64,000 nucleotides of DNA from the NCBI GenBank assembly GCA_951813535.1, contig OX638345.1, forward strand, positions 757,029-821,028, given 5' to 3'. The notes beneath the pieces are model-generated. The model saw only the letters and a program-made list of their open reading frames with translations. It did no database searches and was not told the DNA's origin. Positions within the stretch are counted from its first letter, which is position 1, and each line of letters opens with the position of its first letter. Positions 1-64,000 of this stretch are shown here, piece after piece. This stretch comes from an uncultured Dehalococcoidia bacterium (lineage in GTDB: Bacteria; Chloroflexota; Dehalococcoidia; Lucifugimonadales; UBA3495). A program made the translations under genes and the position numbers.

Positions 1-1250
1 TCGACGACACCAAGACGGCCGAAAACCGTTTCCTGCGGCGCGAAGACCTGGATGCCGTCAGCACTGAACACCCCATCCTCGTCGCCCATCGGGCGGGGCA
101 TGTGTACTACGGCAACTCCCTGGCGCTGGAGCAGGCCGGATTCAACGACGAAACTGAGGATCCTCCGGGTGGCCGCCTGGGACGGCACGCCGATACCGGC
201 CGTCTGGACGGTGTGATCTACGAGCGCGCCGCCGACGATCTCCGGGAGAACCAACTGCCCGTCGAGAACGAAGAGACCCGACGTGAGGGCCTTCGCGTCA
301 TCTGCGAAATGCTCAACCGGGCCGGCCTGACCAGCGTCCACGACGCCCGCGTCACCGACTACGAGTTGCGCACCTACCAGGAGGGCCGCGACAACGGCGA
401 CCTGACCCTGCGCGTCTACGCCCTGATGTGGTACCGCTACTTTCCTGCCCTGCGCGATGCCGGCATCCGCGCCGGCATGGGCGACGACCGGCTTCGCATC
501 GGCGGCATCAAGATGGTCGCCGATGGCGCGATAGCCTCCCGCACCGCCTACCTGTCCGAGCCCTACGTGGGCAGCTGCTGCGACCACGGCATCCTCACCA
601 TGACCGAAGATGAGATCGCCGAGAACGTCATGGAGATGCACGCCGCCGGATTCCAGGTCTGCATCCACGCCAACGGCGATTCCACGATTGACCTGGTGCT
701 CCGGGCCTACGAGGCGGCGCAGAAGGCCCACCCGCGTTCGGACCCGCGGCACCGCATCGAGCACTGCACCCTGGTCAACCCCGACCTGCTCACCCGCATG
801 CACAACCTCGGAGCAGTGGCGACCCCCTTCTGCACCTACGTGTACTACCACGGCGAGAAGATGCAGTTCTACGGCGAGGACCGGCTGCAGTGGATGTTTG
901 CCCAGCGCTCGTTCATGGACTACAACGTCATATCCACCGGCGCCACCGACTACCCGCCCGGCCCCTTCGAGCCGCTGATGGGCATCCAGAGCTGCGTCAC
1001 CCGCACCGACAGCGAGGGACGAGAGTGGGGAACCAACCAGCGCATCTCCGTGGAGGATGCTCTGCGCATCTACACCCAGAACAGTGCCTACGCGGGTTTC
1101 GAGGAAAACCTCAAGGGCAGCATCGAGGTGGGCAAGCTGGCCGACCTGGTGGTCCTGGCCGAGGACCCGACAGCCATCGACCCCTTCGGCATCAAGGACA
1201 TCACCGTGGAGCGCACTATCGTTGGCGGGAAGACCGTCTACGAGGGATAG
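1..1250 (+). CDS. Amidohydrolase family protein, YtcJ-like (5' truncated)
   Basis: The frame is open from base 3 and no start lies upstream in the window, so the N-terminus, with the first metal-binding His pair, is missing. The visible part is the C-terminal two thirds of an amidohydrolase_3 (YtcJ/NfdA-like) protein: an R-FL-R-DLD segment, a GH..NS helix, K-MVADGAIASRTAYL, HANGD, RHRIEHC and the final KLADLVVLAEDP composite-domain motif. Family members are zinc-dependent hydrolases of amides, formamides or cyclic C-N substrates; the substrate here cannot be told. It is cytoplasmic, as no other topology is visible. The next gene is on the opposite strand. The family call is firm, the specificity open. 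Confidence 0.85.
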   Translation, partial: DDTKTAENRFLRREDLDAVSTEHPILVAHRAGHVYYGNSLALEQAGFNDETEDPPGGRLGRHADTGRLDGVIYERAADDLRENQLPVENEETRREGLRVICEMLNRAGLTSVHDARVTDYELRTYQEGRDNGDLTLRVYALMWYRYFPALRDAGIRAGMGDDRLRIGGIKMVADGAIASRTAYLSEPYVGSCCDHGILTMTEDEIAENVMEMHAAGFQVCIHANGDSTIDLVLRAYEAAQKAHPRSDPRHRIEHCTLVNPDLLTRMHNLGAVATPFCTYVYYHGEKMQFYGEDRLQWMFAQRSFMDYNVISTGATDYPPGPFEPLMGIQSCVTRTDSEGREWGTNQRISVEDALRIYTQNSAYAGFEENLKGSIEVGKLADLVVLAEDPTAIDPFGIKDITVERTIVGGKTVYEG

Positions 1251-1354
1251 GTAGCGTTTACGGCCTTTGCCTGTTGACTCGATGGCTCTTCGAAGATCGA
1301 TTTCGGGCAACCATGGCCCAGACGTAGTTGCCTGTGACTAAACCTTTGGAACGG

Positions 1355-1741
1355 CTAGGAATCTGAGAGTTTCTCGGCGTCGTCGATGTAATCCGAAGTT
1401 TCGCGCACGCGCCGTTCGACGTCGGGGCCGCAGATCCCGGAATAGAAGCACGTACCGTGTAGGTAGCTGATCCTGGTGAAGTAACGTCCGACCAAGGTTT
1501 CGTAGGCGTTTGACTCTCTAGCCAGCGCCAAGAGCGCCTCGGTGGTGTCGTGGGTGCTGGGTGGTTCCTCGCCAGTGCGGGACAATACCAAGCCGTCCGT
1601 GGCCCGCTTGGTTGCGCACCAAGCCTTTTCGGCTGCATCGCGCATGTCACCTGCCTGAAACCGTTCGATGGCTTGGGCGTGGACCGCTCGGGAATCGGCA
1701 AAGATCTCGGCGGCGCGGTCGTGGGTCGAAATGGTCGCCAA
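1355..1741 (-). CDS. HEPN/PaREP1-like helical protein, 128 aa
   Basis: This is a small all-helical protein with an N-terminal segment of the type AIERFQAGDMRDAAEKAWCATKRA, the pattern seen in PaREP1/DUF5618 and related HEPN-like families (GD..xAAEKAW..). The central part has a second helical pair and the C-terminus ends in DYIDDAEKLSDS. No obvious HEPN RxxxxH active site is visible, so ribonuclease activity is not supported. It stands alone between two unrelated transcription units. A distant relative occurs near the other end of the window (61.8-62.15 kb). The fold assignment is by motif only; function unknown. Confidence 0.6.
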   Translation of the reverse strand: MATISTHDRAAEIFADSRAVHAQAIERFQAGDMRDAAEKAWCATKRATDGLVLSRTGEEPPSTHDTTEALLALARESNAYETLVGRYFTRISYLHGTCFYSGICGPDVERRVRETSDYIDDAEKLSDS

Positions 1742-1835
1742 AATTGTCTCCTCAAGGGCTACGCGAGCATTCTGCCAGTTGAGGTATGACCACGAAACCG
1801 CGCTTCGTCCTCTTGCGTATCCACTTCCGTAAATC

Positions 1836-1946
1836 GTCGGAAATCAGGATTTACCGGATATTATGATTGGGCAGGGTGGGGAGATCTCCATGACACAACG
1901 GTTCCAATCCTGACAATCCCTAAATCTTGAAAATCCTGATTCTGAC
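1836..1946. repeat. Interspersed imperfect inverted repeat, copy A
   Basis: The left arm carries AAATCAGGATTTACCGGAT and the right arm AAATCCTGATTCTGAC, so the unit can fold into a long hairpin. Read on the minus strand, its centre (GGATTGGAACCGTT, then ATGGAGATCTCC) and right flank match copy C at 55.2 kb, so it is a member of a repeat family and not a chance palindrome. It lies between the HEPN-like gene and a LivK-type gene, in inverse orientation to copies C and D. Confidence 0.8.
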
Positions 1947-2008
1947 GTTTCCCAGCCGCCAAACTGGGTACGCATGAGAGCAGCCTGCCGGTTGGCGTAA
2001 CTTCCCTG

Positions 2009-3280
2009 CTACTTTGCAACCACCAGGCTCTCCACCTGCCGGTATTCCCCGTCGGCTCCGATCACCGTCAGGAACACCTCGTCGGAACCCTGGTTGTCCT
2101 GCGGCCCGAATTTGAGCTGCATCCCGTCGATGTCGATGGGTTCGGAGGTTTGCAGGGCCTCGATGAAGCAATCCCGGCTCAGCGCGCGACCGCAGGCCTC
2201 CAGCCCGGCGATGGCCAGGCGCCCGGCCAGGTAACCCTCCAGGGAAACGAATCCGGGCTCCGCCCGGGCGTCGTAATCGGACAGGGCGGCGTGATATCGG
2301 GCCACTACGGGGATGCTGTTGTCTTCGGGTTGGGGCACGACCTGGGTGACATACACCCCCTCGCCCTGGACGCCCAGCGCATCTGCCAGCGCGCGGCTGC
2401 CCACGAACGAGACTGCCATGAACAGCGGATCTGCCTCTCGCCGTGCCAGTTCAACCGTCCGCGCCACCGGAGCGTACGAGCCGATCATGATGATGGCTTC
2501 CGGATCCGCCTCCATGATCTGGCTCACCGCCGACTTGACGGCGCTGGTGTTGCGCTCGTAATGCCCGGACGCTACCGGTTTCAGACCGCGGCGCTCCAGG
2601 GCCAGCGTCGTCCCGTCCAACCCGTTCTGCCCGTAGGAATCGTTCTGGTACAGCACCCCGACCCGGGTCACTCCCAGGTCTTCCGTGAGACGCTTCACCA
2701 TTTCCTCCGTTTCCTGGTAGTACGAGGCGCGGAGGTTGAGCACGTTGCCCAACTCCGGATCCCTCAGGAACTCGGCGCCGGTGAACGGAGCAATAAATGG
2801 CACCCCGGCCTCGTGAGTCAACGGCGCCGCCATTCGCGAGGTGGGCGTCCCCACCGCGCCGATCAGCGCGAACACCTTGCGGTTTTCAATCAGTAGCTTG
2901 GTGTTGGCCGCCGCGAAGTTGGGCTCGTAGGCGTCGTCCAGCGTTTCGAGCACCAGGTGGCGGCCATAAACGCCGCCAGACTGGTTGGCCTCGTGAAACG
3001 CAGCCTCGATGCCCAGGCGCATTCCCGTGCCCAGGAACCGCGCCGCTCCGGTGAACGCGGCCGACTGCCCAAATATGATCTCGTCGTGGAATACGCCGGA
3101 TTCTCCGTCGCCCTCAGAGCTCGCCGCTGCGGTCACTGCGACTGTCGGCACGCTGTCACCTTCCGCCGGCGCGGATGCCTGGCCTCCTGCCTGACATGCG
3201 ATGCCCAAGGATATGCCCAGCAACAAGGCGGCAAGTGCCAGGGGCGCGAGGCGTCGGACCACTGTCCTGGTCGGATGCAT
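2009..3280 (-). CDS. ABC transporter substrate-binding lipoprotein, LivK type (1)
   Basis: A periplasmic-binding-protein type I (Peripla_BP_6, LivK-like) protein of 423 aa. I start at the ATG at 3280 because the protein then begins with MHPTRTVVRR, a hydrophobic stretch and a lipobox ending at Cys29 (LGIAC); the longer frame adds an unlikely 27-residue leader. Ligand-domain motifs are FGQSAAFTG, EANQSGGVYGR, FALIGAVGTPTS, PFIAPFTGAEFLRDP and a C-terminal GYLAGRLAIAGL. The protein is anchored outside the membrane and binds a small solute, perhaps an amino acid, amide or urea-like compound. No permease or ATPase gene is nearby. It is a tandem paralogue of the next gene upstream. Confidence 0.88.
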   Translation of the reverse strand: MHPTRTVVRRLAPLALAALLLGISLGIACQAGGQASAPAEGDSVPTVAVTAAASSEGDGESGVFHDEIIFGQSAAFTGAARFLGTGMRLGIEAAFHEANQSGGVYGRHLVLETLDDAYEPNFAAANTKLLIENRKVFALIGAVGTPTSRMAAPLTHEAGVPFIAPFTGAEFLRDPELGNVLNLRASYYQETEEMVKRLTEDLGVTRVGVLYQNDSYGQNGLDGTTLALERRGLKPVASGHYERNTSAVKSAVSQIMEADPEAIIMIGSYAPVARTVELARREADPLFMAVSFVGSRALADALGVQGEGVYVTQVVPQPEDNSIPVVARYHAALSDYDARAEPGFVSLEGYLAGRLAIAGLEACGRALSRDCFIEALQTSEPIDIDGMQLKFGPQDNQGSDEVFLTVIGADGEYRQVESLVVAK

Positions 3281-3524
3281 TGCTCTACTCTCGCTTCCAA
3301 AGTGTATGGACGGTATCACACGCCCCTCACTCATGTCTGCGAAAGTGGGCTCCTGGGGCATGTAGCCTTCGAACTCATATGGAGCTCACAGGTAGAAATA
3401 TAATCGGACCATTGTGCCATCGCCCCGTGAACGTTCGACGCTCCCGGCGCAATCCAGGGAGCCGGCCGCCGCTGCCCCTGACCGGTTCAGTCGGAGTGAC
3501 CGGATGCCACGCCGCTTACCAGGT

Positions 3525-4778
3525 TCAGGGGCCGCCTTCGAGGCTTTCCACCTGGCGGTACTCGCCGTTCTCTCCCAATACGGTGACGAACACGGCATCG
3601 GACCCCTGGTTGTCCTCAGGCCCGTATTGGAGCGGAAATCCTTCGATGTCAACGGTCTGTCCCCTCCGGATCGCGTTGAGGAAACAATCGTGGGTCAGAT
3701 CCCGGCCACACCCTTGCAAACCCGCGATTGCCAGCCGTCCCGCCAGGTAACCCTCCAGCGAAACGAAGCTCGGCGTCGCGTCCGGATCGTGGGAGGTCAG
3801 GGCGGCCTGGTATTTGGCGACGACGGGGATGCTATCGTCATCCGGGGAAGGCACCACCTGCGTCACGTAGATACCAGCGCCGTCCGCCCCTAACGCTTCC
3901 GCCAACGGCCCGCTGCCCACGAACGAAATCGCCATGAACACCGGGTCTATCTGTTCGCGCACGGCCTGGATCGCCTTCGCCACTGGGGCGTAAGCCCCGA
4001 CCATGATGACCGCCTCCGGATCAGTGTCCACGATGTGGAACACCGCGCCCGTTGTCGCCCCGGTGTTGCGTTCGTAGTATCCGGATCCGGCCGGCTCCAG
4101 ACCTCTGCGCTGCAGAGCCTGGATCGTGCCCGCAAGCCCGGCCTGCCCGAAAGAGTCATTCTGATAGAACACCGCGATCCGCTTGAACCCCAGATCCTCG
4201 GTAAGACGCTCCACCATCTCCTCGGTTTCCTGGTAGTACGACGCCCGCAGGTTCAGGATGTTGTCCAATTCCGGATCACGCAGGAATTCTGCGCCGGTGA
4301 AAGGAGCCAGGAAAGGAGCGCCGGCGGAGTTGGCTGACAGGAAAGCGGACCTCGACGTCGGAGTGCCCACCGCGCCGATCAGCGCGAAGACCTTCCGCTC
4401 GTATAGCAGCTCCTGAGTGTTGGAGAACGCAGCGTCCGCTTCGTACCCATCGTCCAGGGACTCCAGCTCCAGGCGACGGCCGTGTACACCGCCCGCCTCG
4501 TTGGCTTCGTTGAACGCCGCCAGTATCCCGAGACGCATGTTGCTGCCCAGGTCCTGGGCTGGACCGCTGAAAGCTGCGGACTGCCCGAACAGCACTCGGT
4601 CGTCAAACACGCCCTGGTCCGCTCGTTCTGCCGACGCCGCTGCACCGCCGGTTCCGTCGGCGTCCGGCGCCGGCTGCGCTGACCCAGCGCAGGCCACGCC
4701 CGCAAACAGAACCGCCAAAGCCACGACGATGGCCAAGGCCGCGACCAGAGATTTAGGTCTCATCTGAATGTTGCTCAT
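3525..4778 (-). CDS. ABC transporter substrate-binding lipoprotein, LivK type (2)
   Basis: This is the tandem paralogue of the LivK-type gene downstream; the two share long identical runs (GAVGTPTSR, PFTGAEFLRDPEL, NLRASYYQETEEMV, SFVGSGPLAEALG-like). The start is placed at the ATG at 4778 (MSNIQMRPKS), giving a signal peptide with lipobox Cys30 (FAGVAC); an ATG at 4763 is also possible. The mature part begins with a low-complexity Ser/Ala/Asp linker, then a Peripla_BP_6 domain. Its solute is unknown. It precedes its paralogue by about 245 bp and is followed upstream by an amidase gene, which may suggest an amide-type substrate, an inference only. Confidence 0.88.
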   Translation of the reverse strand: MSNIQMRPKSLVAALAIVVALAVLFAGVACAGSAQPAPDADGTGGAAASAERADQGVFDDRVLFGQSAAFSGPAQDLGSNMRLGILAAFNEANEAGGVHGRRLELESLDDGYEADAAFSNTQELLYERKVFALIGAVGTPTSRSAFLSANSAGAPFLAPFTGAEFLRDPELDNILNLRASYYQETEEMVERLTEDLGFKRIAVFYQNDSFGQAGLAGTIQALQRRGLEPAGSGYYERNTGATTGAVFHIVDTDPEAVIMVGAYAPVAKAIQAVREQIDPVFMAISFVGSGPLAEALGADGAGIYVTQVVPSPDDDSIPVVAKYQAALTSHDPDATPSFVSLEGYLAGRLAIAGLQGCGRDLTHDCFLNAIRRGQTVDIEGFPLQYGPEDNQGSDAVFVTVLGENGEYRQVESLEGGP

Positions 4779-4887
4779 ACCGACTTCTGTGTTTGCTCGG
4801 CGGAGCATACACCACGACACCCACCGAATGCCCTGAACCTCTGGCCCGGCGTTCCGGGAAATCCCGGCAGCGAATGAACGGACGCGG

Positions 4888-6321
4888 TTACAGTTCCGGC
4901 GGCCGCCTCTCATGCCATGGCGTGGCCTGTTCGTAGGCGTAGGCAGCGCGGAATATATTCGCCTCGCCCAGGTGCGGACCGCCGATCTGCAGCGCCAGCG
5001 GCAACGCCCCGTCCCCGTCGCTGGTGAACCCACAGGGTATGCTCAGCGCCGGACATCCGCTCAGGCTGTACAGACCGCGGAAGCTGCCGTCCCGAAGCGC
5101 GGCGGCGGCCATCTCCTTGTTGTCGATCATTGCCGGCTCGTCGGCCAGCAGCCCGGCCGGCCCGGATGAGGTGGGTTGTATCAGCAGGTCAACGCTGCGG
5201 AAGGCCTCGATCACCTGGCGGCGTACCAGCGCCCGCAACTTCAGCGCCTTGTAGTACACCTGCCCCGGTATCAGGTTGCCCACGGCAAAGGCCACCCGTG
5301 TGTTCGGATGGTAGTCCTCGAACCGCTCCCGCAGCCACTCGGGGTTCAGGCTGACCCGCTCCGTGCTGGTGATGGTGCGCACGATGGGGCCGGTCACCGG
5401 AGCCATCGGTAGGCTCACCGGAACGACCTCCGCGCCCAGTTCTCCGAACACCTCGGCGGCGGCGGCGGCGGCTTCCCGGCTCTGTTCGTTCAGCGACAGG
5501 CCGTGGCCACCCATCAGCTCCTGCACCACGCCGATGCGCATCCCTCGCACGCCGCCGTCCAGCCCGTTCAGATAGTCGGGCACGGGTTCGGTGCGGCTGT
5601 ACCGGTCCTTGGGGTCGCGTCCGGCGATCACGCCCAGCGTGAGCGCGCAGTCAGTCACGGTCCTTGAGATGGGGCCGATGGTGTCCGTAGACCAGCTGGC
5701 GCCGTCGACGCCAGCGCGGCTCACTCGCCCCCACGTGGGACGGATGCCCACCAGGCCGCTGTTGGCCGCCGGACCGCGTATGGAGCCGCCCGTGTCCTCC
5801 CCCAGCGAGGTGGCGCACAGGAACCCCGCCGTGGCGGACCCGCTGCCGGTGCTGGAAGTGCCCGGGTTCCGGTTGGTGTCCCAGGGGTTGCGCGCCGGCC
5901 CGAACCAACTGCTGATGGGATCGCCCATGGCGAACTCGCTCATGTTGGTCTTGCCGATGATGACCGCGCCGGCGTCCTTGAGCTTGGCCACCACCGTGGC
6001 GTCGGTATCCGGCACAAAGTCGGCCCGGATCTTGGAGCCGTCGCTGTTGCGTATTCCCGACGCGTAGATCTGATCCTTTACACCCACTGGTACGCCGTGC
6101 AGCGGCCCGCGGAAGTTGCCGGCGGCGGCTTCGTCGTCCAGCCGCCTGGCGTCGGCGCGAGCCTCGTCGGCGCACACCGTGATGTAGGCATTCAGCTTGT
6201 CGCCCACCGCGTCGATGCGGGCCAGGTAGGCGTCCACCGCCTCGACACACGACACCTCCCTCGCGCGGATGGCGGCGGCCAGTTCTGATGCGGGCAGGAA
6301 CGGGATTTCAGCGGGCGTCAT
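4888..6321 (-). CDS. Amidase-signature hydrolase (1)
   Basis: A 477-residue amidase-signature enzyme. The Ser-cisSer-Lys triad is visible: Lys82 in GVPVGVKDQ, the Ser pair near 156-157 in GTSSTGSGSATAG, and Ser180 in EDTGGSIRGPA. Such enzymes hydrolyse amides, carbamoyl compounds or biuret/allophanate-type substrates, or act in GatCAB. The ATG overlaps the stop of the small GatC-like gene by 4 nt and has a GGAGG SD inside it, so the pair is co-translated. Close relatives occur in the window at 60.4 and 62.2 kb; the 62.2-kb one has the same paired arrangement. With no gatB nearby, a catabolic role is more likely than tRNA amidation. Confidence 0.9.
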   Translation of the reverse strand: MTPAEIPFLPASELAAAIRAREVSCVEAVDAYLARIDAVGDKLNAYITVCADEARADARRLDDEAAAGNFRGPLHGVPVGVKDQIYASGIRNSDGSKIRADFVPDTDATVVAKLKDAGAVIIGKTNMSEFAMGDPISSWFGPARNPWDTNRNPGTSSTGSGSATAGFLCATSLGEDTGGSIRGPAANSGLVGIRPTWGRVSRAGVDGASWSTDTIGPISRTVTDCALTLGVIAGRDPKDRYSRTEPVPDYLNGLDGGVRGMRIGVVQELMGGHGLSLNEQSREAAAAAAEVFGELGAEVVPVSLPMAPVTGPIVRTITSTERVSLNPEWLRERFEDYHPNTRVAFAVGNLIPGQVYYKALKLRALVRRQVIEAFRSVDLLIQPTSSGPAGLLADEPAMIDNKEMAAAALRDGSFRGLYSLSGCPALSIPCGFTSDGDGALPLALQIGGPHLGEANIFRAAYAYEQATPWHERRPPEL

Positions 6322-6515
6322 TCTGCCACCTCCATGTCGGCGGGATGGGTCACGGCCACATACTCTTCCAGGTTGAACCCTGGCGGATTGATGGCGGCCA
6401 TCTCCTGCAGCATCGCGTTCAGGCTGTGCGTCACCTGGCTCAGCTCCGGCTCACTCAGCGTGAGCCCCACCGCCTTGGCCAAAGCCTGGATTTCGTCGTT
6501 GTTCAAATCGGACAT
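6318..6515 (-). CDS. GatC/AtzG-like small amidase partner (1)
   Basis: A 65-residue protein beginning MSDLNNDEIQALAKAVGLTL, with the two-helix then extended pattern of GatC-like and AtzG-type (DUF4089) subunits. AtzG is known to wrap around and stabilise the AtzE amidase; the role here is inferred from the 4-nt overlap with the amidase start and from the same arrangement at 63.6-63.8 kb. An SD (GGAG) lies just before the ATG. It is too short to be an enzyme. Residues 44-60 (PPGFNLEEYVAVTHPAD) would form the extended tail. Confidence 0.75.
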   Translation of the reverse strand: MSDLNNDEIQALAKAVGLTLSEPELSQVTHSLNAMLQEMAAINPPGFNLEEYVAVTHPADMEVAE

Positions 6516-6528
6516 AACGGCTCCATAG

Positions 6529-6959
6529 TTACTGTCGCGGATCGATCACTTCGATGAAAGGGAAACGTCGGAAGTCACTGTCCATGGTGCAGATCTTGTT
6601 GATACCGTGTTCGCGTGCCAGCACTGCAGTATGTAGATCGTGAACACGGCTGCCACGTACTTCGGGCAGTTCGGTAACTATCTGAGCTAGCACTGACATA
6701 TGCTGCAATGTTGGCAGCAGGAGTCCGAAACCCGGCATCGCCAACAGGCCGCTAATGTAACGCCGCGCCTCGGCCAGGCTCCAGGGCTGGCTGGATACCC
6801 GCGGATGTGTGACCACTCGAAAGAACTCGTAGCAGATATTCCATGTTAGCAATCCAGAAGAAGGTGTGTCGCCAGCCTCTACGATGCGCCGCCGACAGGC
6901 GTCGTGGAATTCCGTATCATCTCGAGCGGCATAAACCAGACGTTGGTATCAAAAACCAT
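6529..6959 (-). pseudogene. vapC: VapC-type PIN toxin, frameshifted
   Basis: An intact 107-codon frame covers the C-terminal PIN region (TWNICYEFFRVVTHP, RGSRVHDLHTAVLAREHGI, DSDFRRF). Upstream, an ATG at 6959 overlapping the antitoxin stop opens with MVFDTNV, the expected PIN start, but runs out of frame and stops after 26 codons. Inserting one base after the seventh codon would join MVFDTNV to VYAARDDTEFHDACRRRIVEAGDT and the rest. The likely event is a 1-nt loss, from mutation or an assembly error. PIN toxins are Mg-dependent RNases; DTN and the later D residues are the metal ligands. As read, a functional VapC would not be made. Confidence 0.82.
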
Positions 6960-7329
6960 CGTACTCGTCCATTACGCGGCGAAGTTCCTCTTTGTTGGAG
7001 ATGTCAACCAGGAGCTCGCCGCCCCGCCACTTGGGCAACCTTTCCATCAACTCCTCAGCAGATTCCGATGGAGGTTGCCCATCGTACTCATCCATCACCC
7101 GGTAGAGTTCTTCTTTGTTGGTGATGTCAACCAATTCTCCGCCGCTGTTCCATTTGGGCAACTCGGGCCACGGATCTTCCGGTTTGTCAGGAGCTGCTTC
7201 GGTCGGGACCTCGTCGAGTATATTGAGAATGCCAGCCTCCACCAGCGCAGACACGGTGGTGCCCCGCCGCTTCGCTTCCGCGTACAGCCTTTCTACGATG
7301 GTTTCGTCGATGTTTAGCGTCGTTTGCAT
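6949..7329 (-). CDS. vapB: Ribbon-helix-helix antitoxin (VapB-like) with duplicated C-terminal segment
   Basis: The start at 7329 gives MQTTLNIDETIVERLYAEAKRRG, an RHH DNA-binding domain followed by a long helix. The remaining 85 residues contain the same roughly 27-residue block twice: LPKW..GGELVDITNKEELYRVMDEYDG and LPKWRGGELLVDISNKEELRRVMDEYDG, separated by an Asp/Glu/Pro-rich linker. In VapB-type antitoxins the C-terminal segment binds and blocks the toxin, so duplication could give two toxin-binding sites per chain. The stop overlaps the toxin ATG by 11 nt (translational coupling). Autoregulation is expected for the family. Length 126 aa, longer than the usual 70-90. Confidence 0.8.
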   Translation of the reverse strand: MQTTLNIDETIVERLYAEAKRRGTTVSALVEAGILNILDEVPTEAAPDKPEDPWPELPKWNSGGELVDITNKEELYRVMDEYDGQPPSESAEELMERLPKWRGGELLVDISNKEELRRVMDEYDGF

Positions 7330-7361
7330 GATGCTCAACTCTTCGCCAGGTTTCCTCCAGA

Positions 7362-8696
7362 TTACACCGTTTGCCCCGTAAACCGCCAACTTCCCAGCAG
7401 CGCCGCCGGCACGTGCATCGCCACGCCCGCCTCGTTCAGGTTAAGGTGCGCCGTGTCGGACAGGCCCTGGCAGCCGGCCAACGCCTCCACGTAGCTCTGG
7501 GTGAAGCGCAAGTTCTTCACTGGCGTGGTAATCTCGCCGTCCGCGATCAGGAACGTGCCGTCCCGTGTCATGCCGGTCATCACGCAGCCACGGTTGTGCG
7601 ACAGGCGGGTGTAGTAGAAGCGCGTGATGTACAGCCCCCGGTCCACCGATGCGATCAGATCCTCGGTGGTGCGGTCGCCGGGGCGCATGAACAGGTTGGT
7701 GGCCGTGGGTCCGCCCGTCGCTCCCCGCTGGTGGCCGGTGGAGCCCACGCCGGCCCTGGCGGCGGTGTACGTGTTGTGCACCGGGCCTTTCACCACGCCA
7801 TCGGCAACGATCTCCACCCGCTGCCGGGGCACACCCTCTGCGTCAAACGGGACCGGCCACCCGTCTGGGTCCAGCCCATTGTCGTAGATGGAAACCAAGG
7901 GGCTCATCGCCGGTTTTCCATGCAGTTCGCTCATCCAGCTTCGCCCGTCGTGCACCATCTGCGCGCCCATACCGTAGAAGCTGAGCGCTTCGAGCATGTC
8001 GTCCACCGCATAGTTCTCCAGCACCACCGGGTACTCGCCCGGATCCAGGTCCTGGGGATTGCGCCCGCGTACCGCCTTGCCGATAGCCTCGTCCGCCAGC
8101 GCTTCGCCGTCAATTGCGTCCATGCGCCAGCCGCCGCCCTTGGACCAACCCGCCGAGTCGTCGCTGCGCGCGGTGATGAGCAGGCCGGAGAACGAACCCG
8201 CGTGGTAGGCGTCGGCTCCCAGCGTGCTGACCACGGCCAGTTCGGTGGCGCCGGTGCGACAGAAGCCGGCGGCGTCCAGGGACAGATCGGCAGCCTTGTG
8301 GCACACCATTCCGGCAATAGCCGCCCGCCGGTCAGCATCGCAATCGGCTGTCGCCCCGTCGTACGCCGCTACCGATTGGGCCGGCGCCGGTTCCGGCAGG
8401 CCGGGAAACTCCGGGTCCTCGGGCATGAGCCGGGCGTACTCGGCGGCCTGGCGCACCGCGTCAGCGAGGCCCGTTTCCGACAGGTTGTTGGTAACCGCCC
8501 GCCCCTGGCGTTTGCCCACCGCAACCCGGACGTGCGCGATGGCGTCCTGGTGCGCCACGTTCTGGTGGATGCGGTTGTTCGCGAACCGGGTCAGTGCCTG
8601 CTCCGTCGCCGTCAGGTATATGTCGCCGTCCGCGCCCGCCGGACACTGGCGCAGCGCCTCCCGCAGCAGTGTCCGTATCCGTTCCCGTCCCAGCAT
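7362..8696 (-). CDS. tldE: TldD/PmbA family protein, TldE-type subunit
   Basis: A 444-residue TldD/PmbA protein without the HExxxH metal motif, so it is the TldE-like partner of the gene 17 bp upstream. The start at 8696 (MLGRERIRTLLREAL) removes an unlikely Arg/Pro-rich leader that overlaps tldD. The C-terminal half has the PmbA features: GVxxGPVHNTYTAARAG, STGHQRG, a PxxTNLFMRPGD segment and a final GVAMHVPAALLGSWRFTGQTV. TldD/TldE heterodimers degrade unfolded or leader-containing peptides and mature some RiPPs. No RiPP precursor was seen nearby, so a general peptide-processing role is the default. Confidence 0.85.
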   Translation of the reverse strand: MLGRERIRTLLREALRQCPAGADGDIYLTATEQALTRFANNRIHQNVAHQDAIAHVRVAVGKRQGRAVTNNLSETGLADAVRQAAEYARLMPEDPEFPGLPEPAPAQSVAAYDGATADCDADRRAAIAGMVCHKAADLSLDAAGFCRTGATELAVVSTLGADAYHAGSFSGLLITARSDDSAGWSKGGGWRMDAIDGEALADEAIGKAVRGRNPQDLDPGEYPVVLENYAVDDMLEALSFYGMGAQMVHDGRSWMSELHGKPAMSPLVSIYDNGLDPDGWPVPFDAEGVPRQRVEIVADGVVKGPVHNTYTAARAGVGSTGHQRGATGGPTATNLFMRPGDRTTEDLIASVDRGLYITRFYYTRLSHNRGCVMTGMTRDGTFLIADGEITTPVKNLRFTQSYVEALAGCQGLSDTAHLNLNEAGVAMHVPAALLGSWRFTGQTV

Positions 8697-8713
8697 CGTG
8701 GTCCGCTCGGGTT

Positions 8714-10171
8714 TCAGCGCATCACGCCGACGCGCACGTCGCGGAACCGGGAAGGACTTGCGCCGTGGCTGGTGTGCGCGATTTGTCCAGGCTGGCCCTT
8801 GCCACACCGGGGAGTGCCCCAGAGCTGCCAGTGCTGCGGACCGCACACGGCGTCGCAGCTTCGCCAGAACTCCGGCGTGATGCCGGTGTAGGTGCAGTTG
8901 CGGAGCAAGCGGCCCAGCTTGCCGTTCTTGATCTCCCTCCCGACCTCGGTGCCAAACTGGAAGTTGTAGCGGCGGTCGTCAATCGACCACGACCGGTTGG
9001 TCTCCAGGTAGATGCCGTCGTCGGTGTCCGCGATCAGGTCGTCCAGCGTCCATTCGCCCGGCTCCAGGCTCACGTTGGTCATGCGAATGAGCGGGATGCG
9101 GTTCCACGAGGACGCCCGCATGCAGCCGTTGGAAGGCAGGTCCAGCCGCGTCGCCGACTCCCGGCTCATCAGGTAGCCGACAAACTGCCCGCCGCGGATG
9201 ATATCCGTCGCCTGCGCCGACAATCCCTCGTCGTCCCACCCAAAGGTGCCCAACCCGGTGGCGCTGGTGCTATCGGCGGTGATGTTCACCTGTTCCGAAC
9301 CGTACCGGTAATCATTCAGCAGGTCGGGCGTGAGGAAGGACGTACCGGCGAACGCGGCCTCGTCGCCCAGCGCGCGGTCCAGTTCCACTGCGTGGCCGCA
9401 GGACTCGTGAATCTGCAACGCCAGTTGGCTGCTGTCGATGATCAGATCAGTGTCGATGTTCGAGGGGCACGGATCGGCGGTGAGCAGTTCGGCGGCCTCC
9501 TCGGCGGTGCGCCGCGCGTTGCCCGGCAGGTCCATCGCGACGACGTACTCCCAACCGGCGCATCCCTGCTGCCGACCGTGGGACTGCGGATAAGAACGAC
9601 GCTGGGTTTCGCCGTTGCCCACCGCAGTGGCCTGCACGCCGCCGCCGGCCTCGTAGATGGTCTGGGTAACCAGCGCCCCCTCGGTGTTGGCGAAGGTGCG
9701 CTCCTCGCGGATGAATACCACGTTGGCCATCCGCGCCGTCACCTGCGGAACCGCCGCCATCTCGCGATCCGCCTCCAGCAGCAAGGACAGCTTGTCGTCC
9801 AGCGGCACCGTGAAGGGATCGATACTGATCGGCGTCGTGTAGCTGCCCCGGCTGGCAACCGGCGAGCCCAGCAGTCGCGCCGCGGTCTGCCCCGAGCCGT
9901 TATGGCTCGCCGACGCCCGCGCGATCTGCACCGCCTGCCCCGCCGCCAGATCCGCCGCCGCGATGGTCAACTCCCGCGTCGACGCGAAACCCCACGCCCC
10001 CTGGTACACTGCGCGAATGCCCAGCCCCACCGATTCATCGGCGGTCATGGTCTCCACCACCCCGTTCCGCACCACGATGCGCTGCTCCCGGTTGGAAACC
10101 AGCCGGATATCGGCGTACTCCGCGCCGCGAGCGCGGGCGGTATCAAGGGCTGTGGCGATTAAGGGGTCCAT
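8714..10171 (-). CDS. tldD: TldD metalloprotease
   Basis: A 485-residue TldD-type zinc protease. The catalytic motif HESCGH is at residues 255-260 (HExxxH), preceded by DLIIDSSQLALQI and followed by the ELDRALGDE helix. Further family hallmarks are GWDDEG (residues about 315-320), GFASTREL near the N-terminus, and a C-terminal NFQFGTEVGREIKNGKLG. The C-terminal 40 residues are Trp/Arg-rich and may be a less conserved extension. It is transcribed just ahead of tldE, as expected for a heterodimer in which TldD supplies the metal site. An unrelated nuclease-like gene lies 15 bp upstream. Confidence 0.9.
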   Translation of the reverse strand: MDPLIATALDTARARGAEYADIRLVSNREQRIVVRNGVVETMTADESVGLGIRAVYQGAWGFASTRELTIAAADLAAGQAVQIARASASHNGSGQTAARLLGSPVASRGSYTTPISIDPFTVPLDDKLSLLLEADREMAAVPQVTARMANVVFIREERTFANTEGALVTQTIYEAGGGVQATAVGNGETQRRSYPQSHGRQQGCAGWEYVVAMDLPGNARRTAEEAAELLTADPCPSNIDTDLIIDSSQLALQIHESCGHAVELDRALGDEAAFAGTSFLTPDLLNDYRYGSEQVNITADSTSATGLGTFGWDDEGLSAQATDIIRGGQFVGYLMSRESATRLDLPSNGCMRASSWNRIPLIRMTNVSLEPGEWTLDDLIADTDDGIYLETNRSWSIDDRRYNFQFGTEVGREIKNGKLGRLLRNCTYTGITPEFWRSCDAVCGPQHWQLWGTPRCGKGQPGQIAHTSHGASPSRFRDVRVGVMR

Positions 10172-10186
10172 CGTTACACCGCCTGT

Positions 10187-11263
10187 TCACAGCTTTGCCA
10201 GTTCGGACAAGGCAGAACACAGTCGGCCAGTCAACAAGTCAATGTGCTTAACAAAGTTATTGGCATTGACCACCCACCCTTCAACCCACTTACCATTGTT
10301 GGCGGAGATGAACTCGTCGCTGCTGAACTCGCCTACATATTCTTTCTGGAATGTCCTCAATTCTTCGGGAAGGCCATCAATGTAATCGATTGTAAACTCG
10401 AACCGGCCCCCGTCAGTTACGTAAAACCGGGCTAAATATAAAGGACGCGGCCACTTGGAACTGCGCCCCCTGACCGTGATGGCGGTTCTCCTGTAACGCA
10501 ACTCTCCACTGGCATTCGTGACTGCATCTAGTAACGAATGCATCGCACCGCGCACATCCGGACGGAGTGCGTCGAGCAGTTCATCGCGGCTCAAATTCGG
10601 GCTTCTGACATTACTGCTGCTCGGCGTGTCAACCTGACCGATAACACGCGACACCAGAGCATCGCCGAACTGCCCCGGATACTGCTTGACCTCGACCGCC
10701 AGCACCTCAAGATTGTCTCGCGTCTGCGCGTTCAAAAACTTGACCACTCGCTCCAACTCGTCCGGTATGTCGTCCGCGACGAAAAGCAGGCGCAATCTAC
10801 TGGCGGCCAGATTCGTTGCCACTTGCTCCCAGAAAGCGTCGATATCTGGTTCGTCGTCCGCCTGCAACAGATTGCTAATTTCGTCGTCTGAGCCGTCAGA
10901 TTGCTCTTCGAAAATCCGACGAATGTCACGACCAGACCAGACACTTGCGGCAGTGGCTGCGTAATCCAGCATCTGACCAACAATGGTGCGGCGGATTTCC
11001 CGATTTGAGCCGCGTTTTACTTCAACCAGTGTCGGGTAGGAGTGCTGGTCAACAAGAAGCAAGTCCACAGCCCACCCTTCAATCTCCATCTGGGGCTTGA
11101 TGAGAATCCAACGCAGCGGGTCATCAGGCCGCATCTGGTCACCGGCCAGCAACTCCGGGTACTGGGCAACGAGTTCTTCGAGGATTGCCTCCGTCTCGAA
11201 CGCTTGCTCTGTGACAGGCTCGAGCACGCCGCTAGCGTTGCGTATGTAGATTTTCTCGGCCAT
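10187..11263 (-). CDS. PD-(D/E)XK nuclease-like protein, 358 aa
   Basis: The N-terminal 110 residues carry a PD-(D/E)XK core of the NucS/DUF91-like kind: ILEELVAQYPELLAG, Asp67 in WAVDLLLVD, then LVEVKRGSN with Glu81 and Lys83, and QMLDYAA. The remainder has a helical region, an FVADDIPDELERVVKFLN segment and a C-terminal alpha/beta domain. Proteins of this layout are usually annotated as hypothetical and are found near defence or mobile genes. The substrate is unknown. It sits 11 bp downstream of a CMD-fold gene and 15 bp upstream of tldD. Base composition is somewhat lower in GC than the neighbours. Confidence 0.65.
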   Translation of the reverse strand: MAEKIYIRNASGVLEPVTEQAFETEAILEELVAQYPELLAGDQMRPDDPLRWILIKPQMEIEGWAVDLLLVDQHSYPTLVEVKRGSNREIRRTIVGQMLDYAATAASVWSGRDIRRIFEEQSDGSDDEISNLLQADDEPDIDAFWEQVATNLAASRLRLLFVADDIPDELERVVKFLNAQTRDNLEVLAVEVKQYPGQFGDALVSRVIGQVDTPSSSNVRSPNLSRDELLDALRPDVRGAMHSLLDAVTNASGELRYRRTAITVRGRSSKWPRPLYLARFYVTDGGRFEFTIDYIDGLPEELRTFQKEYVGEFSSDEFISANNGKWVEGWVVNANNFVKHIDLLTGRLCSALSELAKL

Positions 11264-11274
11264 GTCGGCTTGGA

Positions 11275-11835
11275 CTACACCGGCAAAAACGGCTCGTCCG
11301 ATGCTGGCGGCAGTTGCTCGAAGGCGTTGATGTTGAATGCGAGGACGGAGTAGTAGCCCATCAGGTTGGTCAGCTCGATCAGCCCCCGGTCGCCGAACTC
11401 GGCCCGCGCGGCGTCGAATGTGGCCTGCGATACCCGACGGGTGCGGAAGAACTCCCGGCCGTAGTTGATGACCGCCGATTCAGCGGACGACAACGCGGGC
11501 AATTCCTGCTTGTCACGCAGAGCGTCCACCAGCGCATCGCTCAGCCCCGCCCGCCGTCCGGCTGCGGCGTGGGCGTGCCAGATGAATTGGCAGTCCAACT
11601 CCCGGGCGGTGGTTATCATGGCCAGCTCCGCCACATTGTCGGGCAGGGTCGAACCCCCAGCGCGGAGGTAATCCCGCAGTACCTCGCCCCGCTGGGCGAT
11701 CTCAGGCACGTGGAGCTGCACGGCGATGGGCCCGAATTCAGGCACCGCTCCGCCACGTGCGGATACGATAGCGTCAAAAGCGTCAACTTGTTCCGATGGC
11801 ACGGCATCCCGGGACGCGATGGGGAAACGAGGCAT
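11275..11835 (-). CDS. Carboxymuconolactone decarboxylase-fold protein (1)
   Basis: A 186-residue protein of the CMD/AhpD fold. The core ARELDCQFIWHAHAAAGRRAGLSDALVDALRDK is the family signature region; the CxxC pair of AhpD is absent, so peroxiredoxin-reductase activity is unlikely. A strong SD (AGGAG) precedes the ATG. It is a paralogue of the protein at 23.6-24.1 kb, with which it shares AELAM, AREL/MDCQ, AHAA and ESAVIN.GRE. The neighbour on the upstream side is an LLM oxidoreductase, a frequent pairing in degradation islands of this kind of genome. Substrate unknown. Confidence 0.82.
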   Translation of the reverse strand: MPRFPIASRDAVPSEQVDAFDAIVSARGGAVPEFGPIAVQLHVPEIAQRGEVLRDYLRAGGSTLPDNVAELAMITTARELDCQFIWHAHAAAGRRAGLSDALVDALRDKQELPALSSAESAVINYGREFFRTRRVSQATFDAARAEFGDRGLIELTNLMGYYSVLAFNINAFEQLPPASDEPFLPV

Positions 11836-11868
11836 GGCGAATTCTCCTGAATGGTGTGAGTTGAGAGT

Positions 11869-12879
11869 CTACTGGCAGTGCGGAATAACTTCCTCGCCAA
11901 ACAGCTGGATGGCCTCCATGATGCGTTCGTGGGGCGGTCCGCCCGAGTGGGCGTGGCGGAGACGCAACAGGAAGTAGTCGGCGCCCGTGGCCTCCTTCCA
12001 GCGGTGGAACTCGTCCACCACTTCCTGGGGCTCGCCCAGGATCAGGCGGTCGGGGCCCAGATTGTCGATGTTGATCTGCGATTCCTCGGTGTACTGCCGA
12101 AATTCGTTGAGGCCGTTGCGCCAGTAATACTTGTAGGCGTCCATGACCTCCGGCCCGTACACCCGCTCGGCTTCGGCGCGGGTCGGGGCAACCCACGCGT
12201 CGCGCATGAGGCACAGCACTGGTTCCTTCCCTTCATCTTCTGCCGCGCGTTGATACGCGTTGGCCAGGGAGATGGTGTTTTCCAGGTCGGTGCTGGGCCC
12301 CGCCACGAATCCGTCGGCGATCCGGCCGGCGCGCCTGGCCCCCGGTGTCCGGCTCGCCCCGATCCACAGCGGAGGCGCCGGATCGGAGTAGGGCCGGGGC
12401 GTGATGGTGAGGTCATCCAGGTTGAAGTGCTCGCCGGAGAAGGAAAACCGCTCGCCGCTCCAGCACTGCCGGATGATCTCGATTTCCTCTTCGAACCGGC
12501 TGACCCGCTGCTCGATGGCGATGTCAAAGGTGCGGAAGTCCACGGGCTGATAGCCCAGTCCAACGCCCAGGATGAACCGTCCCCGCGACACAATGTCCAG
12601 AGTGATCACGTCCTCCGCCAGCCGCACCGGATGATGCAACGGCAGCAGGATCACCGACGTGCCCAGGTTCAGCGTCGTGGTCTGAGCGGCAACCGCCGCG
12701 GACACGATCAGCGGCGAGGGCAGGAACCCGTCCCGGTCCTGGTGGTGCTCACCGAAGAAGCAGGAGTCGAAACCGGAGGCCTCTGCAAGCTTCGCCTCGG
12801 CCACGACCTCATCAACCCGCAACGCCAGGTTCTCCCCGGCCGGCGGGTCCGCGATGGAACTGTAGATGCCAAATTTCAT
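11869..12879 (-). CDS. LLM-class flavin-dependent oxidoreductase (1)
   Basis: A 336-residue luciferase-like monooxygenase (bacterial luciferase TIM barrel). The ATG at 12879 has an AAGGG SD and gives MKFGIYSS; a TTG two codons earlier lacks support. Visible features are the N-terminal substrate barrel, FDSCFFGEHH, LGTSVILLPLHHPVRLAEDV, SRGRFILGVGLGYQP, and PPLWIGASRTPGARRAGRIADGF. Members use FMNH2 or F420H2 to oxidise small molecules. It precedes the CMD-fold gene by 33 bp and probably shares a transcript with it. The cofactor cannot be decided from the sequence. Confidence 0.88.
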   Translation of the reverse strand: MKFGIYSSIADPPAGENLALRVDEVVAEAKLAEASGFDSCFFGEHHQDRDGFLPSPLIVSAAVAAQTTTLNLGTSVILLPLHHPVRLAEDVITLDIVSRGRFILGVGLGYQPVDFRTFDIAIEQRVSRFEEEIEIIRQCWSGERFSFSGEHFNLDDLTITPRPYSDPAPPLWIGASRTPGARRAGRIADGFVAGPSTDLENTISLANAYQRAAEDEGKEPVLCLMRDAWVAPTRAEAERVYGPEVMDAYKYYWRNGLNEFRQYTEESQINIDNLGPDRLILGEPQEVVDEFHRWKEATGADYFLLRLRHAHSGGPPHERIMEAIQLFGEEVIPHCQ

Positions 12880-12912
12880 GGACAACCCTTTACGTATGCA
12901 ACGATGGTACGC

Positions 12913-13425
12913 CTACTGACCGCCCCGTCCGTTCTGGGCGATGGCCTCGGTCAGTCGGTTCAACGCTTCCAGAAACGCCTCCTGTTGAGCGGCGGCCTGT
13001 GCCGCAGCCTGGCGCCGTTCTTCGGCAGCGCGCTCGTCCGCCTGGCGTCGTTCTTCGGCAGCGCGCTCGTCCGCCTGACGCCGTTCCTCGGCAGATTGCC
13101 GGCGCTCTTCGGCCATCTGTTCCAGGGTGGTCTGTATGAAATCCATCATTTGGTTGTTGCGGTACCGTTCGCGCAAGAAAAGCATGATGTCAGAGCCTCC
13201 GACGATGGTAATGGCGATGCTGGAGTGGATGACACAGTGGTGAAGTACGGTGGTCGATATGTACCGTGCCATGAGGCCCGGCCGGCACTTCAACTCGTCT
13301 GCACTCTCCAAAGTGCAGGGTAGTGCAGTGGAGTACCACACCAGCCAGGTAACAGCGGTAGCTAGCGCCCCGGCCAGCGCGGGAGCCCACAACGCGAGGA
13401 ATACGGTTCTGGGATCTGGCAGCAT
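12913..13425 (-). CDS. Small membrane protein with charged 11-residue repeats
   Basis: The start at 13425 (MLPDPRTVFLALWAP) gives a 170-residue protein; the longer frame overlaps the upstream oxidoreductase. One clear membrane helix is at about residues 8-34 and a second weaker one near 65-85. The C-terminal half is a charged helix built of AEERRQADERA units (three clear copies), then an Ala/Gln-rich stretch, which would form a coiled coil. The topology suggests a membrane anchor with a cytoplasmic coiled-coil tail. No known family is recognised. It lies between two LLM genes on the same strand. Confidence 0.65.
   Translation of the reverse strand: MLPDPRTVFLALWAPALAGALATAVTWLVWYSTALPCTLESADELKCRPGLMARYISTTVLHHCVIHSSIAITIVGGSDIMLFLRERYRNNQMMDFIQTTLEQMAEERRQSAEERRQADERAAEERRQADERAAEERRQAAAQAAAQQEAFLEALNRLTEAIAQNGRGGQ
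13016..13112. repeat. 33-bp tandem repeats within a coding region
   Basis: Three units of about 33 bp repeat in tandem, the first two nearly identical over their full length. They encode the AEERRQADERA heptad-like units of the minus-strand membrane protein. The repeat length is a multiple of three, so copy-number change would keep the frame. Confidence 0.85.
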
Positions 13426-13451
13426 TATAACCCCGCCAAACTGGGAGGCGG

Positions 13452-14405
13452 TTACTTGAAATGCGGCAGCACCCGGCTCGAGAACAGCTCCATCTGGCGG
13501 AAGTAGTCGTCGGCCTCGCCGGCCAGGAACCCGAACACGAAATCGCGCACGCCCGCGTCGATCCGTTCCTGCACCGCGCCGATGCAGTCCTCGGCGTTGC
13601 CGGTGATGCACAGGGCGCGGGCGATGTCCTCGGCGCTCCGTTCCGGCGTTACGTACCGCTGCCCGACGTGGGCAATGGCCGCTTCGAGGGCCTTGTCCGG
13701 ATCCTCGTCGATGGCCGTGGGCTGGTTCAGACCCCAGTTGAACCGGCTCAGGTCACGCCCGGCGTGTTCGGCCATCTCGCGCACGCTGGTGTTGGACCGC
13801 CGGAGCCGGTTCACCGTGAACAGGTACGGATACCATCCGTCGCCGGAGATTGCCGCCCGCCGCACCGCCGCGTCGCTCCGTCCCGCCACCCAGATGGGCG
13901 GGTAGGGTTGTTGGTGCGGCTTGGGCTCCAGCGTCACGTCGTCGTAGTTGAAGAACCGCCCGTGGTGGGAGACGTGATCCTCCTGCCATAGCTGCTTCAT
14001 GGCGCGCAGCATCTCGTCAGTGCGCCGACCCCGCGTGTTGACCGGAATCTCCAGCGCGTCGAACTCCGCCCGCGTGTCCCGCTGCCCGCTGATGCCGATG
14101 CCGAAATCCAGGCGCCCGCCGGAAATCTGGTCCACCGTGGCCACCAGCTTGGCCAGCATCACCGGATGGTACAGCGGCGCGATTACGATCCCCGTCAGCA
14201 CCCGCAGCCGGGTGGTAGCACCGGCCGCTGCCGCCATGGCCGGCAGCCCCATCACGGTGGGACGCGGCGGGTTGCCGTCCATGACGTGCTCCCCGATGGA
14301 CACCCGGTCGTATCCCAGGTCCTCGGCCCGCCGGGCGAAATCCGGCAGATCCCAGAAGTTGTCCACGCTCAGATTGAGACCGAAGGTGATCGTGTTGTCT
14401 GCCAT
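13452..14405 (-). CDS. LLM-class flavin/F420-dependent oxidoreductase (2)
   Basis: A 317-residue luciferase-like oxidoreductase with FGLNLSVDNFWDLPDFARRAEDLGYDRVSIGEH at the N-terminus, LRVLTGIVIAPLYHPVMLAK, SGGRLDFGIGISGQ, and PPIWVAGRSDAAVRRAA. The N-terminal layout is nearest the TIGR03619-type F420-dependent group, but that choice is by eye. An SD (GGGAG) precedes the ATG. It differs from the protein at 11.9 kb by more than half its residues. It probably acts on a small carbonyl, amine or sulfur compound; the substrate is not known. Confidence 0.86.
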   Translation of the reverse strand: MADNTITFGLNLSVDNFWDLPDFARRAEDLGYDRVSIGEHVMDGNPPRPTVMGLPAMAAAAGATTRLRVLTGIVIAPLYHPVMLAKLVATVDQISGGRLDFGIGISGQRDTRAEFDALEIPVNTRGRRTDEMLRAMKQLWQEDHVSHHGRFFNYDDVTLEPKPHQQPYPPIWVAGRSDAAVRRAAISGDGWYPYLFTVNRLRRSNTSVREMAEHAGRDLSRFNWGLNQPTAIDEDPDKALEAAIAHVGQRYVTPERSAEDIARALCITGNAEDCIGAVQERIDAGVRDFVFGFLAGEADDYFRQMELFSSRVLPHFK

Positions 14406-14426
14406 ACCAAATCTCCCAGTGGCGGC

Positions 14427-14972
14427 TTACTGCGCCAGCATTTCGTCGGTGATCTCGGCAAGTTTCTCGCCGTTCAGCACGCCCTGCCACTTGCGATGCA
14501 GGCTGCCGTCGGCCGCTACGAAGAAGGTCGCGGGCAGTCCCAGCACGCCCAACTCGCGTACCAGGTTCTCGTCGTCTGGTGCGCCGGCCGGATAGGTCAC
14601 CCCCAGCTCCCCCAGCAGCACGATGGCATCCTCCTCGCTTCCGAGCGCGAAGGATTGGCCCAGGTCCACCCCGACCAGTACCGCGCGCCCCTCGTATTCG
14701 TCGGCGAAGTCCTGGAATTCCGGCATCTCCGCCCGGCACGGCGGACACAGGCCTGCCCAGAAGTTCAGCACCACCGGCCGGCCGCGCAGGTCGGAAACCG
14801 CCACCGTTTCCGATCCCAGTACGTCGGCACCCTGGTAGAGCGCTATGTTGAAATCGTAGATGGTTTCCACGGGTGCGGACGGTTGGGCGCCGGATTCCGC
14901 AGGGCCGCCCGAGCAGGCCACGACCAGCAGGGTCATGGACAGGGCAAGAATCGAGATCGTGATTGTTTTCAT
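14427..14972 (-). CDS. TlpA-like thioredoxin-fold lipoprotein
   Basis: The start at 14972 gives MKTITISILALSMTLLVVAC, a lipoprotein signal with lipobox Cys20, and has a good AGGAG SD 10 nt upstream. After a Ser/Pro/Glu linker comes a TlpA/ResA-type thioredoxin fold: NFWAGLCPPCRAEMPEF with the redox pair Cys76 and Cys79, VLVGVDLG, and GLPATFFVAADG containing the cis-Pro. Total 181 aa. It would act outside the membrane as a thiol-disulfide reductase, for example in cytochrome c maturation or protein repair. It is divergently transcribed from the AI-2E-family permease gene. Confidence 0.9.
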   Translation of the reverse strand: MKTITISILALSMTLLVVACSGGPAESGAQPSAPVETIYDFNIALYQGADVLGSETVAVSDLRGRPVVLNFWAGLCPPCRAEMPEFQDFADEYEGRAVLVGVDLGQSFALGSEEDAIVLLGELGVTYPAGAPDDENLVRELGVLGLPATFFVAADGSLHRKWQGVLNGEKLAEITDEMLAQ

Positions 14973-15106
14973 AACATGTACACTCCTATAGGAGAGGTCG
15001 CTCAAATTATCGTTACCAACGAGGTTAGCATAGCGACTTTGCCTTGTTAAGCGCATTCCACTGGGTTATCATCCCCGCGCCCGGTTTGGGTCCACTGAGG
15101 TCACCC

Positions 15107-16273
15107 ATGCTCTCACTCCCGCAACTATCGCCCATGGCGTCGCGCAGGTTCCGGTTGCTGGCCGCGCTTGCCGTCGCCGTGGTCGCGTTGCTCGTAATCT
15201 GGAAGCTGCTGGCCGTGTTGCTGCCCTTCCTGCTCAGCGGCGTTGTGGCCTACCTGCTGCTGCCCTTGGTCAACGCGGCGGAACGGCGGACGCCACTGGG
15301 ACGGCGATGGCCCCGGGCCACGCGCATGGCCACCGCTGCCCTGCTGCTCCTGCTGGTGATCCTCGCCGTATTGATCGTCCTCGCAGTCGGAGTGCTGCGG
15401 ATAATCGACGAGTCTGCGGCCCTGGTGGAGCAGGCCCCTGACCTGGTTGCCGAAACTCAGCAGATCTACCGCCAGGCCATCGCCGAATACGAAAGCCGCG
15501 TCCCGCCCAACATTCGGGAGATGATCGATCCCCGCCTGCAGGAAGTGCAGCAGGCGCTGGTCGAAGCTCTGAATAGTGCTCTCTTCGGACTGTTCCGCAT
15601 CCTGCAGACCGGCGTGGGTCTGGTGGTGTCGCTGGCCACGGTGCCCATCATCCTGTTCTACCTGCTAGCCGAGCCGGACGGAATAGGCCGTGGCGTGCGC
15701 CGCCTCATGCCTCGTTCGATCCGCGACGACCTGTGCGAAATTGCCCGCCTCTCGGGAGAATCCATCGGCGTCTATATGCGCGTCCAACTGCTGCTGGGCG
15801 CCATGATCGGTGTGATCACCGGCCTTGCCCTCTGGGCCATGGGGGTGTCCTCGGCGCCAATTCTGGCCATCATCGCGTTCTTCGGCGAGCTGGTGCCCAT
15901 TGTCGGCCCGACCATATCGCTGGTCATCGCCGCCGTGGTCATGCTGGTCACCGACTGGACGAAGGCCCCGCTGGTCATCGCGCTGTACCTGATCCTCCAG
16001 GCCTTGCAGAACACACTGATCGCCCCCAGGATGCAGGGGCAGGCGTTGGGTCTGCACCCGCTGGCGGTCATCCTCGCCCTGGCCATATTCGGGCTGTTCC
16101 TGGGTTTCTGGGGCGTGCTGGTTGCCGCCCCGTTCACCGCCGCCGGCTACCGCGTGCTGAGTTACGTCGTTAGGGAATGGGACGCCGCGGACCACGTCCC
16201 TGCCCCCACCGGCGACCCCGCCTCATCTGACCCGGCCTCCGACACTCCGGTCGCCATCGACCCCACGGACTAA
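15107..16273 (+). CDS. AI-2E family transporter (PerM-like permease)
   Basis: A 388-residue polytopic membrane protein of the AI-2E/PerM/YtvI family. The ATG at 15107 has a GAGG SD seven bases upstream; earlier starts are TTG without one. Membrane segments lie at about residues 15-60 and 75-105, a helical periplasmic or cytoplasmic domain follows (ALVEQAPDLVAETQQIYRQAI), then segments at about 170-195, 240-310 and 320-360 with the family motif PLVIALYLILQALQNTLIAPRMQGQALGLHP. The C-terminus is a Pro/Asp/Ser-rich tail. Members transport AI-2 or act as Na+/H+ antiporters; the substrate is uncertain. Confidence 0.88.
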   Translation: MLSLPQLSPMASRRFRLLAALAVAVVALLVIWKLLAVLLPFLLSGVVAYLLLPLVNAAERRTPLGRRWPRATRMATAALLLLLVILAVLIVLAVGVLRIIDESAALVEQAPDLVAETQQIYRQAIAEYESRVPPNIREMIDPRLQEVQQALVEALNSALFGLFRILQTGVGLVVSLATVPIILFYLLAEPDGIGRGVRRLMPRSIRDDLCEIARLSGESIGVYMRVQLLLGAMIGVITGLALWAMGVSSAPILAIIAFFGELVPIVGPTISLVIAAVVMLVTDWTKAPLVIALYLILQALQNTLIAPRMQGQALGLHPLAVILALAIFGLFLGFWGVLVAAPFTAAGYRVLSYVVREWDAADHVPAPTGDPASSDPASDTPVAIDPTD

Positions 16274-16690
16274 CAAGCATGCTGACCACTGCGAAGGCAA
16301 CTCGATAGCAGCCATGAAATCCTGTCCATCCTGGCCTGGACTTTACGCAAAATCTACAAAGAGCAATGGATGTTCCCGTTCTGGGACGGCACCAAACGTG
16401 CCAGGTGCGGGAAGTTTTTGCACTGTCCACAGTTACCCGCGACACTTGAGAACTCCCGGGTGCCCCGATCATCCATTCTCGACCGTCATCGCTCATGTCA
16501 CCCAAGAATGCGTATAGTCCAACTGTGTTTCCATGCAAATGTCCCGCTCTCGAAACACGACCAAGCATCTACGACATGTTGGTGTATACGTTCGAATTGA
16601 GCGCATTCTGTTGCGCAGCCGTACGCCCGGCATAGTGAGAGAGCGCAGTATCATGGTTGGCTCGAATCGCATCAATGGAGGATAAACATC
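16274..16690. other. Gene-free stretch, 417 bp
   Basis: No convincing reading frame, RNA gene or repeat is seen. The last 14 bases hold the SD (GGAGG, 16677-16681) of the following subtilase gene. Short AT-richer segments near 16560-16640 could hold its promoter, but no hexamer pair with good spacing was found. Confidence 0.5.
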
Positions 16691-18919
16691 GTGACGTTTC
16701 CCAAACACCGGAGGTGTTGGGTTGCGCTGGCGACGTTGGCCGTACTGGCGATTTCGGCGTTTATCGTAGGATGCGGCCCCGCCGACCGAAGCATGGCGAC
16801 AATGGATCCCGAACAGGTTGCGGCGACTCCCGAAGGTGTATCGCCGCAATCCGGAGATGCCCCGGAGCAATCCAACCTGCCGCCGCTGCCACCGAAGGAA
16901 CCACCACAGTATCCAAACCTGGATTCCAACCTGAACCGGCTGGCGGAAGTAGCCTCCTCGACGCTAACGCCAGCCGGCACGGACGCGGCGCGATCAAATC
17001 AGGATGACGAGCCCCTCCTGGTTACGTTCTACATCGAGGCGGGCCGTGTGGACGACGTGCGGGAGTACCTGGAGGAAAACGGGATATTCGTCCGCAATGT
17101 GGGGGAAGACTACATTGAGGCCCATGTGCCGCCGTCCCAGTTGGGTGCGGCATCCGAGCGGCCCGGGGTATTGCGTGTGGACACTGTGGTTCCAGTCTTG
17201 CCGCCTCAACCGACATCGGCTAACGCTCTCAATCCTGCCGTCATCAGTCGGGGCGTCGGCATTCACGGAGCCGATGCCTGGCACGGGGTTGGGTATCGCG
17301 GGGAAAACGTCAAGGTTGGCGTCATTGACTCCGGGTTTGAGGGTTTTGCCCGATTGCAGGGAACCCAATTGCCGCACAACGTGGTGGCTCAGTGCTACTT
17401 CACGACCGCGCGAGCGCCATCCTCTTCGCTTTCCGACTGCGAGGTGAATGGAAATCACGGCACGACGGTGGCGGAAACACTCTCAGATGTCGCGCCGAAC
17501 GTGACGCTCTACATCGCCAATCCCATAACAAAAGGCGATTTCCGCTCCGCTTCAGATTGGATGACTGGCCAGGGTGTGGCCGTAATCAACTTATCCGGCG
17601 GCTGGGCACCCCTGAACCCCGGCGACGGCACATCACCCTTCAGCAACGCGCCCCTGAGGACCGTTGACCGGGCGGTTGCTGGAGGAGCCGTGTTCATAGC
17701 CGCCGGCGGCAATGCGGGGCGCAGGGTGTGGTACGGGACCTTTGCGGACCCCGACGGTGATCGCTGGCACAACTTCAACGATCAAGTTGAGGCCAATCAC
17801 TTCACCGTTACGGAGAGCAAGAAAGTCTCCGCCTTTGTGCGTTGGGACGGCGATTGGGGAAGGGAGGGTTGTGACCTGGATTTGGCGCTTGTTCGAGTTG
17901 ACACGAGCACCCCAACCCTAATTGCCATCGCGGAAAACCTTCAGGATGGTGGTGCGAACCGGTATCCCGCCGAGTACGTGGCGGCAAACGTTCCGCCCGG
18001 TGTGTACAGCCTGTCGCTTTGGAACGCCCGCTGCGCCGCCATGCCGGCGTGGATTCAGCTCTTTTTGTGGGACACCGAGGGTGGTTCCGAAGAACTGCCG
18101 TACCACTCTCCAGGTCGCCACATGGCAGAACCGGCGGAGAGCCGAAACCCCGGCATGATGGCGGTGGGAGCGACCCACTGGTGGGACACCCAGCAAGTCG
18201 CCGAATACAGTTCCCGTGGGCCGACTATCGACGGCCGTCGAATCAAGCCGGACATCACCGGCATTACCTGCAACCCAACGGCAGCCAACCCACCAGTCCC
18301 TTTACCTGACGGAGGCACCCTCCATACGACTTGTGGCACATCTCACGCAGCTCCTCATATCGCTGGCCTTGCCGCGCTGGTGAAGCAGCGGTTCACGAAT
18401 TACCGCCCTAACTTCATCACCCATTACCTGAAGCAGAATGCCGCCGAGCGGGGACCGGCCGGAGCGGACAACACCTGGGGCTACGGACTGGCCGAGTTGC
18501 CTGATCCTTCGTCGGCGCCTGTGAGCATCGCGGCGGGGCCGGCCAGCAACATCACCGCCGTCAACGGACGTAATACCGGAGAGGCAGTAATTACTTGGGA
18601 CGCAGCTCCGGGCGCGACCCATTACCGTATTGGCTGCGTGAATATGGAGCGCGACTACCTCAGGGCCAAGGCAAGCAACACCGGCAACTGGCGAGAGGCG
18701 TTCCTGTACTTTGACGTAGAGGCCCAGAATCTCGACCCTATTCGCCCCACCTACACCTTTCCCGGTCTCCAGGAGGGCGTCTACCACGCCTGCACGGTAT
18801 TGAGCAACAACTCCCGGTACGGCCAGCCGACGTGGCCCGCCCCCCCACATTATTGGCAGTATCTAACCATCACCAATCGCGGCGGGGCGTGCCCGATCTG
18901 CGCCGGGGCATCGCCATAG
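16691..18919 (+). CDS. Subtilase (S8) serine protease, lipoprotein
   Basis: A 742-residue secreted subtilisin-like protease. The GTG start is chosen because GGAGG lies 9 nt upstream and the product opens with a signal peptide and lipobox Cys28 (FIVGC). A Pro-rich linker and an inhibitor-like prodomain (about 105-170) precede the catalytic domain: Asp213 in VGVIDSGFEG, His256 in NGNHGTTVAE, oxyanion Asn341 in AAGGNAG and Ser551 in GTSHAAPHIAG. About 110 residues resembling a PPC-type beta-sandwich (about 365-462) are inserted between Asn341 and the Ser. A C-terminal Fn3-like domain follows from about 610. It is probably cell-surface bound and digests external protein. Confidence 0.9.
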   Translation: MTFPKHRRCWVALATLAVLAISAFIVGCGPADRSMATMDPEQVAATPEGVSPQSGDAPEQSNLPPLPPKEPPQYPNLDSNLNRLAEVASSTLTPAGTDAARSNQDDEPLLVTFYIEAGRVDDVREYLEENGIFVRNVGEDYIEAHVPPSQLGAASERPGVLRVDTVVPVLPPQPTSANALNPAVISRGVGIHGADAWHGVGYRGENVKVGVIDSGFEGFARLQGTQLPHNVVAQCYFTTARAPSSSLSDCEVNGNHGTTVAETLSDVAPNVTLYIANPITKGDFRSASDWMTGQGVAVINLSGGWAPLNPGDGTSPFSNAPLRTVDRAVAGGAVFIAAGGNAGRRVWYGTFADPDGDRWHNFNDQVEANHFTVTESKKVSAFVRWDGDWGREGCDLDLALVRVDTSTPTLIAIAENLQDGGANRYPAEYVAANVPPGVYSLSLWNARCAAMPAWIQLFLWDTEGGSEELPYHSPGRHMAEPAESRNPGMMAVGATHWWDTQQVAEYSSRGPTIDGRRIKPDITGITCNPTAANPPVPLPDGGTLHTTCGTSHAAPHIAGLAALVKQRFTNYRPNFITHYLKQNAAERGPAGADNTWGYGLAELPDPSSAPVSIAAGPASNITAVNGRNTGEAVITWDAAPGATHYRIGCVNMERDYLRAKASNTGNWREAFLYFDVEAQNLDPIRPTYTFPGLQEGVYHACTVLSNNSRYGQPTWPAPPHYWQYLTITNRGGACPICAGASP

Positions 18920-19667
18920 TATCGTGCCGTTGTGCAGATGGCCGCGACGGTTTCGTTACTTCGTTCTACATCCGCTGGTTGTCCATCTGGTGACGGAACA
19001 CATACCCATACCAGCAAGCGCCGTCCCTTGCAAGAAGCGCGGTCAGGAGCGCGCAATTTTCAAACGCATACACTACCCATGCCACCACCCTCTTGCCATA
19101 ATACGAACTTATGCTCTATAATGCCTCCACAGGCGATGATTCGGTTCCATCGACCAGGTTCCGAGCGTTCACGGCCAATCAGCATCAAGTCGCTGCCGGC
19201 TTTGGAGACTGCCCCCGATCGCATTAATCGGAGTAGTCCCCCCGGCCACCGGGCCCGCCACAGCCCGCCATGCTTCAGGCATGGACAATGAGAGCAAAAA
19301 ACCCCAGCGCACCACCTCCGGCCGTAGGGCTGATAACCGCTCGGAACCTGGTCAACACTCTCCAAAACATCGCCTGCACACCCTGAACTTCAGGAGGCAA
19401 ACCCTCAGCAACACCAACCCGGATACGTTCCGGCGGCAGCGGCCATCGCCTGTCCTCTGCCGCCACCACATTTGCAACGCATCTACTACCTCAGTCCATC
19501 CCAGTCGCGTCCTTGTCGGCCTCGACCCTCCCACTGAGGCGCGCCCTTCCGCGCCCGCCTGCCCCCGTCAACGAACCGGGGCAATGCGCGATAGCGCCTC
19601 CGAGCGCACTGGTGTACAATCGGCCAAATTGCCGCCGTTTGTCCTGCTGCCGCTAGGGGGATTTGAG
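18920..19667. other. Gene-free stretch, 748 bp, with promoter and hairpins
   Basis: No reading frame here resembles a protein. On the plus strand it holds a near-consensus promoter (19093-19122), then small hairpins: CCGAT/ATCGG at 19215-19231 and CCATGC/GCATGG at 19268-19284. A second possible -10 (TACAAT, 19615-19620) and the SD (AGGGGG, 19655-19660) of the next gene lie at the right end. It could be a long 5' leader of the operon starting at 19668 or a separate small RNA; no known RNA family was recognised. Confidence 0.5.
19093..19122 (+). promoter_or_regulatory. Sigma-70-type promoter, TTGCCA-N18-TATAAT
   Basis: TTGCCA at 19093-19098 and a perfect TATAAT at 19117-19122 are separated by 18 bp. 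Transcription would begin near 19129, about 540 bp before the first gene on this strand. Confidence 0.65.
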
Positions 19668-20969
19668 ATGCGTATCCTGCTGATTGCTACCAACCGTCAC
19701 AAACAGGTCATGAGCCGGATGCGGGCGCAGCCCATACCCATCGGCCTGGCCTACGTGGCCGGCCACCTTGACCGTTCCCGGCACGAGGTGAAGCTGATCG
19801 ACCTCATGTTCGCGGAGGATAACTACCTCGATGAAGTCGAGCGCACCGTGCTGGACTTCAAGCCGGAGATGGTGGGCATATCGATCCGCAACCTCAGCAA
19901 CCACAGCTACGTCGACCCGCAGTGGCAGTTGCCCATCACCAGGAGCGTCATCGAGCGCATCCGCACGATTTCCGACGCCACCATCGTCTGCGGCGGCCCC
20001 GCTTTCAGCATCATGCCGCAGCAGGTCTTCGACTTCGTGCAGCCCGACCTCGGCATTGCCGGCGACGCCGGCGAGACCTTCTCCGAGCTGGCCAACCGGG
20101 TCGAGATCGGCGAGCCCGACTACCGGGGCATGACCGGTGTCCTTTACCGGGAGAACGGCGAGATCGTGTACAACGGGATGCGCTGTTCGTCCGATTTCGG
20201 CAGCCGCCCCAGCCTCGACGATCTGGACATGCCCAGGTACGCCAAGGCCGGGTTCGGCGTCAGCGTGCTCACCAAGCTGGGCGGGTTCTACTATCCCACC
20301 TCCGCCGACGACATGCGCACCCCCGAGGGCGCCTGGCGGGTGATCCGACCCATTGACGAGGTGGTCGAGGAGGTCGCCGAGGTCACCACGCGCTACGGCC
20401 TGAAGAAGATCTTCTTCGTCGACAACTGCTTCAACGTGCCTTTGGAACACGCCAAGGAACTCTGCAACGCGCTGATGGAGTCCGAGGTCAAGGTCCGCTG
20501 GAACACCTGCCTCGCTCCCTACGCCTGCGACGCCGAGCTCATCGGCATGATGAAGCAGGCTGGCTGCGGCCTGGTCATGATGGGCGGCACCCGCGGCGGC
20601 GACCCTCACGAGGGCGACAACGACACTTCGCGCTACGCCTCCCTCAAGGAAACTACCGAGCTGTGCGAGGCCGGCGACCTCCACTACACCATCAGCCAGC
20701 AGTTCGGCGAGCCCGGCGAGACCCGCGAATCGGTCGAGAACAAGCTGGAGTTCCTGCGCGGCCTCAAGCCTTCGCTGGCCAACCTGCGCGTCGGCGTCAG
20801 CGTGATGCCGGGAACGGACGTGGCCACCCGCTGCCTCGAGGAAGGGATCATCAAGGACGAGACCGAGCTCATCGCGCCCACGTTCTACATGGCCGAGGAG
20901 GTCCGCCCCTGGCTGGTCGACTATCTCCGCGAACTCGTCGACGCCAACCCGCGTTGGGGCATGATGTAG
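19668..20969 (+). CDS. B12-binding/radical-SAM-like protein lacking the cluster cysteines
   Basis: A 433-residue protein. The ATG at 19668 has an AGGGGG SD; the upstream extension of the frame is not protein-like. Residues 1-150 form a cobalamin-binding Rossmann-like domain (MRILLIATN, PIGLAYVAGHLDRSRHEVKLIDLMF, VGISIRN, VCGGPAFSIMP). Residues 190-430 follow a radical-SAM barrel (PEGAWRVIRPIDEVVEEV, KKIFFVDNCFNVP, GCGLVMMGG, GEPGETRESVENKLEFL). Where GCxxxCxxC should be, the sequence reads GGFYYPTSA: residues 206, 210 and 213 are Gly, Pro and Ala. It cannot hold the usual 4Fe-4S cluster. It leads a unit with DUF1800 and NHL genes. Confidence 0.75.
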   Translation: MRILLIATNRHKQVMSRMRAQPIPIGLAYVAGHLDRSRHEVKLIDLMFAEDNYLDEVERTVLDFKPEMVGISIRNLSNHSYVDPQWQLPITRSVIERIRTISDATIVCGGPAFSIMPQQVFDFVQPDLGIAGDAGETFSELANRVEIGEPDYRGMTGVLYRENGEIVYNGMRCSSDFGSRPSLDDLDMPRYAKAGFGVSVLTKLGGFYYPTSADDMRTPEGAWRVIRPIDEVVEEVAEVTTRYGLKKIFFVDNCFNVPLEHAKELCNALMESEVKVRWNTCLAPYACDAELIGMMKQAGCGLVMMGGTRGGDPHEGDNDTSRYASLKETTELCEAGDLHYTISQQFGEPGETRESVENKLEFLRGLKPSLANLRVGVSVMPGTDVATRCLEEGIIKDETELIAPTFYMAEEVRPWLVDYLRELVDANPRWGMM

Positions 20970-21019
20970 CCACCGGTCAGTTTGGTTCCGCCTTTGGATC
21001 AGCGCAGAGGACTGTCACG

Positions 21020-22471
21020 ATGACTTTGACCAGCAACCCGCAACTGGGCGCGGCCCGTATTGCTCTGGCGGATGATGTATCCATCCGCGCCGCGCATCTC
21101 CTCCGCCGCGCCGGTTTCACCCCCACCCGGGCTGAAATCGATCGCGCCGTGGGGCGCGGATACGAAGCCACCGTCGACGAACTGCTGCATCCCGAGGACC
21201 GACCCGACCTGGAAATCGAGGACCTCATCCGCCGCTACCACGTCGACCAGAACAGCCTCATGCTCCTGGAGAGCAGCCAGGGCTACTGGATGTATCGCAT
21301 CATCAACAGCCAGCGCCCGCTGGAGGAGAAGATAGCCCTGTTCTGGCACGGCCTCTTCGCCACCGCCTACGGCAAGCTCAACCACGCCAAGGCGGTGGTC
21401 AACCAGACCCACACCTTCCGCCGCCACGGCCTCGGCAAGTTCGCCGATATCCTGGTCGAGCTGTCTCGTGACCCCGCCATGATCTTCTGGCTGGACAACA
21501 AGGACAACCACCGTGACGCGCCCAACGAGAACTACGGCCGCGAACTGCTTGAGCTGTTCTCCATGGGCATCGGCAACTACACCGAGGCCGACGTCAAGGC
21601 CGCCGCCCGCGCCTTCACCGGCTGGACCATCGACAACACCGAGTACATGAGCATCCGCGCCAGCCGCGACTCCTTCTGGCCCTACGGCCGCATCGACTGG
21701 CAGTTCCGCTACCGCGAGGATGACCACGACGACACCGAGAAGACCTTCCTCGGCCACACCGGCCCGCTGAGCGGTCAGGACGTCATCGACATCATCGTGA
21801 AGCAGCCGGCCACCGCTCACTACATCGCCGGCAAGCTCTACAACTTCTTCGTGTCCGACCGGCCCGACGAGGAAGCCATCGGCATATTGGCCGACGAGTT
21901 CATCCGCACCGACGGCGACATCCGCGCCGTCATGCGCTGCATGTTCATGTCGGACTTCTTCGCCGATGAAGCCGTGCGGCTAGGCCGCGTCAAAAGCCCC
22001 GCCGAACTGGTTGGCGGCACCGCCCGGTTGGCGGGCAGCCACCAGTCTCCGGAGTGGACCATCTCCAACCTGGCCATGGACGTCAACTTCATGGGCCAGG
22101 AGATCCTGAACCCGCCCACCGTGGAGGGCTGGCACACCGGCATGGAGTGGATCGATACCGGCAACCTCGTCGAGCGTATCAACGCGGCCGGCGCCGAGAT
22201 GCGCGACACCGCACGCCCCGGCGTCCGCGCGATCATCGAACGCGTGAAGACGCGCGGCGACCGGCTGGAGCCACGTCAGCTGGCCGAGGCCTGCCTGGAC
22301 GCCATGGGCATGTTCGAGGTGTCCGACGGCACCATGGACAGCCTGGTGGCCCTGGCCGCCCCATGGGGTGAGGTTCGTTTCGACCGCGCCGACACCGTCG
22401 CCTGCGCCGAGGAGCGCGTCGTGGAGATGCTGCAGCTCATCGTGGCGTCCCGGGAGTACCAGTTGGCATGA
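21020..22471 (+). CDS. DUF1800 family protein
   Basis: A 483-residue DUF1800 protein. The ATG at 21020 has an AGAGGA SD and follows the radical-SAM-like gene by 50 bp. Family hallmarks seen are AAHLLRRAGFTPTRAEID, EKIALFWHGLFATAYGKL, NENYGRELLELFSMGIGNYTEADVKAAARAFTGWTID, KTFLGHTGPLSGQDVIDIIVKQPATAHYIAGKLYNFF and NPPTVEGWHTGMEWI. DUF1800 proteins are usually exported and paired with DUF1501 proteins; here no signal peptide is evident and DUF1501 is missing. The biochemical role of the family is not established. Its stop overlaps the next start by 4 nt. Confidence 0.9.
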   Translation: MTLTSNPQLGAARIALADDVSIRAAHLLRRAGFTPTRAEIDRAVGRGYEATVDELLHPEDRPDLEIEDLIRRYHVDQNSLMLLESSQGYWMYRIINSQRPLEEKIALFWHGLFATAYGKLNHAKAVVNQTHTFRRHGLGKFADILVELSRDPAMIFWLDNKDNHRDAPNENYGRELLELFSMGIGNYTEADVKAAARAFTGWTIDNTEYMSIRASRDSFWPYGRIDWQFRYREDDHDDTEKTFLGHTGPLSGQDVIDIIVKQPATAHYIAGKLYNFFVSDRPDEEAIGILADEFIRTDGDIRAVMRCMFMSDFFADEAVRLGRVKSPAELVGGTARLAGSHQSPEWTISNLAMDVNFMGQEILNPPTVEGWHTGMEWIDTGNLVERINAAGAEMRDTARPGVRAIIERVKTRGDRLEPRQLAEACLDAMGMFEVSDGTMDSLVALAAPWGEVRFDRADTVACAEERVVEMLQLIVASREYQLA

Positions 22472-23493
22472 CCACCACCGCGACCGCAACATTCACCTAC
22501 AGCCACACCGTGGGCTTCCTCGCCTACCGTGGCCGGGGATTCATCCACCCCGTCGACCTGACGCTGGGCGACGGCGGCGTTATGCACGTGCTGAACCGTG
22601 GCGGCGCCGAGTCCGTCGGTCGCCTGGATCTCAAGCGGGTTTGCGTCTGCACGGCCGACGAGGGCTATATCGGCGAATGGGGAGCCGGGGGCACCGAGGC
22701 CGGCCAGTTCTGGTGGCCCAGCGCCATTGCTCAGGGCGGTGATGGTCAGATCTACGTGACCGACGAGTCCCTGCAGCGGGTCAACGTGTTTGGCCCCGAC
22801 GGCGAGTTCATCCGCCACTGGGGCGAAACCGGCGACGGCCCCGGCCAGATCAACCGCCCCGCCGATATCATCTTCGCGCCCGACGGCTCGCTGCTGGTCA
22901 GCGACGGCATGAACCACCGCATCCAGCGCTTCACTGTGGACGGCGAGTACCTGGGAGGCTGGGGCAGCTACGGCGCCCAGGCCGGCCAGTTCAACACCCC
23001 CTGGCGTCTGGCCTGCGATACTGACGGCAACGTCTTCGTCGCCGACTGGCGCAATGACCGCGTGCAGGCGTTCACTCCCGAAGGCCGCTTCGTCGGCCAG
23101 TGGGGCGTGTCCGGAGACGGTAAGGGCCAGTTGAACCGGCCCTCAGCAGTAGCCGTTGACGACGAAGGCTACATCTACGTGGCCGACTGGGGCAACGAGC
23201 GGGTGCAGATATTCGCACCGGACGGCGAGGTGGCCGCCATCCTGCTGGGCGACGCGACTACGTCATCCTGGGCTGAGGACTACCTCGCTGCCAATCCTGA
23301 CGAACAGAGGGCCAGGCGCGAAGCGAATCTGGCGCCCACCGTCAGCCCGTGGCGCGATCATCACCGCGAGACTTCGGCCGGCGTGGAGGCCCGATTCTGG
23401 GGACCCACGGCGGTCAACCTGGACGACGAGGGGCGCATCTTTATCGTCGACTCCTGCCGACATCGCGTCCAGATCTACCGCAAGAACTCGTAG
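22468..23493 (+). CDS. NHL-repeat beta-propeller protein
   Basis: A 341-residue protein made of NHL repeats, starting at an ATG that overlaps the DUF1800 stop (ATGA). At least five blades are visible: GQIYVTDESLQRVNVF, GSLLVSDGMNHRIQRF, GNVFVADWRNDRVQAF, GYIYVADWGNERVQIF and GRIFIVDSCRHRVQIY, spaced by G-x-GQFN/W-P linkers. The fold is a six-bladed propeller used as a binding or lyase scaffold. No signal peptide is seen. A strong terminator lies 43 bp after the stop, so this is the last gene of the three-gene unit beginning at 19668. Confidence 0.9.
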   Translation: MTTTATATFTYSHTVGFLAYRGRGFIHPVDLTLGDGGVMHVLNRGGAESVGRLDLKRVCVCTADEGYIGEWGAGGTEAGQFWWPSAIAQGGDGQIYVTDESLQRVNVFGPDGEFIRHWGETGDGPGQINRPADIIFAPDGSLLVSDGMNHRIQRFTVDGEYLGGWGSYGAQAGQFNTPWRLACDTDGNVFVADWRNDRVQAFTPEGRFVGQWGVSGDGKGQLNRPSAVAVDDEGYIYVADWGNERVQIFAPDGEVAAILLGDATTSSWAEDYLAANPDEQRARREANLAPTVSPWRDHHRETSAGVEARFWGPTAVNLDDEGRIFIVDSCRHRVQIYRKNS

Positions 23494-23535
23494 ACTTGCC
23501 CGCTTCCCGCGCGTAGCCGACTCGTTCGGAATCTT

Positions 23536-23573
23536 GTAGGGGCGACTTTTCGGCCGCCCCTACTGTGTTTTTC
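23536..23573 (+). terminator. Rho-independent terminator
   Basis: A perfect 9-bp stem, GTAGGGGCG (23536-23544) with CGCCCCTAC (23555-23563), a 10-nt loop, then TGTGTTTTT. It ends the radical-SAM-like/DUF1800/NHL transcript. Confidence 0.85.
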
Positions 23574-24140
23574 CTAGCCGGCTACGCGCTGCAGTAGCGG
23601 CTCCGTCCGGTTCGGTGGCAGGTCCGTCTCGAAGGTATTGATCACCAGCGCCAGCATGGTGTAGTTGCCCAGCACCAGAGTCAGCTCGATGGTTCCCTGC
23701 TGTCCGAAGATTTCCAGCGCGCTCTGGTAGCCGCCCCGGCTCACCTGGTGATTGCGCAGGATCTCCCGACCCAGGTTGATCACCGCCGACTCGTCCGGAG
23801 CCAGAGCCGGCAGAGCGGTCTTGTCCCGGATGGCGTCCACCACGGCGGCCGGTACTCCAGCGTCGCGCGCCGAGGCCGCGTGGGCGTTCCAGATGTGCTG
23901 GCAGTCCATCTCCCGGGCCGCCACCAGCATGGCCAGCTCCGCCGCCTTCAGCGGCAGGCTGGAATGGTTGCGCAGGTACTGGTTCAGCCCGGTGGCGTGC
24001 TTGCTGGCCTCCGGCACATGCGTCATCACCGAGCCGGGGCCGTACGGAGGCACAGCGGATCCGTTCTGGGTGATCTCGTCGAAGGTGGCCTCCTGGCCGG
24101 CGGGGGTTGTCTCACGGGATGCCAGAGGTAGTCGGGCCAT
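23574..24140 (-). CDS. Carboxymuconolactone decarboxylase-fold protein (2)
   Basis: A 188-residue paralogue of the CMD-fold protein at 11.3 kb. The signature region is AAREMDCQHIWNAHAASARDAGVPAAVVDAIRDKTALPAL; again there is no CxxC pair. The ATG has an AGGAG SD eight bases upstream. The gene ends just beside the terminator of the convergent NHL operon and lies 65 bp downstream of the RraA-like gene, with which it may be co-transcribed. The substrate is unknown; the context suggests a ring-cleavage or oxo-acid pathway, which is an inference only. Confidence 0.82.
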   Translation of the reverse strand: MARLPLASRETTPAGQEATFDEITQNGSAVPPYGPGSVMTHVPEASKHATGLNQYLRNHSSLPLKAAELAMLVAAREMDCQHIWNAHAASARDAGVPAAVVDAIRDKTALPALAPDESAVINLGREILRNHQVSRGGYQSALEIFGQQGTIELTLVLGNYTMLALVINTFETDLPPNRTEPLLQRVAG

Positions 24141-24205
24141 GATGACGTCTCCTTGTGCGGGTTGTCTCGGTTGGGTTGTCGCCGTAGCGTCCTGATCAGG
24201 TTGCG

Positions 24206-24940
24206 CTAGCGGTAGGGCTTCTTGCCGGTTTTCTCTTCAAACAGTTTCCAGGTGTTGTCGTTGAACGGGTAGTACTTGCCGGGCGAGCACTGCTCGATCT
24301 CCAGTTGCGCCTTGATGACGGCCTCGACTTCCTCGCGCTGGTGGGCGATCTGGATCACCTCGTCGGCCGCTGCCGCCGGCACCACCACCACGCCGTCGTC
24401 GTCGCCCACGATGGCGTCGCCTGGCCGGACCAGTACGCCGCCGCACTGGATGCAGTCGTTCACCTGCCAGGGCCAGAACTCGGCGGGTCCCTGCTTGGCC
24501 GTCGCGTTCGCCGAGTACACTGGGAAGCCATACTCCTTGAGCGTATTGGTGTCCCGCACCGCGCCGTCGGTGACCAGCCCGCCCACGGCGCGCTGGTAGA
24601 GGCGGTAGAACTTGATGTCCCCGCCAATGCTGCTGTAGGGCCAGCGCATGGCGTCGATCACCAGCACCTCACCCGGCCCGCACAGCTCGAAGGCGACGTA
24701 CTCCGCCGAGTCGGACCCCTTGGGTTTGTCCGCCGCCAGGTCGGGTCGGTGCGGCACGAACCGCAGCGTTACCGCGCGGCCGGCCATGTGCTGACCCGGC
24801 TGCAGCGGCTTGGCCCCCTCGATCATGCTCATCGGCCAGCCCATCACCCACAGGCCGTCGATCAGCGTCTGGGTGGGAATGGTTTTCAGCGTGGCCAGGG
24901 TTTCATCGGCAACGGCGGTCGAGGCGGGGGCAGTGGTCAT
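24206..24940 (-). CDS. RraA-like/HMG aldolase family protein
   Basis: A 244-residue protein of the RraA/4-hydroxy-4-methyl-2-oxoglutarate aldolase fold (MenG-like). The ATG at 24940 (MTTAPASTAVADETL) excludes a non-coding-like 91-codon extension. The key active-site loop is GGLVTDGAVRDTNTL, with the Arg and Asp that bind substrate and metal; GPGEVLVIDAM and RPGDAIVGDDDGVVVVPAAAADEV complete the family pattern. Enzymes of this group cleave 4-hydroxy-4-methyl-2-oxoglutarate or decarboxylate oxaloacetate, while some members act as RNase E regulators. The catalytic residues favour the aldolase role. It neighbours a CMD-fold gene. Confidence 0.85.
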   Translation of the reverse strand: MTTAPASTAVADETLATLKTIPTQTLIDGLWVMGWPMSMIEGAKPLQPGQHMAGRAVTLRFVPHRPDLAADKPKGSDSAEYVAFELCGPGEVLVIDAMRWPYSSIGGDIKFYRLYQRAVGGLVTDGAVRDTNTLKEYGFPVYSANATAKQGPAEFWPWQVNDCIQCGGVLVRPGDAIVGDDDGVVVVPAAAADEVIQIAHQREEVEAVIKAQLEIEQCSPGKYYPFNDNTWKLFEEKTGKKPYR

Positions 24941-24991
24941 CGGATCAGTGTCCTGGTGGGCGAAAATCGTGCTGGAAAAGCGGCTGCATTG

Positions 24992-25029
24992 TAGCAGAAA
25001 AGAAGGCGGCTCCCCTGAGGAAGCCGCCT
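24992..25029 (-). terminator. Rho-independent terminator of the glycine-betaine transporter unit
   Basis: On the minus strand AGGCGGCT (25029-25022) pairs with AGCCGCCT (25011-25004) around a 10-nt loop and is followed by TCTTTTCTG. It stands about 30 bp after the stop of the binding-protein gene. Confidence 0.8.
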
Positions 25030-25058
25030 CGCCGATGCGATAGATGTGCCGAACGCGG

Positions 25059-26282
25059 TTACTCGGTAGGCCAGCCGTCAGCTTCTTCGCCGGCGCTGAG
25101 CGCGGCCTGGATGCCTTCGGCAGCCTCGTCAGTGACCCACTCACCCCACATATCAGCGTTGCTGTTGAGCCACCAGAGGGCCGTAGCATTATTGCTGGCG
25201 TCAGGGTTCTCACGCTGCCATGCGGCTACTTCGCTATACACGTCGATATTGAAGTCCCAGTTGCGCAAGAACTCCACGACCTCAGGAGCACGGGCCGGGA
25301 TGGTAGGATGCACGGCAACCAAGATGGTGGCATCTTCATACGCGCAGGCTTTAGATGTGAGCCAGCATTCCTGAGAATACGTGGGCTCTTCCAGCCGTAC
25401 CAGATCAAGCACTAGCGCTGGTTCGTTGGTGCCCCACTGATACCCCAGCCAGGGTTCTTCCCGCTCGTACGCGCCGTACAGATCAGCGTTGAGGGCGGCG
25501 CTGTCTCCAGCGTTGATGATGTGGACGTGATCTCCCAACTCGTAGCCTGAAACCTGTTGGAGGCCGACTTCTTCGCACGCCCATCCAATGACACAGGCCA
25601 CTAATCTCGCCTTGTCACCGGTCTCGGCAGTCTTGAACAGATCTTTGTACTGTTGTTCTTTCAGGTCGTCCACATTGTCTAGGTCAGGATACTGTTCCTG
25701 TAGGTAGGCAGGGATCACAAAAGAGGACTGCCAGTCCTTGCCCAGACTCTGCCCGACAGAAACAACTTCACCGTTGGCAATCGCTTCATTCCAAGCTTCG
25801 ATTTGGTTGGGCAGCCAGATTTCCAGGGTTACGTGCGTGTCTCCCGCTCGGAGGCCCTGAAACAGCGGGAGCGTGCTACCGAGAACCACGTCCGTGGGGT
25901 AGCCATACCCTTTCTCGACAATGTACTGAGCCACACGGTTCTGCACTTGTGCGCTGGTCCAGTTGAGGTCGCTGAAGATGATGGTATCTTTCGGGCCTTC
26001 TGGTGCCATCACCTCGACGACGCGGGTGACTTCCACCTGCTCCGTGACAACCTTTTCGACCTCTTTCTCGACGATCTTTTCGACTTCCTTTTCAACTACT
26101 TTTTCGACTTCGACCGGTTTCTCAACAACCTTCTCGACTTCGATCTGCTCGGTCACGACGCGGGTGACCTCAACCTGCTCAGTGATGACTTGGGGTTCAG
26201 CCGGTGAGCAGGCCGCGATGGCGACTACCGTTACGATGGCCATCACCATAGTCAGAGCCAATAACCTGTACTTAGTGAACAA
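25059..26282 (-). CDS. proX: Glycine betaine/choline-type ABC substrate-binding lipoprotein (ProX/OpuAC)
   Basis: A 407-residue binding protein. I choose the TTG at 26282 because GGAGGG lies seven bases upstream and the product MFTKYRLLALTMVMAIV runs straight into a lipobox at Cys25 (AIAAC); an ATG at 26297 has no SD. A 55-residue linker of VEK/VEV/TEQ repeats follows, then an OpuAC domain (IIFSDLNWTSAQVQNRVAQYIVEKGYGYPTDVV, VTLEIWLPNQIEAWNEA, EPALVLDLVRLEEP). It delivers a quaternary-ammonium or similar solute to the permease encoded upstream. A promoter with perfect -35 lies in front and a terminator behind. Confidence 0.9.
   Translation of the reverse strand: MFTKYRLLALTMVMAIVTVVAIAACSPAEPQVITEQVEVTRVVTEQIEVEKVVEKPVEVEKVVEKEVEKIVEKEVEKVVTEQVEVTRVVEVMAPEGPKDTIIFSDLNWTSAQVQNRVAQYIVEKGYGYPTDVVLGSTLPLFQGLRAGDTHVTLEIWLPNQIEAWNEAIANGEVVSVGQSLGKDWQSSFVIPAYLQEQYPDLDNVDDLKEQQYKDLFKTAETGDKARLVACVIGWACEEVGLQQVSGYELGDHVHIINAGDSAALNADLYGAYEREEPWLGYQWGTNEPALVLDLVRLEEPTYSQECWLTSKACAYEDATILVAVHPTIPARAPEVVEFLRNWDFNIDVYSEVAAWQRENPDASNNATALWWLNSNADMWGEWVTDEAAEGIQAALSAGEEADGWPTE
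26010..26200. repeat. VEK-repeat linker of the binding lipoprotein (coding)
   Basis: Imperfect in-frame repeats of 9-12 bp encode a run of VEKVVEK, VEVEKVV and TEQVEVTRVV units on the minus strand. The segment spaces the lipid anchor from the binding domain and probably forms an extended charged helix. Confidence 0.8.
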
Positions 26283-26344
26283 AATTCTTCCCTCCATGCG
26301 GGGTGAGTTGCCGGGAGTTTTGAGCGGCAATTAGAGTGGCGATG

Positions 26345-26373
26345 ATTATTGCAGTGTTGTTTATCGATGTCAA
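26345..26373 (-). promoter_or_regulatory. Promoter TTGACA-N17-AATAAT for the binding-protein gene
   Basis: On the minus strand a perfect -35 (26373-26368) and AATAAT (26350-26345) are 17 bp apart, in an AT-rich gap after the permease gene. Transcription would begin about 55 nt before the TTG start, so the binding protein can be made in excess over the permease. Confidence 0.75.
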
Positions 26374-26509
26374 TCTGACGATTGCCGCAACAATTACATT
26401 ACATAATTATTGTTTTCGTGAAAAACACAAAAAGTTTCTGCTTCGCGAGGGACCAGCGGGCGGTAGCGCCATCCGCCGACTCAAAGTCTGCGCCTTGGAG
26501 ATACGGTTA

Positions 26510-27604
26510 TCATTGGCCTCCGCTCAGGGCTTCCTGCCTGCTCCGCACTATCGCTTGAGTGAGCCGGTCGATGACGACGGCCAAAAACACAATGGCCAAG
26601 CCCGCGATTACTCCGTTCCCAGGTTGGTTCTTCTGCAATGCGCGCAGTACGTTGTCGCCCAAACCGCCGGCCGCCACCATGCTGGCAATGGTCACCATGG
26701 CCAGCGCCATCATCGTCGTCTGGTTGACGCCGGCCATGATGGTCGGCAGCGCCATGGGTACCTGCACCTTGGCCAAGATCTGCAGCGGGGACGCTCCGAA
26801 AGAGCGCGCCGCTTCCACCGTCTCCGGAGAAACCTGCCGTATCCCCAGGTTGGTCAGCCGTATTACCGGTGGAACCGCGTAGATGATGGTGGCGAATATG
26901 CCGGCCGGCTTGCCCAGCCCAAAGAATAGTATTCCCGGGATCAGGTACACAAAGCTGGGCATCGTCTGCATCCCGTCCAAAATGGGACGCATGATGCGGT
27001 CCGCAGTCTGGTTTCGAGCTCCCAAGACCCCCAGCGGGAGTCCGATGCCGACCGATAATGCCACTGCCACCGCCATCAGCGCTATCGTGTCCATGGTCGG
27101 CTCCCACAGACCCATGAACCCGATGAACAGGAACGCGACACCCGAGAACGCCATCAGCCCCCAACGACCCACCGCGAACGACGCCAGCATCAACCCCAAG
27201 ACCACAGCGGGCCAGGGGAGCCACTTCAACCCGCTCTCGATGTAAACCAGCGCGTAGGTTATGCCGTTCTTGATCCCTTCAAAAAGCCACCGTCCGTTGT
27301 TGGTTAGCCACTTGATCCCACTGTCGATGGCATCTCCGCTAACGTCGCGCACTGACCTAGGGAAACTGGTCGATCCGTCACTGGATTGCACGTGGGCGAC
27401 CGTGGTCGGGAATTCCATCCCCGGTCCCCATACGACCAGGCACACGACCAGCACGATAATGACTGAGATCACTCCGGCGATCCATACGTACAGCGGCGGG
27501 ATGGCCGCCAGCGTAAACCGTGGCGACTCAGTCGACTGTGTCGGTTCTGACAGCGTCCCTGGGGTGGTGCGGGACTCAGGCTCGTCTCTGGTGATGACTG
27601 CCAT
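26510..27604 (-). CDS. proW: Glycine betaine/proline ABC transporter permease (ProW/OpuAB)
   Basis: A 364-residue permease with a long hydrophilic N-terminus (1-38), a first membrane helix at about 40-60, and five to six more between 140 and 345. The binding-protein-dependent transport EAA-type loop is VEAARSFGASPLQILAKVQVPMALPTIMAGVNQTTMMALAMVTIASMVAAGGLG. IPLG..GARN, MRPILDGMQTMPSFVYLIPGILFFGLG and APP-type VPPVIRLTNLGIR are typical of ProW. The start ATG has a GGAGATC SD. It lies between the ATPase and the binding-protein gene and forms the membrane channel for osmolyte import. Confidence 0.92.
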   Translation of the reverse strand: MAVITRDEPESRTTPGTLSEPTQSTESPRFTLAAIPPLYVWIAGVISVIIVLVVCLVVWGPGMEFPTTVAHVQSSDGSTSFPRSVRDVSGDAIDSGIKWLTNNGRWLFEGIKNGITYALVYIESGLKWLPWPAVVLGLMLASFAVGRWGLMAFSGVAFLFIGFMGLWEPTMDTIALMAVAVALSVGIGLPLGVLGARNQTADRIMRPILDGMQTMPSFVYLIPGILFFGLGKPAGIFATIIYAVPPVIRLTNLGIRQVSPETVEAARSFGASPLQILAKVQVPMALPTIMAGVNQTTMMALAMVTIASMVAAGGLGDNVLRALQKNQPGNGVIAGLAIVFLAVVIDRLTQAIVRSRQEALSGGQ

Positions 27605-27672
27605 ATCGATCTCCGTGGTTACGTCGGCCGGAGCGTGACCGGCCGCCAGGATTGGCGGCGCCGAGAGCCCGT

Positions 27673-28992
27673 TTACGCGTTGGTTTCGGCTTCCGCGGCC
27701 AACGCGGCGTTCTCGACGGCGTTGGCTTCGTAATCGGCATCCGCAGCGGACGTTTCCGCCAGCGCTTCGGCCAGCGCGCTTCGATGCACTTCACCGATCA
27801 AAATGTTCGCTTCATTCGTTACCGGAATCGGGAAATCGCTGCTCATGGCCATTGGAATCAGTTCATCGAAGGAGGTCGTTGCCGCCACCGCCCGGTATTC
27901 GCGGTCCACATAGGTCCAGGCTTCGTCGAAACGCTTGACCCCCGCTCGCAGCGCGCGCTCCGCGTTGGCGATGGACAACAGCCCAATGTATCCCTGTCCG
28001 CGGTCCACGACCCAGGCCGCGTCACCGTCACTGTCGCCGATGGTGTGCAGGGCCGCCCTTGGACCCTGGTGGCCCATCACGGTGGCCTTGGGCGTCACCA
28101 TCACCTTGCTGGCGCTCAGGATCGTCTCGAGCCGCACGTCCTGCGTGAAGTCGCCCACATATTCGTCCTCGGGCCGCAGCACGATGTCCTCAGGTGAGCC
28201 GATCTGCGCCACCTTGCCATCGTGCATGATGGCGATGCGGTCGCCCAGCTTCAGCGCTTCGTTGAGGTCGTGGGTGATGAACACTATGGTCTTGTGCAGG
28301 TCAGTTTGCAGCCGGAGCAACTCGTCCTGCATCTGCCGGCGGATCAGCGGGTCCAGTCCGCTGAACGGCTCGTCCATCAGCAGGATGTCGGTGTTCGTCG
28401 CCAGGGCCCGGGCGAGACCCACCCGCTGCTGCATGCCTCCCGAAAGCTGGCGCGGGTACGATGCTTCCCATCCGCCCAATCCGACCAGTTCCAGTACCTC
28501 GCGGGTGCGGGCTTCGCGCTCCGGCTTCTTGACCCCCTGCACCTCCAGCCCCCATCCGGCGTTGTCCAGCACGTTGCGGTGCGGCATCAGCCCGTAGTGC
28601 TGGAACACCATCGCGATCTTGCTGCGGCGGAACTCGATCAGTTCCTTGTCGGACATGTTGGTGATGTCCTCGCCCGCGATGACTATTTCGCCCGCAGTGG
28701 GTTCGATCAAACGGATCAGGCAGCGCACCATCGTGGACTTGCCGCTTCCCGACAGCCCCATGATCACGAACGTTTCGCCCCGGTTCACCTGGAACGAGAC
28801 ATCCTGCAGGCCGATGACGTTGCCGAACTCGCTCTGGAAATAGGATTTATCGTGGCCCGAATATTGCGGGTCCAGCACCCGTTCCGGGTTCCGGCCGAAC
28901 ACTTTCCAGACCGAATCTACCCGGATGTAGGCCTGGCCATCGTCGCTCGACGCGTTCGTCGCTTCACTAGGTATGTTGTCCGTGGCCACCAT
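27673..28992 (-). CDS. proV: Glycine betaine ABC transporter ATP-binding protein (ProV/OpuAA)
   Basis: A 439-residue ATPase. Residues 60-300 carry Walker [10 protein letters not shown] (79-87), the Q-loop in [13 protein letters not shown], the signature [15 protein letters not shown], Walker [15 protein letters not shown] and the switch His in [11 protein letters not shown]-terminal region of about 130 residues resembles the CBS pair that senses ionic strength in OpuA ([33 protein letters not shown]), and the end is an Ala/Glu-rich tail. It is the first gene of the transporter unit; a promoter-like pair lies 55-90 bp upstream. Confidence 0.92.
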
Positions 28993-29053
28993 GAGCTACA
29001 GAATCCCCCGCCGTTGTCGAGATGTTCGCCTTTCGCGCCGGGCCTGTTAAGTC

Positions 29054-29082
29054 ACCGTAGGCCCGGCACCATTGTTTGTCAA
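29054..29082 (-). promoter_or_regulatory. Possible promoter of proV (TTGACA-N17-TACGGT)
   Basis: The -35 is perfect (29082-29077) but the -10 (29059-29054) matches at only three positions. Its distance to the proV ATG is reasonable. Confidence 0.4.
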
Positions 29083-29170
29083 CCCTGTCCCAGCCGGCGG
29101 CGCGTGCCGACGGCCGGTTTGCGCATGACACCGCCTCAGCGTATTGCCGACAGAAACCGAGAGTTCCCAA

Positions 29171-30691
<1,521 letters not shown>

Positions 30692-30692
30692 C

Positions 30693-31796
30693 GTGCATTT
30701 CCCCATCGCCGACGCCACGGTATCGCCCCTGCTGCTGGCGCTGCTGGGAATGATCGTCGGCACCATGACCGGTTTCTTCGGCGTGGGCGGCGGCTTCCTG
30801 ATCACCGGGGGACTGCTCGTGCTGGGCGTCCCGACCATCTATGCCGTCGGCACCGGCCTCCTGATGGTGATGGGCACGGCCATTACCAGCACCCTGCGCC
30901 ACCGCCGGCTGGGAAACGTCGATATGCGGCTGGCCGTTCTCATCGTCTGCGGCACCATCCCCGGCGTGTTCGCCGGCGAGCGGGTCAACACGACTCTGGA
31001 GCACGCCGGGGTTGCGGGACCCGTGATCGGCGCGGTCTACTTCGTGCTCCTGCTCAGCCTGGGTTCCCTGATGGTCGGAAACTGGCTCAGGCAACTCCGG
31101 TATCGCCCGGGCCCCCGGGTGGGCGGCGGGCTTCCGGGCTGGTTCCGGAGCGTGCGCGTTGGCCCCGACCGGCTCCGGCTACCCATGCTGAGCGGCTCCC
31201 GATTTTCCGGTGAGGTGAACCTGCGGCCCGCTTTCCCCGGAGCCGGCATCGAGGAGATGTCCGCGCTGGTCCCGATGTTCGCCGGTTTCACCATTGGATT
31301 CGTCGCGGCTTTGCTGGGCGCCGGAGGCGGTTTCCTCCTGATGCCGTTCCTGGTCTACGGTCTGGGTATCCCGCCGGCCGTAGCCATCGGCACCGACCTG
31401 TTCCAGATCATCATCACCGGCAGCCTGGGCGCGTTCCTCTACTCGTTGAGCGGCAACGTAGATCCGATGATCGCGGTCATCATGTTCGCGTCGGCCTCGG
31501 TGGGCACTCAGCTGGGCGCCCTGGCCACGCGGTTCGTCAACGCCACCCGGATCCTCGGCCTGTTCGGCGTCACGGTGCTCAACGCCGGCGTCGCCGTTGG
31601 TTTGGGTCAGCTGGCCCGGCTGATCGGGTCGGGAGGGTTGGAGCAGGTCAGCCAGATATTGCTGCTTGGCGTATCCGGAGCGGTCGCTGTGACCATCCTG
31701 CTGCTCTTGACCGCTGCGGCGCTGAGTCAGGCCCGGCGCGGCCGCCGGCTGACTGCATTGCGCGAGGCTCGGTCCGCCCGGCGTTCTATGACCTGA
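30693..31796 (+). CDS. Sulfite exporter TauE/SafE family permease
   Basis: A 367-residue membrane protein with the two inverted TauE/SafE halves: GMIVGTMTGFFGVGGGFLITGGLLVLGVP and GFTIGFVAALLGAGGGFLLMPFLVYGLGIPPAVAIGTDLF. A hydrophilic insert of about 60 residues (WLRQLRYRPGPR to AFPGAG) separates them. The start is the GTG at 30693, one base after the stop of the upstream small gene. The family exports organosulfur anions such as sulfite or sulfoacetate; the true substrate is not known. It converges on aroB with 34 bp between. Confidence 0.88.
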   Translation: MHFPIADATVSPLLLALLGMIVGTMTGFFGVGGGFLITGGLLVLGVPTIYAVGTGLLMVMGTAITSTLRHRRLGNVDMRLAVLIVCGTIPGVFAGERVNTTLEHAGVAGPVIGAVYFVLLLSLGSLMVGNWLRQLRYRPGPRVGGGLPGWFRSVRVGPDRLRLPMLSGSRFSGEVNLRPAFPGAGIEEMSALVPMFAGFTIGFVAALLGAGGGFLLMPFLVYGLGIPPAVAIGTDLFQIIITGSLGAFLYSLSGNVDPMIAVIMFASASVGTQLGALATRFVNATRILGLFGVTVLNAGVAVGLGQLARLIGSGGLEQVSQILLLGVSGAVAVTILLLLTAAALSQARRGRRLTALREARSARRSMT

Positions 31797-31830
31797 TTTC
31801 GCCGCCGAGAGGGATCCCCGCTACCGGCCC

Positions 31831-32931
31831 TTATTCGGTGAGCCAGGCCAGCGTTTCGTCCACCACCTCTGTCGGTATGTCCCGGCGCACGGTGGCGCGG
31901 CCGACATCCTCCAGCAGCACCCAGCGGTTGGCTCCTCCCACGGTCTTCTTGTCCAGGGACATGGCGCCGCGCACGGCATCCAGATCGACCCCCTGGGCCG
32001 TGATGGGCAGATTGAACCGTTGCAGCAGGACGCGCTGCCGTTCCAGGAGGTCGTCGCCGATCATGCCCATCTCCCGGGCGATGCGGCCGGCGCCCATCAT
32101 GCCTACGGACACACCCTCGCCGTGCATGAATTGTCCGTACTCGGTGGACGCTTCCAGGGCGTGACCGATCGTGTGCCCGTAGTTCAGCAGGATGCGAATG
32201 CCCAGCGTCTCCCGTTCGTCCTGGCTCACCACGTCGGCCTTGATGGCCATGCTGCGGCGGATCACCTCGGTGGAGATCTCCGGCTCCACCTCCATGAGCG
32301 CCTCGGCGTGCTCCTCGAACACGTCCACCAGCGATGGGTCCAGGATCAGCCCGTGCTTGATGGCTTCGGCCCATCCCTCAGCAAGTTCCCGCTTGCCCAG
32401 CGTGGACAACGCCTGCACGTCGGCCAGGACCGCCCGTGGCTGGTAGAACGCGCCCACCATGTTCTTCGCCTGGGGGAGGTTGACCGCCACCTTGCCGCCG
32501 ATGGACGCATCCACCATGGCGGCCATGCTGGTCGGCACCTGGACGAAGGGCACCCCCCGCAGGAAGGTGCTGGCGATGAACCCTCCCAGGTCGCCGGCCA
32601 CCCCGCCGCCGATGGCGATGATCGGTTGGCCCCGCTCGGCTCTGAGGCCCACCAGCCATTCATAGATTTCTTGGGCCTGCTGGAAGGACTTGCTGGTCTC
32701 GCCGGCGGGAATGACGAAACAATGGGCCGCAATCCCCGCCCTTTGCAGGGCCCACTGGGCATTTCGGCCGTAGGGCCGCATCACGTTCTCGTCCGTGACG
32801 ATGTACGCGGTGTTGCCCAGACCCAGTTCCTGGATGTGCTCGCCCAGCCGCTCGATGATGCCCCAGCCGGCGATGACGGGGTAACTGCCCCCGGAGTGGT
32901 GAACGGTTGCGGCTAGATCTGGGCTGGTCAT
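31831..32931 (-). CDS. aroB: 3-Dehydroquinate synthase
   Basis: A 366-residue DHQS, normal length. NAD-binding and active-site motifs: GGGVAGDLGGFIASTFLRGVPFVQVPTSMAAMVDASIGGKVAVNLPQAKN, then VGAFYQPRAVLAD, the zinc ligands in the WAEAIKHG, LLNYGHTIGHALE and HGEGVSVGM regions, and SLDKKTVGG. It converts DAHP to 3-dehydroquinate in the shikimate pathway. The start has a GGGAGGA SD. It follows aroK by 17 bp, the common aroK-aroB pairing, and ends a long minus-strand run. Confidence 0.96.
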   Translation of the reverse strand: MTSPDLAATVHHSGGSYPVIAGWGIIERLGEHIQELGLGNTAYIVTDENVMRPYGRNAQWALQRAGIAAHCFVIPAGETSKSFQQAQEIYEWLVGLRAERGQPIIAIGGGVAGDLGGFIASTFLRGVPFVQVPTSMAAMVDASIGGKVAVNLPQAKNMVGAFYQPRAVLADVQALSTLGKRELAEGWAEAIKHGLILDPSLVDVFEEHAEALMEVEPEISTEVIRRSMAIKADVVSQDERETLGIRILLNYGHTIGHALEASTEYGQFMHGEGVSVGMMGAGRIAREMGMIGDDLLERQRVLLQRFNLPITAQGVDLDAVRGAMSLDKKTVGGANRWVLLEDVGRATVRRDIPTEVVDETLAWLTE

Positions 32932-32948
32932 TGTTGTCCTCCCGGTGG

Positions 32949-33494
32949 TCAGGTTTGAACTGCGGCGGTGACAGTGCTTTCAAAAATGCGCAGCACCTCG
33001 TCCGCCACCTGCTCCGGTGTGCGGTCGTCGGTGGATACGGCGTGGTGGGCCAGTGCGTAGGCCGGCGCGCGTTCGTCCAGCAATTCGCTTATTCGTTCCA
33101 GCGGGTCGCCTGCGCCCAGCATGGGACGCACTGCGGCGTTGGGGCTGCCCCGGGTGATGCGATGGTGGATGGTTTCCGGCGTTGCGGTGAGGCAGAACAC
33201 GACCCCGTTTTCGAGCAGGACCTGGCGGGTCATTTCCTGGGCGAATGCGCCGCCCCCGGCCGCGATGACCTTGTTGCCGCCTTCGCACAGTGTCATGGCC
33301 GCGTGTCGCTCCATGGCGCGGAAAATGATCTCGCCTTCATCGCTGAAGATCTGGTGAATCGGCTTGCGAGCCCGTCGAACGATCTCTTCGTCCAGATCGG
33401 TCATCCGCCGCCCGGTGAGCCGGGAAATGATGCGACCCACATGGCTCTTGCCCGTCGCCATGAACCCGACCAGGATGATGTTGTCCGCGATCAT
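32949..33494 (-). CDS. aroK: Shikimate kinase
   Basis: A 181-residue enzyme with Walker A GFMATGKS at residues 10-17, DLDEEIVRR (shikimate-binding Asp), the Arg in IFRAMERHA, the GGG loop in VIAAGGGAF, and the lid region RPMLGAG. It phosphorylates shikimate at O3. The gene lies between the VOC gene (12 bp) and aroB (17 bp). The C-terminal 20 residues are less conserved. Confidence 0.94.
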   Translation of the reverse strand: MIADNIILVGFMATGKSHVGRIISRLTGRRMTDLDEEIVRRARKPIHQIFSDEGEIIFRAMERHAAMTLCEGGNKVIAAGGGAFAQEMTRQVLLENGVVFCLTATPETIHHRITRGSPNAAVRPMLGAGDPLERISELLDERAPAYALAHHAVSTDDRTPEQVADEVLRIFESTVTAAVQT

Positions 33495-33506
33495 CGCCGG
33501 TCGCGG

Positions 33507-33908
33507 TTACGCCGGTCGCGGCGGCGCCGGCGCGTAGCCCGACGCGGTGCAGAACTCCACGCTGTTGCCATCGGGGTCTTCGATGAAGAAGTACGCCTGC
33601 CCGTCATAGCGAATGCCGCCGCGCAGGACTTCATAGCCGCTGCTCTCCAGCGTGGCTCGGGTCGCTTCGAGGTCGTCGACCTGGAACGCGTGGTGCACGT
33701 TGCCCGGCTTGGCGGGAGCCTCGTCGGTCTCGATCAGGTGGACCATGACGCCGTTTTCCAGTTGCAGCCAGGTGATGGCAGGGTTATCAACCTGGCTCTG
33801 GATCTGCTTGATCCCCAGCAGGTCGTTGTAGAAGGCCATGGCCCGGGCCGTGTCCTTCACCATGGTGGTCACGTGGTTGATCTGGCTGATCTCGATCTTT
33901 CCGGCCAT
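33507..33908 (-). CDS. VOC superfamily (glyoxalase/dioxygenase-like) protein
   Basis: A 133-residue single-domain VOC protein: ISQINHVTTMVKDTARAMAFYNDLLG, a middle VHLIETDEAPAKPGNVHHAFQVDD and a C-terminal AYFFIEDPDGNSVEFC. The His at residue 11, the second His in VHHAF and the final Glu match the metal ligand pattern. Members include glyoxalase I, epimerases and resistance proteins, so the function is open. An SD (GGAGGG) precedes the ATG. It is probably in the same transcript as aroK-aroB but unrelated in pathway. Confidence 0.85.
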   Translation of the reverse strand: MAGKIEISQINHVTTMVKDTARAMAFYNDLLGIKQIQSQVDNPAITWLQLENGVMVHLIETDEAPAKPGNVHHAFQVDDLEATRATLESSGYEVLRGGIRYDGQAYFFIEDPDGNSVEFCTASGYAPAPPRPA

Positions 33909-33976
33909 GTTGTCCCTCCGTGTCGGTTGCTGCGGGTATTATGCCATACCCCTCGGAACGTCGTTGCAGGGATACG

Positions 33977-34645
33977 CTAGGATCCTTCGGGCCACGCCTC
34001 ATCGCCCAAAAGCGGCACGTAGCTGCAGGGGCCCAGTTCCTCGTAAACGCGCCCCTCCGGATTTGCCCACACGCGCGTCAGCGTCTGGCGCGCGCGTTCA
34101 CCCACCGGCAGCACGATGCGACCGCCGGGTTTCAACTGCGCCAGCAACGATTCCGGTACGGACGGAGGCGACGCCGACACCAGGATCGCGTCGAACGGGG
34201 CGACCTCCGGCGCGCCCAATACGGCGCCGGCTTCCAGCACTGTGACCTCCCCGATTCCGGCTGCGGACAGGTTGCGCCGCGCCATCACCGCAAGTTCCGG
34301 AATGCGCTCCACCGCCACCACGCGGCCACGCGGCAGCATTGCTGAGAGTACGGCCGCCTGATACCCGCTGCCCGCGCCGACCTCAAGCACGTATTCGTCG
34401 CCCCGCAGGTCCAGCGCGCTGGTCGCTACCGCCACCATCTGGGGTTGAGAGATGGTCTGACCGTTGCCGATGGAGAGGGCGGTATTTTGGTGCGCGAGGT
34501 GCCGCAGATGGTCGGGCAAAAAGGACTCTCTAGGCACCAGGCGCATGGCATGCACCACCGGCGCGTCGCCCACGGTTTTGGTCAGGTGATCAAAAAGGCG
34601 TGTCCGGTCCACATCGGACAGAAATCCAACCCAGGACAGGCTCAC
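33977..34645 (-). CDS. pcm: Protein-L-isoaspartate O-methyltransferase
   Basis: A 222-residue SAM-dependent PIMT. Family markers: the N-terminal VPRESFLPDHLRHLAHQNTALSIGNGQTISQPQMVAVATSAL, the SAM motif I EVGAGSGYQAAVLS, VVAVERIPELA, and the post-motif PFDAILVSASPPSVPESLLAQLKPGGRIVLPVG. It repairs isoaspartyl residues in aged proteins. The ATG overlaps the stop of the enoyl-CoA hydratase gene by 4 nt. Confidence 0.93.
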   Translation of the reverse strand: MSLSWVGFLSDVDRTRLFDHLTKTVGDAPVVHAMRLVPRESFLPDHLRHLAHQNTALSIGNGQTISQPQMVAVATSALDLRGDEYVLEVGAGSGYQAAVLSAMLPRGRVVAVERIPELAVMARRNLSAAGIGEVTVLEAGAVLGAPEVAPFDAILVSASPPSVPESLLAQLKPGGRIVLPVGERARQTLTRVWANPEGRVYEELGPCSYVPLLGDEAWPEGS

Positions 34646-35451
34646 GAACCTTGAAACCAGGCTTGCCGCTTTTGTGAGAATGCTTTTATTCCTTCCTGGA
34701 AGTCACGCGTCAGCCCGATGCCAGCTATAGCGTCCGTTTCGGCGTCCAGTTGGGTTGCCAGATCCGCGTCCCAACTGCCGTCGAACAGGGCCTTGACCCG
34801 ACCGTAGGCGCGGGTCGGACCCTGGGCCAGCCGGTCCGCCGTTTCCATGGCGTGCCGTTCAAAGTGGGAGGACTCGAACACCTGGCTGACCAGTCCCAGT
34901 TCCAGCGCGTACTGGGCGCCGATGGGCTGCCGGGCCAGGTAGATCTCCATGGCGCGGCCCTGGCCGACTATGCGCGGGAGCATGTAGGTCGACCCGCCGT
35001 CGGCGGTGCACCCGATATTGGCGTACGCCAGCAGGAAACGCGCGTCCGACGACGCAACGCGGATGTCGCAGGCCAGCGCCAGGCTGAAACCCGCCCCGGC
35101 TGCCACGCCGTTGATTGCCGCAACCACCGGCTTGTCCAGCCGTCGTATGCCCATCACCACATCGCGGTGGAGCGTGTCTGCCAGTTCCCGCAGATGATCC
35201 GACAGCCCTTCCTGGCCGCCATCATCCAGTTGCTGAGTAAATTCTCGCACGTCCGCGCCGGAGCAGAATGCGCCGTCGGTACCTGTGAGCAGGACGGCGC
35301 GTGTATCCGCGCCACGGCACGACTTGATGGCCGCGCCAAGTTCGTCCACCATCTCCGGCGACAGCGCATTGCGCGCCTCGGGGCGGTTTAGCCGTATGAC
35401 CGCCAGGGGACCCTTCCGTTCCAGTTGGACGCGATTGTCGGTGGTGGTCAT
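34642..35451 (-). CDS. Enoyl-CoA hydratase/isomerase family protein
   Basis: A 269-residue crotonase-fold protein: LAVIRLNRPEARNALSPEMVDEL, the oxyanion-hole segment GAFCSGADVREF, and KPVVAAINGVAAGAGFSLALACDIRVASSDARFLLAYANIGCTADGGSTYMLPRIVG. In the last segment the Glu at the first catalytic position of typical hydratases is not evident, and the second position is Asp-Gly, so it may be an isomerase or PaaG-like hydrolase. Start and stop overlap neighbours by 4 nt on both sides. Confidence 0.88.
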   Translation of the reverse strand: MTTTDNRVQLERKGPLAVIRLNRPEARNALSPEMVDELGAAIKSCRGADTRAVLLTGTDGAFCSGADVREFTQQLDDGGQEGLSDHLRELADTLHRDVVMGIRRLDKPVVAAINGVAAGAGFSLALACDIRVASSDARFLLAYANIGCTADGGSTYMLPRIVGQGRAMEIYLARQPIGAQYALELGLVSQVFESSHFERHAMETADRLAQGPTRAYGRVKALFDGSWDADLATQLDAETDAIAGIGLTRDFQEGIKAFSQKRQAWFQGS

Positions 35452-35807
35452 TTTGATCTCCCCTCGCGTTGGTCTTGGGCAGTATCGTGCCCGTTCTCTT
35501 CCGCGACCCGGGCTTCATAGCCCAACCTGTACCCCTCTTCACGGGCTTTTTCCAACTCCTGCTGCCGCTTCCGCCATATAGCCTGGCGGGCGTAATCAAT
35601 GCCGAACAGCATCGCGTAGCCTCCCGTTTCCACCAGCGGCCAGAACAGAGCGGACAGCGGCGTCAGTTCGGCCGCGGTGAGAAGGGTAGATAGTCCGTTC
35701 CAATCTCGTTCACCAAAAAGGATCAAAATAACCGCGTCAACCAACAGGATGACGATAGCCGCAACCGCAATCTTGACCGGTACGTTGAACGGCTTCGGCT
35801 GGTTCAT
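35448..35807 (-). CDS. Small membrane protein of unknown function
   Basis: A 119-residue protein with two hydrophobic helices (KIAVAAIVILLVDAVILILFG at about 12-32, and ALFWPLVETGGYAMLFGID at about 53-71) and a charged C-terminal helix (RKRQQELEKAREEGYRLGYEAR). It overlaps the following hydratase gene by 4 nt and lies 9 bp after ilvD. No family is recognised; it is likely a real gene because of its coupling and amphipathic pattern. Confidence 0.6.
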   Translation of the reverse strand: MNQPKPFNVPVKIAVAAIVILLVDAVILILFGERDWNGLSTLLTAAELTPLSALFWPLVETGGYAMLFGIDYARQAIWRKRQQELEKAREEGYRLGYEARVAEENGHDTAQDQREGRSK

Positions 35808-35816
35808 TCGGTGAGG

Positions 35817-37511
35817 TTACCGCGTTACCGCCCCCTCGGACGCTGACGACACCAGCTTGGCGTACTTGGCCAGCACGCCGGTGGTGTACTTGGGCTCTAT
35901 CGGCTGCCAGGCAGCCCGGCGGTCGGTCATCTCTTCCTCGGTGATACGGGCATCGAGCCGGCGGTTGGGAATGTCCAGCGTGATGATGTCTCCCTCCCGC
36001 AGCATGCCGATGGGTCCGCCGTCCATGGCCTCCGGCGCTACGTGGCCCACCATGGGGCCGTGAGATGCTCCGGAGAACCGGCCATCGGTGATCAGGGCCA
36101 CCGTGTCGCCCAACCCCTGCCCGATGAGCGCGCTGGTGACCGCCAGCATTTCGCGCATACCGGGGCCGCCCTTGGGCCCTTCGTACCGGATTACAACGAT
36201 GTCTCCGGGCTTGACTTCCCGGCGCTGTATAGCCTGGAAGGCTGCCTCCTCTTGATCGAAGACCCGCGCCGGACCTTCGTACACCTTTTCCTGGTGGCCG
36301 GCGACTTTGATTACCGCGCCGTCGGGGGCAAGGTTGCCGTGCAGGATAGCCAGGCCTCCCGTGGGGCTGCGGGGCGCGTCGAGGTTGTAGACAACGGGCT
36401 GGTCGTCCGCAGTGATGGTCTCCTTGAGGTTTTCCGCCAGAGTCTTCCCGTTCACCGACATGGCGTCCCCGTGCAGCAGGCCGGCTTCCAGCAGACGCTT
36501 GCCGATCAGCGCTACTCCACCGTAACGGCTCAGGTCGGCCATGACGTAGCGGCCGCCCGGCTTCATGTCGGTGATGTAGGGAGTGTTGCGGCTAATGCGA
36601 TCGAAGTCCTCCAGCGTCAGGTCAACTTCCGCTTCCCGAGCAATGGCCATCAGGTGCAGCACGGCGTTGGTGGAGCCTCCCATGGCTGCTACCAGCGTTA
36701 TACCGTTCTCAAAAGCTTGCCGAGTCAGGATGTCCCGAGGCCGGATGCCTTCCTCTAGCATGCGCATAACAGCCTCGCCGGCGCGGCGGGCCTCTTCGCC
36801 CTTGCGAGGGTCCACCGCCGTCAGCGAAGAGTCGCCGGGCAGGGACAGCCCCATGATTTCAATGGCCGTGGACATCGTGTTGGCGGTGAACAGTCCGCCG
36901 CATGAACCCTCGCCCGGGCAGGCGGCACATTCCAACTCCGTCAGTTCCTCGCCGGTGATGTGGCCGGCTGCCCAGGCGCCCACCGCTTCAAACACGTCCT
37001 GGATGTTTATGTCGTTGCCGTTGTACTGGCCCGGCAGAATGCTCCCGCCGTACACAAAAACACTGGGGATGTTCAGGCGGGCAATGGCCATCATGCAGCC
37101 CGGCATATTCTTGTCACAGCCGCCCACGGTAACCACGCCGTCCATTCTCTGGCCAAAGACCACGGTTTCGATGGAATCAGCGATGACCTCGCGGCTCACC
37201 AGCGATGCCTTCATGCCTTCGGTGCCCATGCTGATGCCGTCGCTAACGGTGATGGTGCCAAACTGGAAAGGCGTCCCACCGCCGTCACGGATCCCTTCCT
37301 TGACTGCTGCGGCCCATTTGTCCAGATGGACATTGCACGGCGTAACGTCACTGGCAAGATTGGCCACCGCCACAAAGGGCTTCGCCAGATCGTCGTCCGT
37401 CAGCCCCATAGCCCGCAGATACGAGCGGGCCGGCGCTCGCTCGGGCCCGTCGGTGATGTCGCTGCTGCGGTGCTTGAGCAGGGCTCGCGGGCTGCGTGTG
37501 GTAATAGTCAA
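35817..37511 (-). CDS. ilvD: Dihydroxy-acid dehydratase
   Basis: A 564-residue IlvD. The iron-sulfur ligands are in [13 protein letters not shown] and [16 protein letters not shown]; the catalytic region includes [20 protein letters not shown]. It converts dihydroxy-isovalerate and dihydroxy-methylvalerate to 2-oxo acids in valine and isoleucine synthesis. The start is a TTG with a GAGGAGG SD six bases upstream; no better start is near. No other ilv genes are adjacent. It follows the alcohol dehydrogenase gene by 95 bp. Confidence 0.96.
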
Positions 37512-37606
37512 AACGGCCTCCTCAACGGGACTGACACCCGCCGTTAGCGATCAAATGCGTCGCTCGATTATAGATTGGCCCTCCGGTAGCGGCAACCGGA
37601 CCATCT

Positions 37607-38626
37607 TTATGGTTCCACCACCATCTGCAGCTCGCTGGTGGGGTGGCACAGCGCCTCGAACGCTCCCTGGATTCCCTCCAGGGGCACGAAGTTGGTGCCC
37701 GACAGCATGTGCTCCACGGACACTCGTCCGGTTCGCATCAGCTCCAGCGCAATTCGCCAGTCCTCCGGCAACGTCCCGAACGACGACTGCATCCGCACCT
37801 CCCGCGCCATCCAGTTGGGCGGCACCACCGGCGTGGGCTCCCAGGCAATCGCGATCATCACCACCTGCCCGCCCCGGGCGCACAGATCCAGCCCCTGCTC
37901 CAGCGTAGACGGCGCGGCGGCGCATTCGAACACCACCTGCGGCCCGGTCCCGCCGGTCAACTCGACCACCCGCTCTGCAAAGTCGCCGTCCAGCGGGTTC
38001 AGCACCGCGTCCGCGCCCAGCCGGCGGGCGGCTTCGGCACGGCCCGGCGCCGGCTCGGACACGATCACGGTCGTCGCGCCCGCCGCTCGCGCCGTTTGCA
38101 TGCACAACAGGCCGATGGGCCCGGCGCCCAGCACCAGCGCCGCGTCGCCCAGCTTGATGTCCGACAGGCGCACGGCGTGGACGGTGACCGCGCACGGTTC
38201 GCAGAGCGCCGCCTGCTCGTCGGTGACGTCGTCCGGAACCGGCGTCGGTTCCCATTCGTCCAACAGCACAAACTCGGCGTAGCCGCGCGGCCGCGCGTTC
38301 TGCTGGAAGCCCATCGTCCGGTAGTTGAAACGCGGGTTCGTGCGTGTCGCCGACCCTCCGCCGGGCGGGGGATGCCCGCCGCCGCCGACCACGCGGTCGC
38401 CCACCTGCCAGCGGCTAACACCAGGCCCGACGTCAACGATGGCGCCGGTGTACTCGTGCCCCATCACCGAGCCTGGGTGAGCCAGGTCGTACATGAAGGC
38501 GTGCACGTCCGTCCCGCAGATCGCGGAGTACTTCACCCGCATCACCACCTGGTTCGGTCCGGGAGTAGGGTCGGGCAACTCCTCCACCTGCAAAACCTGC
38601 TCACCCTTGTAAACGGCAGCGCGCAT
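37607..38626 (-). CDS. Zinc-binding alcohol dehydrogenase-like protein
   Basis: A 339-residue MDR-superfamily protein, starting at the ATG at 38626 (GGAGGG SD). Catalytic zinc ligands are seen in ICGTDVHAF, GHEYTG and EPCAV. The Rossmann fold has GAGPIGLLCMQTARAAGA. The structural-zinc lobe with four Cys is replaced by a Gly/Pro-rich loop (GGGGHPPPGGGSATRTN), which is unusual for threonine/sorbitol-dehydrogenase-like members. It probably oxidises a polyol or amino-alcohol with NAD(P); the substrate is unknown. Confidence 0.86.
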   Translation of the reverse strand: MRAAVYKGEQVLQVEELPDPTPGPNQVVMRVKYSAICGTDVHAFMYDLAHPGSVMGHEYTGAIVDVGPGVSRWQVGDRVVGGGGHPPPGGGSATRTNPRFNYRTMGFQQNARPRGYAEFVLLDEWEPTPVPDDVTDEQAALCEPCAVTVHAVRLSDIKLGDAALVLGAGPIGLLCMQTARAAGATTVIVSEPAPGRAEAARRLGADAVLNPLDGDFAERVVELTGGTGPQVVFECAAAPSTLEQGLDLCARGGQVVMIAIAWEPTPVVPPNWMAREVRMQSSFGTLPEDWRIALELMRTGRVSVEHMLSGTNFVPLEGIQGAFEALCHPTSELQMVVEP

Positions 38627-38686
38627 GGCAACATCCCTCCGGTGCATGGTTGGTGGCGCAAGGATAGCACAGGGCGCCCGGGCGGC

Positions 38687-38695
38687 TGCTACAAT
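38687..38695 (+). promoter_or_regulatory. Extended -10 promoter (TGCTACAAT)
   Basis: TGCTACAAT is an extended -10 element 52 bp before the ATG at 38748; no -35 is recognisable. It lies in the 121-bp gap between divergent genes. Confidence 0.4.
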
Positions 38696-38747
38696 TGACG
38701 AGTATCTGAGTAGCGCGGCATACCCCACCACTCGTCGAGGGATATTC

Positions 38748-39014
38748 ATGGCACTAAATCCCAAAAAGCAGAAGAGCATCGGGCCGCAGGCTCGTATCAT
38801 CTACGACGACAATATCCGGCACTTAGTGGAACCGAAACATCACGGTGAGTACCTTACATTGGACGTTGTGACTTGCGAGTACGAGATAGACGCCGATGAC
38901 CTTGCCGGCAACCTCCGAATGCTTGAAACTCACTCGCCTGAGAATTTGTTCACCTTCCGGATCGGGTATCCAGCATTCGGCACCTTTGTAGGGTGGAGCG
39001 ACCTGATGCCATGA
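38748..39014 (+). CDS. Small protein upstream of the retropepsin-like protease
   Basis: An 88-residue protein beginning MALNPKKQKSIGPQARIIYDDNIRHLV, with a GAGGG SD. Its middle has YLTLDVVTCEYEIDADDLAG and the end IGYPAFGTFVGWSDLMP. The pattern RIGYPAFGT.. recalls small partner proteins found beside clan AA aspartic proteases. It overlaps the next start by 4 nt (ATGA), so the two are translated together. Function unknown. Confidence 0.65.
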   Translation: MALNPKKQKSIGPQARIIYDDNIRHLVEPKHHGEYLTLDVVTCEYEIDADDLAGNLRMLETHSPENLFTFRIGYPAFGTFVGWSDLMP

Positions 39015-39385
39015 CCACCGGATATGTCAACGAATATCGGGAGGCGGTCATTCCAATCGACTTGTTTGATAGCCGGGGCCGCCTCCACCGCGTTCAGGCC
39101 ATCGTCGATACTGGCTTTGATTACCATGTGGCTTTGCCGTTTGATCTGGTTCAGGGACTGGGACTGGTGTGGGTGGGCGAAGTCGAAATGCGGGTGGCCA
39201 CCGATGAATGGGAGCAATTCGACTGTTACGCGGTTACCGTACTGTGGCTAGGCAATCGCTTACCCCTCCGCGTCCTGCAAACACAATCCGAAATCCTGGC
39301 GGGAACCCGCCTACTGTGGGGGACCGAACTAACGGTGCAGTTCTGGGAAGGTGGAGCGGTCAACGTCCAGCCTCGCAGCCAGTAG
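39011..39385 (+). CDS. Clan AA (retropepsin-like) aspartic protease-fold protein
   Basis: A 124-residue single-domain protein starting MTTGYVNEYREAVIPIDLF. The catalytic motif VDTGFDYHVALP (Asp-Thr-Gly) is followed by the hydrophobic-hydrophobic-Gly region (GTRLLWG) typical of single-domain aspartic proteases, which work as dimers. Such proteins are common in bacteria beside a small partner gene; their substrates are unknown. It overlaps its partner by 4 nt. Whether it is active cannot be told from sequence. Confidence 0.75.
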   Translation: MTTGYVNEYREAVIPIDLFDSRGRLHRVQAIVDTGFDYHVALPFDLVQGLGLVWVGEVEMRVATDEWEQFDCYAVTVLWLGNRLPLRVLQTQSEILAGTRLLWGTELTVQFWEGGAVNVQPRSQ

Positions 39386-39412
39386 CTCGGTGGTTCCACA
39401 GCCGCTTCGCCC

Positions 39413-39441
39413 TTGCGCCTACCGCCAAAGTGCGCTAGCAT
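39413..39441 (+). promoter_or_regulatory. Possible sodN promoter (TTGCGC-N17-TAGCAT)
   Basis: Two hexamers, each matching consensus at four positions, are 17 bp apart and 74 bp before the sodN ATG. Confidence 0.35.
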
Positions 39442-39514
39442 TTTTGCCGAAATTGCACCGTACACGACGGTTATTCGTACCGCGTTGTCATCACCTGAAA
39501 GGAGACTGCACACG

Positions 39515-39985
39515 ATGTTCAATCCCATCGCCGCCCTGAAGCCGCGCACGGCCCACGCCCACTGCGACATCCCCTGCGGCATCTATGACCCGTTGGTCGC
39601 CAAGATTGCTGCGCAGACCGTGCAGAAGATGGTCCTCCGCATGCAGAACCTGGAGGCCCCACAGCCGGGCTCCCCGGCCGCAGACCGCCAGACCTTCGCC
39701 AACACCTTCTCCCGCTACGTCACCGTCAAGGAAGAGCACGCCGAGAAGTGCAAGGAAGAACTGCGCATCCTCTGGGCCGACTACGCCTGGCCCGGCACCG
39801 ACGCCAACGAGATCGCCGGCAAGTTCAACGCCGCCCTCAAGCTGGCCGGCCAGTGCAAGCAGACCGTCAGCATGGAGAACGCCGAGGCCCTGGTCGCCGC
39901 CTGTGACGACATCGCCAGCGCCTTCTGGGGCACCAAGAACGTTGACTACAGCGACCCCAACGCAGCCGCCCGCTACGGCACCTAG
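39515..39985 (+). CDS. sodN: Nickel superoxide dismutase
   Basis: A 156-residue SodN precursor. Residues 1-15 are the propeptide; the mature enzyme starts at His16 with the nickel hook HCDIPCGIYDP (His1, Cys2 and Cys6 of the mature protein bind Ni). A four-helix body follows (KIAAQTVQKMVLRMQNL, RYVTVKEEHAEKCKEELRILWADY, ALVAACDDIASAFWGTKN). The enzyme is a cytoplasmic homohexamer that dismutates superoxide. An AAGGAG SD lies nine bases before the ATG. The processing protease gene (sodX) is normally adjacent but is absent here. Confidence 0.95.
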   Translation: MFNPIAALKPRTAHAHCDIPCGIYDPLVAKIAAQTVQKMVLRMQNLEAPQPGSPAADRQTFANTFSRYVTVKEEHAEKCKEELRILWADYAWPGTDANEIAGKFNAALKLAGQCKQTVSMENAEALVAACDDIASAFWGTKNVDYSDPNAAARYGT

Positions 39986-40082
39986 GCCCGCAAGGGTTTG
40001 CGCCAACTTCGACCTCAAAGCGATGCGGCAGTGACCATAATGAGTTGCGCCGCATCGCAGCACAGACACGGAGACAACAGCA

Positions 40083-41192
40083 ATGTTTGAAATCATAGGA
40101 TACATCGCTCTGTTGATTCTTGCCGTGGCAGTGGTTGCCGCCGGGTGGTGGATTTTTCGCAATACCCTGGCATTCAACTTGATCGAATTTGAGCGTATCG
40201 CTGTTTTCCGGACTGATGGCACTTTTTCGGCCATCAGGGGCCCGGGAACCGTTCGGGTGTGGCCCACGATATTTCCATTCCTGCCGATAATTAGAGGCGA
40301 CCAGGTTCGGGGAACTCACGGTCAAGTAGTAACGCGCGCCGATGCTCAGGGACTTTCAGGTATCCGGTCCGGAGCAGAGATGGTTCGACGAGAGGGAAGC
40401 GATTTCAAGTACAATCTCGACCCAAGCTCTACGTTCGATCTGCGGGAGACTGCTATGGTCTTGGGGACAGAGCATTGTAACTCGCGGGACAACGTAGGTA
40501 TCGACATCACTCCCGCCATCGTGTACCAAATAACCGACCCTGCCAAATTGGTTCTCAATGTCTCAAATCATGAACTGGCGATGTACACGGCACTGAACGC
40601 AGCATTGCGGGCGGTAATTGGTACTATGACGCTGACTGACGTAACAACTGCGCGGGAAGAGATCGCATCGCAAACGGCAACGCGGCTTGCATCACAAGCC
40701 GACCGATGGGGAATAGCCGTGATTAGCGTGGAAATTCAAGCAATCGAGCCAGATACGGAAATAATGAATGCGATCAATGAACGGCGAGCGGCAGAAGAAA
40801 ACGCTGAAGCGAGCAGGCAGACGTTGGTAGTGCAAGCCGAAGCCCGACGGCAAGGAGCTGTGGCAGACAATGAGAGAAACATTGCCGAGGCGGAAGCCGA
40901 AAAGCAAGCCACCATCACCCGCGCCGAAGGTGAAAAAGAGGCAGAAATACTGAAAGCCGAAGGTGCGACGGCATTATATAAAATGCTAATGGAACTGGGG
41001 GATGGCGCAGATATCGCCTTACGCTACGAACAAATTCGGGCGTTGCGGAATCTTGGAGACTCCCCAAACTCCAAGCTCGTAGTCGTACCAGCTAACGTAG
41101 CCGCAAACATGGCCACCCTGAATGGGCTCCATGACATACCATTTGTCGAAGGCGTTATGCCCACTTCTCCCAATTCTGGTGGGGTAAAATGA
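40083..41192 (+). CDS. SPFH/band 7 domain membrane protein
   Basis: A 369-residue stomatin/prohibitin-like protein. An N-terminal helix (residues 3-27) anchors it; an SPFH domain follows (FERIAVFRTDGTFSAIRGPGTVRVWPTIFPFLPIIRGDQV, then VGIDITPAIVYQITDPAKLVLNV, LTDVTTAREEIASQTATRLASQADRWGIAVISVEIQAIEP), then a long Ala/Glu-rich coiled coil (INERRAAEENAEASRQTL to RAEGEKEAEILKAEG). A partner NfeD gene is absent. Base composition is clearly lower in GC than the neighbours, suggesting recent arrival. A role in membrane microdomains or protease regulation is usual. Confidence 0.88.
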   Translation: MFEIIGYIALLILAVAVVAAGWWIFRNTLAFNLIEFERIAVFRTDGTFSAIRGPGTVRVWPTIFPFLPIIRGDQVRGTHGQVVTRADAQGLSGIRSGAEMVRREGSDFKYNLDPSSTFDLRETAMVLGTEHCNSRDNVGIDITPAIVYQITDPAKLVLNVSNHELAMYTALNAALRAVIGTMTLTDVTTAREEIASQTATRLASQADRWGIAVISVEIQAIEPDTEIMNAINERRAAEENAEASRQTLVVQAEARRQGAVADNERNIAEAEAEKQATITRAEGEKEAEILKAEGATALYKMLMELGDGADIALRYEQIRALRNLGDSPNSKLVVVPANVAANMATLNGLHDIPFVEGVMPTSPNSGGVK

Positions 41193-41258
41193 AGTCTCCA
41201 TTCTCAGCTCAAGCAGAATTGGCTCTCCAGAGTATGTTTCGGGGAGTCCCGCCTTTTA

Positions 41259-43115
41259 TCAACGGTTATGATCAGCTTTTGGATGCATAGTTTGTTCTTT
41301 GGTTACTCTCGTAACCGCCAGAAACGCCTCCCCGTACCGCTCCAACTTGGCCGGCCCCACGCCCGAAACCCGCAGCATATCCTCCGGCGTCACTGGCTTT
41401 GCTTCCGCCAAACCCCGAAGCGTGGCGTCGCCGAATACCACGAACGCCGGTACTCCTTCCTCGTCGGCCAGCCGCCGACGCAGCGCGCGTAGTTGCTCAA
41501 ACAGCACATCGTCGTAGCCGGTGTTGGGCGCGGCGGTCCCTCCGCCATTTGACTGGCGCACTTTGGAATGCCTGCCCTGAGGCGGCCGCTCATCCACCCG
41601 CAAGTCCAGCGTTAGCGTCTCATGATTGCGCAGCCATTCCCGCCCGGATTTTGTCACGCCAACGGTTGGGTACTGACCTTCAGCCTTTGCCAGTAGGCCT
41701 CGCTCGACCAGGCCATCGGCGACACGACGCAAGCCGTCGCGGTCGTAGTCGTCAACAATCCCGAATACCGTGAGCTTGTCGTGCTCCAACTCCCGAATCC
41801 GCTTGAGATTTTTGCCCAGCAGCACGTTGCCCACGTGAGCGAAGCCAAACCGTTCGCCCGTGCGGATAACCGCCGACAGCAGCTTCTGAGCGACCACGGT
41901 GACATCGACTGCTTGACGCTGCGCCAGGCAGGTGTCGCAGTTGCCGCATGCCTCAGCGGTCGCCGTTTCACCGAAGTATTGCAGCAGGTACCTGCGGCGG
42001 CATGCGCTCAGCCGACAGTAATCGACCATCTGCTGGAGTTGCCTTTCCGCCACCGCGCGGGCTTCGCCCGTCATGCCCTGGATGAAGTACTCCTGCTTGG
42101 CCCGGTCGCCTTCGTTGAAGAACAGGACGCATTCGCTGGGCAATCCGTCCCGGCCGGCGCGGCCCGTTTCCTGATAGTAGCCTTCGATGGACTTGGGCAG
42201 CGTGTGGTGGACGACCAACCGGATGTCCGGCTTGTCGATGCCCATGCCGAATGCGATGGTGGCGGCAACGATGGGAACTTCGCCATCGATGAACCGTTCC
42301 TGCGTCAGGCGGCGGGTGTTGGCGTTCAATCCCGCGTGATATGCCACCGCGGGATGCCCGTGGCTGCTGAGCTTGGCCGCCAGATCCTCGGTGTCCTTGC
42401 GCGAGAAGCAGTACACGATCGCGGACTGCCCTTTGCGTTCTTCCAGCAAGTCCAGCAGCGCATCCCAGGCTCCCGCTCCCGGCTCGACGCGGTAGGTCAG
42501 GTTCGGCCGGTCGAAACCGGACACGAACCGGCGACAATCGTCCAGCCGCAGTTGCTCCACGATATCCTGTTGCACCCGGCCGGTTGCGGTGGCCGTCAGC
42601 GCCATCACCGGCGTTTGCGGGAATAGTGCCCGCAGTTCGGACAGCGCGCGGTAGTCGGGCCGGAAGTCGTGTCCCCACTCGCTGATGCAGTGCGCTTCGT
42701 CAATAGCGATCAACCGCAGGTCCAGCGTCCCCAGGAACCGCCTGAATCCCGGCATACTGACCCGCTCGGGCGCCGCGTAGAGCAGCCTGACCGATCCGGC
42801 CTGCGCGCCGCGCTCCACTTCGGCCGCCGTCCGGTTGTCCAGGGTGCTGTTCAGGAAGTCGGCAGCGATGCCATTGGCCCGCAGGCCATCCACCTGGTCC
42901 TTCATCAGCGCGATCAGAGGCGATATCACCAGTGTCACGCCGCCCGTCGCCAGCGCCGGCAACTGGTAACAGAGGGACTTGCCGCCGCCGGTGGGCATCA
43001 CCACCAGGCTGTTCCTCCCGGCCAGCGCGTTGGAGATTATTTCCTCCTGGCCCGGCCGGAACTGGTCGTAGCCAAAATGCCGCTTGAGCAGGACGTGTAC
43101 GTCTGTGGTCGTCAT
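41259..43115 (-). CDS. recQ: ATP-dependent DNA helicase RecQ
   Basis: A 618-residue RecQ with full domain set: Walker A PTGGGKS (41-47), DEAH at 139-142, SAT-like TATATG, motif VI QETGRAGRDG, the zinc-binding RQC region (CRLSACRRRYLLQYFGE, CGNCDTCLA), a winged helix, and a C-terminal HRDC domain (LFEQLRALRRRLADEEGVPAFVVFGDATLRGLAEAKP). It unwinds DNA during recombination repair and replication-fork restart. It lies downstream of hemL, separated by a terminator-like hairpin. Confidence 0.96.
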   Translation of the reverse strand: MTTTDVHVLLKRHFGYDQFRPGQEEIISNALAGRNSLVVMPTGGGKSLCYQLPALATGGVTLVISPLIALMKDQVDGLRANGIAADFLNSTLDNRTAAEVERGAQAGSVRLLYAAPERVSMPGFRRFLGTLDLRLIAIDEAHCISEWGHDFRPDYRALSELRALFPQTPVMALTATATGRVQQDIVEQLRLDDCRRFVSGFDRPNLTYRVEPGAGAWDALLDLLEERKGQSAIVYCFSRKDTEDLAAKLSSHGHPAVAYHAGLNANTRRLTQERFIDGEVPIVAATIAFGMGIDKPDIRLVVHHTLPKSIEGYYQETGRAGRDGLPSECVLFFNEGDRAKQEYFIQGMTGEARAVAERQLQQMVDYCRLSACRRRYLLQYFGETATAEACGNCDTCLAQRQAVDVTVVAQKLLSAVIRTGERFGFAHVGNVLLGKNLKRIRELEHDKLTVFGIVDDYDRDGLRRVADGLVERGLLAKAEGQYPTVGVTKSGREWLRNHETLTLDLRVDERPPQGRHSKVRQSNGGGTAAPNTGYDDVLFEQLRALRRRLADEEGVPAFVVFGDATLRGLAEAKPVTPEDMLRVSGVGPAKLERYGEAFLAVTRVTKEQTMHPKADHNR

Positions 43116-43128
43116 GCCGAAAATTCGA

Positions 43129-43152
43129 CGGGGCGAATGACCATTCGCCCCG
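43129..43152 (-). terminator. Terminator-like hairpin between hemL and recQ
   Basis: CGGGGCGAAT (43129-43138) and ATTCGCCCCG (43143-43152) form a perfect 10-bp stem with a 4-nt loop. On the minus strand it is followed by TCGAATTTTC, a weak U-tract, 14 bp before the recQ ATG. It may end the hemL transcript or attenuate recQ. Confidence 0.55.
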
Positions 43153-43203
43153 ACACCTCATTTGCAGAGTAGAGTCTGATCACTCCGTTCAGTGACCAGG
43201 CAA

Positions 43204-44490
<1,287 letters not shown>

Positions 44491-44525
44491 TGTGGATGTC
44501 TCCTCGGCGTGTGGATACGTTACGT

Positions 44526-44747
44526 TCACGCCAGCATCAGGCGCTCACCCTTGGGTTCCGGTATCGGATCGTTGAATTCACTCGCGGTGTCAATCCATAG
44601 ACCTATCGCATCATTAACATTCTTGAGCGCGGCTTCCTGCGTATGGCCGTGGGCCGCGCAACCCGGGAGTTGCGGGACTTCCGCAATAAACTCGCCGTCG
44701 GCATCGCTCCAGTAGAGGATGATCTCGTACTTGTACACAGCGGGCAT
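44526..44747 (-). CDS. hicB: HicB-like antitoxin
   Basis: A 73-residue protein with the partial RNase-H-like fold of HicB: YEIILYWSDADGEFIAEVPQLPGCAAHGHTQEAALKNVNDAIGLWIDTA. The usual C-terminal DNA-binding domain is missing, so this is the short type. The start codon region GTGATG allows a start at 44750 or 44747. It follows hicA by 8 bp and ends 35 bp before the hemL ATG. Confidence 0.85.
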   Translation of the reverse strand: MPAVYKYEIILYWSDADGEFIAEVPQLPGCAAHGHTQEAALKNVNDAIGLWIDTASEFNDPIPEPKGERLMLA

Positions 44748-44755
44748 CACAGTCC

Positions 44756-45013
44756 TTATTTCAGGATTACCTGCCTGACTTGGTACGGTTTGGCATCCCC
44801 GCCATCCCGTTGCAGGTTCAACCGTTCAACGACACCCTCTTTGCGGAATATATGGTGGCTTCCGCGTGTTCTTTCCACAAACCCCATCCGGATCAACAGC
44901 CTGCGCAGATCGTCAAACCTAATGTTGGCGTCTGACTGCCCGGCAAGGATACGCCACCTCAACCGGTCGTAGCGACCATCGTACGGACTCAACTCGTCAC
45001 ACCAGTGTGTCAA
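44756..45013 (-). CDS. hicA: HicA-like mRNA interferase toxin
   Basis: An 85-residue protein with LAGQSDANIRFDDLRRLLIRMGFVERTRGSHHIFRKEGV, the double-stranded-RNA-binding-like fold of HicA; the catalytic His lies in RGSHHIF. The C-terminus ends PYQVRQVILK, slightly shorter than usual. The N-terminal 15 residues (MTHWCDELSPYDGRY) may not be translated; the family core begins near RYDRL. HicA cuts mRNA and tmRNA and is blocked by HicB. The order toxin-antitoxin is typical for hicAB. Confidence 0.82.
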   Translation of the reverse strand: MTHWCDELSPYDGRYDRLRWRILAGQSDANIRFDDLRRLLIRMGFVERTRGSHHIFRKEGVVERLNLQRDGGDAKPYQVRQVILK

Positions 45014-45083
45014 TGCCAGAAACGGCCCTGTGACAGAGCCGTTCCTGCATGGATGACGGTGGTTACTGCCGTCGACCGGCGTT

Positions 45084-45656
45084 CTAGCGGTCCATCACAA
45101 CCACGGTGCCCTCTTCAGGGTTGTACTGGTAACGGATTACCCGGTCCAGCTTCTGGGATTCGAGGCGCACGACCACGGCGCGCCCGTCGGTTACGTTCAG
45201 CGTGTTGTGGATCTCGCCGGGCAGGAAGAAGGCCACTTTGCCATCGTCCTGGACGAAATCGCCGGTCTCCTGGATCTGCACGGAGTCGACTCCCTCGCCA
45301 GGGTAGAACCAGCGCCACTTGGTCTGCTTGATGGCGCCGTCGTACACGCCGTAAACCACCCAGGCTGCTCCGTGGTCGTGGGGCAGGTTGTCCTGCTCGG
45401 GCTTCTGCACTGACGCCATCAGCCAGAACCCGCCGCCCGGGTGACCGTAGTCTTCGTCGAGGTGGAGGTCGTACCGACCGTATCCGCCCTCGTCGGGCAG
45501 TTCCAGCCGCTCTTCCAGCCAGCCGGGGGTGGCCAGCAGGAGCTCCATGCGCTTGGACACGCGAGAGGCCTGCGCCAACGGATCCTGCGTCTCGTCGAAA
45601 ATCTCACGCACGTCGTCGATGAATTCGTCCACCGAATAGGCAGTGGTTTGCGTCAT
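45084..45656 (-). CDS. Cupin-fold protein, cysteine-dioxygenase-like
   Basis: A 190-residue protein with a cupin barrel. The metal site is suggested by NLPHDHGAAWVVYGVYDGAIKQTKWRWF and a second His in LPGEIHNTLNVTDGRAVVVRLE. The layout is nearest to cysteine-dioxygenase-like or ARD-like cupins, but the Tyr-Cys crosslink residues were not identified, so substrate and reaction are unknown. A GGAGG SD precedes the ATG and a promoter lies 39-67 bp upstream, so it is transcribed independently of hemB. Confidence 0.7.
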   Translation of the reverse strand: MTQTTAYSVDEFIDDVREIFDETQDPLAQASRVSKRMELLLATPGWLEERLELPDEGGYGRYDLHLDEDYGHPGGGFWLMASVQKPEQDNLPHDHGAAWVVYGVYDGAIKQTKWRWFYPGEGVDSVQIQETGDFVQDDGKVAFFLPGEIHNTLNVTDGRAVVVRLESQKLDRVIRYQYNPEEGTVVVMDR

Positions 45657-45694
45657 TTTGAACCTCCGTGTAATCCAGTGTGCTCTTGTGATTC

Positions 45695-45723
45695 ATTCTG
45701 CAAGGTATGACGGATCGTGTCAA
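45695..45723 (-). promoter_or_regulatory. Promoter TTGACA-N17-CAGAAT for the cupin gene
   Basis: A perfect -35 (45723-45718) and CAGAAT (45700-45695) on the minus strand are 17 bp apart, with the start codon 39 bp downstream of the -10. Confidence 0.65.
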
Positions 45724-45759
45724 CGCGCCAACGTCTCTGGGCTTATCCGCCGGTTCAAC

Positions 45760-46743
45760 CTACTCCTGGCCGCGCAGCCAGCGGGCGACTTCCTTGGCGT
45801 GATAGGAGATGATGATGTCCGCGCCGGCGCGGCGGATGGCCGTCAGCAGTTCCAGCGTAACCGGCTTTTCGTCAATCCAACCGGCCCGCGATGCTGCCTT
45901 AACCATGGAGTACTCGCCGCTCACGTTGTACGCTGCCAGAGGGTAGTCGTACCGCTCCCGGGCCTCCTTGATAACGTCCATGTACGCCATGGCCGGCTTG
46001 ACCATCACGATGTCCGCGCCCTCGGCGATGTCCGACTCGATCTCCCGCATGGCCATGCGACGGTTGGCCGGGTCCATCTGGTAGCTGCGACGGTCACCGA
46101 ACTGCGGGGTGGAGTCGGCGGCGATACGGAAGGGGCCATAAAACGACGAGGCGTATTTGGCCGCGTAGCCCATGATCGGCGTGTCGTCGTAGCCGTGGGC
46201 GTCCAGGGTCTCGCGTATCGCGCGGACCTGCCCGTCCATCATCGAGGATGGCGCGACCATGTCGGCGCCGGCCTGCACCTGCGTCAACGCCGACCGGGCC
46301 AGCAGTTCCAGCGTGGCGTCGTTGTCGATCCGGTCACCGTCGATGATGCCGCAATGCCCGTGATCGGTGTACTCGCACAGGCACACGTCGCCGATCACCA
46401 TCAGGCCCGGCGCGCGGTCCTTGATGGTGCGCGTCGCCTCCTGGATTATCCCTTCGGGATCGTAGGCTCCGCTGCCCACCCCGTCCTTTTCCGGCGGCAA
46501 ACCGAACAGCAGCACCGAGGGGATGCCCAGCTCAACCACCTCGTCGATCTCCTCGCCCAGGCGGTCGATGGAGGTGTGATAACACCCGGGCATCGGCTCG
46601 ATCTCCTCCCGGATGTTCTCCCCGTGGGTCACGAACATGGGGTAGATGAAGTTGGCGGCGCTGATGCGGGTCTCCCGCACCATGTCGCGCACCGGGGCCT
46701 TCTCGCGCAGCCGGCGCATGCGCAAATCGGGGTGCTTCAGCAT
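45760..46743 (-). CDS. hemB: Porphobilinogen synthase (delta-aminolevulinate dehydratase)
   Basis: A 327-residue HemB. The ATG at 46743 has a GGAGGG SD; a GTG at 46758 overlapping the previous stop is the alternative. Motifs: YPMFVTHGENI, the zinc site DVCLCEYTDHGHCG, the catalytic Lys residues in YAAKYASSFYGPFR and MVKPAMAYMD. It condenses two 5-aminolevulinates to porphobilinogen. It follows the cobA-hemD fusion gene by 11 bp. Confidence 0.96.
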   Translation of the reverse strand: MLKHPDLRMRRLREKAPVRDMVRETRISAANFIYPMFVTHGENIREEIEPMPGCYHTSIDRLGEEIDEVVELGIPSVLLFGLPPEKDGVGSGAYDPEGIIQEATRTIKDRAPGLMVIGDVCLCEYTDHGHCGIIDGDRIDNDATLELLARSALTQVQAGADMVAPSSMMDGQVRAIRETLDAHGYDDTPIMGYAAKYASSFYGPFRIAADSTPQFGDRRSYQMDPANRRMAMREIESDIAEGADIVMVKPAMAYMDVIKEARERYDYPLAAYNVSGEYSMVKAASRAGWIDEKPVTLELLTAIRRAGADIIISYHAKEVARWLRGQE

Positions 46744-46754
46744 GATGTCCCTCC

Positions 46755-48323
<1,569 letters not shown>

Positions 48324-48334
48324 CTGTGCACCGG

Positions 48335-48808
48335 TCAGTTGGCGCGTCTGCCGATGAGGGACTGGATCGCTGCCATTTTCCGCTCGTCGTCGCTGGTTTG
48401 CATGAAGTCTTCGATGGCTGCTTCAGCGAAGTTTATCCAGGCCATGGTTTCATCTAGGGAGAAGGTTTTGTTCTGATCGTAGTCTGCCAAGTGTCGCTGT
48501 TCCTGAAGCTGTGAGAATACGTCCGCGAATTGTCTGATTTGCGGAGAGAACAGGCCCAAGTCTTGCAGCAAGTTACGCCTCGCTGCACCGTGGTTCAACC
48601 CACGGTAGACGCGCGACCAGGCGTGTTCAGTCAATGGGTCTTGGGGTGTATCCACCAAGCAGTCGGCGTTGCTGCTGGCTAACGCGTGAAACATGGCGTA
48701 GTAGGCGGTGCTGACCGCCCGGCGCAATGAGTCTTGCAATGGCTGAGTATTGGGATGTAGCGTAGTGGTCAGTAACCGGCTGGTCGCGATAAGGTCTTGC
48801 CAACGCAT
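48335..48808 (-). CDS. HEPN-domain protein, possible toxin
   Basis: A 157-residue HEPN protein: RRAVSTAYYAMFHALASSNADCL is the first HEPN helix pair and QRHLADYDQNKTF holds the R-x-x-A-D-Y (RHxADY) stretch seen in many HEPN proteins, though not in the strict RxxxxH RNase form. It overlaps the stop of the upstream gene by one base (TAATG). With its partner it resembles HEPN/MNT toxin-antitoxin pairs. It is 11 bp from the cobA-hemD gene, so it sits inside the tetrapyrrole run. Confidence 0.75.
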   Translation of the reverse strand: MRWQDLIATSRLLTTTLHPNTQPLQDSLRRAVSTAYYAMFHALASSNADCLVDTPQDPLTEHAWSRVYRGLNHGAARRNLLQDLGLFSPQIRQFADVFSQLQEQRHLADYDQNKTFSLDETMAWINFAEAAIEDFMQTSDDERKMAAIQSLIGRRAN

Positions 48809-49143
48809 TAGCCCTGCCCATCGTATTGCCGCGCCGCCGCCATCTCGGACTGCAATCGGTCATATTCGCTCTTGGAGATGTACGAGACGGAAGGAACGTG
48901 CAGTATGCCGATTTCGTGCAGATGTGGCCGTATTTCATCGTTCAGCGCGACAAGCGATCGGAAGTTCAGATCTCCCCGGGGACCTTCATAGATAGCGCGC
49001 ATATCAAGGAACTCTTCGCCTTCCGCGTTCAGCCTGACATCGGCGTGTATGTTGCAGAACCTGACTGAGCCGTGGAACTGGGCGCGCAGGCCCGCCAGGA
49101 TAATCTGCTTCGCCTTTTCCTGCGTTTCCAGTGCGATGGTCAT
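48808..49143 (-). CDS. Nucleotidyltransferase-like partner of the HEPN protein
   Basis: A 111-residue protein: MTIALETQEKAKQIILAGLRAQFHG, then strand-helix elements VRFCNIHADVRLNAEGEEFLDMRAIYEG, SLVALNDEIRPHLHEIGILHVPSVSYISKSEYDRL. This order resembles minimal nucleotidyltransferases, with GEEFLDMRAIY in the place of the second metal-binding strand, but the GSxxxG/S motif is lacking, so it is probably catalytically degenerate. Such proteins act as antitoxin to HEPN toxins. A GGGAG SD precedes the ATG. The call rests on fold pattern and coupling. Confidence 0.55.
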   Translation of the reverse strand: MTIALETQEKAKQIILAGLRAQFHGSVRFCNIHADVRLNAEGEEFLDMRAIYEGPRGDLNFRSLVALNDEIRPHLHEIGILHVPSVSYISKSEYDRLQSEMAAARQYDGQG

Positions 49144-49245
49144 AGGCTCTCCCTCGGGCTAACGGTGGTGGCTCAGATTCGCCGCGCCAGAATCAAATGG
49201 TAACTGCTTCCGTCGAGGCGGCACAACGGGAGGCAATGCTCATTC

Positions 49246-50160
49246 TCATCCCAGCAGCTCCGCCGCTCCCTGCTCTCGCAGTTTTTCCCAAGCCCTGGCA
49301 GCCAGGCCCACCGGACCAGACGCTTCGCCGGCTACGGTGGCGCGGTAGGCGACCGATCCGTCGGGTGCTCCCATGAACACCGTCATCCGCAAGGAGGCGC
49401 CGCCGTCGGCCTCCGCGTAGGCTCCCACCGGAACCTGGCAGCCGCCGCCCAGCGCCTCCAGGAAGGACCGCTCTGCGGTGACTGCGGCAGTGGTTGGCGC
49501 GTGATCGGCCGATGCAACCAGCGCGGCCGTGCCTTCGTCGTCAGCTCGGATCTCCACCGCCATCGCGCCCTGGCCCGGGGGCGGCACAAATTGTTCCGGC
49601 GAAAGATATTCGGTGATCGCGCCGGACATTCCCATCCGATCCAGACCGGCGACGGCGATCACCGTGCCGTCACATTCCTCGCCCGACGCTTTCCGGAGGC
49701 GGGTATCCACGTTTCCCCGGATGGGAACGATTTCCAGATCGGGGCGCCGTTCTGCAATCTGCGCCTGTCGTCTGGGGCTGCTGGTGCCGATCTTTGCGCC
49801 TCTGGGAAATTCGTCCAGCGGCTTGCCCAGATGTGAAACCAGCGCATCCCGTGGGTCGGCGCGCTCCAGCACGGCCCCCAGGGTCATACCCTCGGGCAAC
49901 ACGGTGGGCATGTCCTTCAGGCTGTGCACCGCCATGTCGATTTCGCGGGTTTCAAGACGGCGCTCGATCTCCTTAACGAATACTCCGAGACCCATGCCGG
50001 CCAAGGGTGCGGTCTGGTTGGCATCGCCCTGTGTGGTGACCGTTACAACTTCGAACCGGGCGTCGGGATGGGCTTTACGCAGGACCGCCAGGGTCAGCTC
50101 GGTCTGGATCAACGCCAGCCGACTGCCGCGGGTGCCCACCCGTATCGTGACGCCAGCCAT
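49246..50160 (-). CDS. hemC: Hydroxymethylbilane synthase (porphobilinogen deaminase)
   Basis: A 304-residue HemC: RVGTRGSRLALIQTELTLAVL, HSLKDMPTVLPEGM, GTSSPRRQAQI, RGNVDTRLRK, PPPGQGAMAVEIR, and the dipyrromethane-cofactor Cys in LGGGCQVPVGAYAE. It polymerises four porphobilinogens to hydroxymethylbilane. It follows hemA by 17 bp and precedes the HEPN module by about 100 bp. Confidence 0.96.
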   Translation of the reverse strand: MAGVTIRVGTRGSRLALIQTELTLAVLRKAHPDARFEVVTVTTQGDANQTAPLAGMGLGVFVKEIERRLETREIDMAVHSLKDMPTVLPEGMTLGAVLERADPRDALVSHLGKPLDEFPRGAKIGTSSPRRQAQIAERRPDLEIVPIRGNVDTRLRKASGEECDGTVIAVAGLDRMGMSGAITEYLSPEQFVPPPGQGAMAVEIRADDEGTAALVASADHAPTTAAVTAERSFLEALGGGCQVPVGAYAEADGGASLRMTVFMGAPDGSVAYRATVAGEASGPVGLAARAWEKLREQGAAELLG

Positions 50161-50177
50161 GAGCCAGGTTCAGTACG

Positions 50178-51449
50178 TCAGCGACGGCCGCGCCGATCGT
50201 CGTCGTGCCAGAACAGGCGGCGCGCCACCCGGTAGTCCGTCGTGTTATCCCCGGAGCGCAGCTCCACCGTGGGCTGGTGCAGCAGCTTCTTGACCAGCGC
50301 GTTGGTCATCGCGTGAAGCCTTTCCGCGAGCTCGCCATCCTCGTCCTCGTCCAGCATCCGCAGGGTGCGGGCCACTTCTTCGCGACGCAGCGCGTCCGCC
50401 CGGCGACGCATACCCACCACCAGTTCCATAGTGTCCGACGAGTGCCACCACTCTGCAAACCGGGACAACTCGGCGTCAACCAGCGTGCCCGCCTTCTGCA
50501 CTTCACCTGCCAGGCCGTCCAGCGAGACCTCAGCCACCTGCGCCAGGGCGTCGATGTCAAACAACCGCGCCTGACCAAGATCGCCCACAGCGGGATCGAT
50601 GTCGCGAGGCACCGCGATGTCGATCAGCATCATGGGCTCGGCGCTGCGGCGTTGCGCCAGAGCCTCCGCGACCATGGCTTCATCCACCACGTACCCGGGC
50701 GACCCGGTACTGCTGATGACCAGGTCCGCGTCCGCCAGCGCGCACCCCAGATTTTCGAACGGTGTCGCCACGCCACCCAGTTGGCGCGCCAGATCCTGGG
50801 CTCGCCAGTGGGTGCGATTGACCACGGTGATTTGCTGGACACCCGCGTCGGTCAGAGCCCGCGCCACCATCCGGCCCGCGTCCCCGGCGCCGATAACCAG
50901 CGCTCGGCGATCGTCGAGGCGGTCAAACAGGCCTCGGGCCAGCTGCACCGCCGCGCGGCTGACCGATCGTGAGTGCTGCCCGATGTTGGTTTCCCGATGC
51001 ACCCTCCGTCCGGCGCGCAGGGCATCGTGGAAGACGCGTGTCAAAGGGCTCTTGATGTACCCGCCCTGGCTGGCCACGCTGAACGCCCCCCGCACCTGGC
51101 CCAGGATCTGCCGCTCGCCGACGATCATCGATTCCAGACCGCTGGCCACCCGGAACAGGTGTGATACGCAATCCGATTCCCATAGCTGATAGATGTGCCG
51201 TTCCAGCTCCGGGCCGGGCACGCCGGAATAGCCGATCAGGAAGTCGCCGACGCGGCCAACCAACCCGATATCGTCCGGGTCATACGTGTACACCTCGGTA
51301 CGGTTGCAGGTCGAAACGATGACCGATTGCGGCACGTATTCCGACAACTGCCCCAGCGCGTCGGGCAACTGTTCCCGCTCCACGCTGAGCCGCTCGCGCA
51401 ACTCCACCGGCGCCGTCCGGTGATCCAGGCCCAATACCAGGAGGCTCAA
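50178..51449 (-). CDS. hemA: Glutamyl-tRNA reductase
   Basis: A 423-residue HemA starting at TTG (51449), which overlaps the stop of the upstream gene by 4 nt and has a GGAGG SD seven bases upstream; the longer frame reads into that gene. Motifs: LVLGLDHRTAPVELRERL, the catalytic Cys48 in STCNRTEVY, SMIVGERQILGQVRGAF, and NADPH-binding VIGAGDAGRMVARALTDAG. It reduces Glu-tRNA to glutamate-1-semialdehyde, the committed step of the C5 route. It is co-transcribed with the sirC-like gene. Confidence 0.96.
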   Translation of the reverse strand: MSLLVLGLDHRTAPVELRERLSVEREQLPDALGQLSEYVPQSVIVSTCNRTEVYTYDPDDIGLVGRVGDFLIGYSGVPGPELERHIYQLWESDCVSHLFRVASGLESMIVGERQILGQVRGAFSVASQGGYIKSPLTRVFHDALRAGRRVHRETNIGQHSRSVSRAAVQLARGLFDRLDDRRALVIGAGDAGRMVARALTDAGVQQITVVNRTHWRAQDLARQLGGVATPFENLGCALADADLVISSTGSPGYVVDEAMVAEALAQRRSAEPMMLIDIAVPRDIDPAVGDLGQARLFDIDALAQVAEVSLDGLAGEVQKAGTLVDAELSRFAEWWHSSDTMELVVGMRRRADALRREEVARTLRMLDEDEDGELAERLHAMTNALVKKLLHQPTVELRSGDNTTDYRVARRLFWHDDDRRGRR

Positions 51450-52165
51450 CTCACTGCCTCCGCCGCGCGCAATGCGGCCCGTTTGACGCATCCGCCGGTC
51501 CGGCAGGCGGTCAGGTCGGGGCACATTTCGGGTAGATCGGGATTCAGCAACTGGGCCAGCACCGCGTCCACCGCTTCGTCATCCCTGCCGTTGCGCGCCA
51601 TCGTCAGCAGGTCCTCGGTGATGACGCACTGCCACCGGGTGGGGTCGATCACCGTCCGTTGCTCTTTGATGACCTTGCGCGCCCGAGCCAGAATGTCCGC
51701 CAGGTCGGCCCACTGCAGCACCTTGTCTTCGGAGAGCGTTTCCCGCATCTTGCGGGCCAGGGCCGGGCTGGCCCCTCCCGTGGAAATCGCCAGCGTGATC
51801 GGGTCCCGCCTGACGATCGAAGGCGCGATGAACGTGCACTGGTCGGGGTCGTCCACCACGTTGAGCAGCACGCCGCGCGCTTCCGCTTCCTCGTATATCT
51901 GCCGGTTCACGTGCCAGACGTTGGTCGCCGCCACGGCAATGAACGCACCGTCCAGGTCACCCGGCCGGTACTCCCGTTGGACCAGCGTGATGTGTCCGCG
52001 TTGGGCCGCGCGCCTGATGCCGTCGGTGCACTGCGGGCTGATCAGGGTGATGTCGGCCCCGGAGTCGCGAAGGGCTGCCAACTTGCCCTGGGCGATGGTC
52101 CCGCCGCCCAGGATAACGCAGCGCTTGCCGGTCAGGTTGAGATATACAGGGTAATACTCAGGCAT
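51446..52165 (-). CDS. Precorrin-2 dehydrogenase/sirohydrochlorin ferrochelatase-like protein
   Basis: A 239-residue protein of the Met8p/SirC/CysG-N type: YYPVYLNLTGKRCVILGGGTIAQGKLAALRDSGADITLISP, LLNVVDDPDQCTFIAPSIVRRDPITLAISTGGASPALARKMRE. It oxidises precorrin-2 to sirohydrochlorin and may also insert iron. The C-terminal 35 residues carry a cysteine group CPDLTACRTGGC that is not usual in the family and could bind a metal. It lies between the fused ahbA-ahbB gene and hemA. Confidence 0.92.
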   Translation of the reverse strand: MPEYYPVYLNLTGKRCVILGGGTIAQGKLAALRDSGADITLISPQCTDGIRRAAQRGHITLVQREYRPGDLDGAFIAVAATNVWHVNRQIYEEAEARGVLLNVVDDPDQCTFIAPSIVRRDPITLAISTGGASPALARKMRETLSEDKVLQWADLADILARARKVIKEQRTVIDPTRWQCVITEDLLTMARNGRDDEAVDAVLAQLLNPDLPEMCPDLTACRTGGCVKRAALRAAEAVS

Positions 52166-52188
52166 GGTGTTTGATTTCGCAGGGGTTT

Positions 52189-52278
52189 GTCAGAATCAGG
52201 GTTTTCAAGATTGCCGGATTGACATGATTGGGAGGGGTAATCCTGAAAATCTTGAAATCCCGTAAATCCTGATTCTGA
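52189..52278. repeat. Interspersed imperfect inverted repeat, copy B
   Basis: GTCAGAATCAGG on the left and CCTGATTCTGA on the right frame a 90-bp unit; internal AAGATTGCCGGATT and AATCTTGAAATCCCG extend the pairing. The centre is shorter than in copies A, C and D. It fills most of the 130-bp gap between the ahbA-ahbB fusion and the precorrin-2 dehydrogenase gene. Confidence 0.8.
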
Positions 52279-52295
52279 AGAATGGCAATTCCGTC

Positions 52296-53396
52296 CTAGA
52301 CCAGCGCCTCCGCCATGGCCTCGGCCTCTTCGGCGCTGTCCCAGAACCGTTCGTAGTCCTCGACGAAGTAGCGGACGCGGGTCTTCTTGTACTCGCGGGT
52401 GCTGTAGAGCAACAGGTTTTCATTGATACCCGTGGCCTGGGCGATGTTCCTGCCGATCTCCTCGCACTCGTCCCGCGTGGGCGCATGCACCATGGTGAAG
52501 TGGCTGTATTCCCAGTCGGGGAAGGTTGGCCGCTCGTAGCAGTGCGTAACCGCCGGGTTCTCCGCCATGATCATCCCGACCTCTTCGGAGCGTTCCGGCG
52601 GGACTTTCCAGACGATCATTGCGTTGGCGCGGAAGCCGGATCGGCGGTGGTACAGCACCGCGCTGAACCGCCGCATCAGCTTGCGCTCCTGGTACTCGCC
52701 CAACTGCGCGAACAATTCAGGAACCGTCAGGCCCAGCCGTTGCGCCATGTCGTCGAAGGGGCGGGATACCAGCGGCAGGTCCTCCTGAGCCTCACGGATC
52801 ACCTGTTTGTCCCACTCGGTGATCTCCTGGGCCTGGTTCCAGTCGCTGGCCGGAACACGCGATTGGTCGTTGGCTTGGCCGTTAGTCTGGCCGGAGTCGG
52901 GGTTGTAGTTGTAGGCGTCGCTGCGCCGCTTCACCATGTCAAAGTTCACGCCGATTTTGAAGAACCGGATGGTGGGCATGATGCGGAACTCGATGGCGTT
53001 GGTTTTTTCCGCCATCCACTGCACAGTCTCCGCCAGGTCGCCATCGGGTGGCACGGCCAGGGTGAACCAGAGGTTGTAGTACGAACCTTCTCGCGCGTAG
53101 TTGTGGCTCACTCCCGGGTGCCGGTTGATGAAGATGGCGCCGGGGTGGAGGTCGTCATCGCCGTAAGCGAACGCCACCAGCGTGGTCTTGTAACCCAGGC
53201 GGCGTGTATCGAAGATCGCGCTGATCTGTCGCACCACGTTCTGCCGCTTCAGCTCGGTGAGCCGCTCCAGGAGTTCGGCCTCGCTGATACCCAGGTCCTC
53301 GGCGATGACCCCATACGGTTCCTCGACCATGGGGAAATTGCTCTGGACCATGTTGAGCAGCTTGCGGTCGGTAATATCCATAGATTCCGTAGTCAT
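52296..53396 (-). CDS. ahbAB: Fused siroheme decarboxylase, AhbA-AhbB type
   Basis: A 366-residue protein with two Lrp/AsnC-like halves. Residues 6-165 are the AhbA-like unit (DITDRKLLNMVQSNFPMVEEPYGVIAEDLGISEAELLERL, VVRQISAIFDTRRLGY); a Gln/Asn-rich linker follows; residues 190-366 are the AhbB-like unit (EWDKQVIREAQEDLPLVSRPFDDMAQRLGLTVPELFAQL, LMRRFSAVLYHRRSGF). AhbA and AhbB remove two carboxyl groups from siroheme to give 12,18-didecarboxysiroheme. Related NirDL fusions serve haem d1 synthesis, the main alternative. AhbC and AhbD are not in the window. Confidence 0.85.
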   Translation of the reverse strand: MTTESMDITDRKLLNMVQSNFPMVEEPYGVIAEDLGISEAELLERLTELKRQNVVRQISAIFDTRRLGYKTTLVAFAYGDDDLHPGAIFINRHPGVSHNYAREGSYYNLWFTLAVPPDGDLAETVQWMAEKTNAIEFRIMPTIRFFKIGVNFDMVKRRSDAYNYNPDSGQTNGQANDQSRVPASDWNQAQEITEWDKQVIREAQEDLPLVSRPFDDMAQRLGLTVPELFAQLGEYQERKLMRRFSAVLYHRRSGFRANAMIVWKVPPERSEEVGMIMAENPAVTHCYERPTFPDWEYSHFTMVHAPTRDECEEIGRNIAQATGINENLLLYSTREYKKTRVRYFVEDYERFWDSAEEAEAMAEALV

Positions 53397-53423
53397 GTCA
53401 CGCCACCATCCGACGCCAGCCGG

Positions 53424-54050
53424 TCATTCCTGCCGGCCATCGTTTGTGTCATTGTCTTTCGCAGCCAGCCGGATGCTGTATGCGTCAACCAACCCGACCA
53501 ACACTCCGTCTGAGATTTCCACCACCTGCCGGAGCCGGTCCGGTTGCACCGCCTCGACCACGGCCTGTCGAAAGAACAAAAAGGCCTGCACGCTGTCGGT
53601 CAGCGGCACGCCTCTCGCGGCCATCTCCGAGCCGTATTCGTGGCCCAGCATGTGGGTCTCGGACATCGTCTCGCCCTTGCGTCCATTGTGGCCTTCGAGG
53701 TCGTTCCTCAGCAGCAGCGACAGCAGGCGTCGTCCGAACAGGCGCATCCGGTCCCGGCCCTCAGCCTGGAAGCTCTCCATCCAGGCCTGTTCAGAGACGT
53801 CCGACTGGCTCAACTTGCTGCGGATACGCCGGAGCGCCAGATCCTCAGGGTCCGAGCCTTCGGTCTGCTTCCGGTCCAGGAGCGCGTCGACGTCTTCACG
53901 CAGGAAACGCCGATGCCCACCGGGAGTGCGGTAAACGGGCAAACGTCCGCGATCCGCCCACTGCCGGAGGGTGGCCTCGTTGATTTCCAACGCCCGGCAC
54001 ACCTCGCCGAGGGACATCCAGCGCGGCGGGTTTTCTGTACTCGTGGCCAC
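53424..54050 (-). CDS. MerR-like HTH regulator with RsbRD-type C-terminal domain
   Basis: A 208-residue protein (GTG start). Residues 10-60 form a MerR/excisionase-type winged helix (SLGEVCRALEINEATLRQWADRGRLPVYRTPGGHRRFLREDVDALL). Residues about 75-200 form an alpha-helical domain (RLFGRRLLSLLLRNDLEG, YGSEMAARGVPLTDSVQAFLFFRQAVVEAV) resembling the RsbRD N-terminal, globin-like domain of stress sensors. It could regulate the tetrapyrrole cluster it heads; no haem-binding His can be assigned with certainty. A promoter and a near-palindromic site lie upstream. Confidence 0.7.
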   Translation of the reverse strand: MATSTENPPRWMSLGEVCRALEINEATLRQWADRGRLPVYRTPGGHRRFLREDVDALLDRKQTEGSDPEDLALRRIRSKLSQSDVSEQAWMESFQAEGRDRMRLFGRRLLSLLLRNDLEGHNGRKGETMSETHMLGHEYGSEMAARGVPLTDSVQAFLFFRQAVVEAVQPDRLRQVVEISDGVLVGLVDAYSIRLAAKDNDTNDGRQE

Positions 54051-54052
54051 CT

Positions 54053-54095
54053 AAACCTGTGGAAACCTCCAGTAATCGCCGAACCCTACAGGTTT
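54053..54095. promoter_or_regulatory. Perfect 8-bp inverted repeat, possible operator
   Basis: AAACCTGT (54053-54060) and ACAGGTTT (54088-54095) flank a 27-bp spacer, between the promoter and the GTG of the MerR-like gene. The position, just downstream of the expected start of transcription, suits a repressor site. Not proven. Confidence 0.45.
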
Positions 54096-54104
54096 GGCGC
54101 GAAA

Positions 54105-54133
54105 ATCCTAGCACAGGGAGCACGGGTGGTCAA
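54105..54133 (-). promoter_or_regulatory. Promoter TTGACC-N17-TAGGAT ahead of the tetrapyrrole cluster
   Basis: On the minus strand TTGACC (54133-54128) and TGC-TAGGAT (extended -10, hexamer 54110-54105) are 17 bp apart, leading into the regulator and the cluster behind it. Confidence 0.6.
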
Positions 54134-54270
54134 CGCTCAAACGAACCTCAAGAGGCGAATTCGCTACTCGGCCCATGCTCACGCTGAGATGTATTCCGGC
54201 TTGGCTGCAGCGAATGTCGCCAAACCTATTGGCGGCTCTGGGCGGTGTGGACGTTACTGGTGTCGTGCTC

Positions 54271-55083
54271 CTATGCATTGTGCTCTTGTGCTGGTGAAAA
54301 CTTTTGCAGCAAGTGTTGCACGGCGAAGTCTGTTGACTCGCGTAGCCGGGCTACGGTGTTGCGCATGGATCCGTTGGTATAAAAGTGGCTGGTCTCGAAG
54401 TTGCATCGGATCGCGTCTTGGATGATCTCTTCGTACGAATCGTGTTGTTGGATCCATTGCCCATACACTTTGAAATCGGCTTCTCGGCTCGTGCCGGGGA
54501 TGTACGCGAAGTTGGGTTCTGGTGCGAGGGCGTCTTTGATCGCCTCATCGACTCTATCTGGGAGGGTGTATCGTAGGACGGTTTGGCTGAAAAATACTGA
54601 GTATGCTGCATACAGTATCTCGACGTGGATGCGCAAATCGATTCGGGATATGAGATCGTCGTCGAGCTGATAGTCTAATGACCAGTATCTCATTTCGGCG
54701 AAATGCTTCTCGCGGCCGGTCGCCTTGAGATATGCTTGTAAGGATGAGTAGTGTCTGTTTATAGGTTTAGTTGCGTCGATGTCGTAGTACGATACCGCTC
54801 GGGCGAAAGCTTGGTCGAGGAACTCTGCGTCGGTTTGTGCTGATTCTCTGAGGAGATCGAGCTGTTTGTGGAGGTCGTGGCCGTATTTGTACTCTCCGAC
54901 TGATTGCTGGATCCGATACTTGAGGCTTTTCTCAATGGTTAGATGTGCCAGTGGAATTCGATTGAGAACTCGGTTAATGACGACGTCTGGCACCAAGTCC
55001 GATTGGACTGGTGCTAATTGGATCATCCTGATGATGTCCCATACGGAGTTCTGTGCGATGCTGTTTCGTAGTCTTTCGCTCAT
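54271..55083 (-). CDS. Unknown helical protein, 270 aa, lower GC
   Basis: A 270-residue protein starting MSERLRNSIAQNSVWDIIRMIQLAP, with an AAGG SD. It is rich in Asp, Arg, Tyr and Phe and predicted mostly helical, with no signal peptide, metal motif or Walker motif. Features include QQSVGEYKYGHDLHKQLDLL, RHYSSLQAYLKATGREKHFAEMRYWSLDYQLDDDL and HDSYEEIIQDAIRCN. Its base composition is close to 50 % GC, clearly below the neighbours, suggesting horizontal acquisition. It is flanked by a 220-bp gap and by repeat copy C. I recognise no family. Confidence 0.65.
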   Translation of the reverse strand: MSERLRNSIAQNSVWDIIRMIQLAPVQSDLVPDVVINRVLNRIPLAHLTIEKSLKYRIQQSVGEYKYGHDLHKQLDLLRESAQTDAEFLDQAFARAVSYYDIDATKPINRHYSSLQAYLKATGREKHFAEMRYWSLDYQLDDDLISRIDLRIHVEILYAAYSVFFSQTVLRYTLPDRVDEAIKDALAPEPNFAYIPGTSREADFKVYGQWIQQHDSYEEIIQDAIRCNFETSHFYTNGSMRNTVARLRESTDFAVQHLLQKFSPAQEHNA

Positions 55084-55422
55084 GGATTCGTTACCTTAAG
55101 CTCGGTGTGGTCCTGGTGACTTATGAAGTCGTTCAAGTTATCGGCTGCGTTCGTAGCCTCATTGAGTGGTGGCAGGAGTAGCGAAATCACCTGGAATCTC
55201 AAGGGTACCCACTGTGCGGTGGGGATACGTCAGAATCAGGATTTGGGGATTATCAGGATTGGAACCGTTCCGTGATGGAGATCTCCCAATCCCGCCAAAT
55301 CATAAAATCCCGTAAATCTTGATTCTGACGATGTACGAAAGTGGAACGCGCGAGCGGAGATTCACCGCGCGGAATTGACGTCGCAGCGAGAGGCCCGGGT
55401 GCGTTTCCAGTCCCTCAATCCT
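55084..55422. other. Gene-free stretch, 339 bp, holding repeat copy C
   Basis: No reading frame of interest. The middle third is the inverted repeat at 55229-55329; the rest lacks recognisable promoter or RNA signals. Confidence 0.6.
55229..55329. repeat. Interspersed imperfect inverted repeat, copy C
   Basis: GTCAGAATCAGGATTT at the left end pairs with AAATCTTGATTCTGAC at the right. The centre GGATTGGAACCGTTCC...ATGGAGATCTCC matches the minus strand of copy A, and the right flank (GATGTACGAAAGTGGAA) matches that of copy D. Confidence 0.85.
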
Positions 55423-56373
55423 CTAGAAAATCGCGATGGGATTCACCGGGCTGCCGGTCACGTTGCGCAACCGCAATGCGCCGATCGAGAGCATGAACTC
55501 GTACCGCCCGTGCCGCGCGGCCACCTCGGCGACGTCCTCCAGATTGGCGTTGTCGATCAGCCAGACGCCCAGGTACACAAGGCAGGCGATGTGCAGCGGC
55601 GACACGATGTTTCCGTACTGGTTTGGGCGGATGTCGTTGGACGTGTCCGTGCCCAGCATGGCGATGCCCCGCTCCTTAAACCACGGCGCGCAGGCCACGT
55701 GGCAGGCCACACTGGGTTCGGTTCCTGGCACGGGCCCATCCACCAGCCGGCGGCGGTAGTTGCCGGTCCGGACCAGCAGGATGTCTCCCTCCTGGACCGT
55801 GACGCCGTGGTCGCGCTCGGCTGCGTCCAGATCCTCCGGCATAACCGGCGCGTCCGGTGACAGCCAGTCGACGCCGCGCACCTTGGCGATGTCCAGCAGC
55901 ACGCCGCGACTCACCAACCCCTGCGCCGTCAGGTCGATGGCATGGCTCTGAGCGCCCTCTCGCGACGTGACCACCCCGGCCGGTACGCCGTTGTACATCA
56001 GGCCGTCATAGGAGTAGTGCGATAGCGCATCGATGTGGGTGATGGTCTGCCCGTGGAAGACCATGCCGATGAACTCGGCCGCGCCCCGCCGGGAGTTGCG
56101 GCGTTCCAGGGGGTCCGTGTCGCGCCCTTCGCCGCTATCCACCATGAACCGCTGCACCTGGTGCGTGATGTCCGGGGTCATTTCGGTGGTGATGGGGCGG
56201 GCGCAACTCACCGTCTCTCCGGTCTGCACCAGTGCCGCGGCCTGGGTCCGCTTCGCGGTCGTGATCAGGTTCAGCGCGCCCAGCTGGTCCTGTTGGCCCC
56301 AACGACCCCAGTTATTCTCATCGCGATACCACGCCAGCACCTCGGCTTCGGTGGGTACTCCTGCGAACGCCAT
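55423..56373 (-). CDS. Cyclase family (kynurenine formamidase-like) metal hydrolase
   Basis: A 316-residue protein; the ATG at 56373 has a GGAGGG SD. The family motif HxxTHxDxxxH appears as GQTITHIDALSHYSYDG, with MVFHG before it. EGDILLVRTGNYRR, GTDTSNDIRPN and HIACLVYLGVWLIDNANLEDV match the cyclase/KynB-type family. These Mn- or Zn-dependent enzymes hydrolyse formamides, cyclic imides or related compounds. The substrate is unknown; kynurenine genes are absent. Confidence 0.88.
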   Translation of the reverse strand: MAFAGVPTEAEVLAWYRDENNWGRWGQQDQLGALNLITTAKRTQAAALVQTGETVSCARPITTEMTPDITHQVQRFMVDSGEGRDTDPLERRNSRRGAAEFIGMVFHGQTITHIDALSHYSYDGLMYNGVPAGVVTSREGAQSHAIDLTAQGLVSRGVLLDIAKVRGVDWLSPDAPVMPEDLDAAERDHGVTVQEGDILLVRTGNYRRRLVDGPVPGTEPSVACHVACAPWFKERGIAMLGTDTSNDIRPNQYGNIVSPLHIACLVYLGVWLIDNANLEDVAEVAARHGRYEFMLSIGALRLRNVTGSPVNPIAIF

Positions 56374-56758
56374 AGCTCCCTCCATCTCATGCCGCCGGCG
56401 GGGGCCGGCGATGTTGCCGCGATTCTACACCCGGACATCGGGAAAATCGGCGCCGACAACCCGAATTCGCCCGCCGGCCTGGCCTGGCGCCGGCCCGGCC
56501 AAATTTACCCACATCACGCGCGTAAACGCCCGAGCGAGACTGACGCGCAAACCGCGCGACTCGGCGGGGCGTATTAACCATGAACGGCAACCGTGTGATG
56601 GATACCCGGTACGAAACCGACACGGCATAACGGTGTCCGCCCGTGCAGCGCGCTTTAGAAGTCTCGAACCGCCAACAACGCGTCCGATCAACGAGAAAGT
56701 TCCCGATAGGGGGCTCCGCGAATGTCAACCGAATACCTTTCAGCCTGGGAGATTACCA
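56374..56758. other. Gene-free stretch, 385 bp
   Basis: High-GC, with GGCC/CCGG-rich palindromic bits near 56385-56410 and 56470-56510. No frame resembles a known protein and no RNA family was recognised. The last bases hold an SD-like GGGAG (56747-56751). Confidence 0.45.
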
Positions 56759-56785
56759 GTGTGCGCATCTTACAATCCGGCCATC

Positions 56786-56923
56786 ATGTACTGTGCCCTT
56801 TGCCGGGCCAACACCGCCTCTCGGGACGTCGAGTACATCACAATGCGAAACGGCCGTCCGGCCACGATCGCCGTGTGCATCAAATGCGGAACCAAGAAGT
56901 TCCACCAGGGTGTGCCCCGGTGA
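56786..56923 (+). CDS. DUF5679 zinc-ribbon mini-protein, 45 aa
   Basis: A 45-residue protein with two CxxC knuckles: MYCALCRAN, then the conserved TMRNGRPATIAVCIKCGTKKFHQG, as in DUF5679. The ATG at 56786 is used here; an in-frame GTG at 56759 has a GGGAG SD seven bases upstream and would add nine residues. A TACAAT lies at 56771-56776. The protein would bind one zinc and probably nucleic acid or a partner protein; the family has no known function. It stands between the cyclase gene and fmt, convergent to the latter. Confidence 0.75.
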   Translation: MYCALCRANTASRDVEYITMRNGRPATIAVCIKCGTKKFHQGVPR

Positions 56924-56948
56924 TCCGCCGGAACCCGGATCGCCCGGT

Positions 56949-57932
56949 TCATCCGAGCCGAGCGCCTATGAAGTCCGGATATCCCCGGACAAAATCAGCC
57001 GCAACTGCAGGCCGCCGCCCCTCCAACTGCAAACGATGGATCGCCAGCAGCCCTTCGCCAGTTCCCACCGCCAACCGATGCTCCTCGAACCGCGCCACCG
57101 CGCCCGGTTCCGCATCGCCGTCCGGCAAAGGGGAAACCTCCAGCAGCTTGAGCTCCTTTCCCTGCCAGGTGGTGTGCAGCCCCGGCCACGGCGTGTACGC
57201 CCGTTGCTGCCGCCACAGAAATTCGGCCGGTCGGTCCCAATCGGCTGATCCGTCCGCACGTTCCATCTTCGATGTGTAGGTGGCCTGCCCGTCATCCTGC
57301 GGGCGAGCGACCACGTCTCCGGAAACCCAAGCGGGAAGCGTCGCGTCGAGCAGGGCTGCCCCGTCGCGAAACAGCTCGGTTGTCAAATTCTCGGCGTCGT
57401 CTTCCGGCCCGATGTTTCTGGTGCGTTGCGCAATCACCGGCCCGGTATCCATCCCCTCGTCGAGGAGCATCAGCGTGACCCCGGTGGTTTCGTCGCCGCT
57501 CAGGATCGCGCCCGGGACCGGCGACGGACCCCGGTGTCGGGGCAAGAGCGAAGGATGCAGGTTCAGGCAGCCGAAGCGGGGTAGTTCCAAAACGTCGGCC
57601 GGCAGCAACCGGCCGTAGGCGACCACCACGATGATTTCCGGCTTCAGCTCCGACAATTCGCCGACCGCATTCCGGTTCCGGAGGGTGGATGGCTGGTAAA
57701 CCGGGATCTCCAGTTCGTGGGCTCGCGCTTTCACCGGCGAGGGTTCCATCACCCGGCCCCGGCCCCGCCGACGATCGGGCGGAGTGTAGACGGCGACCGG
57801 GTCCACGGCCGGATTGGACGCCAAAATGTCCAGGGCGGGAACCGCGAAACGGGGGGTCCCCATGAAGACCGCACGCAGCGGGTTTTCGGGCTTTAACTCA
57901 CGGCCAGATTCGCGCGCGAAATGGGTTGACAA
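56949..57932 (-). CDS. fmt: Methionyl-tRNA formyltransferase
   Basis: A 327-residue Fmt. I use the TTG at 57932, as the family core begins RAVFMGTPRFAVPALDIL and the upstream frame overlaps the leader region of the divergent rpsP unit. Motifs: VVAYGRLLPADVLELPRFGCLNLHPSLLPRHRGPSPVPGAILSGDETTGVTLMLLDEGMDTGPV, which holds the active-site Asn, His and Asp. In the substrate loop most Fmt proteins read RGAAPI/RGPAPI; here it is RGPSPV. The C-terminal OB fold is present. It formylates initiator Met-tRNA. Confidence 0.93.
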   Translation of the reverse strand: MSTHFARESGRELKPENPLRAVFMGTPRFAVPALDILASNPAVDPVAVYTPPDRRRGRGRVMEPSPVKARAHELEIPVYQPSTLRNRNAVGELSELKPEIIVVVAYGRLLPADVLELPRFGCLNLHPSLLPRHRGPSPVPGAILSGDETTGVTLMLLDEGMDTGPVIAQRTRNIGPEDDAENLTTELFRDGAALLDATLPAWVSGDVVARPQDDGQATYTSKMERADGSADWDRPAEFLWRQQRAYTPWPGLHTTWQGKELKLLEVSPLPDGDAEPGAVARFEEHRLAVGTGEGLLAIHRLQLEGRRPAVAADFVRGYPDFIGARLG

Positions 57933-57954
57933 GGCGATAACCTGATTGTAGATT
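57926..57954 (+). promoter_or_regulatory. Promoter TTGACA-N17-TAGATT of the rpsP leader
   Basis: A perfect -35 (57926-57931) and TAGATT (57949-57954) are 17 bp apart on the plus strand; transcription would begin near 57961. The site overlaps the divergent fmt start. Confidence 0.6.
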
Positions 57955-58000
57955 AGGCGCAACCGCTGGTGCGGAATTTTGCGAAAGGAGGTGATGGCTA

Positions 58001-58072
58001 ATGGAACACAGTTTAACATGCTGGGGCGATGGTAGGCACCAGTCTGGACACGACGGGGTGAACGTCTCATAG
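58001..58072 (+). CDS. Putative 23-residue leader peptide
   Basis: A short frame of 23 codons reading MEHSLTCWGDGRHQSGHDGV and three more residues. Its ATG lies five bases after a 12-base SD, AAAGGAGGTGAT (57984-57995), that is fully complementary to the 16S 3' end; an earlier ATG at 57993 is too close to the SD core. The frame then runs into the first structured element of the leader. Its position between a promoter and a terminator suggests an attenuation or translation-sensing leader. Whether it is translated is not known. Confidence 0.45.
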   Translation: MEHSLTCWGDGRHQSGHDGVNVS

Positions 58073-58248
58073 CGTCATCGCTTTTCACAAAAGGCATTTA
58101 GCCCGTTCGTCGGGCCCAGACCAGTGTCTACCGTCGCCCCAGAGGTTCTGGGAGTATCGGGCGACAAGCCAAAGGTCCAGTCTGGGCCCGATATCCTTTT
58201 AATTCCGCGCTTGCCGCGGAGCACGGCGCCAGGGCGCCGGCTTTGATC
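58031..58248 (+). ncRNA. Structured leader RNA upstream of rpsP
   Basis: Several stems are visible. CGGGCCCAGAC (58111-58121) pairs perfectly with GTCTGGGCCCG (58180-58190) and encloses GTCGCCC/GGGCGAC (58133-58139 with 58159-58165) and CAGA/TCTG. The same 58111-58131 segment can instead pair with the upstream 58031-58049 through about 15 of 19 positions. Further stems are TCCGCG/CGCGGA (58204-58220) and CGGCGCC/GGCGCCG (58224-58239). The two exclusive pairings resemble an attenuator or riboswitch. No known family was recognised. Confidence 0.5.
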
Positions 58249-58268
58249 ATCGGGGCAGCCCGATTTTT
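58249..58268 (+). terminator. Rho-independent terminator in the rpsP leader
   Basis: ATCGGG (58249-58254) and CCCGAT (58259-58264) around a GCAG loop, followed by TTTTTAT. It lies 35 bp before the rpsP-proximal promoter, so transcripts from 57926 can end here. Confidence 0.75.
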
Positions 58269-58303
58269 ATTCCCTTCCCGCAATCGCTCAGACGAATTCT
58301 TGT

Positions 58304-58332
58304 TTGACAAACGGGAAGCAAATCCATACATT
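58304..58332 (+). promoter_or_regulatory. Promoter TTGACA-N17-TACATT of rpsP-khpA-rimM
   Basis: A perfect -35 (58304-58309) and TACATT (58327-58332), 17 bp apart, 39 bp before the rpsP ATG. It would drive the ribosomal-protein unit independently of the structured leader. Confidence 0.8.
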
Positions 58333-58371
58333 GGAATCCTACGTAAACCAAATCAGGAACACGGAGTTCAG

Positions 58372-58641
58372 ATGCTACGGATTCGCCTTCGACGCGTAGG
58401 CAAAAAAGGCCGCCCCTACTACCGAATCGTCGTTACCGAAAAGCGCAACCCAAGGGATGGCGCCTACATCGACGGAATTGGCCACTACGATCCCATGGCG
58501 GACCCACCGGCAGTGACCTTGGACGAGAGCCGAGCGATTGACTGGTTGCGCAAGGGCGCACAGCCTTCCGACCCCGTCCGGCAGATATTCGAACGAAATG
58601 ACATCTTCAGCAAGGTCCACGCGGATGAAAGAACTGATTGA
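58372..58641 (+). CDS. rpsP: Ribosomal protein bS16
   Basis: An 89-residue bS16: MLRIRLRRVGKKGRPYYRIVVTEKRNPRDGAYIDGIGHYDPM, then ESRAIDWLRKGAQPSDPVRQIF. The GGAG SD lies six bases before the ATG. It binds 16S rRNA early in 30S assembly. Its stop lies within the next gene by 17 bp. The order rpsP-khpA-rimM is the common one, but trmD and rplS do not follow here. Confidence 0.97.
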   Translation: MLRIRLRRVGKKGRPYYRIVVTEKRNPRDGAYIDGIGHYDPMADPPAVTLDESRAIDWLRKGAQPSDPVRQIFERNDIFSKVHADERTD

Positions 58642-58852
58642 GTTTATCGCTCAGTCGTTGACGTCCAACCCGGAAGCCGTCAGGGTCACGGAATCTGACG
58701 AAGGCGACCAGATCGTCATTCGCCTTGAAGTCGCCCCTGAAGACAAGGGCAAGGTGATCGGGCGACAGGGCAGAGTGGCACAGGCGATGCGGGTACTCCT
58801 CCGGGTGGCTGCCGTCAAAGACGGCACCCGGGCCGTGTTGGAGATTGTCTAA
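58625..58852 (+). CDS. khpA: KH-domain RNA-binding protein KhpA
   Basis: A 75-residue single KH domain (formerly YlqC): MKELIEFIAQSLTSNPEAVRVTESDEGDQIVIRLEVAPEDKGKVIGRQGRVAQAMRVLLRVAA. The GxxG loop is VIGRQGR. It overlaps rpsP by 17 bp and rimM by 8 bp, so all three are coupled. KhpA binds RNA and partners KhpB in some bacteria, affecting cell-wall growth. Confidence 0.93.
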   Translation: MKELIEFIAQSLTSNPEAVRVTESDEGDQIVIRLEVAPEDKGKVIGRQGRVAQAMRVLLRVAAVKDGTRAVLEIV

Positions 58853-59423
58853 CCGCCATCGCTCGAGGCGCTTCCAAAGGCCTGCATCGTCGCGCAACCA
58901 GTTGGCCGATGCGGAGCCGCAATTGCCCGATGGCGCAGTGGCTGTTGGCCGTGTAATCCGCCCCCACGGGTCCGACGGCACCCTGCGGGTACAGCCCTAC
59001 TCCGATAACCCCGCCCGGTTTCAGGTTGGCGGCATTCTGACCGTTGCCGGGAAAAACCACGCCATCTCCGATTTCCGGACGCTGCCCGGCGGCTACGCCT
59101 TGCTTCGCCTGGACGGGCTGGAAAACATCGACGCCGTGCGACCCCTGACTGGACAGTGGCTGGTGGCGCCGGTCGAGCCTGCTCCTGATCTGCCGCCCGG
59201 CGAATACTACCATTATCAACTCGTCGGGCTAACCGTGGTTACCGACCAGGGCGAAAACCTGGGCACCTTGCAGGAGGTGCTCGTTACCGGGAGCAACGAC
59301 GTCTACGTCGTGACCTCCGACACCGGCAAGGAAATACTGCTGCCGGCCGTGGCGCACGTGGTGAAGGACGTGGACCTTCCCGCCGGCCGGATGCTGGTCC
59401 ACCTGATAGACGGCTTGCGCTAG
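58845..59423 (+). CDS. rimM: Ribosome maturation factor RimM
   Basis: A 192-residue RimM. The N-terminal core starts near residue 30 with AVAVGRVIRPHGSDGTLRVQPYSDNPARF, then a C-terminal PRC barrel (YYHYQLVGLTVVTDQGENLGTLQEVLVTGSNDVYVV and EILLPAVAHVVKDVDLPAGRMLVHLIDGL). The TTG start overlaps khpA by 8 bp; the exact start is uncertain because the first 28 residues are poorly conserved. It assists 30S maturation around S19. Confidence 0.93.
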   Translation: MSNRHRSRRFQRPASSRNQLADAEPQLPDGAVAVGRVIRPHGSDGTLRVQPYSDNPARFQVGGILTVAGKNHAISDFRTLPGGYALLRLDGLENIDAVRPLTGQWLVAPVEPAPDLPPGEYYHYQLVGLTVVTDQGENLGTLQEVLVTGSNDVYVVTSDTGKEILLPAVAHVVKDVDLPAGRMLVHLIDGLR

Positions 59424-59437
59424 CCGCCCGTTAGCTC

Positions 59438-59920
59438 CTAGTCGTCCCCAACCGCCGCCGCGTGCCGTTCGCCATGGGCATGATGGTGTTCAGTCTCGTC
59501 GGCGAACTCGTGGTCCTCGCATGCCACCCATCGGGACCCGTCCGCGAACCATTCCTTCTTCCAGATGGGCACAACGGTCTTGATTCGGTTCACCGCCTCG
59601 TGGCAGGCCTCGAAAGCCTCGACCCGGTGGGGTGATGCCACGGCCACCACCAGGCTGACGTGTCCCACATCCACTCGTCCGGTGCGGTGCGCGATGGCGA
59701 TATCCTCGATGCCGTAATCAGCGCAGAGACTGTCCCGCACTTCCTCCAGCTTCCTGATGGCCATCACGTCGTAGGCTTCGTACTCCAGCCTGGTTACGGC
59801 CTTGCCGCCGAAGTTGTCCCGCGTGGTGCCCAGGAAGGTGACGACAGCGCCGTTGCCATCCTTCCGCACCGAATCGGTGACCGCCACCGGATCCAGGGGT
59901 TCGTCAGTCAGGATAATCAT
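59438..59920 (-). CDS. moaE: Molybdopterin synthase catalytic subunit MoaE
   Basis: A 160-residue MoaE: AVVTFLGTTRDNFGGKAVTRLEYEAYDVMA, IAHRTGRVDVGHVSLVVAVASPHRVEAFEACHEAVNRIKTVVPIWKKEWFADGSRWV, with the catalytic Lys pair in IWKKE. The C-terminus has a His-rich tail (TEHHHAHGERHAAAV) that could bind metal. It transfers sulfur from the MoaD thiocarboxylate to precursor Z. It follows moaD by three bases. Confidence 0.95.
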   Translation of the reverse strand: MIILTDEPLDPVAVTDSVRKDGNGAVVTFLGTTRDNFGGKAVTRLEYEAYDVMAIRKLEEVRDSLCADYGIEDIAIAHRTGRVDVGHVSLVVAVASPHRVEAFEACHEAVNRIKTVVPIWKKEWFADGSRWVACEDHEFADETEHHHAHGERHAAAVGDD

Positions 59921-59923
59921 GGC

Positions 59924-60172
59924 TCAGCGACCTCCGCTAACCGGGGGAATCAGGCAAACCTCGTCACCAGGGTTCAGGGCTTGATCGTCGTCCGCGTATT
60001 CGGCGTTCACCGCCACCACGATACGCACCTCGGGCGGCGCCAAGCGCGGATGCATGGCCCGCACCGCATCGGAAAGGACACCTACCGTCGCATCTTCCGG
60101 CACGTCCACGGTGACCACCGAGGAACCGGCGCGTTCCCGGTACAGGGCGAATAGTCGAACGTCAAATTGCAT
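59924..60172 (-). CDS. moaD: Molybdopterin synthase sulfur-carrier subunit MoaD
   Basis: An 82-residue ubiquitin-fold MoaD/ThiS protein: MQFDVRLFALYRERAGSSVVTVDVPEDATVGVLSDAVRAMHP, AVNAEYADDDQALNPGDEVCLIPPVSGGR. The C-terminal Gly-Gly that must be terminal for adenylation is followed by one Arg, so the reading frame does not end in GG. The residue would have to be trimmed or the protein would be inactive. A promoter lies immediately upstream. Confidence 0.93.
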   Translation of the reverse strand: MQFDVRLFALYRERAGSSVVTVDVPEDATVGVLSDAVRAMHPRLAPPEVRIVVAVNAEYADDDQALNPGDEVCLIPPVSGGR

Positions 60173-60182
60173 ATCAGTTTGG

Positions 60183-60211
60183 ATTATGGGCGGGCGGCAG
60201 TTGAGTGTCAA
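60183..60211 (-). promoter_or_regulatory. Promoter TTGACA-N17-CATAAT of moaD-moaE
   Basis: A perfect -35 (60211-60206) and CATAAT (60188-60183), 17 bp apart. The -10 lies only 10 bp before the moaD ATG, so the transcript would be leaderless or nearly so. Confidence 0.75.
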
Positions 60212-60250
60212 CGGCGGCGTTATCCCACTGGCCCCCGCTTTGGGTAGTTC

Positions 60251-60359
60251 ATCAGAATCAGGATTTGCCGGATTTATGGATTATCAGGATTGGGAGTGCT
60301 CTGCCCCAAATGGTCTCAATCCTGTCAATTTCATACTCCGGCAAATCCCGATTCTGACG
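60251..60359. repeat. Interspersed imperfect inverted repeat, copy D
   Basis: ATCAGAATCAGGATTTGCCGG at the left and CCGGCAAATCCCGATTCTGAC at the right pair across a centre with GGATTGGGAG and CTCAATCCTG. The right flank GATTCACGGAAGTGGAA matches copy C. It lies between moaD and an amidase gene. Confidence 0.85.
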
Positions 60360-60436
60360 ATTCACGGAAGTGGAAACGCACCAGCGGCAGTGGTTACTGC
60401 GCGCTGTTGCCGCCGGCGCACACATTTTCACCGGTG

Positions 60437-61786
60437 TTATAGCGGCGGGTTCAGCGACACGTCCAGCACGCCCTCGCACCATGCCGCGGCGGACAGCAGA
60501 CGAGCCTCAGTGAAGGGTGACGCCACCAGCTGTATTCCCAGCGGCACACCGGACTCCGCCAGGCCGGACGGCAGGGCGATGGCCGGGAAGCCGCAGGACG
60601 TCCACGGCCCCTGGAAAGCAGGGTCTCCCGTGTTGGTACGGTCGGCCTGAGGGGGCGACGGCGCAGCGGGCGTGAGCAGCACGTCGCAGCGCTTGGCGGC
60701 CTCCTCCATGTCCGTGGTGAATTGCCGCCGCCGTTCCAGGGCGCGGGAATAGTCGATCCCGTCGACCTCCAGGCCTTCGGCCAACATTGCCCTCAGCTTG
60801 GGCTGGTAGTCCTCGGCCTGCCGCCGGTACATCGGCTCGTGGAAGGCTGCTGCCTCCACCGCCATGATCAACCGTTGGTCGACGTACGCACCCTCGATGC
60901 TTTCCGCCAGGGGCAGTTCTTCAATATCCGCGCCAGCCTGGGCCAATTTTTCGGCTACGGAGTCCAGATGGCGGCGGCTTTCGCCGTCGGCCCCTTCGTA
61001 GAAGTAGCGGCGCACGATGCCGACGCGTGGAGCGGGCGGGTCGATTATCGAAGACAGGTAGTCGCCCACCGGCTCTCGCGAGGACACAGGGTCGGCCACG
61101 TCAGGGCCGGCCATCACCTGCAGCAGCAACGCCGCGTCCTCCACGGTGCGCACCAGCCAGCCGACGGTGTCCAGGTTCCAGCTCACCGGCACCACACCGT
61201 AGCGGCTGACGCGGCCGAAGGTGGGCTTGAAGCCCACTACGCCGTTGTAAGCAGCAGGGCGCAAAACCGAGCCGACCGTCTGGGAACCCAACGCCGCAGG
61301 ACACATCCGGGACGCAACCGCCACCGCCGACCCGCTGCTGCTGCCGCCCGGCGTGTGCGCCGGGTTCCAGGGATTGTAGGTGGGCGACGGATCCAGGCAC
61401 GCGAACTCGGTGGTCACGGCTTTGCCGAGCATCAACGCTCCGGCCTTCCTGAGCAGGGTCAGCGAGGTCGCGTCGTAATCGGGCACGAAGTCCTTGTAGA
61501 CCTCGCTGCCGGCCTTGGTCGGGATGCCAGCGGTGTAATAGATGTCCTTGAAGCCAATGGGAACGCCGTGCAGCGGACCCAGCGGCCGTCCCTCCGCCAC
61601 GACGGCGTCGGCCTGGCGGGCGTCAGCGAGAACCGTGTCGCGGTCGACGTACACCCACGCCAGGAGGCGTTCGTCCAGGGCTTCGATACGATTGAGGCAC
61701 GCCTCTGCCAGTTCGACGGCGGTCAGTTCGCGCCGGGCGATGGCGCGCGCCGCTTCCGCTGCGGTGAGTTCGTTGGGATTGGGCAT
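60437..61786 (-). CDS. Amidase-signature hydrolase (2)
   Basis: A 449-residue amidase-signature enzyme. Lys80 in GVPIGFKDI, the Ser group near 149-151 in PGGSSSGSAVAVA and the nucleophile-position Ser173 in QTVGSVLRPAAY form the triad. The Ser loop differs from GGSIR of the other two amidases (GSVLR). It has no GatC-like gene next to it; a HEPN-like gene lies 11 bp upstream. The substrate is unknown. Confidence 0.9.
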   Translation of the reverse strand: MPNPNELTAAEAARAIARRELTAVELAEACLNRIEALDERLLAWVYVDRDTVLADARQADAVVAEGRPLGPLHGVPIGFKDIYYTAGIPTKAGSEVYKDFVPDYDATSLTLLRKAGALMLGKAVTTEFACLDPSPTYNPWNPAHTPGGSSSGSAVAVASRMCPAALGSQTVGSVLRPAAYNGVVGFKPTFGRVSRYGVVPVSWNLDTVGWLVRTVEDAALLLQVMAGPDVADPVSSREPVGDYLSSIIDPPAPRVGIVRRYFYEGADGESRRHLDSVAEKLAQAGADIEELPLAESIEGAYVDQRLIMAVEAAAFHEPMYRRQAEDYQPKLRAMLAEGLEVDGIDYSRALERRRQFTTDMEEAAKRCDVLLTPAAPSPPQADRTNTGDPAFQGPWTSCGFPAIALPSGLAESGVPLGIQLVASPFTEARLLSAAAWCEGVLDVSLNPPL

Positions 61787-61797
61787 GGTTTGCTTTC

Positions 61798-62151
61798 CTA
61801 ATCCAGGAGGGCGAGCATCAGAGCAACGAAGCGATGCACGAGCGGGCGGCCGTAGGTGATGTCTTCGTCTTCCATGGTGCCGTTGTGGAAGTTGGAGTGG
61901 AAATGCTGGGCGGCAAGGATCCCCGACCGTAACCGGTCATCGTCCACCTCGTCGGCGATCGACCTCGCGGCGTTGATCAACGCGCGGTGCGTCCCGTGTT
62001 CCAGATCACGTTGCTGCGCCACCGCCATGATCGCGTGTGCCGCCGCTCCCCACAGTTTCTCGGACACCTGCAACGTGTCTCCGACCGCGAACTCGCTGTC
62101 CGAAGCGGCCAGGAACTCCTGAGCGGTCTGGGTGTGGTCTCGAACCAGCAT
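61798..62151 (-). CDS. HEPN/PaREP1-like helical protein, 117 aa
   Basis: A 117-residue helical protein (MLVRDHTQTAQEFLAASDSEFAVGDTLQVSEKLWGAAAHAI). The GDxxxxSEKLWGAAAHA pattern is the PaREP1/HEPN-like hallmark also seen at 1.4 kb. No RNase motif is evident. It lies 11 bp before an amidase gene, and a second amidase lies 39 bp upstream, so it may be co-transcribed with both. The start ATG at 62151 lacks a strong SD. Confidence 0.62.
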   Translation of the reverse strand: MLVRDHTQTAQEFLAASDSEFAVGDTLQVSEKLWGAAAHAIMAVAQQRDLEHGTHRALINAARSIADEVDDDRLRSGILAAQHFHSNFHNGTMEDEDITYGRPLVHRFVALMLALLD

Positions 62152-62190
62152 TGGGACAACTTCTCGCAACCGATATGGCTGATACTCCGA

Positions 62191-63612
62191 TTATACGCCG
62201 GGCGGCCGGCGCTCTCCCCAGTCCGTCGCCTGCTCGTAGGCGTAGGCGGCGCGGAACAGGGTGGTCTCGTCGAACGCTTTTCCGGCGATCTGCAACCCAA
62301 TGGGCAGGCCGGACGCCGTGTAGCCGCAGTTGATGGACAGCGCCGGCAGGTTCGCCAGGTTGAACGGCGCGGTGAACCCTCGTCGTCCCTTGAACCCGGC
62401 GATGACGTCTGCCTTGGTGCCCAGTCCGGTGGACTGGGGGATCAGCGTGGCGGGAACCGAAGAAGCCGGCATGATCAACACGTCCACGTCATCCAGCGCC
62501 GCCAGTATCTGGCTCCGGAGCACGTCGCGCAGCCGGGCCGATTTCTGGTAGACCTTGGCCGGAAGGATGCTGCCCATTAGGAGGCGCACCTGGTTGTTGT
62601 GGTCCAAATCCCGCAGCCGGTCGGTGGAGATGATGTCCCAATTCAGCATGGCGGCGTCGCTGCTGATGATGCCATAGGAGATTTCGGACGAATTGACTAT
62701 GAGCGGGATCGACACCTCGCTTACGTCGGCGCCCAAACCGGCCAGGACGCCGGCGGCGGCGATGATGGCGTCACGCACCTCGGGGTCGTTGGCGTCGGTG
62801 TGCACGCGCTCGGATATCAGGCCGACCTTCAGGCCGTCGATGTTGCCGTCGAGGGCTGCCGCGTAGTCGGGGACCGGAACGTCCCACGACTGCGGGTCCC
62901 TGGGATCGTGGCCGGCGATGGCGGCCAGGGTGTGGGCGCAATCGGTGACGGTACGCGAGATCGGACCAGCCGTGTCCATGGACCAACTGGCCCCGAACAC
63001 GCCATGCCGGCTGACGAGGCCCAGGGTCGGCCGGATGCCCACCAGCCCGCAGAATGCGGCGGGTCCGCGGATGCTGCCGCCGGTGTCCTCACCCAGCGAG
63101 GTGGCGCACAGGAACGCAGCGGTTGCCGCCCCGGATCCGCTGCTGGAGGTTCCGGGATTGCGGTCGGTGTCCCATGGGTTGCGAGGCCGACCGTAGGGGT
63201 GCCGGAACGCGTCGCCGCTGGCATACTCGCTCATGTTGAGCTTGCCCAGCAGCACCGTGCCGGCTGCCTTCAGGCGCTCCATGATGGTGGCATCCGCGTC
63301 GGGAATGTTCTCCCCGAGGATTGTCGATCCATTGGTGGTCAGGATGCCGGCGGTGTCGAACTGGTCCTTGACGGCTACCGGGACTCCGTGCAGTGGGCCA
63401 CGGCGGTTTCCGGCCGCGATCTCGGCGTCGGCGCGGCGGGCGTCCTCGCGGGCGCGGTCTGCGGTTACGGTGATGTAGGAAGCGTAGTTGCCGTCCAGGC
63501 TGGCGATGCGTTCCAGGTAGGCTTCAGTGGCATCCAGCGACGACACGTCGCCGGCGGCGATGCGCTCGCCCAACTCGGTTGCTGACAGGTAGCACAGGTT
63601 CGCGTCGGTCAT
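62191..63612 (-). CDS. Amidase-signature hydrolase (3)
   Basis: A 473-residue amidase-signature enzyme close to the one at 4.9-6.3 kb. Lys82 in GVPVAVKDQ, the Ser group near 157-160 in GTSSSGSGAATAAF and the Ser of EDTGGSIRGPA form the triad. The ATG at 63612 has a GGAGGG SD inside the small partner gene, whose stop it overlaps (TGATG). Paired with the GatC-like gene as in copy 1. A catabolic amidase acting on a small amide is likely; GatB is absent. Confidence 0.9.
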   Translation of the reverse strand: MTDANLCYLSATELGERIAAGDVSSLDATEAYLERIASLDGNYASYITVTADRAREDARRADAEIAAGNRRGPLHGVPVAVKDQFDTAGILTTNGSTILGENIPDADATIMERLKAAGTVLLGKLNMSEYASGDAFRHPYGRPRNPWDTDRNPGTSSSGSGAATAAFLCATSLGEDTGGSIRGPAAFCGLVGIRPTLGLVSRHGVFGASWSMDTAGPISRTVTDCAHTLAAIAGHDPRDPQSWDVPVPDYAAALDGNIDGLKVGLISERVHTDANDPEVRDAIIAAAGVLAGLGADVSEVSIPLIVNSSEISYGIISSDAAMLNWDIISTDRLRDLDHNNQVRLLMGSILPAKVYQKSARLRDVLRSQILAALDDVDVLIMPASSVPATLIPQSTGLGTKADVIAGFKGRRGFTAPFNLANLPALSINCGYTASGLPIGLQIAGKAFDETTLFRAAYAYEQATDWGERRPPGV

Positions 63613-63815
63613 CACGGGCCCTCCTGCTTGCGCGCCGTCGCGGACACGATGATCGGCAGCGGCTGGATGTTGGCTACGTCCGGCTCGGCGATGGCCTCCA
63701 GGGCCTCGAGCAGCCCGTTCAGCGATTCCCTCACCTCGGCGACCAGATCGTCGGGGATGTTGATGTCCGCGGCTTTGGCCAAAGCCCGAACATCGGCGTC
63801 GTTCAAATCAGCCAC
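63612..63815 (-). CDS. GatC/AtzG-like small amidase partner (2)
   Basis: A 67-residue paralogue of the small protein at 6.3-6.5 kb: MADLNDADVRALAKAADINI, then a helix and an extended tail PLPIIVSATARKQEGP. The GTG start has a GAGG SD seven bases upstream. It overlaps the amidase start and is probably its structural partner. A promoter lies 62-90 bp upstream. Confidence 0.75.
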   Translation of the reverse strand: MADLNDADVRALAKAADINIPDDLVAEVRESLNGLLEALEAIAEPDVANIQPLPIIVSATARKQEGP

Positions 63816-63876
63816 TATGCACCTCGCAGGGAAGAGCGCCGAAAAGCCGGACAGCTCTTTGGATCGGGGTGCCGCA

Positions 63877-63905
63877 ATTTTGTGCGGGGCGGCCGGCGTT
63901 GTCAA
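63877..63905 (-). promoter_or_regulatory. Promoter TTGACA-N17-CAAAAT of the amidase pair
   Basis: On the minus strand a perfect -35 (63905-63900) and CAAAAT (63882-63877) are 17 bp apart, 62 bp before the GTG start of the small partner gene. Confidence 0.55.
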
Positions 63906-64000
63906 CTCAGGAGTGCCTGGCCAGGGCAATCGCATCTTAATGTGATTTTTGGAAGGTAACGTCCCGGCAATAGGTGTAATAGGCGTCATCCTTGTTGACG

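Follow-up and report, generated by a model that had tools for sequence, protein, structure and literature searches.

The locus at 19668..20969 (+ strand) of the window, by which we mean the whole stretch of 64,000 nucleotides analysed here, encodes a protein that resembles B12-binding radical-SAM enzymes and yet lacks the cysteines of their iron-sulphur cluster, and it raises the question of whether this loss is real and, if so, what such a protein may do. The CxxxCxxC motif holds the 4Fe-4S cluster that cleaves SAM. An uninterrupted frame runs from the ATG at 19668 to a stop ending at 20969 and specifies 433 amino acids, in a genome recovered as a single contig of 4.38 Mb. A longer, mechanically called ORF with its start at 19281 lacks support, since homologue alignments begin at the methionine of 19668. 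Residues 21-141 (19728..20090, +) match the B12-binding Rossmann domain of Pfam PF02310 over the curated cut-off (E 3.4e-16); 17 of the 17 alignment members scanned match this domain. By homology and alignment, a radical-SAM-like barrel region follows at about residues 198-400 (20259..20867, +), and then a C-terminal tail, PTFY...RW (20868..20966, +), which the alignment also places in cysteine-bearing relatives. The match to PF04055 begins C-terminal of the absent CxxxCxxC, covers only residues 225-363 and, at 18 bits against a cut-off of 29.5, misses the curated threshold. Over the full length, the best family match was NCBIfam TIGR04072 (residues 3-413, E 3.7e-57, 193.9 bits); BzaD TIGR04385 was also matched (residues 2-411, E 9.8e-36, 123.9 bits), and the best PDB match by sequence was TsrM (6wte). 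The architecture is that of class 1 cobalamin-dependent radical-SAM proteins (N-terminal B12 Rossmann domain plus a radical-SAM-type barrel), and in the alignment the cluster ligands of this class are absent. Considering the Pfam B12-binding, full-length NCBIfam and TsrM matches together, we take the protein to be a true homologue of the B12-radical-SAM proteins and chance resemblance to be excluded.

The cluster loop, TKLGGFYYPTSA, reads GGFYYPTSA where GCxxxCxxC is expected, and the former CxxxCxxC site spans 20283..20306 (+), with Gly206 at 20283-20285, Pro210 at 20295-20297 and Ala213 at 20304-20306. We aligned 57 cluster-free proteins with 34 relatives and TsrM. The three columns correspond to TsrM C227, C231 and C234 and hold Cys in 100% of the 34 relatives, so that the replacement of all three cluster cysteines, as claimed in the preliminary description, is borne out. 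The 57 homologues are distinct sequences from 45 genomes (four of them single-contig) of the GTDB family to which the window's genome belongs, with 38-99% identity to the window protein. Neither CxxxCxxC nor a close variant of it, the functional mark of radical-SAM proteins, occurs in any of them (0/57); the loss is therefore conserved, and the intact close homologues that would point to a local error were sought in this family and not found. The other radical-SAM matches in the window's genome carry an intact motif in all cases (13/13). Since 57 distinct homologues agree, with four single-contig genomes among their sources, a sequencing, frame or assembly error is ruled out.

The protein was matched in 47 of the 50 genomes of the family, and a copy is present in all 18 of those of high quality (completeness of 90% or more, contamination of 5% or less); of the 47 matched genomes, one (G030) has nothing closer than a distant relative that bears the cysteines, and another (G047) holds a copy that was left unread. 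Cluster-free paralogues number two or three in several genomes of the family. All 57 homologues have an open reading frame, and within-genus comparisons gave pN/pS values of 0.02-0.16 for the whole gene. In the loop, pN/pS was 0-0.07 in nine of ten comparisons and 0.29 in the remaining one (L013), close relatives showing synonymous differences with hardly any amino-acid change. Members of the genus share the loop with little or no change, and in the rest of the family it is variable in length and sequence and partly deleted. The low pN/pS, together with loop changes that are almost wholly synonymous, indicates that neither frameshift nor decay has taken place. Furthermore, 38 positions spread over both domains are newly fixed, that is, conserved at 95% or more in the cluster-free clade and below this value in the relatives; those in the barrel include K263, D288, Y340, K359 and R374, and the whole set argues against decay. 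An artefact of sequencing or assembly, or else a pseudogene on its way out, has a negligible probability in our view: we found nothing in its favour, and it is opposed by the agreement of the homologues with all frames open, by pN/pS far below 1 and by the presence of the gene in every high-quality genome. Judged from these data, the finding widens from one odd protein to a core gene of a bacterial family, under strong purifying selection.

The nearest relatives outside the family show only about 25-30% identity and come from other families of the class and from other Chloroflexota; all 34 of those aligned have kept the three cysteines. No other cluster-free relatives were seen among the matches read, from 294 genomes of the class, 400 of the phylum and 29 of one further class, and a scan of viral contigs for distant relatives found none. 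A maximum-likelihood tree puts the cluster-free proteins together on one side of a branch with a support of 100*; the loss of the cysteines, which is old, maps to a single origin. The branch lies in the neighbourhood of TIGR04072, BzaD and TsrM. The tree neighbours of the clade, L109 and L110, keep the cysteines and have Gly at the position of TsrM Glu273, as do most cluster-free members. This suggests that the loss was stepwise, with L109 and L110 as a possible intermediate stage; their join to the cluster-free clade has a support of 90 and is flagged for long branches.

On the B12 side, both groups have D45, R74, N75, G109, G110, F113, S114, P117, G129 and G132 in common. Arg74 (19887..19889, +), which the alignment equates with TsrM Arg69, is found in 96% of the cluster-free clade and in 100% of the cysteine-bearing relatives. 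The clade also retains the GPGET helix, K203, N256, P258, W278 and P284. The canonical SAM-binding motifs, by contrast, are eroded: the Asp after beta-4, present in 94% of the relatives, is variable in the clade, and R378, at 100% in the relatives, is mostly Ser. At the TsrM Glu273 position, where the fourth cluster ligand would lie, the window protein has Cys254 in place of Glu, and the members of the family have Gly (36/57) or Cys (16/57). In the genus of the window, Cys254 (20427..20429, +, at the end of beta-2) and Cys281 (20508-20510, at the end of beta-3) perhaps both lie near the barrel mouth. The latter is found in 32 of the 57 members, and neither residue is conserved throughout the family.

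These two cysteines bear on the proposal that a metal or Fe-S centre is held by other ligands near the top of the barrel, for instance by Cys254 and Cys281 in the genus of the window. Such a centre would draw on the alignment of C254 with a cluster ligand, TsrM Glu273, and on the place of C281 at the end of beta-3, probably near the barrel mouth. However, neither residue is general in the family, and a conserved third ligand is missing. Apart from C266 and C333, no cysteine is invariant; no conserved replacement trio exists in the alignment of the 57 members, and C266 and C300 also occur in the cysteine-bearing relatives; having been there before the loss, they are not substitute ligands. We consider a centre of this kind improbable, and likewise the suggestion in the preliminary description that the ligands might be placed elsewhere. 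As the protein has neither the cysteines nor any substitute set, a 4Fe-4S cluster is very unlikely, as far as sequence can tell, to occupy the canonical site, and reductive cleavage of SAM becomes very unlikely too. That the protein belongs among these homologues and has lost canonical radical-SAM chemistry is the part of the interpretation in which we have most confidence. The earlier reading of a family without radical chemistry, which may use cobalamin in another way or only bind it, is supported, the loss being old and family-wide, and it fits the changed residues on the cluster and SAM sides as well as the conserved B12 site.

We therefore had to weigh what a cluster-free protein of this build could do. 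It probably binds cobalamin: the conserved B12 residues and Arg74 suggest a cofactor bound base-off, which would be sandwiched by the Rossmann domain and the barrel, Arg74 lying beneath the cobalt. With no 4Fe-4S cluster at the canonical site, SAM would not be cleaved reductively, and the cluster-free scaffold could support corrinoid chemistry of a non-radical kind (polar, two-electron), most likely the transfer of a methyl group from methylcobalamin to a nucleophilic substrate in the barrel, as in TsrM, though without any cluster. Arg74 by itself would be no proof of polar chemistry, since it was inherited from cysteine-bearing ancestors, and the precedent has a limit in that TsrM, a non-radical methylase, still has its cluster. 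The explanation that we somewhat favour is that of an old cluster-free branch of the class 1 cobalamin-dependent radical-SAM proteins, of single origin, probably with non-radical corrinoid chemistry.

The main competitor is a pseudoenzyme that would bind cobalamin for sensing, storage or delivery, the former barrel serving as a scaffold or ligand pocket. Such a role is in line with a B12 site that is intact while every cluster ligand and several motifs on the SAM side have disappeared, with a loop as variable in length and sequence as expected if it has no catalytic role, and with a core gene that stands alone, outside any fixed operon. On the other hand, invariant positions were newly gained in both the barrel and the B12 domain, and the retained GPGET helix, K203, N256, P258, W278 and P284 would be mostly needless for pure binding, even if fold stability could account for some of them. 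We rank a non-radical enzyme as the most likely of the readings and non-catalytic B12 binding or sensing as the next, a possible though clearly less probable one; taken on its own, the question of whether the protein is catalytic or purely binds or senses stands evenly balanced. The model predicted from 14 input sequences was of poor quality (mean pLDDT 51), too low for side-chain placement, and few of the newly invariant positions could be assigned to an active site at this pLDDT. Its top structural matches were TsrM (Z 13.7, 280 residues), OxsB (Z 13.2), MgmA, CysS and TokK. The model's Rossmann domain matched the corrinoid protein 1y80 (117 residues, 2.7 A); whole-chain rmsd values of 12-14 A against the structural matches make the domain placement unreliable. 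Even so, the best matches of this low-confidence model lie wholly among B12-radical-SAM structures of class 1 or a related type.

The gene neighbourhood was also considered. The order TlpA / target / DUF1800 / NHL is common to the genus, and in the window the DUF1800 and NHL-repeat genes follow the target, at 21021-23493. In L055, from another genus, a phosphofructokinase-like gene stands between target and DUF1800 (TlpA / target / phosphofructokinase-like / DUF1800 / NHL), and L030 shows TlpA / target / phosphofructokinase-like. No conserved neighbourhood was found across the rest of the family, which gives no clue to the substrate, and an assignment of function based on an operon was dropped because gene order is not kept family-wide. 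A subtilase (S8) gene lies at 16691-18919, between an AI-2E transporter gene and the target. As no S8 match was found at the corresponding place in relatives L003-L015, it looks like a local insertion.

A possible link with oxygen came from the distribution of the haem-copper oxidase subunit I (COX1, PF00115), which scored over the cut-off in 48 of the 50 genomes of the cluster-free family (G000-G049) and in nine of the 33 genomes with cysteine-bearing relatives. Three COX1-bearing Chloroflexota (G415, G422 and G564) keep the cysteines. With these exceptions, and with a single evolutionary event to judge from, the idea that an aerobic lineage shed a cluster sensitive to oxygen, which these counts fit, is a hint only. 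We put forward as a tentative proposal, less probable than the explanation favoured above, that the whole family represents a cobalamin-dependent polar methyltransferase free of the cluster, a step beyond TsrM and possibly adapted to aerobic life.

If these interpretations hold, a near-universal and constrained clusterless family would separate the cobalamin chemistry of the scaffold from radical-SAM chemistry and offer a natural experiment on the role of the cluster, and the annotation 'B12-binding domain-containing radical SAM protein' would be chemically wrong for the cluster-free proteins. Compared with their relatives, these should also tolerate oxygen better and so lend themselves more readily to purification and study. 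In the literature searched, which left most subscription papers outside, we found no earlier description of a cluster-less B12-radical-SAM family.

Among the known systems, the cysteine-bearing relatives from other Dehalococcoidia families (L078-L106) and from other Chloroflexota (L108-L112) share with the cluster-free proteins the domains, the B12 motifs, C266, C300, W278, GPGET and the C-terminal PxFY...RW; they differ in that all of them have CxxxCxxC, and most keep Glu at the TsrM 273 position and the GxDS motif after beta-4. The proteins of TIGR04072 (lipid biosynthesis B12-binding/radical SAM, ladderane-associated) likewise differ from the 433-aa protein in the CxxxCxxC that it lacks, and its 193.9 bits stay below their cut-off of 360. 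The same holds for BzaD (TIGR04385, a radical-SAM protein of B12 lower-ligand biosynthesis), which it matches over the full length and yet without CxxxCxxC, at 123.9 bits, the cut-off being 450. TsrM, a tryptophan 2-C-methyltransferase (TIGR04428; PDB 6wte/6wtf), is its best PDB match by sequence and by structure, although the 76.7 bits of the 433-aa protein, below the cut-off of 500, place it outside that family as well. TsrM is a methylase of the B12-radical-SAM fold in which SAM is not split to give a radical (PMC8992657, PMC13331322), and it showed that proteins of this kind can act without radicals, though it bears a cluster. Its Arg69 lies beneath the cobalt, where it blocks lower ligation and aids non-radical methyl transfer (PMC8992657, PMC13331322), and its Glu273 is a protein ligand of the unique iron of the cluster (PMC8992657). 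When Lys was put in the place of this arginine, TsrM still methylated cobalamin and no longer its substrate (PMC8992657). Both proteins have the two-domain architecture, the arginine (Arg69 in TsrM, Arg74 here) within an RN motif and the B12-loop GG..FS.MP; whereas the cluster ligands C227, C231, C234 and Glu273 are retained in TsrM, the 433-aa protein has other residues at all four positions.
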